Below are positions 1 through 64,000 of a DNA stretch of 64,000 nucleotides, piece by piece. The stretch comes from Wenzhouxiangella sp. AB-CW3. GTDB lineage: Bacteria > Pseudomonadota > Gammaproteobacteria > Xanthomonadales > Wenzhouxiangellaceae. A model generated the notes under the pieces. It did no database searches. It had not been told where the DNA came from and was given only the letters and a program-made list of their open reading frames with translations. Numbering within the stretch: the first letter of the stretch is position 1; the number at the start of each line of letters is the position of its first letter. The position numbers and the translations under genes were made by a program. The stretch lies in assembly GCF_014725735.1 (NCBI RefSeq), contig NZ_CP061368.1, positions 1,565,225-1,629,224 on the forward strand. The letters run 5' to 3'.

Positions 1-420
1 GACTTTACCCTGCCGGACCAGGACGAGCAGCCCTTCCGCTTGTCCGATTCGGCCGGGAAGCGCCTCCTGCTGGTGTTTTACCCGGGAGACGAGACCCCGG
101 TCTGCACCCGGCAGCTTTGCGACTACCGCGACGGTCTGGACAGTTTCGCCGACCTTGGCGTGGAAGTCGTCGGCATCAGCCGTGACGATGCCGAGTCTCA
201 CCGGCGCTTTCGCGAACGTCACCAGCTGCCCTTCACCCTGCTCAGCGATCCGGACATGAGCGTGGCGGACCAATATGGTTGCCGCGGGCTTCTGGGGATG
301 AAGCGCGGGGTGTTTCTGGTGGATGAGTCTGGCATCGTGCGTTATGCCCATGTCGAGGCGGTTGCTGCTTTTCGCCGTCGACGCGAGGAGCTGGTCGAGG
401 CGATCGGGTCGCTGGAATGA
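1..420 (+). CDS. Peroxiredoxin, BCP/PrxQ type (5' end outside window)
   Basis: The frame is open from base 1, so the N-terminus lies upstream of the window; 139 codons and the stop are visible. The thioredoxin-fold active site reads TPVCTRQLC, with the peroxidatic cysteine and a second cysteine five residues later, the spacing of BCP/PrxQ-type thiol peroxidases. These cytoplasmic enzymes reduce hydrogen peroxide and organic hydroperoxides using thioredoxin. The later segment VVGISRDDAESHRRF is the family's conserved central strand and helix. The stop overlaps the start of the next gene by 4 bases (ATGA), so the two are probably translationally coupled. The family call is firm; the exact subfamily is less so. 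Confidence 0.92.
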   Translation, partial: DFTLPDQDEQPFRLSDSAGKRLLLVFYPGDETPVCTRQLCDYRDGLDSFADLGVEVVGISRDDAESHRRFRERHQLPFTLLSDPDMSVADQYGCRGLLGMKRGVFLVDESGIVRYAHVEAVAAFRRRREELVEAIGSLE

Positions 421-1160
421 AGGAATCGGCCGCGGTCGCTCACCTGGTCGAGCAGATCGACCGCAACCTGGCCATTGCCGAGCGCATTCCCGAGGAGGGG
501 CCGTGGCGGGAATCGCTGGACCGTCTGCAGGCCTGGCAGGTGGCGCGCCTGGACGAGACCTATGCCGATCTGCGCGCCACCGACCGGTTCAGGCCGGCAT
601 GCGACTTCTTTCTCGATGAACTCTACGGTGGTCGCGAGGTGCATGCCCGCGACCGCCAACTCAAGCGCGTGGTGCCCATCATGCGCCGCTTCCTGCCCGG
701 GCACCTGCTGTTTGCCATCGGCGAAGCCATGCACCTGCAGGCCATCAGCCTGGAATTCGATTTTCGCCTGGCCGAGCACCTGATCGACATCGAAGAGATT
801 ACCCAGCCGGTCTATGCCCACGCCTACCGCGCAGACGGTGACTGGGAAGGCCGGGAAGAGCAACTGCGCCTGATCCGCGAACTCGGCGACCTGCTGGTCG
901 AGACGGTGCGCAAGCCCATGGTGCACCGCCTGATCCGCATGATGCGCCTGCCGGCCGAACTGGCCGGCGTGGGCCTGCTGCAGGACTTCCTGCAACGCGG
1001 CCTGGACGCCTTCGCTCACATGGACGGCGACCCACGCTTCCTGTCGACCATCGAAGAACGCGAAACCGACGCACTCCGACGCCTCCAGAGCGGAGAAGAC
1101 TGGCCGTTCGAACCCTGGATAGGCCACTGGCCAGCACGCGAGGCCCCGGATAATCGCTGA
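417..1160 (+). CDS. Conserved hypothetical protein (247 aa)
   Basis: A 247-residue protein rich in charged helices, with no signal peptide or membrane segment. The motif FFLDELYGG followed by ARDRQLKRVVPIMRRF resembles a family of gammaproteobacterial proteins of unknown function; I cannot assign an activity. It starts on the ATG overlapping the peroxiredoxin stop, suggesting one transcript. The last residues (AREAPDNR) are encoded inside a REP-like palindrome, which also supplies the stop codon, so the native C-terminus may have been altered by repeat insertion. Confidence 0.75.
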   Translation: MKESAAVAHLVEQIDRNLAIAERIPEEGPWRESLDRLQAWQVARLDETYADLRATDRFRPACDFFLDELYGGREVHARDRQLKRVVPIMRRFLPGHLLFAIGEAMHLQAISLEFDFRLAEHLIDIEEITQPVYAHAYRADGDWEGREEQLRLIRELGDLLVETVRKPMVHRLIRMMRLPAELAGVGLLQDFLQRGLDAFAHMDGDPRFLSTIEERETDALRRLQSGEDWPFEPWIGHWPAREAPDNR

Positions 1161-1500
1161 CGCGATTTCCAGGGCGACGAATCACTGTCGTCCCGGCCGG
1201 AGAGCCGGGACCTCGCACGTATCAGTTTTGCACGGCGTCAATTGGTTGGCTTTGTTCTGGGCCGTGCAGAGGGTTCGCGTGCGAGGCCCCGGATATCGCC
1301 TGCGGCGATTCCGGGGCGACGGGTTGGGGTGATTTTCGGGGTGACACCTCGCTGTCGTCCCGGCCGGAGCGAAGCGCAGAGCCGGGACCCCGCACGCTGC
1401 AGTTTCGCACGGCCTAATGCTTCTGTCGTCCCCGCTCCATCCAACGTTTTCCCGGCTCCCGGATCAAGCCCGGGACAGGCTCCGAGCCGGGGGGCATGTT
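1138..1500. repeat. REP-like composite palindromes
   Basis: This 360-bp stretch holds degenerate and intact copies of two recurrent palindromes. Type B has outer arms CCCCGGA/TCCGGGG around ATCGCC-TGC-GGCGAT; the copy at about 1286-1317 is intact and the one at 1142-1175 is degenerate. Type A has arms TCCCGGC/GCCGGGA, at about 1190-1210 and 1358-1390. The A and B copies at 1190-1322 face each other across a spacer with two further nested inverted pairs: 1211-1219 with 1278-1286 (CCTCGCACG/CGTGCGAGG) and 1229-1236 with 1261-1268 (TGCACGGC/GCCGTGCA). The whole is one large imperfect palindrome, as in BIME-type REP composites. No gene is seen in 1161-1618. Confidence 0.85.
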
Positions 1501-1558
1501 TCAAGTCCACATTGTATGGAGACCGGGGCTTCCCCCAGCGCTCTGTTGTCCGCTCTTG

Positions 1559-1600
1559 TTAACCCGGCACGAATGTGACCTACCATTCGTGCCGGGTTAA
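1559..1600. terminator. Perfect 17-bp inverted repeat, possible terminator
   Basis: Arms TTAACCCGGCACGAATG (1559-1575) and its exact complement (1584-1600) enclose an 8-nt loop. It begins about 20 nt beyond the stop of the minus-strand GIY-YIG gene. It could act as a terminator, but there is no clear T-run on either side, so a repeat-element end is also possible. Confidence 0.5.
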
Positions 1601-1618
1601 TAGCACCGGATGCCGTCG

Positions 1619-1942
1619 TCAATACGGCACATGGGTATCCACACCCTCGGAGTGGGCAATCCGCGGGTACAGGTCCTGCCATTGCGGGTTGTCTTTTTCG
1701 ATCAAGGTCAGCTTCCAGTCCCGACGCCAGCGCTTCAGGCGCTTCTCCCGCTCAATGGCATGACCGAAATCGCTGAAGTGTTCGAAGTACACCAATCGGC
1801 GCAAGCGGTATTTTTGGGTGAATCCTGGAACCAGCCCCAGGCGATGCTCCCAGACTCTGCGTATCAGATTGTTGGTGACACCCACATACAACGTGCCGCG
1901 CAGGCGGTTGGTCACTATGTAGACAAAGCAATCGCGTTCCAT
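1619..1942 (-). CDS. GIY-YIG endonuclease domain protein (107 aa)
   Basis: A small single-domain protein of the GIY-YIG nuclease superfamily (UPF0213/YhbQ-like size). The N-terminus has CFVYIVTN and TLYVGVTNN, the paired strands containing the two tyrosines of the motif, followed by RRVWEH (catalytic-type Arg and His) and the conserved IEREKRLKRW segment. The frame extends further upstream, but those residues are translated from REP repeat sequence, so I chose the ATG at 1940-1942 just before the domain. Stand-alone members are small DNA-processing proteins of uncertain role. This copy lies among REP-like repeats on both sides. Confidence 0.8.
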   Translation of the reverse strand: MERDCFVYIVTNRLRGTLYVGVTNNLIRRVWEHRLGLVPGFTQKYRLRRLVYFEHFSDFGHAIEREKRLKRWRRDWKLTLIEKDNPQWQDLYPRIAHSEGVDTHVPY

Positions 1943-2040
1943 GCTTGGCAGTTTGCCCGCAAAGCCTGGAGTCAGGCGATGGCAGGCCGGCGATAGTGTT
2001 TGTAGGAAAACGGCTATTGGTTCGTGTTGTACGTGCAACG

Positions 2041-2900
2041 CCCCTGTCGTCCCGGCCCCACACTCAACGTCGTCCCGGCCGGAGCGGAGCGCAGAGCCGG
2101 GACCTCGCACGCTCGGTTCTGCACGGCGTTTAACAAGTGCCTTTGTTCCTGGCTGTGCTGTTGTTTTGTGTGGGAGGCCCCGGATATCGCCTGCGGCGAT
2201 TCCGGGGCGACGGGTGGGTGATTCTGGGGTGACGGGACGACGGGGTTGGGTGATTCCGAGGCGACAGCCCTGTCGTCCCGGCCGGAGCGGAGCGCAGAGC
2301 CGGGACCTCGCACGCTCGGTTCTGCACGGCGTTTAACAAGTGCGTTTGTTCCTGGCTGTGCTGTTGTTTTGTGTGGGAGGCCCCGGATATCGCCTGCGGC
2401 GATTCCGGGGCGACGGGTGGGTGATTCTGGGGTGACGGGACGACGGGGTTGGGTGATTCCGAGGCGACAGCCCTGTCGTCCCGGCCGGAGCGGAGCGCAG
2501 AGCCGGGACCTCGCACGCTCGGTTCTGCACGGCGTTTAACAAGTGCGTTTGTTCCTGGCTGTGCAGTTGTTTTGTGTGGGAGGCCCCGGATATCGCCTGC
2601 GGCGATTCCGGGGCGACGGGGGTGGGTGATTCTGGGGTGACGGGGCGACGGGGGTGGGTGATTCTGGGGTGACGGGACGACGGGGTTGGGTGATTCCGAG
2701 GCGACAGCCCTGTCGTCCCGGCCGGAGCGGAGCGTAGAGCCGGGACCTCGCACGCTCGGTTCTGCACGGCGCTGAGTCAGTGCCTTTGTTCCTGGCTGTG
2801 CTGTTGTTTTGTGTGGGAGGCCCCGGATATCGCCTGCGGCGATTCCGGGGCGACGGGTGGGTGGCGATTCCGGGGCGACGGGGTTGAAGCGATGGCGCGG
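2041..2900. repeat. REP-like tandem array 1 (about 200-240 bp units)
   Basis: Four tandem copies of a composite unit, with the type A palindrome beginning at 2079, 2281, 2484 and 2721 (periods about 202, 203 and 237). Each unit runs type A palindrome, a spacer containing CTGCACGGCGTTTAACAAG or a variant, type B palindrome, then short GATTC-GGG-GCGACGGG sub-repeats. Long open frames exist on both strands here, but they are low-complexity translations of the repeat and are not genes. Confidence 0.9.
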
Positions 2901-2936
2901 TAATAGGTGCTCTCGGTACCTTGTGCCTGTGGCTTG

Positions 2937-2965
2937 TTGCAAACTATAACGCGCAACGTTATAAT
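2937..2965 (+). promoter_or_regulatory. higBA promoter with overlapping palindromic operator
   Basis: The -35 box TTGCAA (2937-2942) and -10 box TATAAT (2960-2965) are separated by 17 bases. An inverted repeat, TATAACG (2945-2951) and CGTTATA (2957-2963) around a 5-nt centre, overlaps the -10 box. This fits the autoregulatory operator bound by HigA or the HigBA complex in this family. The transcription start would fall at or beside the higB ATG at 2972. Confidence 0.8.
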
Positions 2966-2971
2966 CGCGAT

Positions 2972-3253
2972 ATGATTCGCAGCTTTGCCGACCGCGAAAC
3001 CCGAGTGATCTGGGAAGGTCGGCAGTCGCGAAAGCTGCCTGCTAACATTCAGGCAACCGCCCGGCGAAAGCTGCGAATGTTGAATAATGCACGTGACCTG
3101 ACTGATTTGCGGGTTCCGCCGGGAAACCGGCTGGAGGCTCTGAAAGGGAACCGTGTCGGTCAATACAGTATCAGAATCAATGACCAGTGGCGCATTTGCT
3201 TCAAATGGCAAGACAATGCAGCTGCCGAGGTTGAAATCGTGGACTATCATTAG
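2972..3253 (+). CDS. higB: HigB-type toxin (RelE/ParE superfamily)
   Basis: A 93-residue protein beginning MIRSFADRET, the usual N-terminus of HigB killer proteins. The middle carries DLRVPPGNRLEALKG and the C-terminus GQYSIRINDQWRICF and VEIVDYH, all hallmarks of the family. HigB toxins are ribosome-dependent mRNA endonucleases that stop translation until bound by the antitoxin. An in-frame start exists 51 bases upstream, but it would lie in front of the promoter, so the ATG at 2972 is preferred. Toxin-before-antitoxin order is normal for higBA. It lies between REP-like arrays and is visibly more AT-rich than its neighbours, suggesting acquisition. Confidence 0.93.
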   Translation: MIRSFADRETRVIWEGRQSRKLPANIQATARRKLRMLNNARDLTDLRVPPGNRLEALKGNRVGQYSIRINDQWRICFKWQDNAAAEVEIVDYH

Positions 3254-3280
3254 CCTGAATAATTCATGAACTATTCGGGC
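3253..3280 (+). promoter_or_regulatory. Hairpin in higB-higA gap
   Basis: GCCTGAATA (3253-3261) pairs with TATTCGGGC (3272-3280) with one G-T wobble, leaving a 10-nt loop. It starts inside the higB stop codon and lies upstream of the higA start. It could stabilise or partially terminate the transcript between toxin and antitoxin. No U-tract follows. Confidence 0.45.
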
Positions 3281-3307
3281 TAGCAACGTCAACTGAAGAT
3301 ATTCGAA

Positions 3308-3604
3308 ATGACTACCGACCGTTTGCCCAATGTTCACCCCGGAGAGATTCTACTGGAAGAGTTTCTCAAGCCTATGGGGATCAGTCAGAATCGGCTTGCG
3401 CGAACCATAGAGGTCCCACCGAGACGGATCAATGAAATCGTGCTTGGAAAGCGACGGGTTACCGCCGATACGGCAATGCGCCTGGCACGAGCGTTTGGAA
3501 CCTCGGAACGCTTTTGGCTGGGGTTGCAAGCTGACTACGACCTTGAGCAAGCGCACTTCGATCATGGCGAGGAAGTTCGTCGAATTCCCAACATTGCCGC
3601 GTGA
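3308..3604 (+). CDS. higA: HigA antitoxin, XRE-family HTH protein
   Basis: A 98-residue protein with the HigA signature HPGEILLEEFLKPMGISQNR, then a helix-turn-helix (about residues 24-60: LARTIEVPPRRINEIVLGKR) and the conserved tail SERFWLGLQADYDLE. It binds and neutralises HigB and represses the higBA promoter. The 54-bp gap after higB holds a hairpin. Both genes appear intact. Confidence 0.94.
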   Translation: MTTDRLPNVHPGEILLEEFLKPMGISQNRLARTIEVPPRRINEIVLGKRRVTADTAMRLARAFGTSERFWLGLQADYDLEQAHFDHGEEVRRIPNIAA

Positions 3605-3679
3605 CCAAAGCCTGAGTTCAGCATTTTCCAGAGTGACCAGAATCGCGTCTTCCACGCATGACGCTGGCCAGCGCCTCTG

Positions 3680-5430
3680 TCGTCCCGGCTCCCGGGGCAA
3701 CGCCCCTGTCGTCCCGGCCCCACCCACCGTCGTCCCGGCCGGAGCGGAGCGTAGAGCCGGGACCTCGCACGCTCGGTTCTGCACGGCACTGAGTCAGTGT
3801 CTTTGTTCCTGGCTGTGCTGTTGTTTTGTGTGGGAGGCCCCGGATATCGCCTGCGGCGATTCCGGGGCGACGGGGTGGGTATGATTCCGGGGCGACGGAG
3901 TGGGTGGCGATTCCGGGGCGACGGGGTGGGTGTGATTCCGGGGCGACGGGGTGGGGGTTCCGGGGCGAGAAGATGGCCTGTCGTCCCGGCCCCACACTCA
4001 ACGTCGTCCCGGCCCCACCCACCGTCGTCCCGGCCGGAGCGGAGCGTAGAGCCGGGACCTCGCACGCTCGGTTCTGCACGGCACTGAGTCAGTGTCTTTG
4101 TTCCTGGCTGTGCTGTTGTTTTGTGTGGGAGGCCCCGGATATCGCCTGCGGCGATTCCGGGGCGACGGGGTGGGTATGATTCCGGGGCGACGGAGTGGGT
4201 GGCGATTCCGGGGCGACGGGGTGGGTGTGATTCCGGGGCGACGGGGGTGGGGTTCCGGGGCGAGAAGATGGCCTGTCGTCCCGGCCCCACACTCAACGTC
4301 GTCCCGGCCCCACCCACCGTCGTCCCGGCCGGAGCGGAGCGTAGAGCCGGGACCTCGCACGCTCGGTTCTGCACGGCACTGAGTCAGTGTCTTTGTTCCT
4401 GGCTGTGCTGTTGTTTTGTGTGGGAGGCCCCGGATATCGCCTGCGGCGATTCCGGGGCGACGGGGTGGGTATGATTCCGGGGCGACGGAGTGGGTGGCGA
4501 TTCCGGGGCGACGGGGTGGGTGTGATTCCGGGGCGACGGGGGTGGGGTTCCGGGGCGAGAAGATGGCCTGTCGTCCCGGCCCCACACTCAACGTCGTCCC
4601 GGCCCCACCCACCGTCGTCCCGGCCGGAGCGGAGCGTAGAGCCGGGACCTCGCACGCTCGGTTCTGCACGGCACTGAGTCAGTGTCTTTGTTCCTGGCTG
4701 TGCAGTTGTTTTGTGTGGGAGGCCCCGGATATCGCCTGCGGCGATTCCGGGGCGACGGGGTGGGTGTGATTCCGGGGCGACGGGGTGGGGGTTCCGGGGC
4801 GAGAAGATGGCCTGTCGTCCCGGCCCCACACTCAACGTCGTCCCGGCCCCACCCACCGTCGTCCCGGCCGGAGCGGAGCGTAGAGCCGGGACCTCGCACG
4901 CTCGGTTCTGCACGGCACTGAGTCAGTGTCTTTGTTCCTGGCTTTGCAGTTGTTTTGTGTGGGAGGCCCCGGATATCGCCTGCGGCGATTCCGGGGCGAC
5001 GGAGTTGGGTGTGATTCCGGGGCGACGGGGTGGGTATGATTCCGGGGCGACGGGGTGGGTATGATTCCGGGGCGACGGGGTGGGTGTGATTCCGGGGCGA
5101 CGGGGTGGGTGTGATTCCGGGGCAACGGGGTGGGGGTTCCGGGGCGAGAAGATGGCCTGTCGTCCCGGCCCCACACTCAACGTCGTCCCGGCCCCACCCA
5201 CCGTCGTCCCGGCCGGAGCGGAGCGTAGAGCCGGGACCTCGCACGCTCGGTTCTGCACGGCGCTGAGTCAGTGCCTTTGTTCCTGGCTGTGCAGTTGTTT
5301 TGTGTGGGAGGCCCCGGATATCGCCTGCGGCGATTCCGGGGCGACGGGTTTGGTGTTCCGGGGGATGGAGTGGGCGCATCCGGGGCGGTTCAGGGTGTTT
5401 CGGGGGACGGAGTGGGCGCATCCGGAGTGA
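3680..5430. repeat. REP-like VNTR array 2 (about 295-bp units)
   Basis: Six composite units, with the type A palindrome beginning at 3738, 4033, 4328, 4623, 4867 and 5212. Periods are 295, 295, 295, 244 and 345. Within each unit a sub-repeat of about 25 bp (core GATTCCGGGGCGACGGGGTG) is itself tandem; losing or gaining two sub-repeats explains the 244- and 345-bp units. Copies are nearly identical, implying recent amplification. Apparent open frames of up to about 277 codons on both strands are repeat translations without start-site or codon support. Confidence 0.92.
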
Positions 5431-5439
5431 CGGGGTGGG

Positions 5440-6114
5440 CTACTCCGCGGTGATGAGGGTGTTGAGCATTTCGGGGTGGAAGTCTTCTAGGGTGGTGAGT
5501 ACTCGGTTGGCGCGGCGGATGCCGGGGTCGTCGGGTGTGAAGACCGAGGGCACGGCGATGACCTGCATGCCTGCGCGTTGGGCGGCTTCGATGCCCGCGG
5601 GGGCGTCTTCAAATACCACGCAATGGCCGGGGTTCACGCCGAGTTTGCGGGCGGTGGTCAGGAACGCGGCCGGGTCCGGTTTGCCGCGGGCTTCCAGCGC
5701 GCCGGAGTGGGTGAGGTCCATGAATTCTTCCAGGCTCAGCTTGCCGACCACGGCATCGATCAGGGCCGGTGGGGAGGAGGAGGCGATGGCCATGCGCAGG
5801 CCGGCTTTGGCCAGGCAGGTCATGGTGTCGTGTACGCCGGGTAGTGCCTGGCCGCGTTGCATGATCAGGCGTGTGACTTCGGCCAGCACGGCATCGTGCA
5901 TGTCGTCCGGGCTGGGGCCCTGCCAGCCGAAGCGCTGGTGCCAGTCGTTGATGACTTCATCGAGCCGCTTGCCCGCCGACTGGCGGCACAGGTCGCGGTC
6001 GATAGGAACACCGAGTGGACGGAAACAGGCGATCTCGGCTTCCTGCCAAAGCGGCTCGGAGTCGATCAGCAGCCCGTCCATGTCGAAGATCGCGGCTTGG
6101 ATGTCGGCAGGCAT
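5440..6114 (-). CDS. hxpB: HAD-superfamily sugar phosphatase, YniC/HxpB-like
   Basis: A 224-residue HAD subfamily IA phosphatase. Motif I is FDMDGLLIDSEPLW (two catalytic aspartates), motif II is around MAIASSSP, the motif III lysine is in ARGKPDPAAF, and motif IV is VVFEDAPAGIEAA. The sequence LLIDSEPLWQEAE closely resembles E. coli YniC/HxpB, which hydrolyses hexitol and 2-deoxyglucose phosphates. It starts 2 bases after the mshQ stop on the same strand, so it is probably cotranscribed with the pilus genes, although a role there is not obvious. Confidence 0.88.
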   Translation of the reverse strand: MPADIQAAIFDMDGLLIDSEPLWQEAEIACFRPLGVPIDRDLCRQSAGKRLDEVINDWHQRFGWQGPSPDDMHDAVLAEVTRLIMQRGQALPGVHDTMTCLAKAGLRMAIASSSPPALIDAVVGKLSLEEFMDLTHSGALEARGKPDPAAFLTTARKLGVNPGHCVVFEDAPAGIEAAQRAGMQVIAVPSVFTPDDPGIRRANRVLTTLEDFHPEMLNTLITAE

Positions 6115-6116
6115 GG

Positions 6117-9100
6117 CTAGCGCGGGGCGGTTTCCTGGATGAAGATCCGGCGCGGGCTGCCATCGAACAGTCCGAATGAAGCGCGGCCCTGGGGATCGTC
6201 GTCGTAATTGTCGTCATCGCTTAGATCATCACGCAGGAAGGGCCAGTTGTCTTCCAGGTTAAGTCGCAGATCGACCCAGCCGGGCTGGTCGGGAGCGGTG
6301 AATCGGAACCAGCCAGCGCCGTCTACCAGTTCAAGTCGACTGTCTTCTGTTTCAACGGAGGTTGAACCTTCTCCTACTGACACGGAAGTTTCTCCGTCGC
6401 TCTCGGTACCGCTGGCGTCTATCAGTACGACGTCATCGGCCAATGCCATCACGGTGCAGTCATCGTCCTGGTTGACCTGCCAGGTGTCACCATTCCAGTG
6501 CTCGGCCCGCCAGGGCAGGTCCAGCGGCGCCAGTTCGGAACCGATGGCATTATCGACCACGATACGGCCGAAGCGAAGTTCGGTGGTGCCGACTTCGTCA
6601 TCCTCTTCGCTGCCCAGGCCGACGCCATCGCTGTCGGTCGGATCGATGCTTACGGTGTAGTCCGGGTAGGGGCCTTTGGGTGCATCACGAGGCAGTTTGA
6701 GCTGCACGTCAGCCAGTCCCAGGCCCCGCTCCCACTGAAGGTCTGCGTCCAAAACCTCGGGTGGCTCAGGGGAGGCGTCGATATCGAGCTCATCAGCATC
6801 GAGCCTTGCGAATTCATCATGGTAGTTGTTGGTCGGCGCACCCAGTGCGTTGCGGGCCTGCAGGGTGAAATCCACCGCGAAGGGTTCGCCGATGTAGGTG
6901 AAGCTCGCGGCTTCGCAGTTGTTCAGGTCCACTCGGTTGCGTACCGGCCTGGATGAGACGGTAAAGTGATCCGGAATGAACCGGCCGATGGATTCCTCTG
7001 ATTGCCCAACCACATCCTCGGACCCCAGGTAGGCGCCGCTGGTCAGGCGTGGCGTCAGCGAAATGATACCCACTTCCGGCCAGTAAAAGGTGCCGCAGGC
7101 CACTCCGGGTGCGGTGTTGCCGTCACAGTCGCTGTCGAAGGCGCCGAAGCTGCCGACCAGGTTGGGGTCGCTGCCGCCGGCCGGCTCGACCAGTTCCAGG
7201 TCGAAGTCGACTGCTTCTGCCGGTGATTCGTTGCCGAAGTTGGGGGTGATGCTGTTATTGGCATTGCGGGCCGATACCTCGATATCGAAATCGACGCCGG
7301 CCGTGGCAAAGACCGGACCGGCTGGACCTTCAGCGGCCGGATTGTTGTCGATTTCGAGTTCGAAATGGCTGGGCCGGGCGATGAACTGTCCGGAGCCTGT
7401 CATCTCCAGGCCTTCCTCTTCCGTGCCCGGCTCGCCGGTATATTCGGCGTTGAGGGTCATGCGGCCGACATCGGGGTAGGACAGGCTGAAGCCGGCCTGG
7501 CCGTCGGCATCGAAGAACAGGTTGCGGGTGCTTCCGGGGGCGGCCGTGTCGACGGGGGATCCTTCTATGCTGATCGGGGCCGTGCCACTGCCGGGGTTGG
7601 CGTAGTCCGACCAGAACCGGACTTCCTTTTCGTCGTTGCCGAAGCCGGCCACGCATTCCAGGGTTTCCTCGTCGGTTCTCACCGCAGACAGCGTGCCGGT
7701 GACCGTGACGCCGGCGATGTGATCTTCCACATCGATCAGAAAGCCCGAGTCGGCGATATCGAGCACGCAGGTTTCGGCGCCGGCGCCGTCGAAGCAGCGC
7801 GTGGGATTGTCGGCCTCGGGGTCGGACACGGCATCCAGCGTGGCCGGGCCCGGGGTGGTGACCTGCAGTGACACGGTGGTCTGGCCGGTGAAACTGACCG
7901 GGTTCTGACTCCAGTTGCCGGCGGGCGAGACGAATCCGACCTCGGTTTCTTCGGAGAAAAGTTCGGTGCAGTCGGGGTCGTCACAGGCCTGAACCTGCAC
8001 ATCGAAGGGTGCGCAGGTCAGTCCACTGCCCGGGTGAATCAGGCGGATATGATCCGGATTCGATATCAGATCGCAGGGCAGGTCGCGCAGCCGGAAGGCG
8101 TCAAGCTCATCGGGATCGAGGGCGCCATTGGCGAAGATGACATCATCGTAGTCGGCCGTGCTGCCGAACACGCCCGGCAGGCCGCCGATATGGATGTTGG
8201 CCGGGGAAATCAGGTCGGGTGGGTTGGACTGGGTGCGCTGGTTCTCGGTGATCAGGTTGCCATCCAGGTAAAGTCGCTCCGTGATCTGCTGCTGGCCTCC
8301 CGATACGGCCTGCTGCCGGCGGGTGACCGCGATATGCACCCAGTCGCCGGAGAAGGCGCTAGTATCGTGGTCGAGGAAGCTCTCGTTGTCATTCTGGTCA
8401 GTGAATACCGCGCGCAGATTGCCTTCCGAGCGCCTGAGAATCTCCAGCGGCCGAGCGTAAAGACCGGACAGATCGCCCAGTGCGAGAATCGAACCCTCCG
8501 GCCCCACGTCGACGGCGCGGAACCAGAAGGCCACGCTCATGTTGTTGGGGGTGCTGAGGGCGCCGGGTGCGGAGGTGTTGATGCGGCCGTCGGTGGGCAC
8601 GGTGGCGTAGCGGCAGGTGCCGGGGTCCCCGGGACGAATGGGGTCGGTCAGGCTGGTCTGCGGATCATTGATTGCGGTGCCGTGGTTGTCGAACCCGGAT
8701 GAATCGATGACCTCGCCGGCGTCGCCGGTCCACTCCGTGCTTTCCATGCGGTAGTCGATAACCACATCGATCTCGGGCTCAAGCACCTCGATGATGATGG
8801 AACCACGACCATGTTCCTGCCATTGATTGAAAAAATTGCAAACGGGTACAGAAAAACCGGTGCAGTAATCGCTGATAAACGTCACCTCATAGCTGCCCGG
8901 GTCGGAGAACGAAGTGGTCCATGGAATGGGGGAGCGGTCGCAGGCAGTGGTGCCTGAGGTATCCGGGCCCTGCTCGGTTGCACCGTCAACCTGCCAGGTA
9001 TCGCGCCAGTGATTGGCCGACGGGCAGCCCTGCACCCAGGCCTCGAACAGCACCGGCTCGCCGGCTTCGACGATGACCGGGGAATCGAACTCGCCGTTGG

Positions 9101-9734
9101 CCGAGACTTCGACCGGTCCGCCGGCTTCATTCTGGCATAGGCCGCCGAAGTCGGCGTTCTCCACGGCATCCGGGTCGTAGGTGGCAACGGTGTTCGGGTG
9201 TGTCCCAACCGCGCCTCGTGCGGTGACGGCGCCGGTGATGCGCGTACCGTTGCTTAGCTGTACGGCCCCCTCTGCATAAAGAATGCCGTTGAAAGTCGTG
9301 TTGTTGCCTATGGTGGCATTGGAATAGGCGAGTACGACCAGGTTGGCCGGGTTGCCCGGATTGTTGAAATTGATGTTGTTCTCGATGACTGTGTTGCCCT
9401 GCACGAAAATCCGCACCGGCCCGTTGATATTGACCGTGGCATTATTCTCCACGTTGACCGAGGTGAAGTAGTAGTCGCCCGGGCCCAGGTTCACCGTGCC
9501 GCCGTTGGGAACATTCAGGGCGCCGTCATTGGGCGAGGGAAACGGCGGCAGGGTCAGCACATCCGGCGGCTGGGCGTTGCTGCGGATAGCCTGGGGAAAG
9601 ACGTCGGAGCACTGGGGGACGGCCTGGGCCAGTGCCGGCAGCATCAGGATGAGGAAAACCACAAGCCATTGCCATCGCGGCTGTCGTACCACGTTCCGAG
9701 GGGCCGGGTGGGTATGGTGGCGGTCCTGTGTCAT
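6117..9734 (-). CDS. mshQ: MSHA biogenesis protein MshQ (1205 aa)
   Basis: A very large secreted protein and the last msh gene. An N-terminal signal segment (about residues 15-37, VVFLILMLPALAQA) is followed by a repetitive Asn/Val-rich region (about 50-160) that looks like a beta-helix, a concanavalin/LamG-like domain (about 360-530, including MSVAFWFRAVDVG and WVHIAVTRRQ), and a C-terminal DUF6701-type region. The end has the usual NAIGSELAPLDLPWRAEHWN and PQGRASFGLFDGSPR segments. MshQ is thought to be exported with, or displayed by, the pilus; its role is not settled. The frame extends upstream through mshP, but the ATG at 9732-9734, one base after the mshP stop, precedes the signal peptide. 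Confidence 0.9.
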   Translation of the reverse strand: MTQDRHHTHPAPRNVVRQPRWQWLVVFLILMLPALAQAVPQCSDVFPQAIRSNAQPPDVLTLPPFPSPNDGALNVPNGGTVNLGPGDYYFTSVNVENNATVNINGPVRIFVQGNTVIENNINFNNPGNPANLVVLAYSNATIGNNTTFNGILYAEGAVQLSNGTRITGAVTARGAVGTHPNTVATYDPDAVENADFGGLCQNEAGGPVEVSANGEFDSPVIVEAGEPVLFEAWVQGCPSANHWRDTWQVDGATEQGPDTSGTTACDRSPIPWTTSFSDPGSYEVTFISDYCTGFSVPVCNFFNQWQEHGRGSIIIEVLEPEIDVVIDYRMESTEWTGDAGEVIDSSGFDNHGTAINDPQTSLTDPIRPGDPGTCRYATVPTDGRINTSAPGALSTPNNMSVAFWFRAVDVGPEGSILALGDLSGLYARPLEILRRSEGNLRAVFTDQNDNESFLDHDTSAFSGDWVHIAVTRRQQAVSGGQQQITERLYLDGNLITENQRTQSNPPDLISPANIHIGGLPGVFGSTADYDDVIFANGALDPDELDAFRLRDLPCDLISNPDHIRLIHPGSGLTCAPFDVQVQACDDPDCTELFSEETEVGFVSPAGNWSQNPVSFTGQTTVSLQVTTPGPATLDAVSDPEADNPTRCFDGAGAETCVLDIADSGFLIDVEDHIAGVTVTGTLSAVRTDEETLECVAGFGNDEKEVRFWSDYANPGSGTAPISIEGSPVDTAAPGSTRNLFFDADGQAGFSLSYPDVGRMTLNAEYTGEPGTEEEGLEMTGSGQFIARPSHFELEIDNNPAAEGPAGPVFATAGVDFDIEVSARNANNSITPNFGNESPAEAVDFDLELVEPAGGSDPNLVGSFGAFDSDCDGNTAPGVACGTFYWPEVGIISLTPRLTSGAYLGSEDVVGQSEESIGRFIPDHFTVSSRPVRNRVDLNNCEAASFTYIGEPFAVDFTLQARNALGAPTNNYHDEFARLDADELDIDASPEPPEVLDADLQWERGLGLADVQLKLPRDAPKGPYPDYTVSIDPTDSDGVGLGSEEDDEVGTTELRFGRIVVDNAIGSELAPLDLPWRAEHWNGDTWQVNQDDDCTVMALADDVVLIDASGTESDGETSVSVGEGSTSVETEDSRLELVDGAGWFRFTAPDQPGWVDLRLNLEDNWPFLRDDLSDDDNYDDDPQGRASFGLFDGSPRRIFIQETAPR

Positions 9735-9735
9735 G

Positions 9736-10131
9736 TCAGCCCTCGTCGGCAATCTGCGCCCGCACGGTGCGGCGCACGAAGATGGTCTGGCCGATGCTGC
9801 CCTGGCGGGCACCGGCTTCCAGGGTGTAAACGCGGTATGAGGTGTCGCCCTCGGTCTCATCATCTGCGTCACAAAAAAATGTGGTCTGAAAGCCGAACAG
9901 GCTCTCCTGTCCACCGGGAGTACAGCTGTTGCTGCCGAGAATGCTCGGGATTTCGCTTTCCAGGCGGGCCATGGCGGCATACCAGGCCTGTTCGGCCAGC
10001 AGGGCCCGGGCCTGGCCGGTATGCTGGGTGGCTGAGGTCAGCGCGATGGCCGCGGCCGCCACCGTGATGACGGTGATCAGGAAGATGGCGGCAAACAGTG
10101 CTGCGCCGCGTTGTTGGTGCATCGACATCAT
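9736..10131 (-). CDS. mshP: MSHA minor pseudopilin MshP
   Basis: A 131-residue protein with the PilX-like N-terminus QRGAALFAAIFLITVITVAA: a short basic leader, a prepilin-peptidase-type glycine and a hydrophobic helix (about 9-33). The remainder is a small globular domain with two cysteines (NSCTPGG, FFCDADD) likely forming a disulfide. It overlaps mshO by 4 bases and is followed after one base by mshQ, matching the usual mshO-P-Q order. Confidence 0.87.
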   Translation of the reverse strand: MMSMHQQRGAALFAAIFLITVITVAAAAIALTSATQHTGQARALLAEQAWYAAMARLESEIPSILGSNSCTPGGQESLFGFQTTFFCDADDETEGDTSYRVYTLEAGARQGSIGQTIFVRRTVRAQIADEG

Positions 10132-10970
10132 GGACTGTTGAGAACCTGTGCCTGGGCCACCAGAAAAATCTGCTCGCCACCATCGGCCAGATCCAGCCGC
10201 AGGGTAAGCAGGCCGCGCCGGGCGCTGGTGCCTTCAGCATAGCTGAATTGACAGCTTTCGATATTGCCGGTGACCAGTGCGGGTGAACCGCTCGGGCTGC
10301 TGTCGATGCCGTAGTCGCTGAAGCGCAGTAGCTGGTTGCCTTCACAGACATAGCTGACCACCGTATCGACCACGTAGAAGCGCTGATTGGGCGAATGCGT
10401 GGCAAACGCGGGATCGCTGCCGCCACTGTCATATGAGATGGAGCCCGAACTGGCGTTCGTGATCGCGGCAATATTCTGACCGCTGTAGACATCGAACCCC
10501 GGCTGGCCGGTGTTGTAGACCGACAGGCAATGACCATTGCCATAGCCACAACTGCGCCCGGCGTCGCGTTCTTGCACCTCGTCGGCATCGATCAGTCCGC
10601 CGAGCACATCGAACGATCCGCTGGACTGGGCGGGAACGAACGGGTCGCTGTTATCGCCCGGGGTTGGCAGGCGACGATAGCGTCCACCGGTGAGTGTGGT
10701 AACGAATTCGACTTGCTGGTTGTCTGGTGACACTCGCACGCTGTTGGGCAGCGCGCTGCGCGCTTCACGGGTCATGCGGTTGAGCGCCAGATCGGCGCTG
10801 TCGACCAGGGCGGCGCGGCGCTCGAGATCGGCGGCGGCCTGGAAGGGTGGGAGGATAAAGGTCACGCTGACGGCGGCCAGGATGCCGACCAGCACCATGA
10901 CCAGGATCAGCTCGATCAGGGTAAAGCCACCCTGTCCGGGTCTACCCCGGGTTGGTCTAGCGATGCACAT
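10128..10970 (-). CDS. mshO: MSHA minor pseudopilin MshO
   Basis: A 280-residue prepilin-like protein. After a basic leader comes GQGGFTLIELILVMVLVGIL, a class III prepilin cleavage and methylation site with a long hydrophobic helix. The body has four cysteines and the pseudopilin signature ALNRMTREARSALPNSVRV seen in PilW/GspJ-like proteins. The longer frame would run into mshC, so I chose the ATG at 10968-10970, which overlaps mshC by 14 bases. It probably belongs to the tip or priming complex of minor pilins. Confidence 0.87.
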   Translation of the reverse strand: MCIARPTRGRPGQGGFTLIELILVMVLVGILAAVSVTFILPPFQAAADLERRAALVDSADLALNRMTREARSALPNSVRVSPDNQQVEFVTTLTGGRYRRLPTPGDNSDPFVPAQSSGSFDVLGGLIDADEVQERDAGRSCGYGNGHCLSVYNTGQPGFDVYSGQNIAAITNASSGSISYDSGGSDPAFATHSPNQRFYVVDTVVSYVCEGNQLLRFSDYGIDSSPSGSPALVTGNIESCQFSYAEGTSARRGLLTLRLDLADGGEQIFLVAQAQVLNSP

Positions 10971-11388
10971 GGCCCGTCTCCGCTTCGACCGTGATGGTGG
11001 TGCCGTCGGCCAGGTTGATGGTCGCTCCATCGCTGCGGCCGAAGGCGTCGAATACGACTGTTACGTTTGAAATGACATCGCCCGAGCCGGTGAAATTACC
11101 GCTTCGGGACGGGTGAGGAACCGGCACACTGCTGCAGTCATTGCCCGCTCCGGTGTAGTTGACCGAATAGCCGCCTGAGCTGATTTCGACTGCGACGTGG
11201 CAGCCCGAACCCAGGGCGATACGCTGGGCGTGATTGAGCGCGGCGATCAACTCCCTGGCGAAGGATTGTCGTTCGAAGCCCTGAATGTCGAGACGGGGTA
11301 CGGCAAACACGGCCAGAATGCCCAGCAGCACGAGGATCATGACCAGTTCGGTCAGGGAGAATCCTGTGGATGTGCTCGGCCCGCGCAT
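10957..11388 (-). CDS. mshC: MSHA minor pilin, GspH/FimT-like (MshC)
   Basis: A 143-residue protein with STGFSLTELVMILVLLGILA as prepilin N-terminus and cleavage site. The body AALNHAQRIALGSGCHV is the GspH/FimT signature, and VVFDAFGRSDG resembles the GspH C-terminal strand. It begins one base beyond the mshD stop. In the classical Vibrio/Shewanella order mshC precedes mshD; here the order looks swapped. Confidence 0.82.
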   Translation of the reverse strand: MRGPSTSTGFSLTELVMILVLLGILAVFAVPRLDIQGFERQSFARELIAALNHAQRIALGSGCHVAVEISSGGYSVNYTGAGNDCSSVPVPHPSRSGNFTGSGDVISNVTVVFDAFGRSDGATINLADGTTITVEAETGHVHR

Positions 11389-11389
11389 G

Positions 11390-11815
11390 TCAGTAGTCGC
11401 CGCGCTGGCTCTGCAGCGAATAATTGATCCCCCCGCCAGCGTGGGCCACGTTCACCCCGATGGTGGCCGGGGCGTTGCCGGCAACGCTGACCAAGACGGT
11501 GTAATCCGACAGCGACGCGATCGGATTGCCGAACTGGTCGTGCGGGGCCTCGTCCAGGCCGTCGTAGCAAAAGACCTCTTCCCAGCCACCCCGGTTACCA
11601 GAGCCCGGGTTTGAGCACGCGCCATGCTCCCGCAACAGAATCTCATCCATATACGCCGTGGCAATCGCCCGCGCCTGAGCCTGGATCATCGGGTCGGCGC
11701 TGCGCGCGACCGGGGTCACGAAACCGGTCAGGATGGCAGCCCCGATGCCGATGACCACCAGCGAGACGATGAACTCGATGAGTGTGAAACCGCGTTGGAC
11801 TCGGGAGTGGGGCAT
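11390..11815 (-). CDS. mshD: MSHA minor pilin, PilV-like (MshD)
   Basis: A 141-residue prepilin-like protein. RGFTLIEFIVSLVVIGIGAA gives the cleavage site and hydrophobic helix, and ADPMIQAQARAIATAYMDEI matches the MshD/PilV signature. Two cysteines (GACSN, VFCYDG) probably form a disulfide. It is the first gene after the major pilin, separated from it by 168 bases containing a terminator-like hairpin, so minor pilin expression is probably lower than that of mshA. Confidence 0.84.
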   Translation of the reverse strand: MPHSRVQRGFTLIEFIVSLVVIGIGAAILTGFVTPVARSADPMIQAQARAIATAYMDEILLREHGACSNPGSGNRGGWEEVFCYDGLDEAPHDQFGNPIASLSDYTVLVSVAGNAPATIGVNVAHAGGGINYSLQSQRGDY

Positions 11816-11920
11816 GGCAGGGCCTGAGTCGGTGAAAACCTGATTAGTGTAATGCAGGAATTGTGCCGGGGAGGGGGAGTGTTAAGTGTTAAGAAGCTGG
11901 GTGTTAGGTGTTAGGGGGGA

Positions 11921-11949
11921 AGAAGACCCCGCTCGGGGCGGGGTCTTCT
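11921..11949 (-). terminator. Hairpin between mshA and mshD
   Basis: A 12-bp stem, AGAAGACCCCGC (11921-11932) with GCGGGGTCTTCT (11938-11949), and a 5-nt loop. It lies 35 bases after the mshA stop on the minus strand. No T-run follows on that strand, so it is likely a leaky terminator or an RNA-stabilising 3' end that favours excess major pilin. Confidence 0.65.
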
Positions 11950-11983
11950 GGGGTGAGCGTAGCGTGGTCTACGCAATCAGGTG

Positions 11984-12382
11984 CTAGGCATCTGCGCTTC
12001 GGATGCCTTGGAAAGTGGCCTGTGCATCGGTGTCGTCGTCGGTGACGGTGCATTCTGCGCTGTCGCCCGGGTTGGTGCCGAGTGATCCGCCGGTGACGGA
12101 GAAACGATCTGTGTCAAAGCCGACCATCAGGTCGACGATGTCATCACAACTTTCAACGGAGTCATCGCCTTCTGGGCTGCCGGCCACGACGGCGGCGTAA
12201 TTGATGGCGCTGGCTGAGGCCAGGCCGCCGGCGACGCCGTCGACGGCTGCCTGGGCGGCTTCGTCGCTGAGGTCGATGAAGCGGGGCACGGCTACGGCGG
12301 CAAGGATGCCGAGCAGGACGATGACGATGACCAGTTCGATGAGGGTGAAACCACCCTGGGATTGACGGATGTTCATGTTCAT
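11984..12382 (-). CDS. mshA: MSHA major pilin MshA
   Basis: A 132-residue type IV prepilin: short basic leader, then GGFTLIELVIVIVLLGILAA, the cleavage/methylation site and N-terminal helix, with ALPRF-like AVPRFIDLSDEA as in MshA/type IVa pilins. Two cysteines (ESCDD, AECTV) near the C-terminus define the D-region disulfide. After cleavage by the prepilin peptidase it would be the polymerised subunit of the pilus used for surface attachment. It has its own upstream sigma54-type promoter and is followed by a hairpin, consistent with high independent expression. Confidence 0.92.
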   Translation of the reverse strand: MNMNIRQSQGGFTLIELVIVIVLLGILAAVAVPRFIDLSDEAAQAAVDGVAGGLASASAINYAAVVAGSPEGDDSVESCDDIVDLMVGFDTDRFSVTGGSLGTNPGDSAECTVTDDDTDAQATFQGIRSADA

Positions 12383-12506
12383 TGCAGTTCTCCTGTGCTT
12401 TTCGGTCGCGGGCCGCGGCCCGGCCGGGTTATGGTTTGGTGATTTGCCCCGGGCAGACCGCAGTCAGCGCACGGGGCCGGTTGTTCGACAACCTTGAAGA
12501 GGATAA

Positions 12507-12522
12507 TGCAATCAACGTGCCA
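12507..12522 (-). promoter_or_regulatory. sigma54 (-24/-12) promoter for mshA
   Basis: On the minus strand the sequence is TGGCACGTTGATTGCA, matching the RpoN consensus TGGCACG-N4-TTGCA at every defined position, with GG and GC exactly 10 bases apart. It lies 125 bases upstream of the mshA ATG, giving a leader of about 110 nt that includes a GC-rich palindrome near 12406-12425. An enhancer-binding activator such as PilR would be needed; none is encoded in the window. Confidence 0.88.
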
Positions 12523-12637
12523 TGTGGGCAACTTCCCTCATTATCGAGAGGTCTGTCACATAACTGTGGTGTACTCAAGGGGATGACTGACAGATTCCGT
12601 CATGTATTGCCCCATGGTCTGGCCCGTGCACTGACGA

Positions 12638-13171
12638 TCATTTCTTCAGAAGTTCGCCCATCACCAGGAGTGTGCCGGTCAGGACGATTATGGCGGTCAG
12701 CAGGATCATGAGCCCTCTGATGCGTGGATAGCGGGCGAGGAATCGGCTGAGTCCTGCGGCATCGAGGCTCATCCAGCGATTGGCTGTCGCTTCGATGTGT
12801 TTGAGTCGACTCGGCCGAACCAGAATGACCAGCCCGATGAACAGATTGATGAGATTGCCGGCGAGCAGCAGCCAGGCTGCCAGTTGCCAGCCATCGTGCG
12901 GCAGGTCGTTGAACAGGATGCCGCCGATCACGAACTGCCACAGGAAGAACAGGCTGGCCAGTATGATCAGGCCGCCGCTGATTCGGTGATGACGGTAGAT
13001 CAGGCGCTCGATATGCCACTGGCGGTCTGGCGTTCGCCAAGGCCCGTTGGTATCGCTGTTGCTGTCGGCAGTTGCCCTCAGGGTCAGTGCGGCGCCGGTG
13101 ATGAGCAGGCCAAGGCCGATCACGGCCAGGGCCAGCAGCGTGGTGATCAGCAGGATGTCGGCGGTGGTCAT
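12638..13171 (-). CDS. Four-helix membrane protein of unknown function in the msh locus
   Basis: A 177-residue integral membrane protein. Hydrophobic segments lie at about 5-30, 66-88, 97-120 and 151-172. A basic stretch between the first two (RQWHIERLIYRHHR) contains several histidines. The start overlaps the diguanylate cyclase stop by 4 bases (ATGA), so the two are translationally coupled. I recognise no family. Its position between the cyclase and mshA suggests a role in pilus regulation or assembly, but that is inference from location only. Confidence 0.75.
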   Translation of the reverse strand: MTTADILLITTLLALAVIGLGLLITGAALTLRATADSNSDTNGPWRTPDRQWHIERLIYRHHRISGGLIILASLFFLWQFVIGGILFNDLPHDGWQLAAWLLLAGNLINLFIGLVILVRPSRLKHIEATANRWMSLDAAGLSRFLARYPRIRGLMILLTAIIVLTGTLLVMGELLKK

Positions 13172-14328
13172 GCTTCGGCGGCCACGGTTCGGTTGCGGCC
13201 TTCTTCCTTGGCGCGGTAGAGCGCCTTGTCGGCCCGGGCGATGGTCAGACGGACGGGTTCCTCGGCGCGGTACTGGGCCACGCCGATTGAAACGGTGCAG
13301 GAGATGCGCTTGTTTCGGGTTTCGAACGGCTCATCGGCGGTCTGCCTGCGCAGTCTTTCGGCGGCCAGTACGGCGCCTTCGAGGTCGGTGCCGGGCAGGA
13401 TCAGCAGGAATTCTTCGCCGCCGAAACGTCCGATGCTGTCGACGGTGTCGTCGACACGAACGACCTGGTCGCCGTCTCGCAGCAGTTGTGAGCCGCGTCG
13501 CGCGAACTCGGTCAGTACGTCGTCACCGACCTGGTGTCCATGCTCGTCGTTGACGTGTTTGAAATGGTCCAGGTCGAGCACGGCCACGCAGAAGGTCGAG
13601 CCGGTTTCGGCCGACTCGCGTGCCAGGGTTTCGAGCTGGGAAATCAGCCTGCGGCGGTTGGGCAGGCCGGTCAGTTCGTCGTGTTCGGCCAGGTGCTTGA
13701 GCCGATCGGTGGCCTCGCGCAGTTCGCGATTGCGCTGTGCCAGCTTGCGTCGCAGGCGTGCGACATGTGAGCCGACGAAGGCCAGCCAGAACATGACGAT
13801 GCTGAAAGCGGCCAGCTCCAGCAGCATAACCTGACCGGAACGCTGGTAGTCGCCCAGGACGAATTCGCCGAGCACGATCAGGGCATAGCCGACCACGGCC
13901 ACCAGGGCAACGAACACGAACTGGGGCGTTCGCAACTGAAACACGCCGAAGAACATGGCCATGATGAACAGCATGAGCAGGATGGTTCGTGCCTCGTCGG
14001 CCCGGCTGATGACCACCAGGGCCACCAGGGTGGCGACGATGATCTGGGGCAGGGTCATGCTCGGGTCTTCGAGTCGGAGGTTCCAGCCCGAGCGGATGAG
14101 GACATGGAACATCAGGTGGACCATGAGAATCAGCAGCAGCAGCGCGCTGAAACCCAGCGGGGTGAAGTCGATCAGGCCCAGCGACCAGCCGATGAAGACC
14201 ACGACGATGGACACCAGCCAGGCCAGCATGGCCATGCGCAGGCGGCGCAGCCTGAGTGCCTGGTGGGCATCGATTCTGCGTTGGTCGGTAGCCGCTTGCA
14301 TTGCCCTGTGGTCCTCGCTCACGCCCAT
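13168..14328 (-). CDS. Membrane diguanylate cyclase (GGDEF) in the msh locus
   Basis: A 386-residue protein. The first 200 residues hold about six predicted transmembrane helices, a short linker follows, and a GGDEF domain occupies about 222-386 (DELTGLPNRRRL to RADKALYRAKEEGRNR). The active-site motif is RFGGEEF, so cyclic-di-GMP synthesis is expected. The usual RxxD inhibitory site five residues upstream is DTVD, so product inhibition is probably absent, and the preceding loop looks slightly longer than usual. The ATG at 14328 is preferred; one at 14301 is also possible. It sits between the MshF-like gene and mshA, and MshE carries a c-di-GMP-binding domain, so it may supply the local signal that drives pilus assembly. 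Confidence 0.88.
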   Translation of the reverse strand: MGVSEDHRAMQAATDQRRIDAHQALRLRRLRMAMLAWLVSIVVVFIGWSLGLIDFTPLGFSALLLLILMVHLMFHVLIRSGWNLRLEDPSMTLPQIIVATLVALVVISRADEARTILLMLFIMAMFFGVFQLRTPQFVFVALVAVVGYALIVLGEFVLGDYQRSGQVMLLELAAFSIVMFWLAFVGSHVARLRRKLAQRNRELREATDRLKHLAEHDELTGLPNRRRLISQLETLARESAETGSTFCVAVLDLDHFKHVNDEHGHQVGDDVLTEFARRGSQLLRDGDQVVRVDDTVDSIGRFGGEEFLLILPGTDLEGAVLAAERLRRQTADEPFETRNKRISCTVSIGVAQYRAEEPVRLTIARADKALYRAKEEGRNRTVAAEA

Positions 14329-14359
14329 GGCGCAAAGTGGTGGCTGCTTTGATACCAGT

Positions 14360-14932
14360 CTAATGTATCGTTCCCAGTCTTTCTTCCGGTCGCGGCTGAT
14401 CGGGCCAGTGGTACTGATGCAGCGCCACCAGGTGCAGTCCGCGCGGGGTGGGTGTTCTGTCGTCGCGCGATTCGCTGCCGTATTCGACCTGGACCTGCCA
14501 GTGCAGGTGGACCGGGTCGTCGGGTGCACCTTCCAGGTACTGGGGAAAGCGAACTCGGTAGCCCAGCACATTGGCCGAGTTGTCAAAATACCAGTAGCCG
14601 GGTGGCACATCGTCGGGCGTCGACAGCTCGCCCAAGTAGTTGTCGGGCCGCTCGGCCAGCAGTTGCATGGGGTTGCCGGCCTCGAGTTCGATAATGGCCG
14701 GCAGGCCCTCGCGCACCACCCGGGCGGCCGCTTCCATGCCCAGCGCCGAGCGCAGTGTGCCGGTCACGCTGGTCACGTGCGCTGCTTCGGCGTCGCCGCG
14801 CAGTGGAAACAGGCGCTGCATGGCCACCAGGAACAGCGCGACGACCAGGATAATCACGATGATCAGCTCCAGCAGCGTGAAGCCCTGCTGGCGCCGTTTC
14901 GTGCATCTGCTGCGTTCAGCCCAGTGCGGCAC
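14360..14932 (-). CDS. Prepilin-like protein, MshF/MshB position
   Basis: A 190-residue protein with a type IV prepilin start (RRQQGFTLLELIIVIILVVA). The rest resembles MshF, including PPGYWYFDNSANVLGYRVRF. It starts inside the end of mshG (17-base overlap) and so belongs to the same operon. Classical msh loci have mshF then mshB before mshA; here one gene occupies this place and seems to combine the prepilin helix of MshB with an MshF-like body. The exact name is uncertain. Confidence 0.72.
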   Translation of the reverse strand: MPHWAERSRCTKRRQQGFTLLELIIVIILVVALFLVAMQRLFPLRGDAEAAHVTSVTGTLRSALGMEAAARVVREGLPAIIELEAGNPMQLLAERPDNYLGELSTPDDVPPGYWYFDNSANVLGYRVRFPQYLEGAPDDPVHLHWQVQVEYGSESRDDRTPTPRGLHLVALHQYHWPDQPRPEERLGTIH

Positions 14933-16141
14933 GTCCCACGTCCCACATCGGCAGAAATACGCCCAGGGCCATGATCAGTACCAGAACGGCCAGGAAGACG
15001 AGCAGGATGGGCTCGATAAGCGCACTGAGGTTGTCGAGGTCGTAGTCGACTTCGCGCTCGTAGTATTCGGCGGTTTCGGTCAGCATGGTATCGACATCGC
15101 CGGTTTCCTCGCCGATGCTGATCATCTGCAGCACCAGCGAGGAAAACAGGCCGGTGGCCGCGGCCGTGCGCGAGAGCGACTCGCCGCGTTCGATGCCGGT
15201 ACGCATGTCGTTGACGGCCTGGCCGATGTACTCGTTTTCGACGGCTTTTGAAACCAGGGTCAGGCCCTGAATCAACGGCACCCCGGAGCGGTAGGTCATG
15301 GAAAACGAGCGTGCGAAGCGGGCCATGGTGCCTTCGAACAGGATCTTGCCGATGACCGGCAGTCTGAGCTTGATCCGGTCCCAGCGGTAGCGGCCGTTTT
15401 CGGTGCCGATCCAGTAGCGGAAAGCGAACAGCAATGCGCCAATGGCCAGCAGCACCAGCCACCACCATTCGCTGGTGAACTCGGACGTGGCGACAATGAT
15501 GCGCGTGGGCAGGGGCAGCTCGGCATCATGTCGGGCAAAGAAGTTGGCAAACACGGGAATGACCCAGACCATGAGAATGGCCACGGCAATGACCATGGCG
15601 ACGATGACCATGGCGGGGTAGCGCAGGGCTTGTTTGAGGCGTGCGCGGAAGTCGCGTTCGAGTTCCAGGTAGCCGTTGAGCTGTAGAAAGGACTGCTCAA
15701 GGTTGCCCGAACCTTCACCGACGCGCACGATGCTGACGAACATGTTGGGAAAGACGCGCGGGTTCTGGGCCAGGCCGTCGGCCAGCTCGCGGCCGGACTC
15801 CAGGGCGTCGACCAGGTCTTCGATCGCCTGTCTGAGAACCGGGTTGCGGGTGGACTCGGCGACGTTGTTGAGTCCGCGGATCAGGGGCACCCCGGCCTTG
15901 GTCAGGGTGTACATCTGCCGGGTGAAGAGAATGAGATCGTTGACGCCCGGCCGGTCCAGGCCCAGCCGGGTGCGCAGGGAGTTGCCGGCCGACTGGCTGC
16001 CGGCCTCGGCTTCCTGGATCTCGATGGGCGTGATGTCCAGGCGCATGAGCTGCTCGGCCACGGCGTCGCTGCTGTCGGCTTCGACATGACCGTTGACCAG
16101 TTGCCCGCGGGCATTGCGCCCCCGCCACTGGAATCCCGACA

Positions 16142-16142
<1 letters not shown>
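14916..16142 (-). CDS. mshG: MSHA inner-membrane platform protein MshG (GspF/PilC family)
   Basis: A 408-residue polytopic protein with the two tandem GspF domains of the family (about 70-195 and 272-395), each starting with a helical FTRQMYTLTKAGVPL or FARSFSMTYRSGVPL motif and ending in transmembrane segments (about 170-195, 222-242, 375-400). It anchors pilus polymerisation and is turned by the MshE ATPase. It overlaps the mshE stop by one base. Confidence 0.94.
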
Positions 16143-17908
<1,766 letters not shown>

Positions 17909-17911
17909 GGC

Positions 17912-19090
17912 TTAATCTCCATCATCTTCATTGTCCCGTTCGATGGCGTGCAGGCGCTGTCGGGCAAAGCGCGTGGCCCGGGGATCGTTGCCGGCCAGTG
18001 CCTGCTGGTAGGCCTCGCGGGCCTGCTCGGTCTGGCCCAGTGATTCGTGAGAGGTGCCCAGTCCGACCCAGACGGCACCACGGCCCGGCACGACCTCGCT
18101 CAATTGCCGGTAGGCCGCGACGGCCGCCTGGTGGTCACCGAGCTGGCGCAGGGCAACGGCCAGCAGTTGATGATAGTCCGGTGCGTCGACCAGCGCGGGG
18201 GCGTGTGCTTCCAGCACCTGGCGGGCTCGGGCGGGTTCCTCGCCTTCGATCAGCAATCGTCCCAGGCGTTCGGCCAGCGCGGCCGGGTCGCGGGCCGACT
18301 CCAGGCCCTCATCGAGCAGGTTGATGGCACGGGGCGTCTCGCCGCGCCGAATCAGGGTGCTGGCCAGCAGCAGACGCGCTTCGCCGTGGCCGGGATCGTT
18401 GTCGAGCAGTTCCTGCAGCCGACGCATCCCGAGTTGCTGCTGGCCGCGCGCGAGAGCGCGTCTGGCCGACTCGAAATGCTCGACTTCACCCTCGGCGCGC
18501 TGTATGACGATGGCGCCTTCGGATTCCGGTTCCGGTTCATCCCCGACGTGGGCGTCGGCTTCGGCAGAGCTGTCTTCAGGGCTGTCGGGCATGACCATGT
18601 CGTCGGGAGCCGTTTCCTCGGTCGTGGCGACGGCCGGGGATGCCGGTGGCTCGGGCTCTGTGGCAGTCCTGGTTTCGTTCGTCTCGGGTTTCGGTTGGTC
18701 AGCGCGTGCTGACGAATCGTCGCCGGAGGTGTCTGCTGCCGGACTGACCTGCGGCGCTGATACGGGTTCGATTCGTTCAATGGGCTCGATTGAGTCGATG
18801 ACCTCAATCGGCGCTGCATCGGGCCGAGGGGACGATTCCGTTGGTGCCGACAGGTTCTCGGCGGACGCGATCTGGGCCAGCACCGGCTGCTGCTGATCGG
18901 GCAGCGGTGGCGATGTGCTGTTCATGACCCAATGCAGTGCCAGTCCGCCGAGTGCAGCGGCCCCGATCCACCACAGGTGGCGGGCCGGATGCGGCTTGCG
19001 CGTGGTACGTGGCAGTGGGCTGGAATCGGTTTCGGGCGCCGGTTCGCGGCGTTTTTCCAGGTCCTTCAGGACTTCGTTGATCAGGCTCAT
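17912..19090 (-). CDS. mshN: MSHA biogenesis protein MshN (TPR protein)
   Basis: A 392-residue protein starting MSLINEVLKDLEKRRE, the typical MshN opening, with one transmembrane helix (about 38-57), a long acidic/proline-rich linker (about 60-215), and tetratricopeptide repeats to the C-terminus (for example GHGEARLLLASTLIRRGE, AVWVGLGTSHESLGQTEQ). It is thought to be a periplasmic or inner-membrane scaffold. The ATG at 19088-19090 overlaps the mshM stop by 4 bases; the longer frame runs inside mshM. Confidence 0.9.
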   Translation of the reverse strand: MSLINEVLKDLEKRREPAPETDSSPLPRTTRKPHPARHLWWIGAAALGGLALHWVMNSTSPPLPDQQQPVLAQIASAENLSAPTESSPRPDAAPIEVIDSIEPIERIEPVSAPQVSPAADTSGDDSSARADQPKPETNETRTATEPEPPASPAVATTEETAPDDMVMPDSPEDSSAEADAHVGDEPEPESEGAIVIQRAEGEVEHFESARRALARGQQQLGMRRLQELLDNDPGHGEARLLLASTLIRRGETPRAINLLDEGLESARDPAALAERLGRLLIEGEEPARARQVLEAHAPALVDAPDYHQLLAVALRQLGDHQAAVAAYRQLSEVVPGRGAVWVGLGTSHESLGQTEQAREAYQQALAGNDPRATRFARQRLHAIERDNEDDGD

Positions 19091-20004
19091 ACGGCGCCTC
19101 CACGGACCACTTCCAGCACCAGGTAGGCACCCAGTGCGACCAGTCCGAAGGCGGTCACGCGCACGGCCGGTTGCAGTCGCGGCCACCACAGACGATCTTC
19201 GGTGGCGTCGGTGTCGGCAATGGCACGGCGTACGTCAAACCAGTCGGCCCGCGTCTTGCCCCGGCCGTAGGCCGAGAGCAATGCCTTGTCGGCCAGGATG
19301 TTGATCAGCCGGGGCACCCCGTCGCTGGCCCGTGCGATTCGCGCGCGAGCCGCCGTCGTGAACAGTGGCTGTTCGGCGCCGGCCCGGGCCAGGCGATGTT
19401 CGATGTATTCACCGACGGCCTGGCGATCCAGCGCCTGCAGCCGGCAGGAATAGGTGATGCGCTGCCTGAGCTGCCGGAAGTCCGGCCGTGCGAGACGATG
19501 GTCGAGTTCGGGCTGACCGAACAGCGCGACCTGCAACAGCTTGCGCTGCTCGGTTTCCAGGTTGGTCAGCAGGCGGACCGTTTCCAGGGTCGAGGCCGGC
19601 AATGCCTGGGCTTCGTCGATCAGCAGCACGGGCTTTCTGCCTTCGGCCACCAGTCGTGTCAGGCCTTCCTGCAGCAATTCATGCACTTTCTGCTGCGTGG
19701 GGCGTGCCGGCAGGTCCAGGCCCAGTTCCCGTGCCAGGGCCGTGCGCAGGGTGCCCGGCGAAAGGTGCGGGTCCGGCAGCCAGGCGGTGATATAGGGTGG
19801 CCGGAGCGCTTCGAGCAGCGCCCGGCAAATCAGCGTCTTGCCCAGTCCGACCTCGCCGGTGACCTTGATGAATCCCTCGCCTTCGGCCAGCGCCACCCGC
19901 AGCGTGGTCAGCGCCTCGGCCTGGGACTGCTCCTGGAAGCGATAGGCCAGGTTCGGCGTCAGCCGGAAGGGGCGTTCGGCAAGCTGGAAGTGGGACAGGT
20001 ACAT
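19087..20004 (-). CDS. mshM: MSHA biogenesis AAA ATPase MshM (ExeA-like)
   Basis: A 305-residue ExeA-family ATPase: N-terminal HFQLAERPFRLTPN, Walker A GEVGLGKT, Walker B VLLIDEAQ, and a C-terminal membrane helix (about 280-300). ExeA/GspA-like proteins help assemble the secretin in the envelope, probably by acting on the peptidoglycan. The start at 20002-20004 fits the family N-terminus; the frame extends upstream into mshL without support. Confidence 0.9.
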   Translation of the reverse strand: MYLSHFQLAERPFRLTPNLAYRFQEQSQAEALTTLRVALAEGEGFIKVTGEVGLGKTLICRALLEALRPPYITAWLPDPHLSPGTLRTALARELGLDLPARPTQQKVHELLQEGLTRLVAEGRKPVLLIDEAQALPASTLETVRLLTNLETEQRKLLQVALFGQPELDHRLARPDFRQLRQRITYSCRLQALDRQAVGEYIEHRLARAGAEQPLFTTAARARIARASDGVPRLINILADKALLSAYGRGKTRADWFDVRRAIADTDATEDRLWWPRLQPAVRVTAFGLVALGAYLVLEVVRGGAV

Positions 20005-20035
20005 GGGCTCGGGTGGCAACTCCCTGGCGTGCCGG

Positions 20036-21733
20036 CTAGCGTGGCCACTGGTCCGAGGACATGCCTCGCATTCGATCCAGGCTGTCGGAGGCATGATCGC
20101 CCCAGCCGGCCTCGTCATCGACCACCACCGGGCGTAGCAGAATGACCAGTTCGGTCTTGACGGTCTGTTCCTGGCGGCCACCAAAGGCATGCCCAATCAG
20201 GGGGATGCGGCTGAGAAACGGCGTGCCGAAACGCTGCTGCTCGGACGATTCGCGCATCAGGCCGCCAATCACGACCACCTGACCGTTGCGGGCGCGGATC
20301 ACGCTGTCGGACTGGCGCACGCTGGAAAAGGCCAGCGGCAGGGTTTCTTCCTGACCGGCGACGGTGAAACTCTTGGTCTGGTCCTGCACTTCGCTGACCG
20401 TGGGGTGGATGTGCAGGATGATGTCGCCATCGCGACTGATCTGCGGCGTGACGTCGAGCGCGATTCCGGAAAAGAAGGGTGTGAGCTGAACGCTGCTGGC
20501 CGCCGTGGCACTGGCCGCACCGGCCGTTGTGCGGCCGGTCACGCCGGTGACGAAGAATTCGTCGGTGCCGACCTTGATGACCGCTTTCTGGTTGTTGATG
20601 GTCGATACGCGCGGGCTCGACAGCACGCGCGCCATGCCCTGTGTTTCGAGCAGTTCGATAAAGGCGTTGAAGTCGCCGGTGTCGGCGGCCAGGACCGTGC
20701 TGCCACCGAAGGCCGAACTTTCGAAGCCGGAAAAGACTTCTCCTGGCCGTACATCCAGTTCGCGTCCGTGGATCGAGGAAATGCCGTCTTCGAAGATATC
20801 GGGCCCGCCGACCTGGCCGAAGCTGAACAGGCGGCCCTGAATGTCCTGCAGGGCGGTCCAGTTGATGCCGGAGCGGAAGCCGTCGCGCAGTTCGACTTCG
20901 ATGATCTTGGCTTCCAGCACGACCTGGCGCTGCACGCTGCCCTGAATGGCTTCGAGCAGCTCGGCGACGGCGCGTTGCTCATGCGGCATGGCCCGGACGG
21001 CCACCACGCCGGACATGGGGTTGACCATGACGTTGCGCCCCTCCTCATCGTCGAGGATGGCGGTGACGGCGTCTTCCAGGTTCTCCCAGAAGTTGGAACG
21101 CGATTCGGTTTCGATTCGCGTGCCGCTCATGCCGTCGGAGTCGCCGCCGCCAGTCGGCATGGCGCCGCGCCCCAGGCCGCCGCCAACCTGATCCTGCATG
21201 GCGGCGGGGTTTTCGGTGGACTGGCCCGATGACACCCGGGTGCGCGAGGAGCCTTCGCGGTTGATGTCGAGGTAGCTGACCTCGTAGACCCGGTGTTCCA
21301 GGCTGGGCGGCCGCACGATGTAGCCGGTGTCGGTGCGCCGATACTCCAGCCCGTAGACTTCGCGAACGATCTCCATGACCTCGTCGATGGTGACGTTGCG
21401 CAGCTCCAGAGAAAGCGCCAGATCGACATCGGGATGGACGACCATGTTGATGTCGGTGTCGGCCACCAGGCTCATCAGGAACTGCCGGGCGGGCGCGTCC
21501 TCGACCGTGACATGAAAGCGCTCTTCGGGCGCCTCGTCAACCGGCGCCGAATCCGGCGGCAGCAAGAGGTCTCGGGTTTCGGCGGGGCTGGGCGGCTGCT
21601 GCTGGGCAGCGGCTTCCAGCTCGGCCAGAATGCGCTGGTCAAGCTCCTCGGCCCGTTCGCCGGGCGTGGTGCAGCCGGCCAGGATGGCGGTCAGGAATAC
21701 AGTCGTCAGGATGCTGGCAGAACGTATAGGCAT
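20036..21733 (-). CDS. mshL: MSHA outer-membrane secretin MshL
   Basis: A 565-residue secretin lipoprotein. The signal ends in a lipobox (AILAGC). The N-domains lie around 70-320 (FLMSLVADTDINMVVHPDVD, YEVSYLDINREG) and the secretin barrel around 340-535, with VVVIGGLMRESS and IPLIGHAFGG, the classical gate/C-terminal motifs. Multimers form the outer-membrane channel for the pilus. It ends 31 bases before mshM. Confidence 0.95.
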   Translation of the reverse strand: MPIRSASILTTVFLTAILAGCTTPGERAEELDQRILAELEAAAQQQPPSPAETRDLLLPPDSAPVDEAPEERFHVTVEDAPARQFLMSLVADTDINMVVHPDVDLALSLELRNVTIDEVMEIVREVYGLEYRRTDTGYIVRPPSLEHRVYEVSYLDINREGSSRTRVSSGQSTENPAAMQDQVGGGLGRGAMPTGGGDSDGMSGTRIETESRSNFWENLEDAVTAILDDEEGRNVMVNPMSGVVAVRAMPHEQRAVAELLEAIQGSVQRQVVLEAKIIEVELRDGFRSGINWTALQDIQGRLFSFGQVGGPDIFEDGISSIHGRELDVRPGEVFSGFESSAFGGSTVLAADTGDFNAFIELLETQGMARVLSSPRVSTINNQKAVIKVGTDEFFVTGVTGRTTAGAASATAASSVQLTPFFSGIALDVTPQISRDGDIILHIHPTVSEVQDQTKSFTVAGQEETLPLAFSSVRQSDSVIRARNGQVVVIGGLMRESSEQQRFGTPFLSRIPLIGHAFGGRQEQTVKTELVILLRPVVVDDEAGWGDHASDSLDRMRGMSSDQWPR

Positions 21734-21738
21734 GATAA

Positions 21739-22086
21739 TCAGTCTCCGGACCGGTCCGGTTGGGCAGTGAATCGGGTGCCGATTTTGAGGGTGACGGGCT
21801 GGCCGTCGCTGTCTTCTAGCTTGACCTGGCCGGGGCTGATGTCGATGACCCGGGCCTGGTCGATGCTTTCACCGATGCGCACACGCTGGCCATTGATGAC
21901 GGCGATACGGCGTTCATCGGCCAGCATGACCGATTGTAGTTGCCAGCGCGGCTCGGCCGGTGTTCGTGTTTCGGTGCCCAGCCAGGCCCGGATTTCGGCC
22001 GGACTGGGTGGGCGCGTGGGGTCGGCCAGTGCCGGCAGGGTCACCAGCAGGGCCGTGGTCAGTACACTGAGTCGAAAGCCTTTCAT
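21739..22086 (-). CDS. mshK: MSHA biogenesis protein MshK
   Basis: A 115-residue periplasmic protein with a signal peptide (MKGFRLSVLTTALLVTLPALA) and a small domain starting DPTRPP. The segment WQLQSVMLADERRIAVINGQ resembles PilP/GspC-like proteins (HR domain), consistent with linking the inner-membrane complex to the secretin. I chose the ATG 2 bases after the mshJ stop because it sits directly before the signal peptide; an ATG 18 bases further upstream is an alternative. Confidence 0.85.
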   Translation of the reverse strand: MKGFRLSVLTTALLVTLPALADPTRPPSPAEIRAWLGTETRTPAEPRWQLQSVMLADERRIAVINGQRVRIGESIDQARVIDISPGQVKLEDSDGQPVTLKIGTRFTAQPDRSGD

Positions 22087-22088
22087 GA

Positions 22089-22739
22089 TCAGATTCCCAG
22101 CCATTCTTCATCCAGCGCCAGGCTGTAGAGAATGATCTCGGTGTGGTTGGTCGGCCATTCGTCCACGGTCAGCCGCATCGAATCCCAGAACACGCCGGCC
22201 GGCAGGGTGTCAACCATGGCCAGGTAGTCGCGCACTCCGTCGAAGTCGCTTTCGATGACCAGCCGAACCCGGTGGACATAAATGCCGGACAGTTCATTGT
22301 CGCCGGCCCGCAGGGGTTCTGCCGGCAGGTTTTCCAGCGTCACGATGTCGACCCCCGCCCGTTCACCGAGCAGGCTGGCCAGCACCGTAACCGACTGGCG
22401 TGCCGTGGCCACACCCCCATGCATGCGACTCAGGCGCGATTCCAGTGCCTCGATTTCGGTGGTGAGCTGCTCATGACGCTGGCGCAGCTCCGCATCCGGA
22501 TCACGGCGGCGCTCGCCGGCCAGTTCCTGGATGCTGTCGGTCAGCGAGTCGACTCGTTCGCGGATCGTGGAGAGCTGCTCTTGGGCGCGTTCGTGCCGCT
22601 CGGATACCGGTCGCATCAGAAAGGTATCCCAGAGCAGGAAGACGACGGCCAGGGCAGTCAGCATGAGCAGGGCCCGTTCGCGCAGGCTTAGCGCATTGAT
22701 GCGTTCGGCCAGCTGTTTCAAGCGCACTTTCAGAGTCAT
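22089..22739 (-). CDS. mshJ: MSHA biogenesis protein MshJ (PilO/GspM-like)
   Basis: A 216-residue protein with a short cytoplasmic N-terminus, one transmembrane helix (about 24-42, RALLMLTALAVVFLLWDTF) and a periplasmic coiled coil (about 50-110), followed by a ferredoxin-like domain. This is the architecture of GspM/PilO alignment-complex proteins. It overlaps its upstream neighbour by 4 bases. Confidence 0.88.
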   Translation of the reverse strand: MTLKVRLKQLAERINALSLRERALLMLTALAVVFLLWDTFLMRPVSERHERAQEQLSTIRERVDSLTDSIQELAGERRRDPDAELRQRHEQLTTEIEALESRLSRMHGGVATARQSVTVLASLLGERAGVDIVTLENLPAEPLRAGDNELSGIYVHRVRLVIESDFDGVRDYLAMVDTLPAGVFWDSMRLTVDEWPTNHTEIILYSLALDEEWLGI

Positions 22740-23341
22740 GTGTCATCCTCCGCGTGGCTGGCAATCACGAAGGAGATACCCGGCATGTCGTCTTCGGCGG
22801 CATGCAGGCGAACCTGGCGGAAACCTAGCCCCGACAGCAGCGGTTCCTCGGACAGTCCTTCGAGGTAGGCCGGCACCAGCCGTGCGGCCAGGGCCCGGCC
22901 ACGCAGGATCATGTGCTGGCCGTCATCGCCCAGCTTGATTTCGGTCAGCCAGAGCCCCCGTGGGGTCTGTCGGGCCAGTGCGTCGACGCGCCCCGGCAGC
23001 TCGACCTGGGCCGCCGGCATGCGCTGTTCCATGGCGGTCAGGCTTTCACGCAGGTTGCGCCGGCGCTGTTCCAGGCGCTCGACGCTGGCGACCAGTTCCG
23101 GGTCGGGCTCGGTCGGCGGCATGGTCTCGCGCAGCTGGGTCAGTTGTTCGACGGCCCGTTGCTCGGCGGCTTCCTGGCGCTCCTGTTCGGCTTCCAGCCG
23201 GGTAACGCGCTGACCGACCAGGGTCGACCACAGCAGCAGAATGACCAGGAACCCGATACTGATCATGAGGACGGTCTGGGCCGAGAACACGACCTTCTGC
23301 TTGCGGAAAATCGGTTGATAGAGATTGATCTGCTGGTTCAC
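22736..23341 (-). CDS. PilN-like alignment protein (MshI2)
   Basis: A 201-residue bitopic protein starting MNQQINLYQPIF, the usual PilN/MshI2 opening with the INL motif that binds PilM-like proteins. It has one membrane helix (about 20-42), a coiled coil (about 48-110) and a small periplasmic domain. Overlaps of 4 bases with mshI and with mshJ show tight coupling. Confidence 0.88.
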   Translation of the reverse strand: MNQQINLYQPIFRKQKVVFSAQTVLMISIGFLVILLLWSTLVGQRVTRLEAEQERQEAAEQRAVEQLTQLRETMPPTEPDPELVASVERLEQRRRNLRESLTAMEQRMPAAQVELPGRVDALARQTPRGLWLTEIKLGDDGQHMILRGRALAARLVPAYLEGLSEEPLLSGLGFRQVRLHAAEDDMPGISFVIASHAEDDT

Positions 23342-24264
23342 AGGCTGATCTCCTCGCGCCTGAGCGCGCCGCCAATGGCCAGCAGAACAGATGCGGTATG
23401 GGACTGGGGAAGTGGCACCTCGCAGTCGAATATCTCTTCACTGTCATACACCCGGGTCGGAATCGCCAGGCCGTCGTCGAGGGCCGCGACCAGTTCTCCC
23501 GTGGCCTCGTAACCGGGCAGGACCTGCAGGCTGGCGACCGGGGGCTGGGCGAAATGCCGGTCGTAGTAATCCAGCGATCGCTGTACTTCCAGCATGGCCT
23601 GGTCCAGGCCCTGCGAGCCGCGCTCCTGCAGCACCCCGTAGCCGGTATCCAGGCGCCGGCTCAGGTACAGGCTGCCCTGACGGGTTACGGTGATGAGGCC
23701 GTGGTGCTCGTTCAGGTAAAGCATTGCCACGCCGCGGACGTCATCGTCGAGCTGGGCGGCCAGGTTGCGCATGGCCAGGTCGGCCACGTCGATGACCTGG
23801 AGATTGAGGTCGGCGCTCTCGAACAGGTCGATCAGCTTGCGGATGTCGCGGGCACGCGCGGCAATGGCATACATCATGCGCTGGCCCTGGGGGCGGTTCT
23901 CCTGGCCGGGAATCTCGAAGACATCGATGACGGCATCGTCGATGTGAAAGTCGATCAGGCTCTTGATTTTCCAGCGTACGGCAGCGCGCAATTCCGACGC
24001 ATCCACTCGCGGCGCCTCGACCAGGAGCAGTTCGTACCGGTCGTTGTCGAGCACCAGGTGTACCGGTGTGCGGTTGGAGGCGATGTCCTCGCGCAACAGC
24101 CGGTTGCGCTCGCTGTCGCTGTCGAGCGCGTATGCACCGGCCTTGACCAGGCGGGGCTTGCGGCCGGCATCATGCGCAACAGTGGCAATGGACATCACGC
24201 CCGGCGACAGGTGTACGCCACTGGTGGCGTGCTGTCGCATGCGTGATCGGCGAAATAGCTTCAA
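23338..24264 (-). CDS. mshI: MSHA biogenesis protein MshI (PilM-like)
   Basis: A 308-residue cytoplasmic actin-like protein equivalent to PilM/GspL-cyto. It shows the VRWKIKSLIDFHIDDAVIDV segment shared by MshI proteins and the core GVAMLYLNEHHGLITVTRQG. It is the first gene of the pilus operon here and would bind the PilN-like protein encoded next. The usual upstream mshH is not present. Confidence 0.9.
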   Translation of the reverse strand: MKLFRRSRMRQHATSGVHLSPGVMSIATVAHDAGRKPRLVKAGAYALDSDSERNRLLREDIASNRTPVHLVLDNDRYELLLVEAPRVDASELRAAVRWKIKSLIDFHIDDAVIDVFEIPGQENRPQGQRMMYAIAARARDIRKLIDLFESADLNLQVIDVADLAMRNLAAQLDDDVRGVAMLYLNEHHGLITVTRQGSLYLSRRLDTGYGVLQERGSQGLDQAMLEVQRSLDYYDRHFAQPPVASLQVLPGYEATGELVAALDDGLAIPTRVYDSEEIFDCEVPLPQSHTASVLLAIGGALRREEISL

Positions 24265-24478
24265 GACCCTGCTTCCCCTCGCTGGTTGGGCCGGTTCACG
24301 CTGCGAGCTTGTCTCGGGCGCCAGCCGGTCCGTGGCTCAGTCAAGCCGTGGATTACTTCTTCAAGTTCAGATAATTCATGTGCTTGTGAGAAACACCTGA
24401 ACTCTATTGGCAATTTAATGTGATTGTCTGTCGCGGTCAATTCAGGCATGGGCATCCTATTGCATTTTGCCATGTTGC

Positions 24479-24494
24479 AGCAAGATTAGTGCCG
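24479..24494 (-). promoter_or_regulatory. sigma54-like promoter for the mshI operon
   Basis: Minus-strand sequence CGGCACTAATCTTGCT has GGCAC, then TTGC, with GG and GC 10 bases apart, matching the -24/-12 RpoN consensus except at two less conserved positions. It lies 215 bases before the mshI start in the gap to imuB and points toward mshI. A match to the perfect mshA site makes it more credible. Confidence 0.7.
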
Positions 24495-24517
24495 GATGCC
24501 TGAATCAGAGAATGGCA

Positions 24518-25939
24518 TCATGAATCGAAGACGCCATGGAGAAACCATCCGCGTTTTGGTGCCTGCTCGTAAAAGACCCACAGGCGACGACCGTGACGAT
24601 CACGGGCAATCCAGTAGTCTCGGCGGCAGTCCCCGCCATCCCACCAGCCGCTTTCGATGCGCTCAGGGCCCTGTTCCAGCCGCAGCGACTCCCGCTGGCA
24701 GGGACGGGGCCGTGGCAGCAGCCACTGGGGACGCGGAGTGGCGGTGGGGCTTTCGCTGGCATGGCCGGGACGGGTCCAGGACCAGGCTTTCTCCGGCCGG
24801 TGGTCGGCCACCGGGGTCAATCCGGCCAGGCCGTCTGTTCCCAGCCGGGCCTGGAGACGATCGAGCAGTGCCGACCAGGCATCGCCGCGATGCCGGCCTG
24901 AGAACAGGTCTGCTTGTGGGGGCTGGTGTCCGGCGGTGGTTTCTGCGCTCAGAACGATGACATTGACCGGTGCGGGCAGCGTGAGCGCATCTAGCTTCAG
25001 TCCGATCAGCTCAAGCAGCCGGTCACAGGCCTGGCCTGGCTGTGACAGGCCGACACTCAGGGAGACCGCTTCGGCATGTTCCTGGCAGAGTAGCTGGATG
25101 TGCAATTGCACCAGTGCCTGGTCGCGGACCTGCAGCCATTGCCCGAGGTGAGTGGTCGCGCGGCGAAAGACAAACAGCAGGGCATTGCTGTCGGCGGTGG
25201 CGGCAGGCAGCTCGAGTCTGAGCTGGTAATGCTCGGGCGACGTCCAGGCTGCCACGGGAGTGGGGCGCTGACCGAACAGCTCGGCCAGGCTGTTGTTGAG
25301 GCCGGGGCCGAAGCGCCGGGCTCTTTCGGCGGCGGGCAGTCGTGCGAGCTCGCCAATCCTGCGCAGGCCGCAGCCGGCCAGGGCCCGGGCCTGATCGACA
25401 GGCAATGCCAGCCTTTCCAGCGGCAATGGCCGGAGAATCTGTTCCAGGCCGTGCGAATCGCTGCAGTGCTGCCCGGTGCGGGCCAGCAGTCGGGCCGCAG
25501 TCGGGTTGGGGGCCGAACCGGCCTGTATGGGCAGGCCCTGCTCGCGGGCCTTGCCGGACAGGTTTTCGAGCAATCGCTCCGTGCCGCCATACAGGCGTTG
25601 GCTGCCGGCGATTTCCAGTATCACGGTCTGATCATCGACCAGTGCAACCTGGTGGCTGAAGCCGTAGGCCAGCATGGCCAGCACTTCCAGCATGCGGTTC
25701 TCAAGGGCAGGGTTTCTCGGTCGGCTGTGCAGGGCCGGCGCCAGGGCCAGCGCATCGGTCAGTGTCTGGCCGGGTCGCACGCCGGCCGCCAGGGCGGCGC
25801 GGCTGGCCTGGACGATACGTGCGCGCCCCCTGGTGTCATGCACTGCCAGTAGCGCATCTCCGGGGTATGAGGGCCATGCCGCATGAAGCGGCAGTGCCGG
25901 GCAGTACAGTCCCAGCCATAGTGGCTTGTTTCCTTTCAT
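24518..25939 (-). CDS. imuB: ImuB, inactive Y-family polymerase-like protein
   Basis: A 473-residue Y-family DNA polymerase homologue. It has the N-terminal palm start (LWLGLYCPALPLHAA), helix-hairpin-helix RALAGCGLRRIGELARLPAA and a little-finger region, but the catalytic acidic residues expected in active DinB enzymes are not seen, as in ImuB. The C-terminal end (YWIARDRHGRRLWVFYE) is the ImuB tail. ImuB acts as an adaptor for the beta clamp and DnaE2 in SOS mutagenesis. It overlaps imuA by 4 bases. No dnaE2 lies beside it. Confidence 0.9.
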   Translation of the reverse strand: MKGNKPLWLGLYCPALPLHAAWPSYPGDALLAVHDTRGRARIVQASRAALAAGVRPGQTLTDALALAPALHSRPRNPALENRMLEVLAMLAYGFSHQVALVDDQTVILEIAGSQRLYGGTERLLENLSGKAREQGLPIQAGSAPNPTAARLLARTGQHCSDSHGLEQILRPLPLERLALPVDQARALAGCGLRRIGELARLPAAERARRFGPGLNNSLAELFGQRPTPVAAWTSPEHYQLRLELPAATADSNALLFVFRRATTHLGQWLQVRDQALVQLHIQLLCQEHAEAVSLSVGLSQPGQACDRLLELIGLKLDALTLPAPVNVIVLSAETTAGHQPPQADLFSGRHRGDAWSALLDRLQARLGTDGLAGLTPVADHRPEKAWSWTRPGHASESPTATPRPQWLLPRPRPCQRESLRLEQGPERIESGWWDGGDCRRDYWIARDRHGRRLWVFYEQAPKRGWFLHGVFDS

Positions 25940-26583
25940 GGCCGGGCGATGGAGCCGGGTGGCTCTGCTGTCAGCCTGATGCGGTTTCTGCCGCATCCTC
26001 CGCGGGCGCGCAGCAGTTCAACGCTCGGGCCGGGGCGAATCGCCAGGCGCAGCGCGGTCATCGAGGCAGGCTGGGGGGCGCCGTCGTGGCCGTGAACAAT
26101 GAACGCGGGAGCCGTGCCGTTTTCGGCAGCCAGTTGCAGCCGGCGCAGTTGACGTGGCTGTAGCGGCTTTTGTGGCCAGAGCACAACGGCACCGCACAGG
26201 CCGCTTTTCAGGCATTGTTCGGCGGCCCACAGGGCGTGAGCCCGGTGGCGGATAATGGTCAGGGCCGACAGGTTCAGTCCGGCAGTCAGCAGGGCCTGGG
26301 GGCAGGGCACCAGCGGCGGTGTCACGAGAATCACCGGTTGTTCCCGACAGGTCAGCTCGGCCAGCATGGGCAGCAGCAGGCTCATTTCACCGCCGCCGGG
26401 GCGATCAATCATCAGCTCGATCAGGCGTGCGCAGGGCCAGCCGCCATCGGGCAGTTGTTCATCGAGCACCCGGTGGCCGGTAGACAGGGCCGGAAGACGG
26501 GACGGCCGCCGGCCTCGCCACAGATCGCGGCGACCTGCCAGCAGGGTATCGAGCGGATCGCTTGCAGGGGATGCGGCAGACAT
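25936..26583 (-). CDS. imuA: ImuA, RecA-like SOS mutagenesis protein
   Basis: A 215-residue protein of the ImuA (SulA/RecA-like) family with the start SRLPALSTGHRVLDEQLPDG and ARLIELMIDRPGGGEMSLLL, a RecA-fold segment where the P-loop is degenerate (no GKT). It forms the error-prone repair cassette with ImuB. A LexA box 41 bases upstream indicates SOS control. Confidence 0.88.
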   Translation of the reverse strand: MSAASPASDPLDTLLAGRRDLWRGRRPSRLPALSTGHRVLDEQLPDGGWPCARLIELMIDRPGGGEMSLLLPMLAELTCREQPVILVTPPLVPCPQALLTAGLNLSALTIIRHRAHALWAAEQCLKSGLCGAVVLWPQKPLQPRQLRRLQLAAENGTAPAFIVHGHDGAPQPASMTALRLAIRPGPSVELLRARGGCGRNRIRLTAEPPGSIARP

Positions 26584-26623
26584 GGACGGCTCCGTGGGTG
26601 CAGGTTGATGTCTGGGTGAGTTA

Positions 26624-26639
26624 CTATATTAAAATACAG
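26624..26639 (-). promoter_or_regulatory. LexA (SOS) box upstream of imuA
   Basis: On the minus strand CTGTATTTTAATATAG fits CTGT-N8-ACAG with one mismatch and an AT-rich centre, as in gammaproteobacterial LexA sites. It is 41 bases from the imuA ATG. Confidence 0.8.
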
Positions 26640-26654
26640 TTTCTCAGAAAGTGA

Positions 26655-26935
26655 GAAGAAGGCTTTCGCGTGCGAGATCCCGGATATCGCCTGCGGCGAT
26701 TCCGGGATGACGGTTGGTTGGGGTGGTGGCGCGCCCCCCTTGACGGGAAATGTGGCCGTTTTGCTCTGCCTCCTCCTCGTCGCCCGGGAAGCGCTGCCCA
26801 GCCCCTTTCGTCGCTTCGGAAGCGCTGCCGCTTCGTTTCGGCCCCCTTTCGTCGCCCGGGAGGCGTTGCCGCTTCGCTCCAGCCTCCTTTCGTCGCCCCG
26901 GACTTGATCCGGGGCCTCGCACGGTAGGCGCTGGC
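26655..26935. repeat. REP-like composite palindrome near ffs
   Basis: A type B variant with arms TCCCGGA/TCCGGGA around ATCGCC-TGC-GGCGAT lies at 26682-26708. A type C palindrome (CCCCGGA-CTTGA-TCCGGGG) lies near 26896-26916. They are joined by a GC-rich stretch with three imperfect GTCGCCCGGGA-like copies. It matches a unit of array 3 in design. No gene is seen in 26640-27004. Confidence 0.75.
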
Positions 26936-27004
26936 ACGGCTCTGAGAAAGGGCCCTTGGTCCACCAGGCTGTGCGATCTACATCGATATAAAGTGCACAG
27001 CCGG

Positions 27005-27034
27005 TTGCCAATAACGCGTCGTCGATGGGATAAT
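27005..27034 (+). promoter_or_regulatory. Promoter of the 4.5S RNA gene
   Basis: TTGCCA (27005-27010) and GATAAT (27029-27034) are 18 bases apart. The predicted start falls at about 27041-27042, exactly where the RNA's terminal stem begins. Confidence 0.7.
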
Positions 27035-27041
27035 GCGCGTT

Positions 27042-27147
27042 GGCCTCCGTCGGTCTTCCCACACTGTTCTACCGTCAACCCCGTCAGGCCCGGAAGGGAG
27101 CAGCGGCAGCGGGACGAACAGGTGCTGGGGTCGGGCTGGCGGGGGCC
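27042..27147 (+). ncRNA. ffs: Signal recognition particle 4.5S RNA
   Basis: The apical domain is unmistakable: CCGTCAGGCCCGGAAGGGAG followed by CAGCGGCAGCGG contains the symmetric and asymmetric loops that bind Ffh, with a GGAA tetraloop. The ends GGCCTCCGTC and GGCGGGGGCC pair to close a single long hairpin of about 106 nt, the normal size for the small bacterial form. With Ffh it targets nascent membrane proteins to FtsY and the Sec translocon. Confidence 0.95.
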
Positions 27148-27190
27148 TTCTTTTGGGGGGTTCCAATCGGTGGTCCCCGCTCCCCGATCA

Positions 27191-27222
27191 TTAAAAAACC
27201 CGCCACGGGGACGGGTTTTTTT
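27191..27222. terminator. Bidirectional terminator between ffs and tRNA-Ser
   Basis: AAAAAACCCG and CGGGTTTTTT flank a short GC stem-loop. T-runs occur on both strands, so it can end ffs (plus) and tRNA-Ser(TGA) (minus). Confidence 0.8.
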
Positions 27223-27227
27223 AATGA

Positions 27228-27317
27228 TGGCGGAGAGGGAGGGATTCGAACCCTCGAAGGGCGTCAGCCCTTGCCGGTTTTCAAGACCGGTGCATTCAAC
27301 CGCTCTGCCACCTCTCC
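27228..27317 (-). tRNA. tRNA-Ser (anticodon TGA)
   Basis: A 90-nt class II tRNA with a long variable arm (CAAGGGCTGACGCCCTT). The acceptor stem GGAGAGG pairs with CCTCTCC, the T-arm is GAGGG-TTCGAAT-CCCTC, the anticodon loop is CTTGAAA (TGA) and the CCA end is encoded. It ends against the terminator. Its acceptor and T-arms are identical to those of the two other serine tRNAs in the window. Confidence 0.96.
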
Positions 27318-27389
27318 GTGTTCTGGTTGTTGCCTCCAATTGTCGGAGGTTTTTCGGATCCTGTCGATCGGGCGGTCCTGTCGGACCGC

Positions 27390-27579
27390 GAGAGGGAGGG
27401 ATTGACTGCGCACCCTTCGGGTGCTTGCCCTCCGCTTCGCTCCGGGTCGCTCCGCTCGCTGTCGCGAGCTGCGCATCGAGCTCGCCGCGCATTTTGCGCG
27501 GCTCGGTTCAAACCCTCGAAGGGCGTCAGCCCTTGCCGGTTTTCAAGACCGGTGCATTCAACCGCTCTGCCACCTCTCC
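27390..27579 (-). pseudogene. tRNA-Ser(TGA) copy with 105-nt T-loop insert
   Basis: This duplicate keeps the tRNA body from the acceptor 5' strand to the T-loop, including the TGA anticodon and variable arm, with one C-to-T change in the T-loop (TTTGAA). At 27404-27508 a 105-nt GC-rich insert separates the T-loop from the 3' T-arm strand. The insert folds into several hairpins, for example GCCGCGC-AAAAT-GCGCGGC and GCACCC-GAA-GGGTGC. After CTCTC the CCA end is missing and a GCGGTCC/GGACCGC hairpin follows. The flank (about 75 bases) is duplicated with it. It should not give a normal tRNA. Confidence 0.9.
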
Positions 27580-27678
27580 GTGTTCTGGTTGTTGCCTCCA
27601 ATTGTCGGAGGTTTTTTGGATCCTGTCGATCGGGCGGTCCTGTCGGACCGCGAGAGTACTTATGTCCCGCTGAGGGAC

Positions 27679-27700
27679 AAAACCCCGCGCTTGGCGGGGC
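27679..27700 (-). terminator. Terminator of tRNA-Ser(GGA)
   Basis: On the minus strand GCCCCGCC-AAGC-GCGGGG is followed by TTTTG, beginning about 10 bases after the encoded CCA of the tRNA. Confidence 0.8.
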
Positions 27701-27708
27701 TTGTCGAT

Positions 27709-27800
<92 letters not shown>

Positions 27801-27871
27801 GTAAAACCTGGCTACATATTGTCTTTAGTCAACTTCAGCCGCCTTGCGGCGGGCGGTCCTTTTCGGACCGC

Positions 27872-28060
27872 GAGAGGGAGGGATTGACTGCGCACCCTTC
27901 GGGTGCTTGCCCTCCGCTTCGCTCCGGGTCGCTCCGCTCGCTGTTGCGAGCTGCGCATCGAGCTCGCCGCGCTGTGCGCGGCTCGGTTCGAACCCTCGGT
28001 ACGGGGTTACCGTACACTCGCTTTCCAGGCGAGCCCATTCGACCGCTCTGGCACCTCTCC
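27872..28060 (-). pseudogene. tRNA-Ser(GGA) copy with 103-nt T-loop insert
   Basis: The tRNA body, anticodon GGA and variable arm match the intact gene, and the T-loop is TTCGAA. A 103-nt insert (27886-27988) sits at the same T-loop position as in the TGA copy and is nearly identical to it, differing at the first hairpin (GCCGCGC-ACA-GCGCGGC) and a few bases. The acceptor 3' end stops at CTCTC with no CCA and is followed by a GCGGTCC-GAAAA-GGACCGC hairpin. The upstream flank differs from that of the intact gene, so promoter activity is doubtful. Confidence 0.9.
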
Positions 28061-28145
28061 GTAAACTTGGCATCTCATTATCTATCGGCTCCAGCCCATG
28101 AATCTACTCTAAGGGCGAGCCTCTCCGGTCGCATTCTTCAGCCTA

Positions 28146-28166
28146 GCCCATTCGACCGCTCTGGCA
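28146..28166 (-). pseudogene. tRNA-Ser D-arm fragment
   Basis: Twenty-one bases identical to the D-arm region of tRNA-Ser(GGA), including AGAGCGGTCGAATGGGC, with no acceptor or anticodon around it. It appears to be a leftover of a further duplication. The rest of 28061-28253 holds no gene that I can see. Confidence 0.6.
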
Positions 28167-28253
28167 TGGTCAAATGTTGCAAGCCGGCTATTGTAACGTG
28201 TGTTGTGGTGTTGTTGTACCCCGCGATAGGCCGACGACGTTGCCCCATGTCAT

Positions 28254-29441
28254 TCCCACGTCGCCCCGGACTTGATCCGGGGCCTCGCACGGTAGGTGTT
28301 GGCACGGCTTCAGAGCAGGCCCTTCGCGTGCGAGATCCCGGATATCGCCTGCGGCGATTCCGGGATGACGGTGGCCGGGGGGCGGTGGCTTCCCCTCTCG
28401 TCTCCTGGGAGGCGGCGATTGGGGTGGCGGTTCGCTCCCCTCGCGTCGACCCGGGAACGTTGCCGCTTCGTCTCGCCCCCGTGTTGCCCCAGAGTCGCTA
28501 CTGCTTCGTTGCGCCCATCCCACGTCGCCCCGGACTTGATCCGGGGCCTCGCACGGTAGGTGTTGGCACGGCTTCAGAGTAAGGCTTTCATGTGCGAGAT
28601 CCCGGATATCGCCTGCGGCGATTCCGGGATGACGGTGGTCGGGGCGGTGGCTTCCCCTCTCGTCTCCTGGGAGGCGGCGATTGGGGTGGCGGTTCGCTCC
28701 CCTCGCGTCGACCCGGGAACGTTGCCGCTTCGTCTCGCCCCCGTGTTGCCCCAGAGTCGCTACTGCTTCGTTGCGCCCATCCCACGTCGCCCCGGACTTG
28801 ATCCGGGGCCTCGCACGGTAGGTGTTGGCACGGCTTCAGAGTAAGGCTTTCATGTGCGAGATCCCGGATATCGCCTGCGGCGATTCCGGGATGACGGTGG
28901 CCGGGGGGCGGTGGCTTCCCCTCTCGTCTCCTGGGAGGCGGCGATTGGGGTGGCGGTTCGCTCCCCTCGCGTCGACCCGGGAACGTTGCCGCTTCGTCTC
29001 GCCCCCGTGTTGCCCCAGAGTCGCTACTGCTTCGTTGCGCCCATCCCACGTCGCCCCGGACTTGATCCGGGGCCTCGCACGGTAGGTGTTGGCACGGCTT
29101 CAGAGCAGGCCCTTCGCGTGCGAGATCCCGGATATCGCCTGCGGCGATTCCGGGATGACGGTGGCCGGGGGGCGGTGGCTTCCCCTCTCGTCTCCTGGGA
29201 GGCGGCGATTGGGGTGGCGGTTCGCCCCCCTCGCGTCGACCCGGGAACGTTGCCGCTTCGTCTCGCCCCCGTGTTGCCCCAGAGTCGCTACTGCTTCGTT
29301 GCGCCCATCCCACGTCGCCCCGGACTTGATCCGGGGCCTCGCACGGTAGGTGTTGGCACGGCTTCAGAGTAAGGCTTTCATGTGCGAGATCCCGGATATC
29401 GCCTGCGGCGATTCCGGGATGACGGTGGTCGGGGCGGTGGT
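28254..29441. repeat. REP-like tandem array 3 (262-264-bp units)
   Basis: Units begin at GAGATCCCGG at 28332, 28596, 28858, 29122 and 29386, spaced 264, 262, 264 and 264. Each full unit contains the type B variant palindrome (TCCCGGA/TCCGGGA), a GC-rich middle (CTCGTCTCCTGGGAGGCGG and others), and the type C palindrome CCCCGGA-CTTGA-TCCGGGG. The link CCTCGCACGG to CGTGCGAG or TGTGCGAG recalls the arm pairs in arrays 1 and 2. Two junction variants (AGCAGGCCCTTCG and AGTAAGGCTTTCAT) occur in copies. Open frames of up to 241 codons here are repeat translations. dnaX starts about 90 bases beyond. Confidence 0.92.
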
Positions 29442-29529
29442 ATCGTGTAAACTCCGACGGGTGCCGGAGGCGTGATGCCCGGTGCTGGTTCTTGGCTTTT
29501 CTGGCCCACCTTTGAAGCAGGTTTTTTTA

Positions 29530-31170
29530 GTGAGTTATCAGGTTCTTGCGAGAAAGTGGCGCCCCCGGCAGTTTTCCGAACTGGTGGGGCAGTCGCATGT
29601 GGTCAAGGTGTTGTGCAATGGCCTGGCCGAGGGGCGGGTGCACCACGCATTTCTTTTTACTGGCACGCGCGGGGTGGGCAAGACCACGATTGCGCGCATT
29701 CTGGCCAAGTCGCTTAACTGCGCTGAAGGGGTGACGGCCCAGCCCTGCGGTGAGTGCGAGAACTGCGTGGCCATCGACGAGGGGCGGTTTGTTGATCTGC
29801 TCGAGATTGATGCCGCTTCGCGCACCAAGGTGGATGACACGCGCGAGATTCTCGATAACGTGCAGTATGCGCCGACCCAGGGGCGCTACAAGGTGTATCT
29901 CATTGACGAGGTGCACATGCTTTCCCGGCACAGTTTCAATGCACTGCTCAAGACGCTCGAGGAACCGCCCGAGCATGTCAAATTCGTGCTGGCAACAACC
30001 GATCCGCAGCAGATTCCGGTCACGATTCTCTCGCGCTGCCTGCAGTTCAACCTCCGTCGGCTCTCGACGCGGGAGATTGGCGGGCAGGTGCGCAGGATTC
30101 TGGCCGATGAGGGCATCGAGGCCGAGGATGCGGCCGTGGATCTGCTGGCCCGGGCCGCCGACGGCAGTATGCGCGACGGCCTGAGTCTGCTGGACCAGGC
30201 GCTGGCAGGCGGGCAGCGCCTGGAGGAGGCCGAGGTGCGTGACATGCTCGGCAGCGTCGAGCAGCGCCATGTACACACTATTGTCAAGGCGCTGGCCGAT
30301 GCCGATGTGGCCGCGGCCATTGGCGCGGTGGGCGAAGTGTTTTCCCAGGCCCGGGACCTGGGCCAGTTGCTGACCGATCTGGCCGAAACCCTGCATCGTA
30401 TTGCCCTGATTCAGCAGTTGCCTGACTATCGGGACGACAGTCGTGCTGACTGGGACGAGCTGGTCGAACTGGCCGGGCAGCTTGATGCCGAGGACCTGCA
30501 ACTTTATTACCAGATTGCCGTGACCGGCCGTCGTGATCTGCCGCTGGCGCCGAGTGATCGCAGTGGCTGCGAGATGACGGTGCTGCGCATGTTTGCCTTT
30601 CGTCCGGACCCGGGGCAGGGCAGTGCGGGCGGCGGCGATGCGTCGGCGGGTCGTGACACGGTCCCGGCCGCGATGGCACCAAAGCCGCCGGCCGGTGCAT
30701 CGGCTCAGCCGGCGGAGGTGGCTGATGCGGCCACGGATGAACCGGCCGGTGCGTCGGCCCCGCAGCGGCGGCTGACCCCGGAAAACTGGCCGGAGGTGCT
30801 GAAGCGTCTGCCCATCAGTGATTCTTTCAGGACGGTGGCAGGCATGATGCTTGTCCACCGAGTCGACGGCCCCCAGATTGAATTTACGGCCGCACCGGAT
30901 GACCTGGTGATGATGACCGACCGCTTCCGGGGTGCCATGGAGCGGGCGCTGGGTGAGTGGCTGGCGATGTCGGTGCGGGTGGTGATCCGGCCGGCCGACA
31001 GCGATGAACTGGCCACGCCGGCCGAGCTCGAGCGCAGTGCGGTCGAGCGCAGCCAGGCCGAGGCCGAGGCGGCGATCGAGAACGATCCGCTGGTCAAGCG
31101 CCTGGTTGAGCGTTTCGATGCCGAGATCGTGCGCGAGTCGATTCGTCCACTCAATACACGCAGTCACTGA
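29530..31170 (+). CDS. dnaX: DNA polymerase III subunit tau/gamma
   Basis: A 546-residue clamp-loader ATPase. The N-terminus [20 protein letters not shown] is diagnostic; Walker A GTRGVGKT is at 45-52, a four-cysteine zinc site follows ([10 protein letters not shown]), then DEVHMLS (Walker B) and the SRC arginine finger (TILSRCLQF). After about residue 365 comes a low-complexity Ala/Pro linker and a tau-type C-terminal domain. I chose GTG at 29530 because homology begins there. I see no A-AAA-AAG slippery run, so a frameshifted gamma form is not evident. It is followed by ybaB and recR, the common order. Confidence 0.95.
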
Positions 31171-31180
31171 GGAACAGTTT

Positions 31181-31501
31181 GTGATCAAAGGCAATATCGG
31201 GCAGCTGATGCAGCAGGCCCAGAAGATGCAGGAAAACCTGAAGAAGGCCCAGGAAGAAATGGCTGGCGAGGAGGTCACGGGTGAAGCCGGCGGAGGCCTG
31301 GTCAAGGTGGTCATGAATGGGCGACACGAGGTGCGCAGGGTCATGATCGACCCGGATGTCGGCGATGACCGCGAGATGATCGAGGATCTGGTGGCCGCGG
31401 CGGTCAATGATGCCGTCAACCGGGTCCAGGAGATGATGCAGGAGAAGATGAGCGGGTTGACCGGCGGCATGCCCATGCCACCCGGGTTCAATCTGCCCTG
31501 A
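31181..31501 (+). CDS. ybaB: Nucleoid-associated protein YbaB/EbfC
   Basis: A 106-residue protein with the family pattern [20 protein letters not shown] and [16 protein letters not shown]. It forms dimers that bind DNA and is thought to assist recombination or gene regulation. The GTG at 31181 has a GAGGAA ribosome-binding site that overlaps the dnaX stop. The upstream part of the frame lies inside dnaX. Confidence 0.93.
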
Positions 31502-31516
31502 CCCGCGGCCGGTGGC

Positions 31517-32116
31517 GTGAGTCACGACCCCTTTGATGATCTGCTCGACGCCCTGCGTTGTCTGCCGGGGGTGGGTGCGCGTTCGGCCCAGCGCATGGCG
31601 CTGCACCTGCTTGAACGTGACCGCGAGGGTGGGCGGCACCTGGCCGAGAGTCTGAGCCGGGCGATGCGCGATGTTCGTCGCTGCAGCCGCTGCCGCAACT
31701 TCACGGCCGATGAGCTCTGCCGGATCTGCCGCAGCGACAAGCGCTCCAGCGAAATCCTGTGCGTGGTCGAGAGTCCGGCTGACGTGCTGGCCATCGAGGC
31801 GGCCACTGTGTTTGACGGCCGCTACTTTGTTCTGCTGGGGCGCCTGTCTCCGCTTGATGGGATCGGCCCGCAGGACCTGGGCCTGGACCTGCTGGCGCGG
31901 CGGCTTGATGAGGAGGGGGTCGAGGAAATCATCATTGCCACCAACACCACGGTGGAAGGTGAGGCGACGGCTCACTATCTGCGGGAAATGGCCGGGCATC
32001 GCGGCATTCGCACCTCTCGCCTGGCCCAGGGTGTTCCGCTGGGCGGTGAACTTGAGCATACCGACCGCTCCACGCTGGCCCACGCCTTCAGCTCGCGCTT
32101 GCCGATGCGCAACTGA
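31517..32116 (+). CDS. recR: Recombination mediator RecR
   Basis: A 199-residue protein with an N-terminal helix-hairpin-helix ([18 protein letters not shown]), a C4 zinc finger ([16 protein letters not shown]), and a Toprim domain ([25 protein letters not shown]). RecR loads RecA at gaps with RecF/RecO. The start is GTG at 31517. A terminator follows. Confidence 0.96.
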
Positions 32117-32125
32117 ATGAGAAAG

Positions 32126-32151
32126 GCCTCCCTGCCTGAAGGCAGGGAGGC
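32126..32151 (+). terminator. Terminator after recR
   Basis: An 11-bp stem GCCTCCCTGCC with GGCAGGGAGGC around a TGAA loop, starting 9 bases after the recR stop. Only a short T-run (TTG) follows. The convergent ComEA-like gene lies beyond it and could share it. Confidence 0.75.
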
Positions 32152-32172
32152 TTGATCGCGGCTGGTTGCCGT

Positions 32173-32463
32173 TTACTCTCCCGTTGATGCGCCGGGTAGC
32201 TCGATGCGCTCGCGATTGTTGTCGACCGTGCGCAGCCCGATTCCCTGAACCTCGATCAGTTCGTCAATGTGCTCGAACGGACCGTTGGTCTCGCGATGCT
32301 CCACGATGGCCTGGGCCTTGGCCATGCCGACCCCGTGCAGGGTTTCGGCCAGCTCTTCGACGGTTGCGGTGTTGACGTCGATGCGGGCCTCGTCGGCCAG
32401 GCCGGTCTGAACAACGGCCAGCGACAGCAGCAGTGCGACGATGACGAGTTTGAACTGATTCAT
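32173..32463 (-). CDS. ComEA-like helix-hairpin-helix protein
   Basis: A 96-residue secreted protein: signal peptide (about 1-23, KLVIVALLLSLAVVQTGLA), then a short helix-hairpin-helix DNA-binding domain with INTA-like IDVNTATVEELAETLHGVGM and VQGIGLRTV. Small ComEA-type proteins bind incoming DNA in the periplasm during transformation. This may be a DNA-uptake component related to the type IV pilus, though no other competence genes are in the window. Confidence 0.88.
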   Translation of the reverse strand: MNQFKLVIVALLLSLAVVQTGLADEARIDVNTATVEELAETLHGVGMAKAQAIVEHRETNGPFEHIDELIEVQGIGLRTVDNNRERIELPGASTGE

Positions 32464-32694
32464 GATGTTTCTCCTTGGGCGTTGGATGATACAGAACTTG
32501 ATTCCGGATCCGCCGGGCGCCGGCCCGACGTTGGAAACAGTCTAGAAACCGCAGCCCGAGGTGCGCATTGGCAATCTGCAGCTGGCAGGTGTCAGCCATC
32601 GACTTGCCGATCGATCCGAAATTTCTTCTCAGGTTTTGAGAAAACGCCGTGCTGGAATAGGCACCGTGGAAATCGAAGTAGAGGAGATCGGAGC

Positions 32695-32961
32695 ATGAAA
32701 GCAATGAACAGTCACCGTGAATTCCGGCAGTCCATCGTCGGCCAGCGGATCAGCGGCGTGATTGCCCGCCCGGGTCGTGACGGTGAGCCCCCCATGGTGC
32801 TGATGCTGCGTTTCGAGGACGGCAGCGTGGTGGAGTTCGTTTCTCCCCGAAGTGACCGCCTGCTCAAGCAGGCCCTGAATGAAACCCGGCGGTGCGGTGA
32901 GGCGGATCTGAAGGAGGCCGGGGAAGCGATGCAACTGCCGCTCAGCGGGCTTGCAGCATGA
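32695..32961 (+). CDS. Small hypothetical protein (88 aa)
   Basis: An 88-residue protein without signal peptide or membrane segment, preceded by a good ribosome-binding site (GAGGAGATCGGAGC). The middle VLMLRFEDGSVVEFVSPRSDR looks like a small beta-rich fold. I cannot assign a function. It reads toward the AT-rich DnaA-box segment. Confidence 0.7.
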   Translation: MKAMNSHREFRQSIVGQRISGVIARPGRDGEPPMVLMLRFEDGSVVEFVSPRSDRLLKQALNETRRCGEADLKEAGEAMQLPLSGLAA

Positions 32962-33254
32962 GGAGTGCGTCACGTTTTGCCCTGCTGGCGTGGGGTAGCG
33001 TGGCTTATCCACACAAGCTGTGGATAAGTTTGTGGGCAACAGTCGTCATCAAACCGTCACAGCAACCATCGAGCACATTGTACAAAATTTAACCAATTTG
33101 AAAATAACATAAAAAACAACAGGTTATATCTTGATTGGGCATGTCTGTGAATTAGCGGGCGTGTGAAGGGACTGTCAAACTTCGAATCAAGCGTTTGTGC
33201 ATAACATTCGAATACAGTGCTTCATGAAGCGGCTGTAAGTTATTGATAGTTCGT
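32962..33254. other. AT-rich segment with DnaA boxes
   Basis: Between two convergent gene ends lies a 293-bp stretch that is markedly AT-rich for this genome (about 33060-33140 is largely A/T). It has two perfect DnaA 9-mers in inverted orientation, TTATCCACA (33005-33013) and TGTGGATAA (33019-33027), 5 bases apart. A third match to TTWTNCACA occurs at 33196-33204 (minus strand). It could be a replication origin, a DnaA-titration site or a reactivation site. No gene is seen in it. The usual oriC neighbours (dnaA, dnaN, gidA) are absent. Confidence 0.6.
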
Positions 33255-34688
33255 TCAGGGCTCCTGGACTAGCCCCAGTTGCCCAGGCCACGCTGCCAGT
33301 TCATCGAATAATGCTTGCCTTTGTGGCTGTTCGGTGCGCAATTGTTCGAGTAGCAGGCGGTACTCGTCCCGGCGGATGGTGGCCAGGTCGGGGTTGTCGA
33401 TCAGCCGTTTTCTGCGGTATGTCTCCCAGCGCTCGGTCTCGTCGGCATCCAGCGTGTCCGGCCACAGGCGGGCCCGGTATCGAAACAGCAGCTCATTGAG
33501 GCGTTCGTCGCTAAAAGGTGTCTGCAGCCGGGCCAGGTCTTCGGGTGCGGTGTCGCGAATGCGCGGATACAGACGCTGATCGCCCGGCGGGGGAAATCCG
33601 CCGTACAGGTCGAGTTCGGGATCGATGTCGGTCGCGGCCAGGGGCTGGTTGAAGATGCCGGTCAGCCGGTCGAGAAACGCCGGGTGCTGCCTGAGCTTCT
33701 CGGCATGGGACTCGATGCGGCCGGGCACGATCTGCAGCCGTTCCGACGAGGCCCGGTCGAGCACTCCCAGCGGCGAGATCATGGGGCAGCGATTGGTCCT
33801 CAGCAACTTGACCGGAACACGCTGCAGGTCGTCGGGCAGATCGGCTTCGGGGGTCCAGTACAGATCGGCCAGCGTCTCTTCGTCCCGGTCCAGGAAGGGG
33901 ATGGGGTCCACTTCCAGATTCCACACCAGCCACTGGCTGGCAATGCGCGGATGCTGACGCAGCGGCAGCACGGCCGCGGTGTTGCAGCCTGGCTGAGCCG
34001 GGTAGCGCGAGGAGCTGTGCAGCAGGGGCTGAGCACGATGCAGCAGGTCGACCACGTGGCTCTTCTGGCGCAGCTTCAGGGCCCAGTCCCACAGCTTCGG
34101 GTTGTGATGGCGCACCAGCCTGGCCATTTCGATGGTGGCTTCGACGTCGGCCAGGGCGTCATGGGCGCGCGTGGTGTCGATGCCGTTGGCCGCGGCCACG
34201 TCTTCGAGCCGGAAGCTGGGACGTCCGTCCTCGTAGTCCGGCCACTGGATTCCGGCCGGCCGCAGGGCGCGGGTCATGCGCAACAGATCGATCAGGTCGA
34301 AGCGGCTGTTGCCATTGGCGTATTCGCGCACGTAGGGGTCGAAGAAATTGCGCCAGAACAGGTGGCGGGTGACCTCGTCGTCGAATCGAAAGTTGTTGTA
34401 GCCGACCGTGCAGGTTCCGGGCACGCTCATCAGCTCGAAGATTCGCCGGGCAAACTCGTTTTCGGGCAGCCCCCGATCGCGCGCCATTTGCGGCGTGATG
34501 CCGGTAATCAGGCAGGCGGCCGGGTGCGGCAGCATGTCACTTGCGGGCTGACAATAGAAAACTTCGGGTTCACCCACCGGTTGCAGCTCGGCATCGGTGC
34601 GGATGGCCGCGAATTGGGCGGGCCGGTCCCGGCGGGGGTCGGCGCCGAAGGTTTCGAAGTCGTACCACAGAAAGGTTTCACTGTTCAT
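33255..34688 (-). CDS. sbcB: Exodeoxyribonuclease I
   Basis: A 477-residue DEDDh 3'-5' exonuclease specific for single-stranded DNA. The motifs are present: WYDFETFG (Exo I), GYNNFRFDDEVTRHLFWRNF (Exo II) and RAHDALADVEATI (Exo III). The SH3-like and helical C-terminal domains complete the E. coli ExoI size. The ATG at 34686-34688 starts at the family N-terminus. It degrades 3' overhangs in recombination and mismatch repair. Confidence 0.94.
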   Translation of the reverse strand: MNSETFLWYDFETFGADPRRDRPAQFAAIRTDAELQPVGEPEVFYCQPASDMLPHPAACLITGITPQMARDRGLPENEFARRIFELMSVPGTCTVGYNNFRFDDEVTRHLFWRNFFDPYVREYANGNSRFDLIDLLRMTRALRPAGIQWPDYEDGRPSFRLEDVAAANGIDTTRAHDALADVEATIEMARLVRHHNPKLWDWALKLRQKSHVVDLLHRAQPLLHSSSRYPAQPGCNTAAVLPLRQHPRIASQWLVWNLEVDPIPFLDRDEETLADLYWTPEADLPDDLQRVPVKLLRTNRCPMISPLGVLDRASSERLQIVPGRIESHAEKLRQHPAFLDRLTGIFNQPLAATDIDPELDLYGGFPPPGDQRLYPRIRDTAPEDLARLQTPFSDERLNELLFRYRARLWPDTLDADETERWETYRRKRLIDNPDLATIRRDEYRLLLEQLRTEQPQRQALFDELAAWPGQLGLVQEP

Positions 34689-34788
34689 CCGGGCATGATT
34701 CCACAAGCGGATGGCGCGTGGGTGCGAAATTGACCTTCAGTGGGCTATCATTGCGCCCTGTGGCCAATTTGGGCAGGAACAAGAGCTG

Positions 34789-35259
34789 ATGACTGACAAG
34801 GCAACCTTTGGCGCCGGATGCTTCTGGGGCGTTGAAATGCGGTTTCGCGAGCTTGACGGCGTGGTTGATGCCCGTGTCGGCTACATGGGGGGAAGCGTTG
34901 AGAATCCGACATACGAGCAGGTCTGCACCGATCGCACCGGTCACGCCGAGGTCTGTGAGGTGCGTTTCGATCCGTCCGGGATCAGCTACGAGGCGCTGGT
35001 GCGGGCCTTTTTCGAACTGCACGATCCGACCCAGGTCAACCGTCAGGGGCCGGACGTGGGCCGGCAGTATCGTTCAGTGATCTTCACCCATGATCCCGAC
35101 CAGGAACGCACGGCCCGGGAAGTGCGCGACGAGCTGGACAGTGCCGGCCGCTTTGGCAGCCCGATTGCCACCTCGATCGAGCCGGCGGCCACTTTCTGGC
35201 CGGCCGAGGACTACCACCAGCAGTACCTGGCCCGGCGCGGGGGCAGCTGCGCGATCTGA
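34789..35259 (+). CDS. msrA: Peptide-methionine (S)-S-oxide reductase
   Basis: A 156-residue MsrA, starting at ATG 34789. The active-site motif GAGCFWG with catalytic cysteine, then GYMGGSVENPTYEQVCTDRT, HAEVCEVRFDP, and the C-terminal DYHQQYL. It repairs oxidised methionine in proteins using thioredoxin. A further cysteine near the C-terminus (GGSCAI) may resolve the disulfide. Confidence 0.96.
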   Translation: MTDKATFGAGCFWGVEMRFRELDGVVDARVGYMGGSVENPTYEQVCTDRTGHAEVCEVRFDPSGISYEALVRAFFELHDPTQVNRQGPDVGRQYRSVIFTHDPDQERTAREVRDELDSAGRFGSPIATSIEPAATFWPAEDYHQQYLARRGGSCAI

Positions 35260-35276
35260 GCGCCGCTGACAGATGC

Positions 35277-35531
35277 TCAGGTGGCCTTTTTCAGGGCCCT
35301 CAGAATCAGTAGCAGGATGATGGCGCCCACGGTCGCCATGATCAGGCTGCCGAGCAGCCCACCGGTGGTGATGCCCAGCTCGGTAAACAGGAAGCCACCA
35401 ATGAACGCGCCGATGACGCCGACTACGATGTTGGTGACGATGCCGTGGCCGCGACCACGGACGAGAATGCCGGCCACCCAGCCGGCGATGCCGCCAACGA
35501 GCAGAAAGATCAGCAAGGATTCCAGGGTCAT
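35277..35531 (-). CDS. GlsB/YeaQ/YmgE-family membrane protein
   Basis: An 84-residue protein with three glycine-rich membrane helices: LIFLLVGGIAGWVAGILVRG, the central IVVGVIGAFIGGFLF and GLLGSLIMATVGAIILLLIL. The family is often called transglycosylase-associated or stress-response; its biochemical role is unknown. Confidence 0.88.
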   Translation of the reverse strand: MTLESLLIFLLVGGIAGWVAGILVRGRGHGIVTNIVVGVIGAFIGGFLFTELGITTGGLLGSLIMATVGAIILLLILRALKKAT

Positions 35532-35576
35532 GTACAGATTCTCGGTTGAAATGTTTGCCGGGCCCGGGAAGGGGCC

Positions 35577-36272
35577 GTGAGTCCGGTTGTACCCAGCCTG
35601 ATCCTGGTTCGCCATGGACAGGCCAGCCTGGGAGAGCAGGACTATGACCGACTCTCGCCGCTGGGTCAACGCCAGGCGATGCTGACCGGTCAGCGCTTGG
35701 CGTCGATCCTGGAATCCCGACCTCCACTGTGGTCCGGCACCCACCGTCGTCACCGCCAGACCGTGGATGGTTTACCGGTGGCCGGGTCGGCCCGGGTGCT
35801 GCCCGCGCTTGACGAGTTCAGCACCTACCGGCTGGTGCGTGTGGCGATAGAGCGCGCGGATCGGCTCGGCATACGGCGTCCGGCCAATACGCTGCTGGCC
35901 GATCCGCAAACTCATCTGCCGCGCTTGCTTGAATGGTTTCCCGAGGTGCTGGATGCCTGGCAGAGCGGAGACTTCGAAGACGACGCGCTGGATCCCTGGC
36001 CGGTTTTCCGCGAGCGGGTGCTCTCTCCGGTGGATGACTGGCAGCAGGAGTTGATGGCGGGACGATCGGTGGTGGTGGTCAGTTCGGCCGGCGTCATCAG
36101 TACGCTGGTGGCCGAGCTGACCGGCCGGGGACTGGGCTTTCAGCGCCAGCTGGCCGTGTCAATGTACAATGCGTCTGTCAGTCAGTTGTATCCAGGCGTC
36201 GGGAACTGGCAGGCTGACGTGATCAACTGTACCGATCATCTCGCTGCCGATGACCTGGTGACGCTGGCATGA
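35577..36272 (+). CDS. Histidine phosphatase family protein
   Basis: A 231-residue phosphoglycerate-mutase-like protein. LILVRHGQASLGEQDYDRLS has the catalytic RHG (LVRHGQA) motif near the N-terminus; the second conserved arginine and the later VSSAGVIS segment occupy the normal places, although the usual second histidine is replaced in VVVVSSAGVIS. Substrate is unknown. It starts at GTG after a GGGAAGGGG ribosome-binding site, 31 bases before the next gene, probably one operon. Confidence 0.82.
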   Translation: MSPVVPSLILVRHGQASLGEQDYDRLSPLGQRQAMLTGQRLASILESRPPLWSGTHRRHRQTVDGLPVAGSARVLPALDEFSTYRLVRVAIERADRLGIRRPANTLLADPQTHLPRLLEWFPEVLDAWQSGDFEDDALDPWPVFRERVLSPVDDWQQELMAGRSVVVVSSAGVISTLVAELTGRGLGFQRQLAVSMYNASVSQLYPGVGNWQADVINCTDHLAADDLVTLA

Positions 36273-36303
36273 CCGACTGCGCGAAATCAATTGGGGAGTT
36301 CAA

Positions 36304-37062
36304 GTGACAGACAGGCAGGTTGTAGTCATTACTGGTTCGAGCCGTGGCATCGGCCGTTCGGCAGCCACCCTGCTGGCCGGGCGTGGATATGCCGTGGTCA
36401 TCTCCAGTCGCAACCAGGACAGTTGCGAGGCGGTTGCCGAAGAGATTCGTGCCCAGGGGGGAGAAGCCATGGCCCAGGCCTGCCACATCGGGCGCGAGGA
36501 CCAGCTTGCGGCGCTGGTCGAGGCCGCGGTGGACCGTTACGGTCGGCTTGACGGGCTAGTGCTCAATGCGGCCAGCAATCCGGTCTATGGACCCTCCGAC
36601 CAGGTCGACCGCGACGCTTTCGATGTGATTATGCGCAACAACGTGTTCAGTGCCATGCGGCTGGCCCACCTGGCCCGACCGCACTTGGCCCGCTCCGACA
36701 ACGGTTCGATCGCACTGGTGTCGTCGATCGCCGGTAGTTTCGGCAACCAGGCCATTGGCGTCTATGGCATGTCCAAAGCCGCCGAGAACCAGTTGGTGCG
36801 CAACCTGGCCCTGGAGCTCGGCCCGCATGGCATTCGGGTCAATGCGGTTGCCCCGGGGCTGGTCAAGACGGATTTCGCCCAGGCCTTGCTGGATGACGAG
36901 CGCACGGTGAAGTACTTCGAGAAGACCACGCCGCTGCGTCGACTGGCCGAGCCGGAAGACATTGCCGGCGTGATCGCGTTCCTGGTCGGTCCGGATTCGC
37001 GCTGGCTGTCGGGGCAGGTGCTGACCGCCGATGGCGGCCTGTCGGTGACTGGAGGGTTCTGA
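36304..37062 (+). CDS. Short-chain dehydrogenase/reductase
   Basis: A 252-residue classical SDR. The cofactor motif is TGSSRGIG (residues 10-17), the NAG-like motif is LVLNAASN, the catalytic residues appear as SSIAG and YGMSK, and the C-terminus has the usual FLVGPDSRWLSGQVLTADGG. The substrate is not predictable. It follows the histidine phosphatase and precedes the lytic transglycosylase after 1 base. The start is GTG at 36304. Confidence 0.88.
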   Translation: MTDRQVVVITGSSRGIGRSAATLLAGRGYAVVISSRNQDSCEAVAEEIRAQGGEAMAQACHIGREDQLAALVEAAVDRYGRLDGLVLNAASNPVYGPSDQVDRDAFDVIMRNNVFSAMRLAHLARPHLARSDNGSIALVSSIAGSFGNQAIGVYGMSKAAENQLVRNLALELGPHGIRVNAVAPGLVKTDFAQALLDDERTVKYFEKTTPLRRLAEPEDIAGVIAFLVGPDSRWLSGQVLTADGGLSVTGGF

Positions 37063-37063
37063 G

Positions 37064-37687
37064 TTGACGGTGGCTTGCCGGATTAGCCTTTCTTTCCTTT
37101 CATTCGTCCTGGTGGCGGGTGTCATGCTGGCGGCCACGTCGATCGTGCAGGCCCAGGTCTATACCTATGTCGATGAGAATGGCATCACCGTATATACCGA
37201 CCGCAAACCCGATTCATCGCGCTACCAGGTGGAGAATCTGGGCTGTTTCGGGACCTGCCGGACCGGCGTGGACTGGGATCGCACGCCACTGAAGAACGGT
37301 CAGTTTGCCGATGAGGTCCGGGCCGTATCCGATGCCTTCGGTGTCGACAAGGCCCTGATCCGTGCCGTGATGCATGTCGAGTCCTGGTTCCAGGCCGACG
37401 CGGTCTCCAGCGCCGGGGCCCAGGGGCTGATGCAGTTGATGCCGGGCACTCAGCGTCGTTTTGGCGTCAGGGATCCTTTTGATCCGGTCGACAACATCAC
37501 GGCGGGCACTGCCTACCTGGCCTGGCTGCTCGATGAATTCGATGGTGATCTCACCCGTGCGGTTGCCGCCTACAATGCCGGCGAGAACGCGGTGCGCCGC
37601 CACAACGGCGTCCCCCCTTATTCCGAAACCCGCGAGTACGTTCGGCGCGTCAATATCATGTACCGACGGTACCGCCACGGGCCCTGA
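37064..37687 (+). CDS. Secreted lytic transglycosylase (DUF4124 + SLT)
   Basis: A 207-residue secreted protein: signal peptide (about 5-31), a DUF4124-like segment (VYTYVDENGITVYTDRKP), then a Slt domain with AVMHVESWFQADAVSSAGAQ (catalytic Glu), GLMQLMPGTQ and AVAAYNAGE. It cleaves peptidoglycan glycan strands in the periplasm. I used TTG at 37064, spaced well from GGAGGG; GTG at 37070 is an alternative. Its terminator was not recognised. Confidence 0.87.
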   Translation: MTVACRISLSFLSFVLVAGVMLAATSIVQAQVYTYVDENGITVYTDRKPDSSRYQVENLGCFGTCRTGVDWDRTPLKNGQFADEVRAVSDAFGVDKALIRAVMHVESWFQADAVSSAGAQGLMQLMPGTQRRFGVRDPFDPVDNITAGTAYLAWLLDEFDGDLTRAVAAYNAGENAVRRHNGVPPYSETREYVRRVNIMYRRYRHGP

Positions 37688-37704
37688 GTAGCCCGGGACA
37701 CTGT

Positions 37705-39672
37705 TCAGTCCGCCACGGTGGGCAGTGTCAGCTCGAACCGGGTGCCGTCTGGCAACGCCAGGGCGCGGATGCTGCCGCCGTGGTGCTGCACGATCAGGCG
37801 GGCCACGTAGAGTCCCAACCCCAGGTGTACACCCGGCTTCTCGCCGCCGCGGGCCGAGACCATGGAATCGAAGATCCGGTCGGCCACGTGATCGGGAATG
37901 CGTGGCCCCGGGTTGTCGATCTGAACGATGACCTTGCGTCGCTTCTCGGTCAGGCCGATGCGGATGCGGTCGCCGGGCCGGGAGAAGTCGACCGCGTTGT
38001 CGACCAGCTTGTCGAGCATCTGGGTGAGGAGATCAGGGGAGCCGTTGACGCTGACTGCCCGTGCAGAGCTGTTGTCGAGGACGAACTGGCGATCGGGATA
38101 GGTCATTTCGCAACCTTCCCGGTAATCCTTGAGCAGATGTGAAAGGTCCAGGATTTCGAACCCTTCGGTGGCCAGTGCTTCCTCGATGCGGCTGGCCTGA
38201 CTCATGGACTGCAGAATGGCGCCCAGACGGCGGCAACCCTGTTCGGCACGTGCCCGGTAGCGTTCGCGTTCGACCGGGCTGTCGACCTGCGACAGGTTGT
38301 CGAGCGAGGAGCGTATGGCCGCCAGCGGGGTGCGCAGTTCGTGGGCCAGCTTGTCGGCCAGGGTCCGCAGGTAGTTCTGGTGGCTGAACTGGCGTTCGAT
38401 CAGCCCTGAAAGGCTTCGGCCCAGGTCGCCGATCTCGTCATTGCTGCCCGGTGGGTCCATGGGTGCGCGTACCCGCCCGTCGGGCAGTACGGCAGTCTCG
38501 GCCCGGTTGCGCAGGCGACGAATGCGCTCGGAAAGCACGACGGCAAAACCGACCAGCAGGGCCGCGATGAGAAGAAGCCCGACAAGGCTGCTGCCGAACA
38601 GCCTGAGCACTGCCTGATTGGCCAGGACCAGCAGCTCGTCGGCACGACGTTCCAGTACCACCTGTCCCAGCAATTCGCCCTCGGCCATGACCGGGGCTCG
38701 CGCCATGACGACAACACTGGCGCCACGGTTGGTGCTCATCCATTCCACCTGGGTCTCGTCGGGCTCGCCGGCCAGTTTCAGGCGGGCGCTGTGCGCGCCG
38801 ACGGACGGACGCTCGGGCAGCCGATCGCCCAGCAGCCGTTCGAACAGTACCGGTGCCGCTTGGGTGGTGTTGCCCGAACGGGTCAGGGCATCGTGGTAAC
38901 CCAGCACCCAACCGCTGGCGGTGGTGGCCCAGGCGCGAGTGTTGTCGGGCAGCAGCCGTTCCAGGCGCGAGTCCAGTGTCTCGCTGGAACGGATCAGGGG
39001 CAGGGTGCCGAATGTGCCGGCCTTCGACCGCACCCGGCGTTCGATGGGGTCGTCGACATCATGCACGACCAGCCCCAGCCGGTCCGGTTGAACCGGATTC
39101 GCGACTTCCAGCTCCAGCGTCCATCCGCGGCTTCGCGGTTGCCAGTTGCCCTGCACGCTGAAGCCGCTATCGGCATCGCTGGCCTCCACCCACCCCGGTG
39201 CCAGTGGTGCCAGGGTCAGATTGTACTCTTCGGCGCCCTGGCCGATCACGATCTCGACCCGATCCCCCGGTCCCTGATCGGGATCGGCCAGTACCAGTGT
39301 CGTGCCATCGACTGTCAGCAGCAGGTGCAGGCGGCCACGGGGGCGAGCAGCCAGGAGCAGCCGGGCTTCGGGCCCTGCCGCATCCGTGGCCAGGGGGCGT
39401 GCCTGGTCCAGCCAGCGCTCCCATTCGGCGCCGTGGCCATCGAGATGAATGGGGTGATCCAGTGGATGCACGTAAAGCCCGTCGTCCGGGTCGCTCCAGG
39501 GCTGCTCGGGCTCGCTGGCCAGGCGTCGTGCCATGGCCGTGGCATTGTCGAGCAGGGCCTGTTCATGGGCCTGTCGGAGTGACTGCTCCAGGGTCTTGAC
39601 GAACTGCCAGCCGGCGATGGGAATCACGACAACCAGCGCCGTGACCAGCATCAGCTGTCCGCGCAGTTTCAT
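37705..39672 (-). CDS. pdsS: Sensor histidine kinase, PdsS-like
   Basis: A 655-residue kinase. It has one membrane helix at about 7-28, a large periplasmic domain to about 350 (including LYVHPLDHPIHLDG and GLVVHDVDDPIERR, as in the kinase of the proteobacterial dedicated sortase system), and a second helix at about 356-380. HAMP-like and HisKA regions follow (HELRTPLAAIRSSLDNL), then an HATPase with DKLVDNAVDFSR and GLGLYVARLIV. The cognate regulator gene pdsR overlaps it by 4 bases. No sortase lies beside it. Confidence 0.82.
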   Translation of the reverse strand: MKLRGQLMLVTALVVVIPIAGWQFVKTLEQSLRQAHEQALLDNATAMARRLASEPEQPWSDPDDGLYVHPLDHPIHLDGHGAEWERWLDQARPLATDAAGPEARLLLAARPRGRLHLLLTVDGTTLVLADPDQGPGDRVEIVIGQGAEEYNLTLAPLAPGWVEASDADSGFSVQGNWQPRSRGWTLELEVANPVQPDRLGLVVHDVDDPIERRVRSKAGTFGTLPLIRSSETLDSRLERLLPDNTRAWATTASGWVLGYHDALTRSGNTTQAAPVLFERLLGDRLPERPSVGAHSARLKLAGEPDETQVEWMSTNRGASVVVMARAPVMAEGELLGQVVLERRADELLVLANQAVLRLFGSSLVGLLLIAALLVGFAVVLSERIRRLRNRAETAVLPDGRVRAPMDPPGSNDEIGDLGRSLSGLIERQFSHQNYLRTLADKLAHELRTPLAAIRSSLDNLSQVDSPVERERYRARAEQGCRRLGAILQSMSQASRIEEALATEGFEILDLSHLLKDYREGCEMTYPDRQFVLDNSSARAVSVNGSPDLLTQMLDKLVDNAVDFSRPGDRIRIGLTEKRRKVIVQIDNPGPRIPDHVADRIFDSMVSARGGEKPGVHLGLGLYVARLIVQHHGGSIRALALPDGTRFELTLPTVAD

Positions 39673-40361
39673 GAAGTCCAGCGATAGCCGGCGCCGTGAA
39701 CGGTTTCGAGTGCCTCGAACTGACCGTCCAGGGCCTGGAACTTGCGCCGTATTCGCTTGATGTGGGAGGTAACGGTGGTGTCGTCGACGACCAGGCTGGC
39801 CGCCTCCATCAACTGGCCGCGGCTGCGCACGTGTCCGCTGCGCGAGGCCAGCGCGTAGACCATCCAGAACTCGGTCACGGTCAGCGGGACCGCTTGCCCG
39901 TTCCAGCTCGCACGCAGGGCCTCGCCGTCGAGCTCCAGCGCGCCGTGCCGAATGATCTGGGGGCGCCGACTGTCGTCATCGGCCGCATCGATTCGTCGGA
40001 ACAGGGCCACGATGCGGGCCAGCAGGTGCTGGGTGGAGATGTCCTTGGTCAGGTAGTCATCGGCACCCAGGCGCAGGCCGGAGACGGCATCCAGGTCGGA
40101 GTCTCGGGCGGTCAGAAAGATGATCGGCAGCGTCTTCGAGCGCGATCGCAACTGGCGGCAGAGCTCGAACCCGCCTTCCGGTTCGTCGCCCAGGCCTATG
40201 TCGATGATCACCAGGTCGGGCAGGGGGCCGGCAAAGGCTTCCTCGGCCTGCGGGCGATCAGCATATCCGCGCGTGGTGAATCCATAGCGTTCCAGCGCCT
40301 CGCGGTAGTTGTCGCGAAGCGTGGCTTCATCCTCGACGATGGCAATGACGCGCGCGGTCAT
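39669..40361 (-). CDS. pdsR: Response regulator, PdsR-like (OmpR family)
   Basis: A 230-residue receiver plus winged-helix regulator. The receiver has ED (AIVEDEATLRDN), the phosphoacceptor aspartate in VIIDIGLGDE, and IFLTARDSDLDA; the C-terminal winged helix carries VTEFWMVYALASRSGHVRSR and TSHIKRIRRKFQALD. These match the regulator of the dedicated sortase system. I started at the ATG preceding the receiver. It would read toward pdsS; the divergent gene on the other strand is a small membrane protein. Confidence 0.85.
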   Translation of the reverse strand: MTARVIAIVEDEATLRDNYREALERYGFTTRGYADRPQAEEAFAGPLPDLVIIDIGLGDEPEGGFELCRQLRSRSKTLPIIFLTARDSDLDAVSGLRLGADDYLTKDISTQHLLARIVALFRRIDAADDDSRRPQIIRHGALELDGEALRASWNGQAVPLTVTEFWMVYALASRSGHVRSRGQLMEAASLVVDDTTVTSHIKRIRRKFQALDGQFEALETVHGAGYRWTS

Positions 40362-40506
40362 GAAAGTGGCTGGATGGAAACAGGCAGGAACGGGCTGCCA
40401 CAAGTTTGCCACATCCTCTCCCCGAATTGCCATCGTCGTGACGGCGTGATGCCCGGCCGGACCGTTTCAATGACACCCAACACAACAACGTATAGGAGTC
40501 ACTGAA

Positions 40507-40812
40507 ATGAAAAGCTGTGCGGTCATCATTCTGCTGATGATTCTGGGATCGGTTAGCGTCAACACATGGGCCGTGCCGGCCAGGAGTGCCGATATGGCCC
40601 TGGGCATACCGGAGTTTGCGCTGCAATCGCCGGCGACGGCTTCGGTTCACGACTCTTCCGGTGATTTCGCGACGCCCGGACAGGCTCTTAAGAGTCCATC
40701 GGAAGACGGGATGGACGGCTTCGAGACACTGGTGCGCTCGGCCGTGTCCCTGTTGCTGGTTGCGCTGCTGTTTCTGGGTCCCAGGCAGGACCTGGAGGAG
40801 GTACAGCAATGA
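40507..40812 (+). CDS. Small exported/membrane protein of unknown function (101 aa)
   Basis: A 101-residue protein with a signal peptide-like N-terminus (CAVIILLMILGSVSVNTWA) and a hydrophobic segment near the C-terminus (about 73-90, SAVSLLLVALLFLGP), the rest Ser/Asp-rich. It is divergent from the PdsRS-like system (145-bp gap), so it may be one of its targets. I recognise no family and no sortase-type LPxTG signal. Confidence 0.6.
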   Translation: MKSCAVIILLMILGSVSVNTWAVPARSADMALGIPEFALQSPATASVHDSSGDFATPGQALKSPSEDGMDGFETLVRSAVSLLLVALLFLGPRQDLEEVQQ

Positions 40813-40989
40813 CCACCTTGACGATCGATGAACTGAGTCGCCAGCGTCGTCGCCAGATGGGACTGTCGCCAGGAATGACGCACCTGCCACCGGGCTGGCC
40901 GGTCGATGGAGCGGGTTTTCTCACGCCGGTGATCGAACAATGGGATAATGACAGGTCGAAGAATCGCCAATGTCCGGAGTCTCGAGCAA

Positions 40990-41994
40990 GTGAGCGAAGC
41001 CAGACGCATTCCCATCGCCGTGAAGAGCGGCGAGAAAGTTCTCAAGCCGCAGGGCTTTACAGCCATTCGTGATGGCATCAAGGCCAGGGCCGGCGCCGAG
41101 CCGGCGCCGATCGGACGCAAGCCCAAGTGGCTAAGGGCACGCCTGCCGCAGGGCGGCAAGTACGAGCAGGTGCGTGACAACGTCAACAAGCATCGGCTGG
41201 CCACGGTCTGCCAGGAGTCCAAGTGCCCGAACATCGGCGAATGCTGGACCAATGGTGTGGCCACCATCATGCTGATGGGCGATGTCTGTACCCGCGCTTG
41301 TCGCTTCTGCTCGGTTGATACCGGCAATCCGCGTGGCTGGCTGGATCCTGAAGAGCCGGCCAATTCGGCCGAATCGGTGCGCATCATGGACCTGAAATAC
41401 GTGGTGCTGACCTCGGTCGATCGTGATGACCTCGACGATGGTGGCGCAGGCCACTACGCCGCCTGCATCCGCGAGATCAAGAAGGTCAACCCGCAAACGG
41501 CGGTCGAGGCGCTGACGCCGGACTTCCAGGGCCGCCTGCATGATGTCGAGACCGTGGTCGATTCCGGCCTGGAAGTGTTTGCCCAGAACGTCGAGACCGT
41601 TCGTCGTCTCACGCATCCCGTGCGCGACCCGCGAGCGGGTTACGAGCAGACCCTCAAGGTGCTCGAGCACGCCAAGCAGTACCGTCCCGGAGTGTTGACC
41701 AAGACCAGCCTGATGCTGGGCCTGGGCGAGACCACCGAGGAAGTGATCGAAACCATGGACGATCTGCGCACCATCGGCGTGGATATCGTGACTTTCGGGC
41801 AATACCTGCGCCCGACCATCAACCACTTGCCGGTCGAACGCTACGTGACACCGGACGAGTTTCGCGAATTGCGCGAGATCGGTCTGGAAAAGGGATTCCT
41901 CGAGGTGGTTTCGGGGCCACTGGTGCGTTCCAGCTACCGGGCCGACCGGGTCTTCGAGAAGAACAACTGCGGTATCGACGACAGCGCGGCCTGA
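40990..41994 (+). CDS. lipA: Lipoyl synthase
   Basis: A 334-residue radical SAM enzyme making lipoate from octanoyl groups by inserting two sulfurs. The auxiliary cluster motif is [12 protein letters not shown] and the radical SAM motif CTRACRFC; the C-terminal RSSYRAD is diagnostic. The body resembles the branch found in several non-enteric proteobacteria. I prefer the GTG at 40990 (GGAG about 10 bases before it); an ATG at 40948 is possible. No lipB is next to it. Confidence 0.92.
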
Positions 41995-42135
41995 TGGCGC
42001 GTGGGCTGGATGCCGAGACCCGCGAACGTCTGCTCGAATAGCTCGCTGAATTGTTTGGCCATGCCGGTCGTCGGGAATCGGTGTAGACTCGTCTCGCGCC
42101 GTTGGCGCACCCTCTTGGCTACTGCATGAATCCAC

Positions 42136-44298
42136 ATGAAAAAGACCCTGCTACTACTCCTGCTGGCCATCGTGAGCCTGGCAGCCTGTGACCGGAACCA
42201 GACCGAGACCATGACCACTACCGAGCCCGAAGCCATCGACGAATACCCGCGACCGCCCGTGGCCGAGCGCCGGGACCACGTGGTCGAGGCACCGGCCGGC
42301 GAGCGGGTCGATCCGTGGTACTGGCTGCGTGATGACGAGCGTGCCGATGCCGATATCCTGGCCTACCTGGAAGCCGAAAACGCTTACGAAAAGGCCATGC
42401 AGGCCCATCTGTCGGACTTGCGCAAGGACTTGTCCGAAGAACTCCGCGGGCGCATCGCCGAAGACGATTCCACCGTGCCCTGGTATGACCGTGGCTACTG
42501 GTACTACACCCGCTTCGAGAAGGGGCATGAGTACCCGATATACGCCCGCCGCAAGGGCGATCTGGATGCCGAGGAGGAGATCCTGCTCAACGTCAATGAA
42601 AAGGCGGAGAGCGAGGATTTCTACCAGGTTGGCGGCTGGGACGTGAGCATGGACGGGCAGCGCTTCGCCTGGCTGGAAGATACCGTCGGCCGTCGTCAGC
42701 ATCGCTTGATGATCAAGGAGTTCGACACTGGCGAGGTCATCGATACCGGCACTACCGGCGTGTCCAGCCTGTCGTGGTCGGCCGACAACGATGTGCTGTA
42801 TTACGTGGAAAACGAACCCGAAACGCTGCGTTCCTGGCGCGTGCGACGCTACCGGGTCGGTGGTGGCGGTGCCGGTGAGCTGGTCTACCAGGAAGACGAT
42901 ACGGCCTTCTACACCTATGTCTCGCGCACCAAGTCGAATGCATTCAACTTCATCTATCTGCGCTCCACGGTGGCCAGCGAGATGCACGTGGTGGAGGCCG
43001 CCGACACCGAGGCGGATTTCGAGCTGTTCTATCCGCGCGAGCGTGGACACGAGTACGCGGCAGATCATCTGGGCGATCACTGGATCATCCGTACCAACCA
43101 CCAGGCACCCAACTTCCGCATCATGCGGGTGGCCCTCGACGAGCATGACGATCGCGATGCCTGGGAAGATGTCATTGCCCACGACGAAGACGTCTTCATT
43201 CACGAATTCGATGCCATGGAAGGATTTCTGGCCGTGGGTGAGCGCTCCGGAGGACTGCGCCGCATTCGCATTCATGACTGGGAGTCGAGTGAGTCGGAAG
43301 TGCTGGAGTTTGACGAGCCCGCCTATGCCGCCTTTCTGGCGGCCAACCCGGATCAGGGGGCCGCGGCTCTGCGCTATGTCTATACCTCGATGACCACCCC
43401 CAACTCGACCTGGGAGCTGGATGTGGCCAGCGGAGACCGTGAATTGCTCAAGCGTGACAAGGTGCCCGGCGATTTCGATTCCGACCATTACCTCACCCGT
43501 CGGGAGTGGGTGGAGGCGCGTGATGGAACGCGCATCCCGGTGTCCATTCTCCACCACCGCGATACTCCGCTGGACGGGACGGCCCCGCTGTACCAGTACG
43601 CTTACGGATCCTACGGACACAGCAGCGACCCCAGTTTCGCCACCGGCCGTCTGAGCCTGGTCGATCGTGGCTTCGTGTTTGCCATTGCCCATGTCCGTGG
43701 CGGGCAGGAGATGGGTCGCCGGTGGTACGACGACGGAAGAATGCTTAACAAGATCAATACCTTCACGGACTTTATTGATGTAACAGAGCACCTTGTCGAC
43801 GAGGAGCTGGTCGATGGCGACCGCGTATTTGCCATGGGCGGTTCGGCCGGTGGCTTGCTGATGGGTGCGGTGGTCAACATGGCGCCCGAGCATTACCGCG
43901 GCGTGGTGGCCCACGTCCCGTTTGTCGACGTGGTTACCACCATGCTCGACGAGTCCATTCCCCTGACCACCAATGAGTTCGACGAGTGGGGCAATCCGGT
44001 CGACCCGGAATACTATGAGTACATGCTGTCGTATTCGCCCTACGACAACGTGCGCGAGCAGGACTACCCGGCCATGCTGGTCACCACCGGCCTGTGGGAC
44101 TCCCAGGTACAGTACTGGGAGCCGGCCAAGTGGGTTGCGAAGCTGCGCGCCTACAAGACCGATGACAACCCGTTGCTGCTGCATACCAATATGTCGGCCG
44201 GGCACGGTGGCGCGTCCGGACGTTTTCGACGTTTGGAACAGACAGCGGCCGAGTATGCCTTCATACTGGACCTGGCCGGTCTGTATCCGGAAAACTGA
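42136..44298 (+). CDS. S9 oligopeptidase (PtrB-like) with lipoprotein signal
   Basis: A 720-residue prolyl oligopeptidase-family serine protease. The N-terminus is a lipoprotein signal (LLLLAIVSLAAC), a beta-propeller region spans about 60-430, and the catalytic alpha/beta domain follows with YGSYGHSSDPSF, GGSAGG (Ser), then Asp and the C-terminal His in GHGGASG. Oligopeptidase B-type enzymes cut short peptides after basic residues. The lipobox implies attachment in the envelope rather than the cytoplasm. Confidence 0.9.
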   Translation: MKKTLLLLLLAIVSLAACDRNQTETMTTTEPEAIDEYPRPPVAERRDHVVEAPAGERVDPWYWLRDDERADADILAYLEAENAYEKAMQAHLSDLRKDLSEELRGRIAEDDSTVPWYDRGYWYYTRFEKGHEYPIYARRKGDLDAEEEILLNVNEKAESEDFYQVGGWDVSMDGQRFAWLEDTVGRRQHRLMIKEFDTGEVIDTGTTGVSSLSWSADNDVLYYVENEPETLRSWRVRRYRVGGGGAGELVYQEDDTAFYTYVSRTKSNAFNFIYLRSTVASEMHVVEAADTEADFELFYPRERGHEYAADHLGDHWIIRTNHQAPNFRIMRVALDEHDDRDAWEDVIAHDEDVFIHEFDAMEGFLAVGERSGGLRRIRIHDWESSESEVLEFDEPAYAAFLAANPDQGAAALRYVYTSMTTPNSTWELDVASGDRELLKRDKVPGDFDSDHYLTRREWVEARDGTRIPVSILHHRDTPLDGTAPLYQYAYGSYGHSSDPSFATGRLSLVDRGFVFAIAHVRGGQEMGRRWYDDGRMLNKINTFTDFIDVTEHLVDEELVDGDRVFAMGGSAGGLLMGAVVNMAPEHYRGVVAHVPFVDVVTTMLDESIPLTTNEFDEWGNPVDPEYYEYMLSYSPYDNVREQDYPAMLVTTGLWDSQVQYWEPAKWVAKLRAYKTDDNPLLLHTNMSAGHGGASGRFRRLEQTAAEYAFILDLAGLYPEN

Positions 44299-44321
44299 AA
44301 GCGACCTGGGAGGGTGTGATG

Positions 44322-44894
44322 ATGATCAGGCAATGGGCTGCAAAAGGGAGTGTGGTGGCAATCCTGGTTCTTTCGGGGTGCGCGACCATGTCGCCCGAGG
44401 AATGTGCCGTGGCCGACTGGGAGCGGATCGGCGAGATGGATGCCCGCGCGGGGCAGGGCATGAGTTACTTTGCGCGACGTGCCGACGATTGCGCGGAAGC
44501 CGGTTATCCGGCCGACCGCGAGGCCTGGACGCACGGCTGGGATACCGGCATCGTCTGGTTCTGCACGCGCAACAACGGCTTCCGCCAGGGGATCAACGGC
44601 CAGCGCTATGATTCGATTTGCCCCGGTGAGCTGGAACCCGAGTTTCTGGACGGTTACGACACCGGCCAGGCGGTGTACCAGGCCCGCAGTCGTGTTGATC
44701 GGAGTGTTGACGAGATCCGGCGCGCCGAGGACCAGCTTGCCCAGTTGCGTGAAGAACGGCCGCGAGACCGCGAAGCGATTGCCGAAACGCGGGAGCGTCT
44801 CGCGGTTCTGCGCGACCGCCTGCGTGACCAGGAGCTGGAACTGGCCCGCCTGGAAGGCCTGGCCCAGGGCCAGGGTTTTCCGCTTTCACTGTAG
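44322..44894 (+). CDS. DUF2799-like lipoprotein
   Basis: A 190-residue lipoprotein: signal with LVLSGC lipobox, then ADWERIGEMDARAGQ and a DUF2799-type cysteine-containing central region (FARRADDCAEAGYPADREAW), and a long C-terminal coiled coil (about 125-185). I used the ATG at 44322, 7 bases after GGGAGGG; upstream in-frame starts at 44316 and 44319 are possible. Function unknown. It lies 23 bases after the oligopeptidase. Confidence 0.78.
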   Translation: MIRQWAAKGSVVAILVLSGCATMSPEECAVADWERIGEMDARAGQGMSYFARRADDCAEAGYPADREAWTHGWDTGIVWFCTRNNGFRQGINGQRYDSICPGELEPEFLDGYDTGQAVYQARSRVDRSVDEIRRAEDQLAQLREERPRDREAIAETRERLAVLRDRLRDQELELARLEGLAQGQGFPLSL

Positions 44895-45464
44895 CAGTTT
44901 GCGGACCTCGACCACGCCGCTGTTGTCGTGCGAGCGATGACGGGAGAAACCCAGTGACCTGGCCAGTGACAGCATGGGCTCGTTGTCTTCCAGCACCAGG
45001 CCGTAGAGGACCTTGATGCCCTTCTTTCTCGCCCATTCAATGGCTCGGGTCAACAGGTAGCGGCCCAGGCGCTGGCGTTTGAGTTCGCCGCCAACGATGA
45101 TGGCGAACTCGGCCTGTCGGCCGTCCGCGTCCATGGCCACCCGGACCACCGCCCCGATCAGGGCTTCTTCCGGCGAGCGGGCCTCGACCAAGACCAGGGC
45201 GAATTCGTGTTCATGATCGATGCTGGCCAGTCTCGAGGCATACTGCGGGGTCAGTTCCTTGATCGGGTGCATGAAGCGCATGCGTACCTCATCCGGGGTC
45301 AGGCGCAGGAAGCTGCGTCGCAGCATCGGGGCATCGGACGGCTGCATGGGACGCAGTATGAAGCGACGTCCGTCAGGCAGTTCGATGGCCTCGCACCATG
45401 GGCGTCCCAGCGGTAGTCGGGTGAAGGGGTACTTGCGTGTGCCGCGAGCAGTCACCCGCCGCAC
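44886..45464 (-). CDS. GNAT acetyltransferase
   Basis: A 192-residue Gcn5-related N-acetyltransferase. The N-terminal FILRPMQPSDAPMLRRSF is followed by a long insert and the acetyl-CoA loop in GGELKRQRLGRYLLTRAIEWA and LVLEDNEPMLSLARSLGF. Substrate unknown; such domains are also found in protein acetyltransferases. It ends 8 bases into the convergent lipoprotein gene and overlaps korB by 1 base. Confidence 0.85.
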   Translation of the reverse strand: MRRVTARGTRKYPFTRLPLGRPWCEAIELPDGRRFILRPMQPSDAPMLRRSFLRLTPDEVRMRFMHPIKELTPQYASRLASIDHEHEFALVLVEARSPEEALIGAVVRVAMDADGRQAEFAIIVGGELKRQRLGRYLLTRAIEWARKKGIKVLYGLVLEDNEPMLSLARSLGFSRHRSHDNSGVVEVRKLLQ

Positions 45465-46519
45465 TATCTCATTTTTTCCTGCAGCGTCTCCAGCGCGTCG
45501 GCTCCAGGATTGAGGTGCTCGAAGCCGGTATCGCGCAGTGGTTGCCGCGCCGTGCCGGAGAGCTGATGAAACTCGGGCAGGTCCTGATCCAGGTAGAGCA
45601 GGCCGGTGACGACCTTGCCTTCGGCGCGATGCCTTTCCAGGTACTCCAGCGCATGCGCCCGGTCGCCCGGGTCGTAGTCGGCTTCCAGCTTGCGGAAGCG
45701 GATGACCGAGTCATCGTGCAGCCTCACCGGCAGCTCTTCGCCTTCCTCGTAGTTGGCCTCAATGGCCTCGGCGGGCTCGACCAGGTCGGCGCTAGTAACC
45801 GACTCGTGGTTTTCGCGTGTCCAGGCATAGCTCTTGGTCGAGCCCTCGTGATCGTTGAAGGTCACGCAGGGGCTGATGACATCGAGCACCGCGCAGCCGG
45901 GATGTGCCAGGCCGGCCTTGATCAACGGCACCAGTTGCTGCTTGTCGCCGGAAAAACTGCGGGCGGCAAAGCTGCCCCCCAGCGAAATGGCCGCGGCCAC
46001 CGGGTCGATGGCCTGCTGGCGGTTCTCGATGCCGGCCTTGCTCTTGCTGCCGGGATCGGCCGAGGCCGAAAACTGCCCCTTGGTCAGTCCGTAGACACCA
46101 TTGTTTTCGATGATGTAGAGCAGGTTGAGGTTGCGGCGAACGGCATGGGCAAACTGTCCCATGCCGATCGACAGCGAGTCGCCATCGCCGGATATGCCCA
46201 CGGCAATCAGATCGCGGTGCGCCGCCAGCGCACCGGTGGCCACCGAGGGCATGCGCCCGTGCACGGAGTTGAAGCCGTGGGCGCCACTGAGGAAATAGGC
46301 CGGAGTTTTGGACGAACAGCCGATGCCCGACATCTTGATGACCTGCTCGGGCTTGATGGACAGCTCCCAGAAGGCCTGCACCAGTGCGGCAGTGACCGAG
46401 TCGTGACCGCAGCCGGCACACAGTGTCGACATGCCCCCTTCGTAGTCGCGTATCGTCAGGCCCAGCGGGTTGCGTCGCTGACCGGCCCACTCAACTTTCG
46501 GCTTCCTGATGAAGCTCAT
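45464..46519 (-). CDS. korB: 2-oxoacid:ferredoxin oxidoreductase, beta subunit
   Basis: A 351-residue thiamine-pyrophosphate subunit. The cluster/TPP motif STLCAGCGHDS and GDGDSLSIGMGQFAHAVRRN with IIENNGVYGLTKGQ is diagnostic. With the alpha subunit it would oxidise 2-oxoglutarate or pyruvate to an acyl-CoA, reducing ferredoxin. Its start overlaps the end of the alpha gene by 4 bases. Confidence 0.92.
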   Translation of the reverse strand: MSFIRKPKVEWAGQRRNPLGLTIRDYEGGMSTLCAGCGHDSVTAALVQAFWELSIKPEQVIKMSGIGCSSKTPAYFLSGAHGFNSVHGRMPSVATGALAAHRDLIAVGISGDGDSLSIGMGQFAHAVRRNLNLLYIIENNGVYGLTKGQFSASADPGSKSKAGIENRQQAIDPVAAAISLGGSFAARSFSGDKQQLVPLIKAGLAHPGCAVLDVISPCVTFNDHEGSTKSYAWTRENHESVTSADLVEPAEAIEANYEEGEELPVRLHDDSVIRFRKLEADYDPGDRAHALEYLERHRAEGKVVTGLLYLDQDLPEFHQLSGTARQPLRDTGFEHLNPGADALETLQEKMR

Positions 46520-48342
46520 GCCACGGCCTCCTTGCGAATATGGTTTCGTATGCGCTTGCTGACGGCATCGGACGGGATGGGCAGCCCGTTGTAGTGCAGG
46601 ATGGACACCAGTTTCCCGGGATCGACATCCGTTTCCAGTTTCAGCAGGGAGCGCATCTGTCCGTCACGATTCTGTTCAACCACGAACACCGTGGCGTGGT
46701 TGTCGAGAAACTCGTGGACCTCGTCGCTGAAGGGAAACGCCCGCAAGCGGAGATAGTTGGCGTGGATGCCATTCCCGGCCAGCTGATCCAGCGCCTCGAC
46801 CACGGCGCCGTGCGAAGAACCGTAGGCGATGATGCCGATATCCGTGTGATGTCCACTGTCGATGCTGACCGGGGCCGGTACCATGCCGCGCGCGGTTTCC
46901 CACTTGGTCAGCAGGCGGTCGACCACCTCCTGGTACTCGCTGGCGTCCTCGGTATAGCCGCCCAGCCGGTTATGGCCCGAGCCGCGCACGAAGTAAGCCC
47001 CCTTGCGATGAGAACCGGGCAGGGTTCGGTAGGGTATGCCGTCGCCGTCGACATCATCGAAGCGATGGAAGGCTTCCAGTTCCTCGAGCTCCTCGGCACT
47101 GAGGATCTTGCCGCGCTCGGGGCGGTAGTCGTCGTCCCAGGTCAGTTTCGGGACCATCCAGTCGTTCATACCGATATCCAGGTCCGAGAGCACGAATACC
47201 GGGGTTTGCAGTTGGTCGGCCAGGTCGAAGGCGGCGACCGACAATTCAAAGCACTCGCGTGGATCGGCCGGTAGCAGCACCGGGTGGCGGGTATCGCCGT
47301 GCGAGCAGTAGGCCGTGGCCATCAGGTCGCATTGCTGGGTGCGCGTGGGCATGCCGGTCGAGGGGCCGACACGCTGCACGTCGAAAAACACCGCCGGTAT
47401 CTCGGTGTAGTAGGCAAAACCGATGAACTCGCCCATCAGCGAAATGCCGGGTCCGGATGTCGGCGTGAAGGCCCGGGCCCCTGCCCAGCTGGCGCCGACG
47501 ACCATGCCGGCGGCAGCCAGTTCGTCCTCGGCCTGGATGACGCAATAGCGTTTTTCTCCGCTGTCCGGATCGGTCCGGTAACGCTTGCATAGCGATTCGA
47601 AGGCATCCATCAGCGAGGTCGAGGGCGTGATCGGATACCATGCGCCCACGGTGGCCCCGGCGTAGAGGCAGCCCAGGGCCGCGGCCTGGTTGCCGTCAAT
47701 CAGAATGTGATCGTTGGTGCCGTTCATCGCTTCGGCCCTGACCGGCAGCGGGCACTCGAAGTGCTCGCGCGCGTAGTCATGGCCCAGGGCAATGGCCTGC
47801 ATATTGGGTTCGATGAGCTTCTTCTTGGCGGCAAAGGTTTCTTCGATGAGCCCGCGGACCACATCGCCGTCAATATCCATCAGTGCACACAGGGCGCCGA
47901 CATAGGCGATGTTCTTCATCAGGATGCGCACGCGGGCCGGGGCGAAGTGGCGATTGACCATGTCGGCCAGCGGAATGCCGATCAGGTGCACATCCTCGCG
48001 TGCCAGTTGCCCGTCGCGCGGCCAGCTTGAGTCATAGATCAGGTAGCCGCCCGGGCTGACCTCGGCCAGGTCCTGCTGGTAGGTCTGGGCATTCATGGCC
48101 ACCATCATGTCAACGCGTCCGGTACGAGCGTTGTATCCGGAATGATTGGCACGGATCTCGTACCAGGTGGGCAATCCCTGGATGTTGGATGGAAACAGGT
48201 TCTTGCCGGTCACCGGGATGCCCATGCGAAACAGGGCCTTCATCAGCAGGGTGTTGGCCGAGGCCGAACCGGTGCCGTTGACAGTGCCGATCTTGATGAC
48301 GAAGTCGTTGATGTGGTGGGGGGTTGAATCAGCTCCGGGCAC
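46516..48342 (-). CDS. korA: 2-oxoacid:ferredoxin oxidoreductase, alpha subunit
   Basis: A 608-residue fused gamma-alpha subunit. The N-terminal gamma domain includes KIGTVNGTGSASANTLLMKA and SGYNARTGRVDMMVAMN; the alpha domain has DGNQAAALGCLYAGATVGAWYPITPSTS and GPGISLMGEFIGFAYYTEIP. Together with KorB it forms an anaerobe-type 2-oxoacid oxidoreductase. The gene lies 57 bases downstream of its electron-transfer partner on the same strand. Confidence 0.92.
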   Translation of the reverse strand: MPGADSTPHHINDFVIKIGTVNGTGSASANTLLMKALFRMGIPVTGKNLFPSNIQGLPTWYEIRANHSGYNARTGRVDMMVAMNAQTYQQDLAEVSPGGYLIYDSSWPRDGQLAREDVHLIGIPLADMVNRHFAPARVRILMKNIAYVGALCALMDIDGDVVRGLIEETFAAKKKLIEPNMQAIALGHDYAREHFECPLPVRAEAMNGTNDHILIDGNQAAALGCLYAGATVGAWYPITPSTSLMDAFESLCKRYRTDPDSGEKRYCVIQAEDELAAAGMVVGASWAGARAFTPTSGPGISLMGEFIGFAYYTEIPAVFFDVQRVGPSTGMPTRTQQCDLMATAYCSHGDTRHPVLLPADPRECFELSVAAFDLADQLQTPVFVLSDLDIGMNDWMVPKLTWDDDYRPERGKILSAEELEELEAFHRFDDVDGDGIPYRTLPGSHRKGAYFVRGSGHNRLGGYTEDASEYQEVVDRLLTKWETARGMVPAPVSIDSGHHTDIGIIAYGSSHGAVVEALDQLAGNGIHANYLRLRAFPFSDEVHEFLDNHATVFVVEQNRDGQMRSLLKLETDVDPGKLVSILHYNGLPIPSDAVSKRIRNHIRKEAVA

Positions 48343-48399
48343 GATGATGATCTCTTCCTCTGGAGTATCGGGTAGTGCAAACGGTTGTGTTCACGAACA

Positions 48400-50208
48400 T
48401 CAGCCTGTTTTCTGCTGGCGGCATGGCATGACGTCGTGATCGCGGGCATAGGGGATGTCGACAAAGGATTTCTGCATATCCCAGGCCGCCGTCGGGCAAC
48501 GTTCGGCGCACAATCCACAATGCAGGCAGACGTTCTCGTCCTTGACCATCAGGCGACCGGTCTGCTCGAGCTGCTCGGAGATAAAGATCGGCTGCTCGGT
48601 GTTGTCCGCCGGGGCCGTCAGCTTCTGCCGCAGGTTGTCTTCGTCGTCGGCTCCGGGCGTGATGGTCAGGCACTGGGTTGGACAGATGTCGATACAGGCA
48701 TCGCATTCGATGCACAGCTTGTCGAAGAACACGGTCTGGATGTCGCAATTGAGGCAACGCTCCACCTCGCAGGCGGTCTGCTCGGAGGTAAAGCCCAGCT
48801 CGACTTCGGTATCGATTTGGCGGAAGCGCTCGGTCAGCGGCACGTGCTCCATCTGGCGCCGGGCAGCCGGTTCGAAGTCGTTGGAGTAGCTCCACTCGTG
48901 AATGCCCATCTTGCGAGTCGACAGCTTGACCGTGCGCGGCAGGCGTTCGGTCACCGGCTTGTCATGCACGTAGTTGTGAATCGAGATAGCGGCCTGGTGA
49001 CCGTGCTCCACGGCCCAGATGATGTTCTCCGGGCCGAAGGCGGCATCACCGCCGAAAAACACGCCGGGCAGGGTGGACTGATAGGTCTCGCGATCGACCA
49101 CCGGTTCGTCCCACTCGTTGAACTCGATGCCGATGTCGCGCTCGATCCAGGGAAATGCCGTTTCTTGGCCAATGGCAAGAATGACATCGTCGGCTTCGAT
49201 GAAGGTTTCCTCGACCACCCGACTGTCAGTGATGTGCCCGTCCTCGATGTCGTACTCCATCACCTCGAAGCGCATGCCTTTCAGCTGTCCATTTTCGACC
49301 ACGAATTCCTTGGGCGAGTGGTTGATCATGATCTCGACCTGCTCTTCCTCGGCATCCTCCAGCTCCCAGTCGGATGCCTTGAAGAACTGGCGTGGCTTGC
49401 GCGCCATGACCTTGACGTCGTTCGCGCCCACGCGCAGGCTGGTGCGGCAGCAGTCCATGGCCGTGTTGCCCACGCCGATGATCAGCACCTTCCGGCCGAT
49501 TTCTTTTGTGTGGCCGAACGCCACCGACTCAAGCCATTCGATGCCGATGTGGATGTTGGCATCACCTTCTTCGCGGCCGGGCAGGTTCAGTTCCTTGCCC
49601 TTCGGTGCGCCAGAGCCGACAAAGACCGCATCGTATCCCTCCGCCAGCAGCGCCTTCATGCTGTCGACGGGTGAGTTCAGACGCAGGTCCACGCCCATGT
49701 CGACGATGTAGCCGATTTCCTCGTCGAGCACTTCCGCCGGCAGGCGGAAAGCCGGAATGTTGTAGCGCATCAGGCCGCCGGGCACGTCCAGCCGCTCGAA
49801 TATGGTGCACTCGTACCCCAGGGGCATGAGATCGTTGCACACGGCCAGGCTGGCGCAACCGGCCCCGATCAGGGCGATGCGCTTGCCGTTCTTCTTCTCC
49901 GGGATGGTCGGCAGGCGCGAGCGGATATCTTCCTTGTGGTCGGCCGCCACACGCTTGAGCCGGCAGATGGCGACCGGCTTTTCATCCACGCGCCCGCGCC
50001 GACAGGCCGGTTCGCAGGGACGATCACAGACCCGGCCGAGAATGCCCGGGAAGATATTGGATTCGCGATTGACCATGTAGGCGTCGGTGAAACGCCCCTG
50101 TGCGATCAGGCGGATGTATTCGGGAATGTCGGTGTGGGCGGGGCAGGCCCACTGGCAGTCCACCACGCGGTGGAAGTACTCACTGTCGCCGGTCTCGGTC
50201 GGCTTCAT
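48400..50208 (-). CDS. FAD/Fe-S electron-transfer protein for the KOR (GltD-like)
   Basis: A 602-residue protein with a GltD-like N-terminal Fe-S region (HRVVDCQWACPAHTDIPEYI, CDRPCEPACRRG), two Rossmann domains (ALIGAGCASLAV, LIIGVGNTAMDC), and at the C-terminus two ferredoxin-like clusters (CIECDACIDICP and CLHCGLCAERCP). It very likely moves electrons between NAD(P)H and the ferredoxin coupled to KorAB. The order of this gene, korA and korB is an operon. It starts 69 bases before its stretch of palindromes. Confidence 0.88.
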   Translation of the reverse strand: MKPTETGDSEYFHRVVDCQWACPAHTDIPEYIRLIAQGRFTDAYMVNRESNIFPGILGRVCDRPCEPACRRGRVDEKPVAICRLKRVAADHKEDIRSRLPTIPEKKNGKRIALIGAGCASLAVCNDLMPLGYECTIFERLDVPGGLMRYNIPAFRLPAEVLDEEIGYIVDMGVDLRLNSPVDSMKALLAEGYDAVFVGSGAPKGKELNLPGREEGDANIHIGIEWLESVAFGHTKEIGRKVLIIGVGNTAMDCCRTSLRVGANDVKVMARKPRQFFKASDWELEDAEEEQVEIMINHSPKEFVVENGQLKGMRFEVMEYDIEDGHITDSRVVEETFIEADDVILAIGQETAFPWIERDIGIEFNEWDEPVVDRETYQSTLPGVFFGGDAAFGPENIIWAVEHGHQAAISIHNYVHDKPVTERLPRTVKLSTRKMGIHEWSYSNDFEPAARRQMEHVPLTERFRQIDTEVELGFTSEQTACEVERCLNCDIQTVFFDKLCIECDACIDICPTQCLTITPGADDEDNLRQKLTAPADNTEQPIFISEQLEQTGRLMVKDENVCLHCGLCAERCPTAAWDMQKSFVDIPYARDHDVMPCRQQKTG

Positions 50209-50298
50209 CTATACGGCTCCTGGTGAGCGAAAAGACCTTTTCGCTCAAGCATACCGAAATCGTGGGCGGGGGGCTAGAAAATGGGGGGATGCGGGAAA

Positions 50299-50327
50299 GA
50301 AAAAACCCCGCTTGAAGCGGGGCTTTT
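50299..50327 (-). terminator. Terminator for the damaged tRNA copy
   Basis: On the minus strand CCCCGCTT-CA-AGCGGGG then TTTTTTC, about 10 bases past a tRNA-Ser CCA end at 50334. Confidence 0.75.
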
Positions 50328-50333
50328 CAATGA

Positions 50334-50439
50334 TGGCGGAGAGGGAGGGATTGCTGCGCCCGCTAAGGCGGGCTTGCCCTTCGGGCTGAAGTGCTGCGCA
50401 CTTCAGCGAGCTCACCGCGCTACGCGCGGTTCGGTTCGA
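50334..50439 (-). pseudogene. tRNA-Ser 3' end with 84-nt T-loop insert
   Basis: Only the last part of a tRNA-Ser remains: the 3' T-arm strand and acceptor with encoded CCA (CCCTCCCTCTCCGCCA), joined to the 84-nt insert (50353-50436) and a TTCGAACC end. Beyond it is unrelated sequence, so the tRNA body is lost. The insert has hairpins CTGAAGTGC-GCA-GCACTTCAG and GCCC-GAA-GGGC, and shares its ends with those in the full-length damaged copies. Confidence 0.8.
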
Positions 50440-50478
50440 ACCGGGGTTCTCATCCGTGATCCCCCTCACCACGATCAT

Positions 50479-50508
50479 TAAAAAACCCGCCACGAGGGCG
50501 GGTCTTTT
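50479..50508 (-). terminator. Terminator of tRNA-Ser(GCT)
   Basis: Minus strand GACCCGCC-CTCG-TGGCGGG then TTTTTTAATG, 6 bases beyond the tRNA CCA end. It is a near copy of the terminator after the TGA gene. Confidence 0.85.
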
Positions 50509-50513
50509 AATGA

Positions 50514-50606
50514 TGGCGGAGAGGGAGGGATTCGAACCCTCGATACGGGTATAAGCCGTATACTCCCTTAGCAGGGGAGCGCCTTCAGCCACTCGGCCAC
50601 CTCTCC
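50514..50606 (-). tRNA. tRNA-Ser (anticodon GCT)
   Basis: A 93-nt class II tRNA: acceptor GGAGAGG/CCTCTCC, anticodon loop CTGCTAA (GCT), a long variable arm (TATACGGCTTATACCCGTATC), T-arm GAGGG-TTCGAAT-CCCTC, and encoded CCA. The minus-strand flank has TACAAT about 13 bases upstream as a possible -10 box. Confidence 0.96.
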
Positions 50607-50682
50607 GTCTAAACCGTATTGTAGCCGCCAAACGCTGGCGGTTTGTTTGTCCCTTTCGACCCGGGCGGCACTTGCGCGCCGC

Positions 50683-50849
50683 GAGAGGGAGGGATTGCTG
50701 CGCCCGCTTTCAGCGGGCTTGTCCTTCGGACTGAAGTGCTTCGCACTTCAGCGAGCTCGCCTGCGGCTCGGTTCGAACCCTCGATACGGGTATAAGCCGT
50801 ATACTCCCTTGAGCCAAGGGAGCGCCTTCAGCCACTCGGCCACCTCTCC
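50683..50849 (-). pseudogene. tRNA-Ser(GCT)-like copy 1 with 77-nt T-loop insert
   Basis: The acceptor 5' strand, D-arm, anticodon stem and variable arm match the intact gene, but the anticodon loop is 9 nt (TTGGCTCAA) instead of 7 (CTGCTAA). A 77-nt insert (50697-50773) interrupts the T-loop at the usual position; it contains CTGAAGTGC-GAA-GCACTTCAG, GTCC-GAA-GGAC and GCCCGCT-GAA-AGCGGGC. The 3' end stops at CTCTC followed by a GCGGC/GCCGC hairpin. The TACAAT promoter region of the intact gene is copied upstream. Confidence 0.9.
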
Positions 50850-50925
50850 GTCTAAACCGTATTGTAGCCGCCAAACGCTGGCGGTTTGTTTGTCCCTTTC
50901 GACCCGGGCGGCACTTGCGCGCCGC

Positions 50926-51092
50926 GAGAGGGAGGGATTGCTGCGCCCGCTTTCAGCGGGCTTGTCCTTCGGACTGAAGTGCTTCGCACTTCAGCGAGCT
51001 CGCCTGCGGCTCGGTTCGAACCCTCGATACGGGTATAAGCCGTATACTCCCTTGAGCCAAGGGAGAGCCTTCAGCCACTCGGCCACCTCTCC
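50926..51092 (-). pseudogene. tRNA-Ser(GCT)-like copy 2 with 77-nt T-loop insert
   Basis: The same as the preceding copy shifted by exactly 243 bases (insert 50940-51016). It carries the same 9-nt anticodon loop and a single further base change next to the anticodon stem (AGAGCC for AGCGCC on the plus strand), otherwise almost identical. The two are therefore recent tandem duplicates. The 189 bases from 51093 to 51281 hold the original upstream flank and no gene. Confidence 0.9.
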
Positions 51093-51281
51093 GTCTAAAC
51101 CGTATTGTAGCCGCCAAACGCTGGCGGTTTGTTTGTCCCTTTCGACCCGGGCGGCACTTGCGCGCCTTCATGCCCCTGTCATCAAGGCGCGCAAGGATAA
51201 CCCCGAATTGGTTTCGGGTAAAGGCCCCGGCTGATAGAATGTCACGAGACGATTCGGAGCAGGAATTCCAAGGAGCATCAG

Positions 51282-51872
51282 TTGGAAGAGACGGGCAAGG
51301 GCAGTGCGCGACGCGGGACACGCGGCCTCGATTTTTTTCGTGGCTTTCTCAGAAGCCCGGAGCAGGTCGGCTCCATCATTCCCAGTTCACGCTTCCTGGA
51401 GCGACGGATTGTCAATGTTTCCGGGCTGGCCGACGCCATCACGGTGGTCGAGCTGGGCCCGGGGACCGGCGGGACCACCCGGGCTATTCTCGATGCGATG
51501 CGACCGGACGCGAAATTGCTGACCATCGAGCTCGATCCACAGTTTTCCAGCATCCTTGAGAGTATTGGTGACCCGCGCCTGCTGCCGCATACCGGCAGCG
51601 CGGCCGACCTGCCGGATATTCTGAAATCGTATGATCTGCCGGCACCCGACGTGGTGATTTCCGGCATTCCCTTCTCGACCATGCCGCGCGAGGTCGGCAA
51701 TGCCGTGCTCGAAGCCGTGCGCGACAGCCTGACACCCGGCGGGCGATTCGTGGCCTACCAGTTTCGCGGTCATGTCGGTCGCATGGGGCGCCCCATCCTG
51801 GGCGACCCGGAAGTCGAGCTGGAGCTGCTCAACGTACCGCCGATGCGCTTTTATCGCTGGTCGCGCCAGTAG
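51282..51872 (+). CDS. SAM-dependent methyltransferase, phospholipid-methyltransferase-like
   Basis: A 196-residue class I methyltransferase. FFRGFLRSPEQVGSIIPSSR is followed by the SAM-binding motif VVELGPGTGGTTRAIL and LLTIELDPQFSSIL, then VVISGIPFSTMP (motif IV). PmtA-like phospholipid N-methyltransferases have this short form, but an rRNA-type dimethylase is also possible. The start is TTG with AAGGAG 6 bases upstream; a shared terminator follows. Confidence 0.8.
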   Translation: MEETGKGSARRGTRGLDFFRGFLRSPEQVGSIIPSSRFLERRIVNVSGLADAITVVELGPGTGGTTRAILDAMRPDAKLLTIELDPQFSSILESIGDPRLLPHTGSAADLPDILKSYDLPAPDVVISGIPFSTMPREVGNAVLEAVRDSLTPGGRFVAYQFRGHVGRMGRPILGDPEVELELLNVPPMRFYRWSRQ

Positions 51873-51930
51873 AACCTCTCTGTGTTGCGGGCTGCCGGCA
51901 GCCGATGCGGTGGCCGGATCCGGAAAAGTA

Positions 51931-51966
51931 AACGGCCGGTCGTGTGATGACGACCGGCCGTTTTTT
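51931..51966. terminator. Bidirectional terminator
   Basis: AACGGCCGGTCGT pairs with ACGACCGGCCGTT around a GTGATG loop, with TTTTTT on the plus strand and a TTTT-like run on the minus strand. It separates the methyltransferase from the convergent mgtE. Confidence 0.85.
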
Positions 51967-51985
51967 CATGACACCGGATTCCCGG

Positions 51986-53347
51986 TCAGGCCGCGGCCGC
52001 CAGGACGTCGCTGAGCACTACCGTCGCAATCGAGAAGTAGATGATGATGCCGCCGATATCCGCGATCGATGTGATCAGGGGCGCACTCGCTGTGGCCGGG
52101 TCGAGCTTGAAGCGGGTCAGCAGGAACGGCAGCAGCATGCCCACCATCGAGCCGAACGTCACCACGCAGACCATGGCCAGTGAGGTGACCAGGGCAATTT
52201 CGTAGCCGCCCCGGTAGAAGCCGATCAGCGAGACGGCCAGGCCCATGCTCACACCCAGGGCGACGGCCACGCCGAACTCCTTGGCCCATAGCCTGAACCA
52301 GTCGCGCAGATGAACATCGCCGGTGGCCAGGGCGCGCACCATCAGGGTGGCCGACTGCGAGCCGGCATTACCCCCGGAGTCCACGATCAGAGGCAGGAAG
52401 AACACGAGAACAATCACCGCCTCGATGGTTTCCTCGAAGTGCGCGATGGCCTCCCCGCCGAACAGATTCATGAAGACCAGGATCAGTAGCCAGCCGACGC
52501 GCTTGCGGTAGAGCAGTGAAGGGCTGGCGTCTTTCAGAGAGATGTTGAGTGCGCCGGCACCACCGATCTTATGGAAGTCCTCGGTGATCTCCGCCTCGGC
52601 CACGTCCATGATGTCGTCGACGGTGACAATGCCCAGCATCACGCCGTTGCGGTCGGTGACTGCCAGGGTATTGATGTCGTAGTGCTGGATGACCTGCACG
52701 GCTTCCTCGCGGTCGGCAGAGGCCTGAACCGAGTAAAACTCGCCGTCCATCAGTTTTTCGACCTTCGCATCCTGCCGAGCCAGAATCAGTTCTTTGAGGC
52801 GAATGGCATCAACCAGGTGGCCGCGTTCATCGGTCACGAACACGAAGTTCACCGTCTCGCCGCGGTCGGCCTCGTGACGGATATGGTCAAGTGAGCGTGC
52901 CACCGTCCAGTCCGGCCGGATCGACACGAAGCGTGGGGTCATCAGTCGACCGATCGATTCCTCTGGATAGCCCAGGAGTTTCAGCGACTGCTTGAGATCC
53001 TCGGGAGCGAGCAGCTTGAGCTGGTTCTCGAGCTCTTCCTTGGACAGGCTCTCAAGGAACGCGGTCCGGTCATCGGGCAGCAGCTCGTGCAGGATTCGCC
53101 GCGATTCACCGGTTGACAGAGCTTCGAGCAGGTCGCGCTGCTGCCCTTTGCCGAGGTATGAGAAGGTGTCGGTCTGCCGTTCTTCCGGAAGGATGCGCAG
53201 TAGCCGGGCTTGCTCGTCAACATCAAGCTGCCCCATGGCCTCGGCGATGTCCTGTACGGGCATGCCGTCGAGGGTTTCGGCCACTTCCTTCTGCTTGTCC
53301 AGGCGCAGCAGGGCGATGAGTTCGATGATTGCACCTTTTTCAGCCAT
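51986..53347 (-). CDS. mgtE: Magnesium transporter MgtE
   Basis: A 453-residue MgtE. A helical N domain (about 1-125), two CBS domains (about 130-250, LMTPRFVSIRPDWTV and LMDGEFYSVQASAD) and five membrane helices from about 280. The selectivity-filter region contains LPLIVDSGGNAGSQSATLMVRALA. The CBS domains close the pore when internal Mg2+ is high. I see no magnesium riboswitch in the 128 bases upstream. Confidence 0.95.
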   Translation of the reverse strand: MAEKGAIIELIALLRLDKQKEVAETLDGMPVQDIAEAMGQLDVDEQARLLRILPEERQTDTFSYLGKGQQRDLLEALSTGESRRILHELLPDDRTAFLESLSKEELENQLKLLAPEDLKQSLKLLGYPEESIGRLMTPRFVSIRPDWTVARSLDHIRHEADRGETVNFVFVTDERGHLVDAIRLKELILARQDAKVEKLMDGEFYSVQASADREEAVQVIQHYDINTLAVTDRNGVMLGIVTVDDIMDVAEAEITEDFHKIGGAGALNISLKDASPSLLYRKRVGWLLILVFMNLFGGEAIAHFEETIEAVIVLVFFLPLIVDSGGNAGSQSATLMVRALATGDVHLRDWFRLWAKEFGVAVALGVSMGLAVSLIGFYRGGYEIALVTSLAMVCVVTFGSMVGMLLPFLLTRFKLDPATASAPLITSIADIGGIIIYFSIATVVLSDVLAAAA

Positions 53348-53475
53348 GATGGCTACTCCTCAGGTATTTCCGTAGTGTTCTTGTCCCCCGCCGAACTGGC
53401 GGGATGGATCGATCTGTATCAGGCGGGTCGTCCGACCCTGCGCCAGGCACCGAGTCGGCCCCTGTGTGCCTGGCC

Positions 53476-54156
53476 TCAGAAGGCAAAAGCCAGTCCGACG
53501 GTGACAAACCAGTCGTTGTCGTCACCGGTCAGCTCCTGGCCAACTGCAATATCAAGGTGTTCCACCGGGCCGCCCAGTGGCGTGCGCAGGCCAAGCTGGG
53601 CCTCGGTTTCGGCGTCGGCGCCTTCTCGATAGACCTGGCCGATGACGGTCAGGCGCTCGAATGCGTCCCATTCGACGGCGCCCCCGAGGTATCCGCGATC
53701 CCGGCTGGTTTCGCCGCGCTCGTGGATCCAGCCCAGGTTGCCGTGCAGGGTGATCGGGGTATCGGACAGCACGTAGCTGAATGGCACGTTGACAAGCCAG
53801 TCTGCGACTTCGCCGCCTTCGTAGCCGGCATGAACCATGATTGCGGCGCCCATCTGACCGCTGGCCAGGGGTTCGAGCTGGTACTTGATCTGCGGCTCGA
53901 AACGATTGCTGCTGACGCCGTCTTCATCCAGATGCTGAAACTCAGCAATCAGTTCCACCGGAAGGCTCCCGGGGCGCCAGAATGCCGAAAAGGCCGACTC
54001 GGAGTTGTCGCTGTCGAGCACTGTATGCCAGAGCTCGGCGCCGAATTCCCGTGGGTCGGGAAGGTCGGCATCGTCGACGGGGTAATGCCCGCCCACCGAC
54101 CAGGCGGTGACCGGCAGACACAGCAACAGAACAGGAATCAGTCTGGATATTCTCAT
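53476..54156 (-). CDS. Predicted outer-membrane beta-barrel protein
   Basis: A 226-residue protein with a signal peptide (about 1-20, RLIPVLLLCLPVTAWS), alternating hydrophobic strands and a terminal phenylalanine (GLAFAF), as in outer-membrane barrels. It recalls proteins annotated as copper-resistance or transporter-like barrels, but I cannot name it. The ATG that begins MRISRL is used; a longer frame is possible. Confidence 0.75.
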   Translation of the reverse strand: MRISRLIPVLLLCLPVTAWSVGGHYPVDDADLPDPREFGAELWHTVLDSDNSESAFSAFWRPGSLPVELIAEFQHLDEDGVSSNRFEPQIKYQLEPLASGQMGAAIMVHAGYEGGEVADWLVNVPFSYVLSDTPITLHGNLGWIHERGETSRDRGYLGGAVEWDAFERLTVIGQVYREGADAETEAQLGLRTPLGGPVEHLDIAVGQELTGDDNDWFVTVGLAFAF

Positions 54157-54499
54157 TGCCTTAACCTCGTTGGTGCTGTTCATGGCGACAATGACAGCCA
54201 GGCAAGGTCGACGCCGTCAGCAGCATGTACCCGTTGCATACCCCGCAGGCTCCACGGCGAACGCGCAGGCTGGCGCGCCGGCGCGGGGCGGTAAACGAGT
54301 CAGGGTGCTCGGGTGGGGGCGGCAGTCCGGCATGAGTCTTCGCCAGGCTGCCCGGGGAAACAGACAGGCTAGTGAAGACGCACTCGCGAACAACCGTCGC
54401 TGATTCGGTGACGACTCAAAACCTGCCTCCCATGCTTGCTGAAAACGGGTTCAAGTATAGCGGTCGAGCCTGTACTGTCAAGGAAGCGCCGGGCAAAGT
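54157..54499. other. Noncoding stretch upstream of rpsF
   Basis: I see no gene, repeat or RNA structure here that I can support; short frames lack ribosome-binding sites. Confidence 0.5.
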
Positions 54500-54529
54500 T
54501 GCGCGCATTTAATGGCGTGGGGTATACTA
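54500..54529 (+). promoter_or_regulatory. rpsF operon promoter
   Basis: TTGCGC (54500-54505) and TATACT (54524-54529) with an 18-base spacer. The leader of about 115 nt contains GC-rich hairpins (including GCCCGCTTGAGCGGGC at 54611-54626) and may hold the S6:S18 autoregulatory site known from many bacteria; I did not confirm its CCG motif. Confidence 0.65.
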
Positions 54530-54650
54530 GCTGGCTTGGTTTTCGGGCATTAGTGCCGGGAGCCGCCTTGCTCCACGGCCGACGCTGTTGTCGGGCCGGG
54601 GGCTTTGGAGGCCCGCTTGAGCGGGCTTTACAAAACCGTAAGGAGTAACA

Positions 54651-55130
54651 ATGAGACATTACGAAATTGTTCTTCTGGTTCATCCGGACCAGAGTGAGCA
54701 GGTGCCCAGCATGCTCGAGCGCTACCAGAGCCTGGTCGAGGAAAAGGGTGGCAAGGTCCACCGTAGCGAAGACTGGGGTCGACTGCAGCTGGCCTACACC
54801 ATCGCCAAGCTGCACAAGGCGCACTACCTGATGATCAATATCGAGTGCGGCAAGGACACGCTTGACGAGCTCGAAGGTATCTTCCGTTTCAACGACGCCA
54901 TTCTGCGTCACCTCATCGTGCGCAAGGACAAGGCCGAGACCGAGCCTTCGGTCATGCTCAAGCGCAAGGAAAACAAGGATGAGCGCGAAGGCAAGCGGGA
55001 AACGCGTGATTCCAGTGAATCCAGTGGCGATTCCGACGATCAGGATGATTCGAATTCGGACGGTGACGATTCCGGTGACGATGCCGAGTCGGATGCCGAC
55101 TCCAACGAAGAAAAGCAGGCGGAGGCTTGA
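54651..55130 (+). CDS. rpsF: 30S ribosomal protein S6
   Basis: A 159-residue S6. The N-terminal 100 residues are typical ([51 protein letters not shown]). The C-terminal 45 residues or so are an acidic Asp/Ser/Glu-rich tail much longer than in average S6. It binds S18 on the 16S rRNA. It opens the rpsF-rpsR-rplI operon, with AAGGAG 6 bases upstream. Confidence 0.96.
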
Positions 55131-55134
55131 AGCA

Positions 55135-55359
55135 ATGGCGCGATTCATGAGACGACGCAAGTATTGCCGTTTTACCGCGGAAGGAATCGAAGAGGTCGAT
55201 TACAAGGACATCGATCTGCTCAAGGATTTCGTCGGCGAAACCGGCAAGGTGGTGCCGAGCCGTATCACCGGCACCAAGGCCAAGTATCAGCGGCAGCTGG
55301 CCACGGCCATCAAGCGCGCCCGCTACCTGGCGCTGCTGCCATACAGCGACAACCACTGA
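55135..55359 (+). CDS. rpsR: 30S ribosomal protein S18
   Basis: A 74-residue S18: [38 protein letters not shown] and [20 protein letters not shown]. Four bases separate it from rpsF; it pairs with S6. Confidence 0.97.
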
Positions 55360-55375
55360 GTACCGGGGTGACGAG

Positions 55376-55831
55376 ATGAAGCTGATTCTTCTGGAAAGTA
55401 TTTACAACCTCGGCGAGCTGGGCGACACGGTCACGGTTCGTCCGGGCTATGGCCGCAATTTCCTCCTGCCGCGCGGCAAGGCCGTGCCGGCCACGAAGGC
55501 CAATGTCGAAGCCTTCGAGGCCCGTCGCGAGGAACTGCAGCGCCAGGCGCAGGACAAGCTGTCGGCCGCCGAAGCCCGGCGCGAGGCCATCGATGGTCTG
55601 GACGAGGTGGTGTTCGCCGTGCCGGTCAGCCCCGAGGGGCGTTTGTACGGTTCCATCAATCCGAACGAGATTGCCGGCAAGCTGACCGAAATGGGCTTTA
55701 CGGTCGAAAAGGCCGAGGTCGACATGCCCGAAGGTCCGATTCGCGAACCGGGTGAGTTTACGGTGGGCCTGATTCTGCACGCAGACGTTCAGACCGAAGT
55801 TCAGATCAAGGTTATTGCCGCCGAGAGCTGA
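55376..55831 (+). CDS. rplI: 50S ribosomal protein L9
   Basis: A 151-residue L9. MKLILLESIYNLGELGDTV and VRPGYGRNFLLPRGKAVPAT at the N-terminal domain, then a long central helix and the C-terminal RNA-binding domain. It follows rpsR after 16 bases. Confidence 0.97.
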   Translation: MKLILLESIYNLGELGDTVTVRPGYGRNFLLPRGKAVPATKANVEAFEARREELQRQAQDKLSAAEARREAIDGLDEVVFAVPVSPEGRLYGSINPNEIAGKLTEMGFTVEKAEVDMPEGPIREPGEFTVGLILHADVQTEVQIKVIAAES

Positions 55832-55876
55832 TCGCAAGTGCATGATTCGCTTCCGGCGCGGGCTGGAAGCGCTTTC

Positions 55877-55905
55877 AAGCGGCCCGGGTTTTGCCCGGGC
55901 CGCTT
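55877..55905 (+). terminator. Terminator after rplI
   Basis: A 12-bp stem, AAGCGGCCCGGG with CCCGGGCCGCTT, loop TTTTG, 46 bases past the stop, followed by a weak T-run (GTCGTTCC). Confidence 0.7.
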
Positions 55906-56007
55906 GTCGTTCCGGCTGTCGTACCTGGCGGGAAGAGCCATGGTCACTGGCCCTGTAGTAAGCTAAACTGATCGGCCTTCACCGCAGAATCCACCTGGCG
56001 TAACACC

Positions 56008-57381
56008 GTGGCTGAACCGAGAATCTCGTCGCTGACCAACGTCAAGGCGCCGCCTCATTCCAACGAGGCGGAGCAGTCCCTGCTGGGTGCCCTGATGCTC
56101 TCGGCCACTGCCTGGGACAAGATCGCCGACCAGGTCGACGAGAGCGATTTCTACCGAGAAACCCACCGGTTGATCTACCGGTCCGTGTCCGAGCTCAGCC
56201 AGCAGGGTCAGCCCTGCGATGCCATTACCGTCACCGAGTGGTTTTCGCGCCACGACCTGCTCGACCGCGTCGATGCCGGTGCCTACCTGACGATGCTGGC
56301 CAACGAAACGCCGGGCCCGGCCAACGTGGCCGGCTATGCCCAGATCATTCGCGAAAAGTCGATTCTGCGCCAGCTCATCGAGATTGGTACCGATATTGCC
56401 GATACGGCACTGAATACGGCCGGGCGCAGCAGCAAGGAGGTGCTCGAAGAGGCCGAGCAGCGCATTTACGCCATCGCCGACCAGGGCGCGCACCGCTCTT
56501 CCGGGTATGTCAGCGTGCAGCAGGTCATGGCCGAAGCCATGAATCTGCTCAATGACCTGCAGGAAAACGAGGGTGAACTGACCGGTGTACCCACCGGCTT
56601 TACCGACCTCGACGGACATACCTCCGGATTGCAGAAGACCGACCTGGTCATCGTTGCGGCGCGCCCGTCGATGGGCAAGACCAGTTTTGCCATGAACATT
56701 GCCGAGCGGGCCGCAATCCGGCACAAGGTGCCGGTGGCGATCTTTTCCATGGAGATGTCCGACGTGCAGCTGGTCATGCGCCTGTTTTCCTCCTTGGGCC
56801 AGATCGACCAGAACCGCCTGCGTACCGGCAAGCTGGAAGGCCATGACTGGGTCAACCTGCGTTCTGCCATGAGCATGCTCAAGGGAGCGGGCATCTTCAT
56901 CGACCAGACCCCTTCCTTGTCGACAACCGACCTGCGGGCCCGGGCCCGGCGGATGAAGCGTGAGCACGATATCGGCCTGATCGTGGTCGATTACCTGCAG
57001 CTGATGAAAGCGCCCGGACTGTCCGAGAACCGAACCAACGAGATCAGCGAGATCTCGCGCAGTCTCAAGGCGCTGGCCAAGGAACTGGATCTGCCGGTGG
57101 TCGCACTCTCGCAGCTCAACCGCGCGCTGGAACAGCGTCCGGACAAGCGCCCGAAAATGGCCGATCTGCGCGAATCGGGCGCCATCGAGCAGGATGCCGA
57201 CCTGATCCTGTTCATCTATCGGGACGAGGTCTACAACGAGGATTCAACCGACAAGGGCAAGGCCGAGATCATCATCGGCAAGCACCGAAACGGGGCTACC
57301 GGCAAGGTCGATCTGACTTTCCAGGGCGAGTATGTCCGCTTCCGTGACTTCGTCTACGACCATTACCACCAGGATGGTTGA
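56008..57381 (+). CDS. dnaB: Replicative DNA helicase
   Basis: A 457-residue DnaB. The N-terminal domain (PPHSNEAEQSLLGALMLS), linker, and RecA-like domain with Walker A ARPSMGKT and Walker B IVVDYLQLM. LSRSLKALAKELDLPVVALSQLN and RESGAIEQDADLILFIYRDE complete the C-terminal motor. It starts at GTG (TAACACCGTG). Ring hexamer that unwinds DNA at the fork. Confidence 0.97.
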   Translation: MAEPRISSLTNVKAPPHSNEAEQSLLGALMLSATAWDKIADQVDESDFYRETHRLIYRSVSELSQQGQPCDAITVTEWFSRHDLLDRVDAGAYLTMLANETPGPANVAGYAQIIREKSILRQLIEIGTDIADTALNTAGRSSKEVLEEAEQRIYAIADQGAHRSSGYVSVQQVMAEAMNLLNDLQENEGELTGVPTGFTDLDGHTSGLQKTDLVIVAARPSMGKTSFAMNIAERAAIRHKVPVAIFSMEMSDVQLVMRLFSSLGQIDQNRLRTGKLEGHDWVNLRSAMSMLKGAGIFIDQTPSLSTTDLRARARRMKREHDIGLIVVDYLQLMKAPGLSENRTNEISEISRSLKALAKELDLPVVALSQLNRALEQRPDKRPKMADLRESGAIEQDADLILFIYRDEVYNEDSTDKGKAEIIIGKHRNGATGKVDLTFQGEYVRFRDFVYDHYHQDG

Positions 57382-57409
57382 GTCCGGCCTCCACCGAGCC
57401 TGATCGCCC

Positions 57410-58507
57410 ATGGCACGAAACACCCTGGCCCGCATCTCCACGGATGCCATTGCCGCCAATCTGGCGCGGGTACGCGCCTGCGCGCCCGATAGTCGGGTCA
57501 TGGCCGTGGTCAAGGCGGATGCCTACGGCCATCGCATCGACCTCTGCCTGTCCGCACTCAGGAACGCCGACATGCTGGCCGTGGCCACCATCGAGGAGGC
57601 CCGTGCGATCCGACGCCTGGGCAATGGATTGCCGGTGCTGCTTCTGGAAGGGGTGAATGATCCGGGCGATCTGGCCATCGCCGCCGAGTTGGGGCTGGAG
57701 CTGACCGTTCATCATCCCCGTCAGGTCCAGGCTCTGGAGCGTTTCGGGCGAGCGATCAGCCGTCGACTGTGGCTGAAGATTGATTCGGGCATGCATCGTC
57801 TCGGCGTCGATGGCGGTCAGGCGGCGGTGCTCCATCAACGAATGCTGGATTTGCCCGGTGTCGAGCAGGTCAACCTGATGACCCACCTGGCCTGTGCCGA
57901 AGAGTCCGATCACCCGCTCAATAGTCGTCAGCTAGAGCGCTTTGACCGCACCGTGGCCGGGCTTGAAGGCGAGCACTGCCTGGCCAACTCCGCGGCGATC
58001 TTCAACTGGCCGGCGGTGCACCGGGACTGGGTCCGGGCCGGTATCGTGCTCTATGGCATTTCGCCCATGAGCGAGGGCAGCGGCGCTGACCTGGGGCTGG
58101 CGCCCGCGATGACGTTGAGCTCCGAGTTGCTGGCGGTCAACCACGTGGCGGCCGGTGAATCCATCGGTTACGGCGGCCGTTATGTGGCCTCGCGTGACAT
58201 GCGCGTGGGCGTGGCCGCGATCGGTTACGGCGACGGCTATCCGCGTTCGATCCGGGACGGCGCGCATGTGCTGGTCAATGGACGTCGTTGCCGGCTGGCA
58301 GGGCGGGTGTCGATGGACATGATCACCATTGATCTGGCCAACTGCCCCGAGGCCGGGATCGGTGACCCGGTCTTGCTCTGGGGTGAGGGACTGCCGGTCG
58401 AGGAGGTCGCACGCGCTGCCGATACCATTCCCTACGAGCTGGTCTGCCGGATTACCCGCCGGGTGCGCTACCTGGCTGCGCCGCGACCGGTGCGTGCGGT
58501 AAAATAG
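57410..58507 (+). CDS. alr: Alanine racemase
   Basis: A 365-residue PLP enzyme. The PLP lysine is in VMAVVKADAYGH (about residue 35) and the catalytic tyrosine in GESIGYGGRYVA; KIDSGMHRLGV and MTHLACAEE follow the family order. Converts L- to D-alanine for cell-wall synthesis. 28 bases after dnaB, the conserved order. Confidence 0.95.
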   Translation: MARNTLARISTDAIAANLARVRACAPDSRVMAVVKADAYGHRIDLCLSALRNADMLAVATIEEARAIRRLGNGLPVLLLEGVNDPGDLAIAAELGLELTVHHPRQVQALERFGRAISRRLWLKIDSGMHRLGVDGGQAAVLHQRMLDLPGVEQVNLMTHLACAEESDHPLNSRQLERFDRTVAGLEGEHCLANSAAIFNWPAVHRDWVRAGIVLYGISPMSEGSGADLGLAPAMTLSSELLAVNHVAAGESIGYGGRYVASRDMRVGVAAIGYGDGYPRSIRDGAHVLVNGRRCRLAGRVSMDMITIDLANCPEAGIGDPVLLWGEGLPVEEVARAADTIPYELVCRITRRVRYLAAPRPVRAVK

Positions 58508-58537
58508 CCGGTCTTATCAGCGATTTCTGGTCAATTT

Positions 58538-59878
58538 ATGGCGGGCAAGCTCTACATCCAGACTCACGGTTGCCAGATGAACGAGTACGACTCGGAGAAA
58601 ATGGCCGACGTCCTCGCGGCATCCCATGGTCTGGAGCTGACCGAACGGGCCGAGGAGGCCGATGTCATTCTCGTCAACACCTGTTCCATTCGCGAGAAGG
58701 CACAGGAAAAGGTGTTTTCGCAGCTGGGTCGCTGGCGGCCGCTGAAGGAAAAGCGCCCGGACCTGGTTATCGGCGTGGCCGGATGTGTGGCCAGCCAGGA
58801 AGGTGAGGGCATTGTCCAGCGCGCGCCGTTTGTCGACATGGTGTTCGGGCCGCAGACCATTCACCGTCTGCCGGGCCTGCTCAACCAGGCCAGGTCCGGC
58901 GCGGCGGCCATCGACACCAGCTTCCCCGAAATCGAAAAGTTCGACCACCTGCCCACTCCGGGCGCCAAGGGTGCAACCGCCTTTGTGTCGATCATGGAAG
59001 GTTGCTCGAAGTACTGCTCGTTCTGTGTCGTGCCGTACACGCGCGGTGAGGAAGTGAGCCGGCCGCTGGATGATGTGGTCGCCGAAGTGGCCGAACTGGC
59101 CGGGCAGGGCGTCTGCGAGATCAATCTGCTGGGTCAGAACGTCAACGCCTATCGCGGCCCCATGCATGACGGCGGCACGGCCGACCTGGCGCTGTTGATC
59201 CGCTATATCTCTCATATCGAGGGTGTTGAGCGTATCCGCTTCACCACCTCGCATCCGGTCGAGTTCACCGACAGTCTGATCGAGGCATTCGGCGAGGTGC
59301 CGCAACTGGCCAATTACCTGCATCTTCCGGTGCAGTCGGGCTCGGACCGGTTGCTGGCCCTGATGAAGCGCGGGCATACGATTCTCGAGTACAAGCAGAA
59401 AATCCGCCGCCTGCGCAAGGTGAGGCCGGATATCGCGCTGAGCTCGGATTTCATCGTCGGCTTTCCGGGTGAGACCGAACACGATTTTCAGCAGACCCTG
59501 GATCTGGTGCGTGAACTGGAGTTCGATCAGAGCTTCAGCTTCATCTACTCGGCGCGGCCCGGCACGCCGGCTGCATCGTTTCCCGACAACGTGTCACTGG
59601 ACGAGAAGAAGGGCCGGCTCAAACGACTTCAGGATCAACTCAACCGCCAGGCGAAGGCTTATGCCGAAGCCATGGTGGGTACGACGCAACGTGTGGTCGT
59701 TGAAGGCGCGAGCAAGAAGGACAGCGGAGAACTGGCCGGCCGCACCGAGAACAACCGGGTGGTCAACTTTCCGGGTCCGCCGGAACTCATCGGGCGCATG
59801 ACCGAGGTCACCATCACCGCGGCCATGGCCAACTCGCTGCGTGGTCGCCTGGCCAGCCCTGATACGGCAGTGGCCTGA
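58538..59878 (+). CDS. miaB: tRNA-2-methylthio-N6-dimethylallyladenosine synthase
   Basis: A 446-residue radical SAM methylthiotransferase. N-terminal cysteines in TFGC-like [25 protein letters not shown] and GVAGCVASQ hold the auxiliary cluster; [16 protein letters not shown] is the SAM motif, and a TRAM domain ends the protein. It modifies A37 in tRNAs reading UNN codons, so it would act on the TGA and GGA serine tRNAs of this window among others. Confidence 0.96.
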
Positions 59879-60844
59879 ATGAGCACATCCCTGGAAGACA
59901 ATCTGACGCTGGAACTGGAACCGGTCGATAACGAGCGACTGGCCAATCTCTGTGGTCATCTAGACGATCACCTGCGCCTGATCGAGCACCGGCTGGGCGT
60001 GTCGATTGCCGCGCGCGGCAACCTGTTCAGCCTGGAAGGTCAGCCCGATGCCACGCGTGCGGCGCGGCGCGTGCTGCGGCAGCTCTACCGCCAGGCCGAG
60101 TCCGAGGTGCTGACACCGGCCACGGTGAACCTGCACCTGCAGGAATCAGGTCTGGATGAACCCGAACCCGAGGAGGTCGATGCCGGCATCCGGACCCGCC
60201 GCGGCATGATCCGGGGTCGCGGTCCCAACCAACGCCACTATCTCAAGCGCATCAGCGATTGCGATGTCAATTTCGGGGTGGGGCCGGCCGGTACCGGCAA
60301 GACGTTCCTGGCCGTGGCCTGTGCTGTCGATGCCCTGGAGTCCGACCGGGTGCAGCGTATCGTGCTGGTGCGTCCTGCCGTCGAGGCCGGCGAGCGCCTG
60401 GGTTTTCTGCCCGGTGACCTGGCACAGAAGGTCGATCCCTACCTGCGCCCCTTGCACGATGCCCTTTACGAAATGCTCGGTTTCGAGCGCGCCGCCCGGC
60501 TGACCGAACGCAATGTCATCGAGGTGGCTCCGCTGGCCTACATGCGCGGGCGCACCCTCAACGATGCCTTTGTCATTCTCGATGAGGCGCAGAACACCAC
60601 GTCGGAACAGATGAAGATGTTCCTGACCCGCATCGGTTTCGGTTCCAAGGCGGTGATTACCGGCGACATGACGCAAATCGATCTGCCTGCGGGAACCACC
60701 TCGGGCCTGCGCCAGGCCATTGCACTGCTCAAGGACGTGGAGGGCGTGAGCCAGACCTTCTTCGACGCCCGTGATGTGGTTCGCCATCCCATCGTGCGGC
60801 GCATCGTCGAGGCATATGAACAGGCCGATGCGCGCAAGTCCTGA
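59879..60844 (+). CDS. ybeZ: PhoH-like protein (YbeZ)
   Basis: A 321-residue PhoH-family ATPase with Walker A GPAGTGKT, Walker B VILDEAQN and the ARM-like KH domain near the N-terminus. It abuts miaB without a gap. It is thought to help YbeY in rRNA processing. Its stop is inside the ybeY start. Confidence 0.94.
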   Translation: MSTSLEDNLTLELEPVDNERLANLCGHLDDHLRLIEHRLGVSIAARGNLFSLEGQPDATRAARRVLRQLYRQAESEVLTPATVNLHLQESGLDEPEPEEVDAGIRTRRGMIRGRGPNQRHYLKRISDCDVNFGVGPAGTGKTFLAVACAVDALESDRVQRIVLVRPAVEAGERLGFLPGDLAQKVDPYLRPLHDALYEMLGFERAARLTERNVIEVAPLAYMRGRTLNDAFVILDEAQNTTSEQMKMFLTRIGFGSKAVITGDMTQIDLPAGTTSGLRQAIALLKDVEGVSQTFFDARDVVRHPIVRRIVEAYEQADARKS

Positions 60845-61307
60845 AAGCACCCCGGAGCGCCTGGTCATCCAGCGCGTACATGACGGACCCGAGGTGCCCG
60901 CCGACGAACTGTTCAGCCGCTGGGTGGATGTGGCGCTGGCTGACCTTGATGATGTCGGGCTGGTCCTGAGAGTGGTTGGCGAGGACGAAGGGCGTGAACT
61001 CAATCGACAGTGGCGTGATCGTGACCATGCGACCAATGTGCTCAGCTTTCCCGCCGATCTGCCGCCTGGCACGCCCTGGCGATTTCTTGGCGATATCGTG
61101 CTGTGTGCCCCGGTGATTGCGCGCGAGGCCGAAGCGCAGGGCAAGCCGCTTCTGTGGCACTGGGCCCACCTGGTGATCCACGGTATCTTGCATCTGCTCG
61201 GGTTTGACCATATGACACCTGATCAGGCCGGAGAAATGGAGTCGCGCGAGGTCGAATTGCTGCGTACACTCGATATCAGCGATCCCTACATCAGCATTGA
61301 CGACTGA
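60828..61307 (+). CDS. ybeY: Endoribonuclease YbeY
   Basis: A 159-residue metalloprotein with the three-histidine zinc site HGILHLLGFDH. It matures 16S rRNA 3' ends. The ATG at 60828 overlaps ybeZ by 17 bases; other upstream starts are possible. N-terminal residues before LVIQRVHDGPEV are poorly conserved. Confidence 0.95.
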   Translation: MRASPESTPERLVIQRVHDGPEVPADELFSRWVDVALADLDDVGLVLRVVGEDEGRELNRQWRDRDHATNVLSFPADLPPGTPWRFLGDIVLCAPVIAREAEAQGKPLLWHWAHLVIHGILHLLGFDHMTPDQAGEMESREVELLRTLDISDPYISIDD

Positions 61308-61343
61308 TGCCGGTCCTGACAGCCGACAACCATTCATGAGCTC

Positions 61344-62183
61344 ATGAACGACGATACTTCCGACAGTAGCAACGCCTCCTCGCGAGGCTGGCTGGAGCGC
61401 ATTGGACGCGCCTTTGGCAGTGATCCACGCAGTCGCGACGACCTGGTCGAGTTGCTGCGTGACCTGAGCCGGCAGGGTTTGATCGACACCGATACGCTGG
61501 CCATGCTGGAAGGCGCGCTGGAGGTCGACGAGCTGCAGGTTCGCGATGTCATGATTCCACGCTCGCACATGGTGGTCATTCCCGCCGGTGCCGAACTGAC
61601 CGATATCCTGCCCATCATCATCGAGTCTGGCCACTCCCGTTTTCCCGTTGTCGGCGAGGACCGCGACGAGGTGCAGGGCACACTGCTGGCCAAGGATCTG
61701 CTCAAGCTGGTGGCCAATGGCGATGACGTGGTACTGAGCGATCTGGTGCGCCCGCCTGTCATCATTCCCGAGTCCAAGCGCCTCAACGTGCTGCTGCGCG
61801 AGTTTCGCATCAGCAAGAATCACATGGCTATTGTGGTCGACGAATATGGCGGGGTCTCCGGGCTGGTGACCATCGAAGACGTTCTGGAGGAAATCGTTGG
61901 CGATATCGATGATGAACACGATCCCGATGCCATCGCCGATATCCAGCGTCTGGAAGAAAACAAGTACCTGGTCCAGGCCCTGACCCCCATCGACGACTTC
62001 AACGATGCCATGGGCACCGACTTCAGCGATGGCGAGTACGACACCATCGGCGGTCTGGTCGTGGCCGAGTTCGGTCGCCTGCCCGAAGCCGGGGAATCCG
62101 TCGATATCGGCAACTGGACGTTCGTCATCACCAGTGCTGACGATCGTCGCCTGCATGCGGTGGAAGTCTTTCAGACCTCCTGA
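61344..62183 (+). CDS. corC: CorC/YbeX protein (CBS domain)
   Basis: A 279-residue protein with two CBS domains (about 65-185, with VRDVMIPRSHMVVI and SDLVRPPVIIPESKRL) and a C-terminal CorC_HlyC domain (GGLVVAEFGRLPEAGE). It is linked to Mg2+/Co2+ efflux and, with YbeY, to ribosome metabolism. It ends inside the convergent hydrolase gene (13-base overlap). Confidence 0.93.
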   Translation: MNDDTSDSSNASSRGWLERIGRAFGSDPRSRDDLVELLRDLSRQGLIDTDTLAMLEGALEVDELQVRDVMIPRSHMVVIPAGAELTDILPIIIESGHSRFPVVGEDRDEVQGTLLAKDLLKLVANGDDVVLSDLVRPPVIIPESKRLNVLLREFRISKNHMAIVVDEYGGVSGLVTIEDVLEEIVGDIDDEHDPDAIADIQRLEENKYLVQALTPIDDFNDAMGTDFSDGEYDTIGGLVVAEFGRLPEAGESVDIGNWTFVITSADDRRLHAVEVFQTS

Positions 62184-62944
62184 GAACCGTCGTCGACGAA
62201 GCGTTCGGCCCAGGCGGCAATCATCGCGGCAACCCAGTGCGCATCGGCCGGTCTGGTGAGCAGATGATCGGCATTGTCCAGGCTGACAAAACTCCTGGGA
62301 TGTCTGGCGGCGGTGAAAATCCGTTGGGCATGGTCGATGGAGACTACCTCGTCGACCGGCGAGTGCATCACCAGCAGGGAGCGTTCTAGTCGGCGGATGC
62401 GTTCGTCGAGGTCGTGTTCGCGCGCATCTTCGATGAAATCCCGCCTAATGCGGAAGCGACGCCCGGCGAGCGTGACCTCGGCCGAGCCTTCGGTCATGAT
62501 CTCGTCGAGGCGCTCGTCGAAATGCCCGATCACGTTGTCGGGAGTCGACGGGGCGCCGATCGTGGCGACGGCACGAACCGAATCCAGGCGCTCGGCCACG
62601 GCCAGGCAGGCCGCCCCGCCCAGGGAGTGGCCCACCAGCAGTTGCGGCGGTGCCAGTTCGCTGCCCAGCCACCGGGCGGCGTCTTCGAGGTCATCCAGGT
62701 TGCTGGAAAAATGCGTGTCGGAGAAATCGCCGTCGCTTTCGCCCAGGCCGGTGAAATCGAAGCGCAGCACGGCGTAGCCGGCTTCGGCCAGACGGGCCGT
62801 GATCTCGCGTGCAGCACGGATGTCGCGCCCACAGGTAAAACAGTGTGCAAACAGGGCACAGGACTTTATGCGATTTCCGTCGGGTTGGTGAAGATTTCCG
62901 GTCAATCGGGTCCCGGTGCGATTTTCGAACTGGATTCGTGACAT
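62171..62944 (-). CDS. Alpha/beta hydrolase (OsmC-associated type)
   Basis: A 257-residue hydrolase with nucleophile motif GHSLGG, acid and histidine at the C-terminus (ADHLLTR), and ALFAHCFTCGRDIRAA early, as in hydrolases often fused to or near OsmC. Substrate unknown. The ATG that precedes SRIQFENRTGTRLTG is used. It is convergent with corC. Confidence 0.85.
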   Translation of the reverse strand: MSRIQFENRTGTRLTGNLHQPDGNRIKSCALFAHCFTCGRDIRAAREITARLAEAGYAVLRFDFTGLGESDGDFSDTHFSSNLDDLEDAARWLGSELAPPQLLVGHSLGGAACLAVAERLDSVRAVATIGAPSTPDNVIGHFDERLDEIMTEGSAEVTLAGRRFRIRRDFIEDAREHDLDERIRRLERSLLVMHSPVDEVVSIDHAQRIFTAARHPRSFVSLDNADHLLTRPADAHWVAAMIAAWAERFVDDGSQEV

Positions 62945-63037
62945 GGTGTGGCGGAACCTTGCGTGTTGGTGGTGCCAGCGTCCAGTATGACTCTGAATTG
63001 GGTAACATGCGCTAAGTATTCTTCCGGAGATCCATGA

Positions 63038-64000
63038 ATGAGAGCCCTTTGGGCCACGGTGCTGGCGCTGTTTGCGCTTGCACCCACCGACGGCAATGCA
63101 CAGGAAGCCTGGCTGGTGACCTATGGGCCGGGCGAGGAGGTCTGGGAGCGCTTCGGACACAATGCCCTGTGGCTGGTCGACGAGGAAAGCGGCCTGGACC
63201 ATACCTTCAGCTTCGGCTACTTTGAGCTCGACCGCGCGGGCTTCTACTTCGACTTTGCCCGCGGCATCATGCGCTACTACGGTTCGTCCGCCACTTCGAC
63301 ACGGGAGTTCGAGTTCTACCGCGGGCGTGACCGCTCCATTACGGCCCAGCGCCTGGACTTGACACCATCGCAGGTGCGCTGGCTGCATCGCCTGCTTGAC
63401 GATGCGATCTTTCCGGTTCCCCAGTACTACGACTACGACTACTACTTTGCCAACTGCTCGACCTGGCTGAGGGATCTCATTGACAAGGTCACCGCCGGTT
63501 CACTGGCCGAGTTCATGCATAAGCAGCCGGCTCGGCAGAACTTTCGCGAGCACACCAGTCGGCTCAATATGCAGCGCCCCTGGCTGCATGCCGGACTGAT
63601 GACGCTGCTCGGTCCGGAAATCGATCGTGAGCGCACGGCCTGGGAAGAAGCCTTTCTGCCCGAGGCGCTGGCGTACTGGATCGAGCAGCTTGCGCCGGGC
63701 GGACAATCACTGGTCACCGAAACCCGTGTGATTCATGACCCGCAGGTCCATCAGCCACCCGAATCCGACACCATTCTTTGGTGGTTCTACCTGCTGCTGG
63801 GTCTGCTTGGCGTTGTGCTGGTCACGTTGCCGCTGTGGCGGTCAACCAGTGCCTGGACCCTGCTGCCGTGGCGAATCGCGGTGACGGGTTACGGACTGGC
63901 CGGTGGGCTGATTGTTCTCATGTGGCTGGCAACCGCCCATTATCCGGTTGCCGGCAACCTGGTGCTGTTCTTCCTGCATCCCCTGTGGTTGCTGTTTCTG
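63038..64000 (+). CDS. DUF4105/Lnb-like membrane protein (3' end outside window)
   Basis: The frame runs from ATG 63038 to the end of the window (321 codons). A signal peptide (about 1-22) precedes a DUF4105 domain with ERFGHNALWL and ANCSTWLRD, the conserved His and Cys of the Lnb-type family that includes lipoprotein N-acyltransferases of Bacteroidota. At least two C-terminal membrane helices are visible (about 240-270 and 288-320). In proteobacteria this family is often annotated only as a hypothetical membrane protein. No lnt is seen in the window. Confidence 0.8.
   Translation, partial: MRALWATVLALFALAPTDGNAQEAWLVTYGPGEEVWERFGHNALWLVDEESGLDHTFSFGYFELDRAGFYFDFARGIMRYYGSSATSTREFEFYRGRDRSITAQRLDLTPSQVRWLHRLLDDAIFPVPQYYDYDYYFANCSTWLRDLIDKVTAGSLAEFMHKQPARQNFREHTSRLNMQRPWLHAGLMTLLGPEIDRERTAWEEAFLPEALAYWIEQLAPGGQSLVTETRVIHDPQVHQPPESDTILWWFYLLLGLLGVVLVTLPLWRSTSAWTLLPWRIAVTGYGLAGGLIVLMWLATAHYPVAGNLVLFFLHPLWLLFL

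Follow-up and report, generated by a model that had tools for sequence, protein, structure and literature searches.

RtT-type repeats in the T-loop of serine tRNA copies of Wenzhouxiangella sp. AB-CW3 and a capped, CCA-less form of interrupted tRNA

The stretch of DNA analysed here (the window, 64,000 nucleotides) represents positions 1565225-1629224 of the genome of Wenzhouxiangella sp. AB-CW3, a single contig of 3,844,697 bases. According to the accessible part of the genome description (PMC7691419) the assembly was built from both nanopore and Illumina reads, and because both were used the repeats described below are unlikely to be assembly errors. Upstream of an intact tRNA-Ser(TGA) gene (27228-27317, called by ARAGORN; minus strand, as are all window features given below unless stated otherwise) lies a second copy of this tRNA, which starts at 27579 and runs as tRNA sequence as far as the T-loop. 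Its body (27516-27579) is a weak tRNA match (24.3 bits against RF00005, cut-off 29) that is identical to the intact gene up to the T-loop except beside the junction, where TTCGAACC is changed to TTCAAACC. There the T-loop is split by an insert, the core, of exactly 105 nt (27404-27508), followed by the T-stem and the 3' strand of the acceptor stem without CCA (27390-27403, identified from the sequence). In place of CCA the acceptor end carries a hairpin with a 7-bp stem, GCGGTCCGACAGGACCGC (read from 27389 to 27372), which we refer to as the cap. A reading of the sequence alone, the sequence-only reading, had described a T-loop-split tRNA-Ser(TGA) duplicate at 27390-27579 whose CCA is replaced by a hairpin, and both statements are borne out. 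When folded, the copy is more stable than shuffled sequences (z -4.15), with the acceptor stem, the cap and the core hairpins forming but no full cloverleaf. The gene for the bacterial small SRP RNA (RF00169; 27048-27144, plus strand) is located near this tRNA-Ser(TGA) array. A 262-264 bp repeat found five times in tandem ahead of dnaX (28254-29434), a 42-nt part of which recurs at 26900-26941, is unrelated to the core.

The junction had also been said to be common to other serine tRNA families, and indeed one tRNA-Ser(GGA) copy and two tandem tRNA-Ser(GCT) copies have both junction and build in common with the TGA copy. An intact tRNA-Ser(GGA) gene (27710-27800, ARAGORN) is found together with an interrupted GGA copy at 27872-28060, whose core occupies 27886-27988 (E 6.3e-10 with the model R1 introduced below) and whose cap hairpin at 27853-27871 has a 7-bp stem. 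The intact tRNA-Ser(GCT) gene (50514-50606, ARAGORN) is adjoined by one interrupted copy (50683-50849, core 50697-50773), and a second one (50926-51092, core 50940-51016) belongs to a 243-bp tandem unit, the R1 E-value being 5.8e-14 in either case. Their cap hairpins at 50665-50682, which includes one G-U pair, and at 50908-50925 comprise 7 pairs each (shuffle P 0.063 and 0.073, respectively). The anticodon arm of both GCT copies reads CTCCCTTGGCTCAAGGGAG (50804-50822 and 51047-51065), a longer perfect stem replacing the seven-base loop; the Ser-TGA copy of locus L302 has its anticodon arm closed in a similar manner.

A unit of another form, which was absent from the list of the sequence-only reading, lies downstream of tRNA-Ser(GCT). 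It consists, in this order, of a terminator-like hairpin, an inverted partial copy of the tRNA 3' half (50443-50470; assigned from the sequence and from the host-match test over units described below), a core (50353-50436, R1 E 2.1e-13) and, at its end, a copied tRNA-Ser 3' half with CCA that is identical over 19 nt (50334-50352). In general, the T-arm words GGTTCGA open the core, which at its other end abuts ATCC of the tRNA 3' half; the junction can be written TTCGA/ATCC and lies behind position 58 or so of the T-loop. GAGAG microhomology, which had been suggested as a source of the spare copy, is not the general cause of this junction because Arg and Gln copies are arranged alike with different letters there.

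What, then, is the inserted block? The lead was a unit of W. marina (L048), which gives the best, albeit weak, match within the family to the Rfam RtT model (27 bits, E 0.12). The RtT family model itself (RF00391, family cut-off 45 bits) gives no match in the window at the gathering threshold and none in 27200-28100 up to E 5, and a search of the whole AB-CW3 genome with strict filters reported no site, the AB-CW3 cores having diverged below the cut-off. R1, in turn, is a model that was made from 52 Wenzhouxiangellaceae inserts only, excluding E. coli, and holds six pairs. Its input went from 81 junction rows, at least one of which (L036_534) is a chance match, to 70 with a T-loop start and then to the 52 that were aligned after application of a length window and exclusion by hand. 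Since the words GGCAAGC and GC(G/T)CAG had been used for searching, their constancy in the resulting alignment A1 is by construction. Applied to a 1.7-kb stretch of E. coli, R1 recovers all four rtT units at full length (1-83 of 83) with 43.4, 41.7, 39.0 and 32.0 bits; the corresponding E-values of 1.4e-9 to 4.3e-7 apply to 1.7 kb, 41.1 bits being equivalent to E 6.8e-6 in a 2.6-Mb genome. In AB-CW3 the model finds 21 sites at E ≤1, of which 16 are full-length (E 1.5e-14 to 1.2e-9) and lie at eight tRNA loci, namely Ser-TGA, Ser-GGA, Ser-GCT, Ser-CGA, Arg-ACG, Arg-CCG, Thr-CGT and Gln-CTG. The core of the TGA copy is among them (genome positions 1592623-1592737, E 1.2e-9), and so many full-length sites exceed what chance would give, in line with the view of the sequence-only reading that random decay does not explain the copy.

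The rtT units at E. coli tyrT-tyrV contain the same parts in the same order as the Wenzhouxiangellaceae units. Both have the T-loop junction, the copied tRNA 3' half and the inverted segment, as seen in E. coli at rttR, and the core words GGTTCGA..CGAGCG..AGCGAG and CCCGAAGGGC are common to them. They differ in that the E. coli units are found at tRNA-Tyr, whereas those of the Wenzhouxiangellaceae are hosted by Ser, Thr, Arg, Gln and Glu tRNAs, and in that AB-CW3 has fused capped copies with a tRNA body, of which there are none in the E. coli stretch examined. It is thus well supported that the 105-nt block belongs, in diverged form, to the RtT type of repeat (RF00391). On the question of whether the block is part of a known element, which the sequence-only reading had raised as bearing against its own account, the outcome is divided: the block is related to this known Rfam family, but the RF00391 model gives no report here.

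Older work is said to have dealt with the tyrT repeats and an rtT RNA, and the repeat has been regarded as a peculiarity of a single E. coli locus. In the accessible parts of the open-access literature we found no account of RtT beside many tRNA genes but passing mentions of rtT in a covariation study (PMC7657543) and in a paper whose available text lists it as a 175-bp variable-number repeat of Salmonella (PMC2658671). Resemblance to another RNA was also considered: the sX4 small RNA (RF02223; available text of PMC11124144) matches intact as well as split tRNA-Ser copies weakly, with 14.6 to 40.7 of 70 bits. Its best match, however, is the intact gene, so that the score reflects the tRNA-Ser part rather than the insert, and identity with sX4 was rejected.

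By rules of score and distance, the 81 junction rows divide into 18 fused copies, 41 first downstream units and 22 that are neither. In the fused form a tRNA body abuts the core, as in 17 copies from Wenzhouxiangellaceae and in L142, while the downstream 3'-half unit, the commoner form in this family, has the layout of intact tRNA, inverted partial copy of its 3' half, core and copied 3' half. The two forms differ at their ends. CCA is present in 34 of the 41 downstream units, the remaining seven including five at Gln and one that is cut by a contig end. It is missing from every one of the 18 fused copies, the TGA and GGA copies of the window among them; in L225, a fused copy flagged for CCA, those letters lie inside the cap hairpin. 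A cap is found in 16 of 18 fused copies (all but L097 and L108) as a Watson-Crick hairpin of 6-7 pairs starting 13 or 14 bases past the junction, with a shuffle P of at most 0.04 for each of the 16; among the 41 downstream units there is no hairpin of at least 5 bp at this position. The letters of the cap vary while its pairing is kept: the stems on Ser are GCGGTCC, GCGGCCC, GCGGTTC, GCGGCTC, GCGATTC and TCGGCCC, CGAACCC is found on Arg, and the Arg copy of L142 has GTGGCGC. Beyond this census, 11 further fused copies are all capped (P 0.000 to 0.27 in a looser test), though not every cap reaches significance when taken singly. Five of these belong to AB-CW3 (two GCT, one CGA and two Arg-CCG copies) and six to other genomes of the class (L302, L303 three times, L306 and L351), a seventh, again at L351, being masked by N. 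L302, L303 and L351 represent one family and L306 another, so that, with the Wenzhouxiangellaceae, no fewer than three bacterial families have capped fused copies; L142, named Ectothiorhodospiraceae, may add a fourth. The RtT type, the commoner downstream form, and the missing CCA together with the hairpin as a regular feature were overlooked by the sequence-only reading.

These properties bear on the question of whether the core could be an intron of a working tRNA gene. In favour, the interrupted copies of the window retain the T-stem and most of the acceptor stem; however, the CCA end is absent from 18 of 18 fused copies, no intron family appears among the Rfam matches (window at gathering; 27200-28100 up to E 5) and the same core also occurs without a tRNA body, so we regard an intron as highly improbable. 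That the anticodon loop is shut into a longer stem in the GCT copies and in L302, and that about half of the tRNA body is missing from three fused copies (L039, L046 and L091), likewise counts against a working tRNA body.

The hairpins of the core were scored singly as alignment A1, which was made automatically, fails to line up the variable hairpins. In 51 of the 52 inserts hairpin C is 5-7 pairs long, with letters varying on both sides; its position 3 is G-C in 25, C-G in 20 and A-U in 6 inserts with one mismatch, and its position 4 is C-G in 37, G-C in 11, A-U in 3 and U-A in one. The mean stem length of 5.6 compares to 3.0 when the arms are re-dealt (highest of 500: 3.65). For hairpin B the mean is 5.4 as opposed to 3.6 in mononucleotide shuffles (highest of 200: 3.85). 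The proposal that the insert is a structured RNA that evolved from tRNA thus holds in part, in that hairpins are retained despite changes on both sides. Folds of entire copies vary: the downstream unit of L306 is more stable than shuffles (z -3.34), and a Gln fused copy folds no better than these (z 0.18). Two cores (L012 453-690 and L043 676-834) enclose an additional hairpin module, ACGCGC...CCTCC.

Two parts of the units were compared with their hosts. Measured against the average for other isotypes, the inverted segment has the better fit to the 3' half of its own host in 50 of the 58 units that come from other genomes or from E. coli, and in 34 of the 42 units of the family, the family set counting 42 instead of 41 units as the double-core fused row L038 was taken as downstream. 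In the family units the longest complement to the own 3' half is 7.8 nt, compared to 5.6 nt for other isotypes. A closing stem between the inverted segment and the copied 3' half is thereby supported in the family units; fused copies have the tRNA body at this place. The 5' side of the T-arm fits the own host better in 45 of 58 cases from other genomes and E. coli, and within the family it shows no host match (21 of 42).

How widely are these units distributed? The pattern GGGCAAGC-N(6-20)-GCGCAG-N(1-2)-AATCC has 72 matches in 26 of 43 family genomes, its reversed form none in the 43, and in samples of the class and the phylum AB-CW3 alone is matched (1 of 369 genomes; 1 of 398 with a stricter pattern). 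A scan of named genomes returned 34 stretches, mostly from records named Wenzhouxiangella or Wenzhouxiangellaceae. Six of these were examined: one (L128) is a split tRNA-Ser(GCT) from within the Wenzhouxiangellaceae, two are true copies from outside the family, and three (L126, L139 and L155) were judged to be chance matches as there is no tRNA in the stretch. The two true copies are a split tRNA-Arg of an Ectothiorhodospiraceae bacterium (L142) and a 3'-half unit following tRNA-Ser(GCT) in a metagenome-assembled genome labelled Neomarinimicrobiota (L138), and R1 finds seven sites (E 1.0e-6 to 0.0175) and one site in the respective genomes. In a class sample R1 is positive in 7 of 274 genomes including AB-CW3; at least five of the six others, L265 being the sixth, have the site next to a tRNA or to the 3' end of one. 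Two scans of virus contigs yielded 42 distinct stretches, two of which (L162 and L179) have a hairpin of at least 3 pairs at the site. L162 contains a 3' half like that of tRNA-Glu (18 of 19) and one R1 site (E 9.9e-8). In L179 (2700-2820) a core-like motif is placed between the inverted repeat CGGTCGGATT/AATCCGACCG in a stretch that contains no tRNA.

The Rfam model reaches further in the class, with RF00391 matches in 47 of 252 genomes at E 0.001 (17 of 252 above cut-off) and, among 14 control genomes, in E. coli only. These matches adjoin Gln, Ser, Tyr, Arg, Glu and Val tRNA genes. Of 77 loci with an RtT match, 63 contain a further copy of the neighbouring tRNA 3' end (up to 3 mismatches), at least two of these copies (L300 and L326) not being linked to RtT; six of the 14 loci that have no such copy have no tRNA in the stretch. 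Where 3'-end copy and core words occur together, the host is Ser in 25 cases, Gln in 20, Tyr in 4, Arg in 3 and Val in one. Glu units in the class are L356, in which one core word is missing, and L264.

Cores of different tRNA loci within a genome can be nearly identical. Within genome G029 a Thr-CGT downstream core and an Arg-CCG fused core agree to 97 %, and their identity stops at the T-loop words GGTTCGA and ATCC, beyond which the flanks are unrelated; a Ser-GGA downstream core and a Ser-TGA fused core of G010 agree to 99 %, and a Ser-GCT and an Arg-ACG core of G018 to 92 %. Near-identity bounded by the T-loop words implies that the core moves or is copied. Then again, median core identity is 0.69 within a genome at different tRNAs (38 pairs), 0.71 between genomes at the same tRNA (158) and 0.69 where both differ (1078), and as these medians fail to separate the classes, most copies are without a clear signal of movement.

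Does this make the core a true mobile element that inserts into T-loops, as the sequence-only reading had offered as one alternative, and that does so by means of its own or a borrowed recombinase? The alternative holds in part: near-identical cores at unrelated tRNA genes of one genome speak for it, as do the precise ends at TTCGA and ATCC, the head-to-tail pairs of cores joined by AA (L038, L082 and L089) and the true copies outside the Wenzhouxiangellaceae. However, neither a transposase nor an integrase was linked to the core, no larger gene-bearing version was seen, and simple insertion leaves the host-matched 3' half and the inverted segment of the downstream form unexplained. With respect to transposases, REP elements associated with RAYT (Y1) enzymes resemble the units in being short palindromic repeats, and AB-CW3 contains a RAYT-like gene with REP-like repeats; these differ in sequence and are not located at tRNA T-loops. 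None of the six Y1 transposase sites of the genome coincides with a motif match (flanks viewed in part), and an origin from RAYT/REP was rejected. The RAYT-like Y1 transposase gene at L057 (1200-3300) is accompanied by a long run of REP-like repeats of different sequence. Integrative elements that target tRNA genes by means of a tyrosine recombinase similarly repeat tRNA 3' ends at the element border, yet no integrase is tied to the RtT-type insert in the one island examined, that of W. marina. This island of about 7.6 kb (L242, 1176-8756), which contains a tyrosine-recombinase-like gene, resides in the anticodon loop of tRNA-Thr(TGT). It is the only integrase island met and accounts for the 7.6-kb gap between this tRNA and the 3'-half copies as mere displacement of the array, for which reason an integrase origin was dismissed. 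Altogether, a true mobile element appears unlikely.

A stronger competitor is a repeat that exists at the DNA level and has no role as RNA. Slippage and unequal exchange would multiply the units, template switching within hairpins would perfect the stems, those of the cap and of the closed anticodon arms as well, and the fused copies would be harmless pseudogenes. In accordance with this, stems are almost entirely of Watson-Crick type, G-U and A-C accounting for 32 and 16 of 1576 pairs, respectively; this near-purity arises partly by construction, as stems had been chosen for at least 4 Watson-Crick pairs, and the excess of G-U over A-C weakly favours an RNA strand. Tandem units are frequently identical, the anticodon arms closed to perfect stems in the GCT copies and L302 would be a product of the same process, and some tRNA bodies are truncated: L039, L046 and L091 retain about half of theirs, which indicates that the tRNA body is not everywhere under constraint. 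On the other hand, the cap goes with the fused form and sits at the acceptor end (16 of 18 versus 0 of 41), its letters differing between genomes, and in E. coli the unit is annotated as a small RNA, rttR. We give this explanation considerable weight but consider it somewhat less than an even prospect.

The explanation that we favour, and hold to be probable as a whole, combines an RtT-type core at the T-loop, a fused capped form and the following course of spread and capping. Units would multiply via unequal exchange between repeated tRNA stretches, and the core would be copied between tRNA loci through the T-loop words that are common to tRNAs. An interrupted copy would arise when a spare tRNA body joins a core at these words. 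Why would only CCA-less interrupted copies be seen? The long arm of serine tRNAs is read by SerRS. A fused copy still has the greater part of the acceptor stem and, where the tRNA is a serine one, the long arm as well; if it had CCA it would presumably be a dud substrate. We hypothesize that the cap shields the fused copy from addition of CCA, charging and 3' trimming, which would account for the fact that the copies seen lack CCA. A cap that blocks completion and charging would agree with the contrast between the two forms as judged from their sequences. Tentatively, and with a good deal less confidence, we suggest that RtT-type cores yield an overlooked class of RNA, namely tRNA bodies with a structured T-loop insert and a hairpin-sealed acceptor end. 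Such RNAs, formed on serine, arginine and glutamine tRNAs, would be encoded next to the intact gene in three or more gammaproteobacterial families and might serve as uncharged tRNA mimics that, for example, bind processing enzymes or synthetases to tune the supply of the neighbouring tRNA.

If these results hold, rtT is one branch of a tRNA-bound repeat which has spread over the Gammaproteobacteria and has the T-loop as its common meeting point, and loci and species with and without rtT would make the function of rtT RNA testable. Split tRNA copies in annotated genomes may represent an RtT element rather than decay. The capped interrupted copies, finally, would amount to a natural experiment on the signals that direct an RNA to addition of CCA and to charging.
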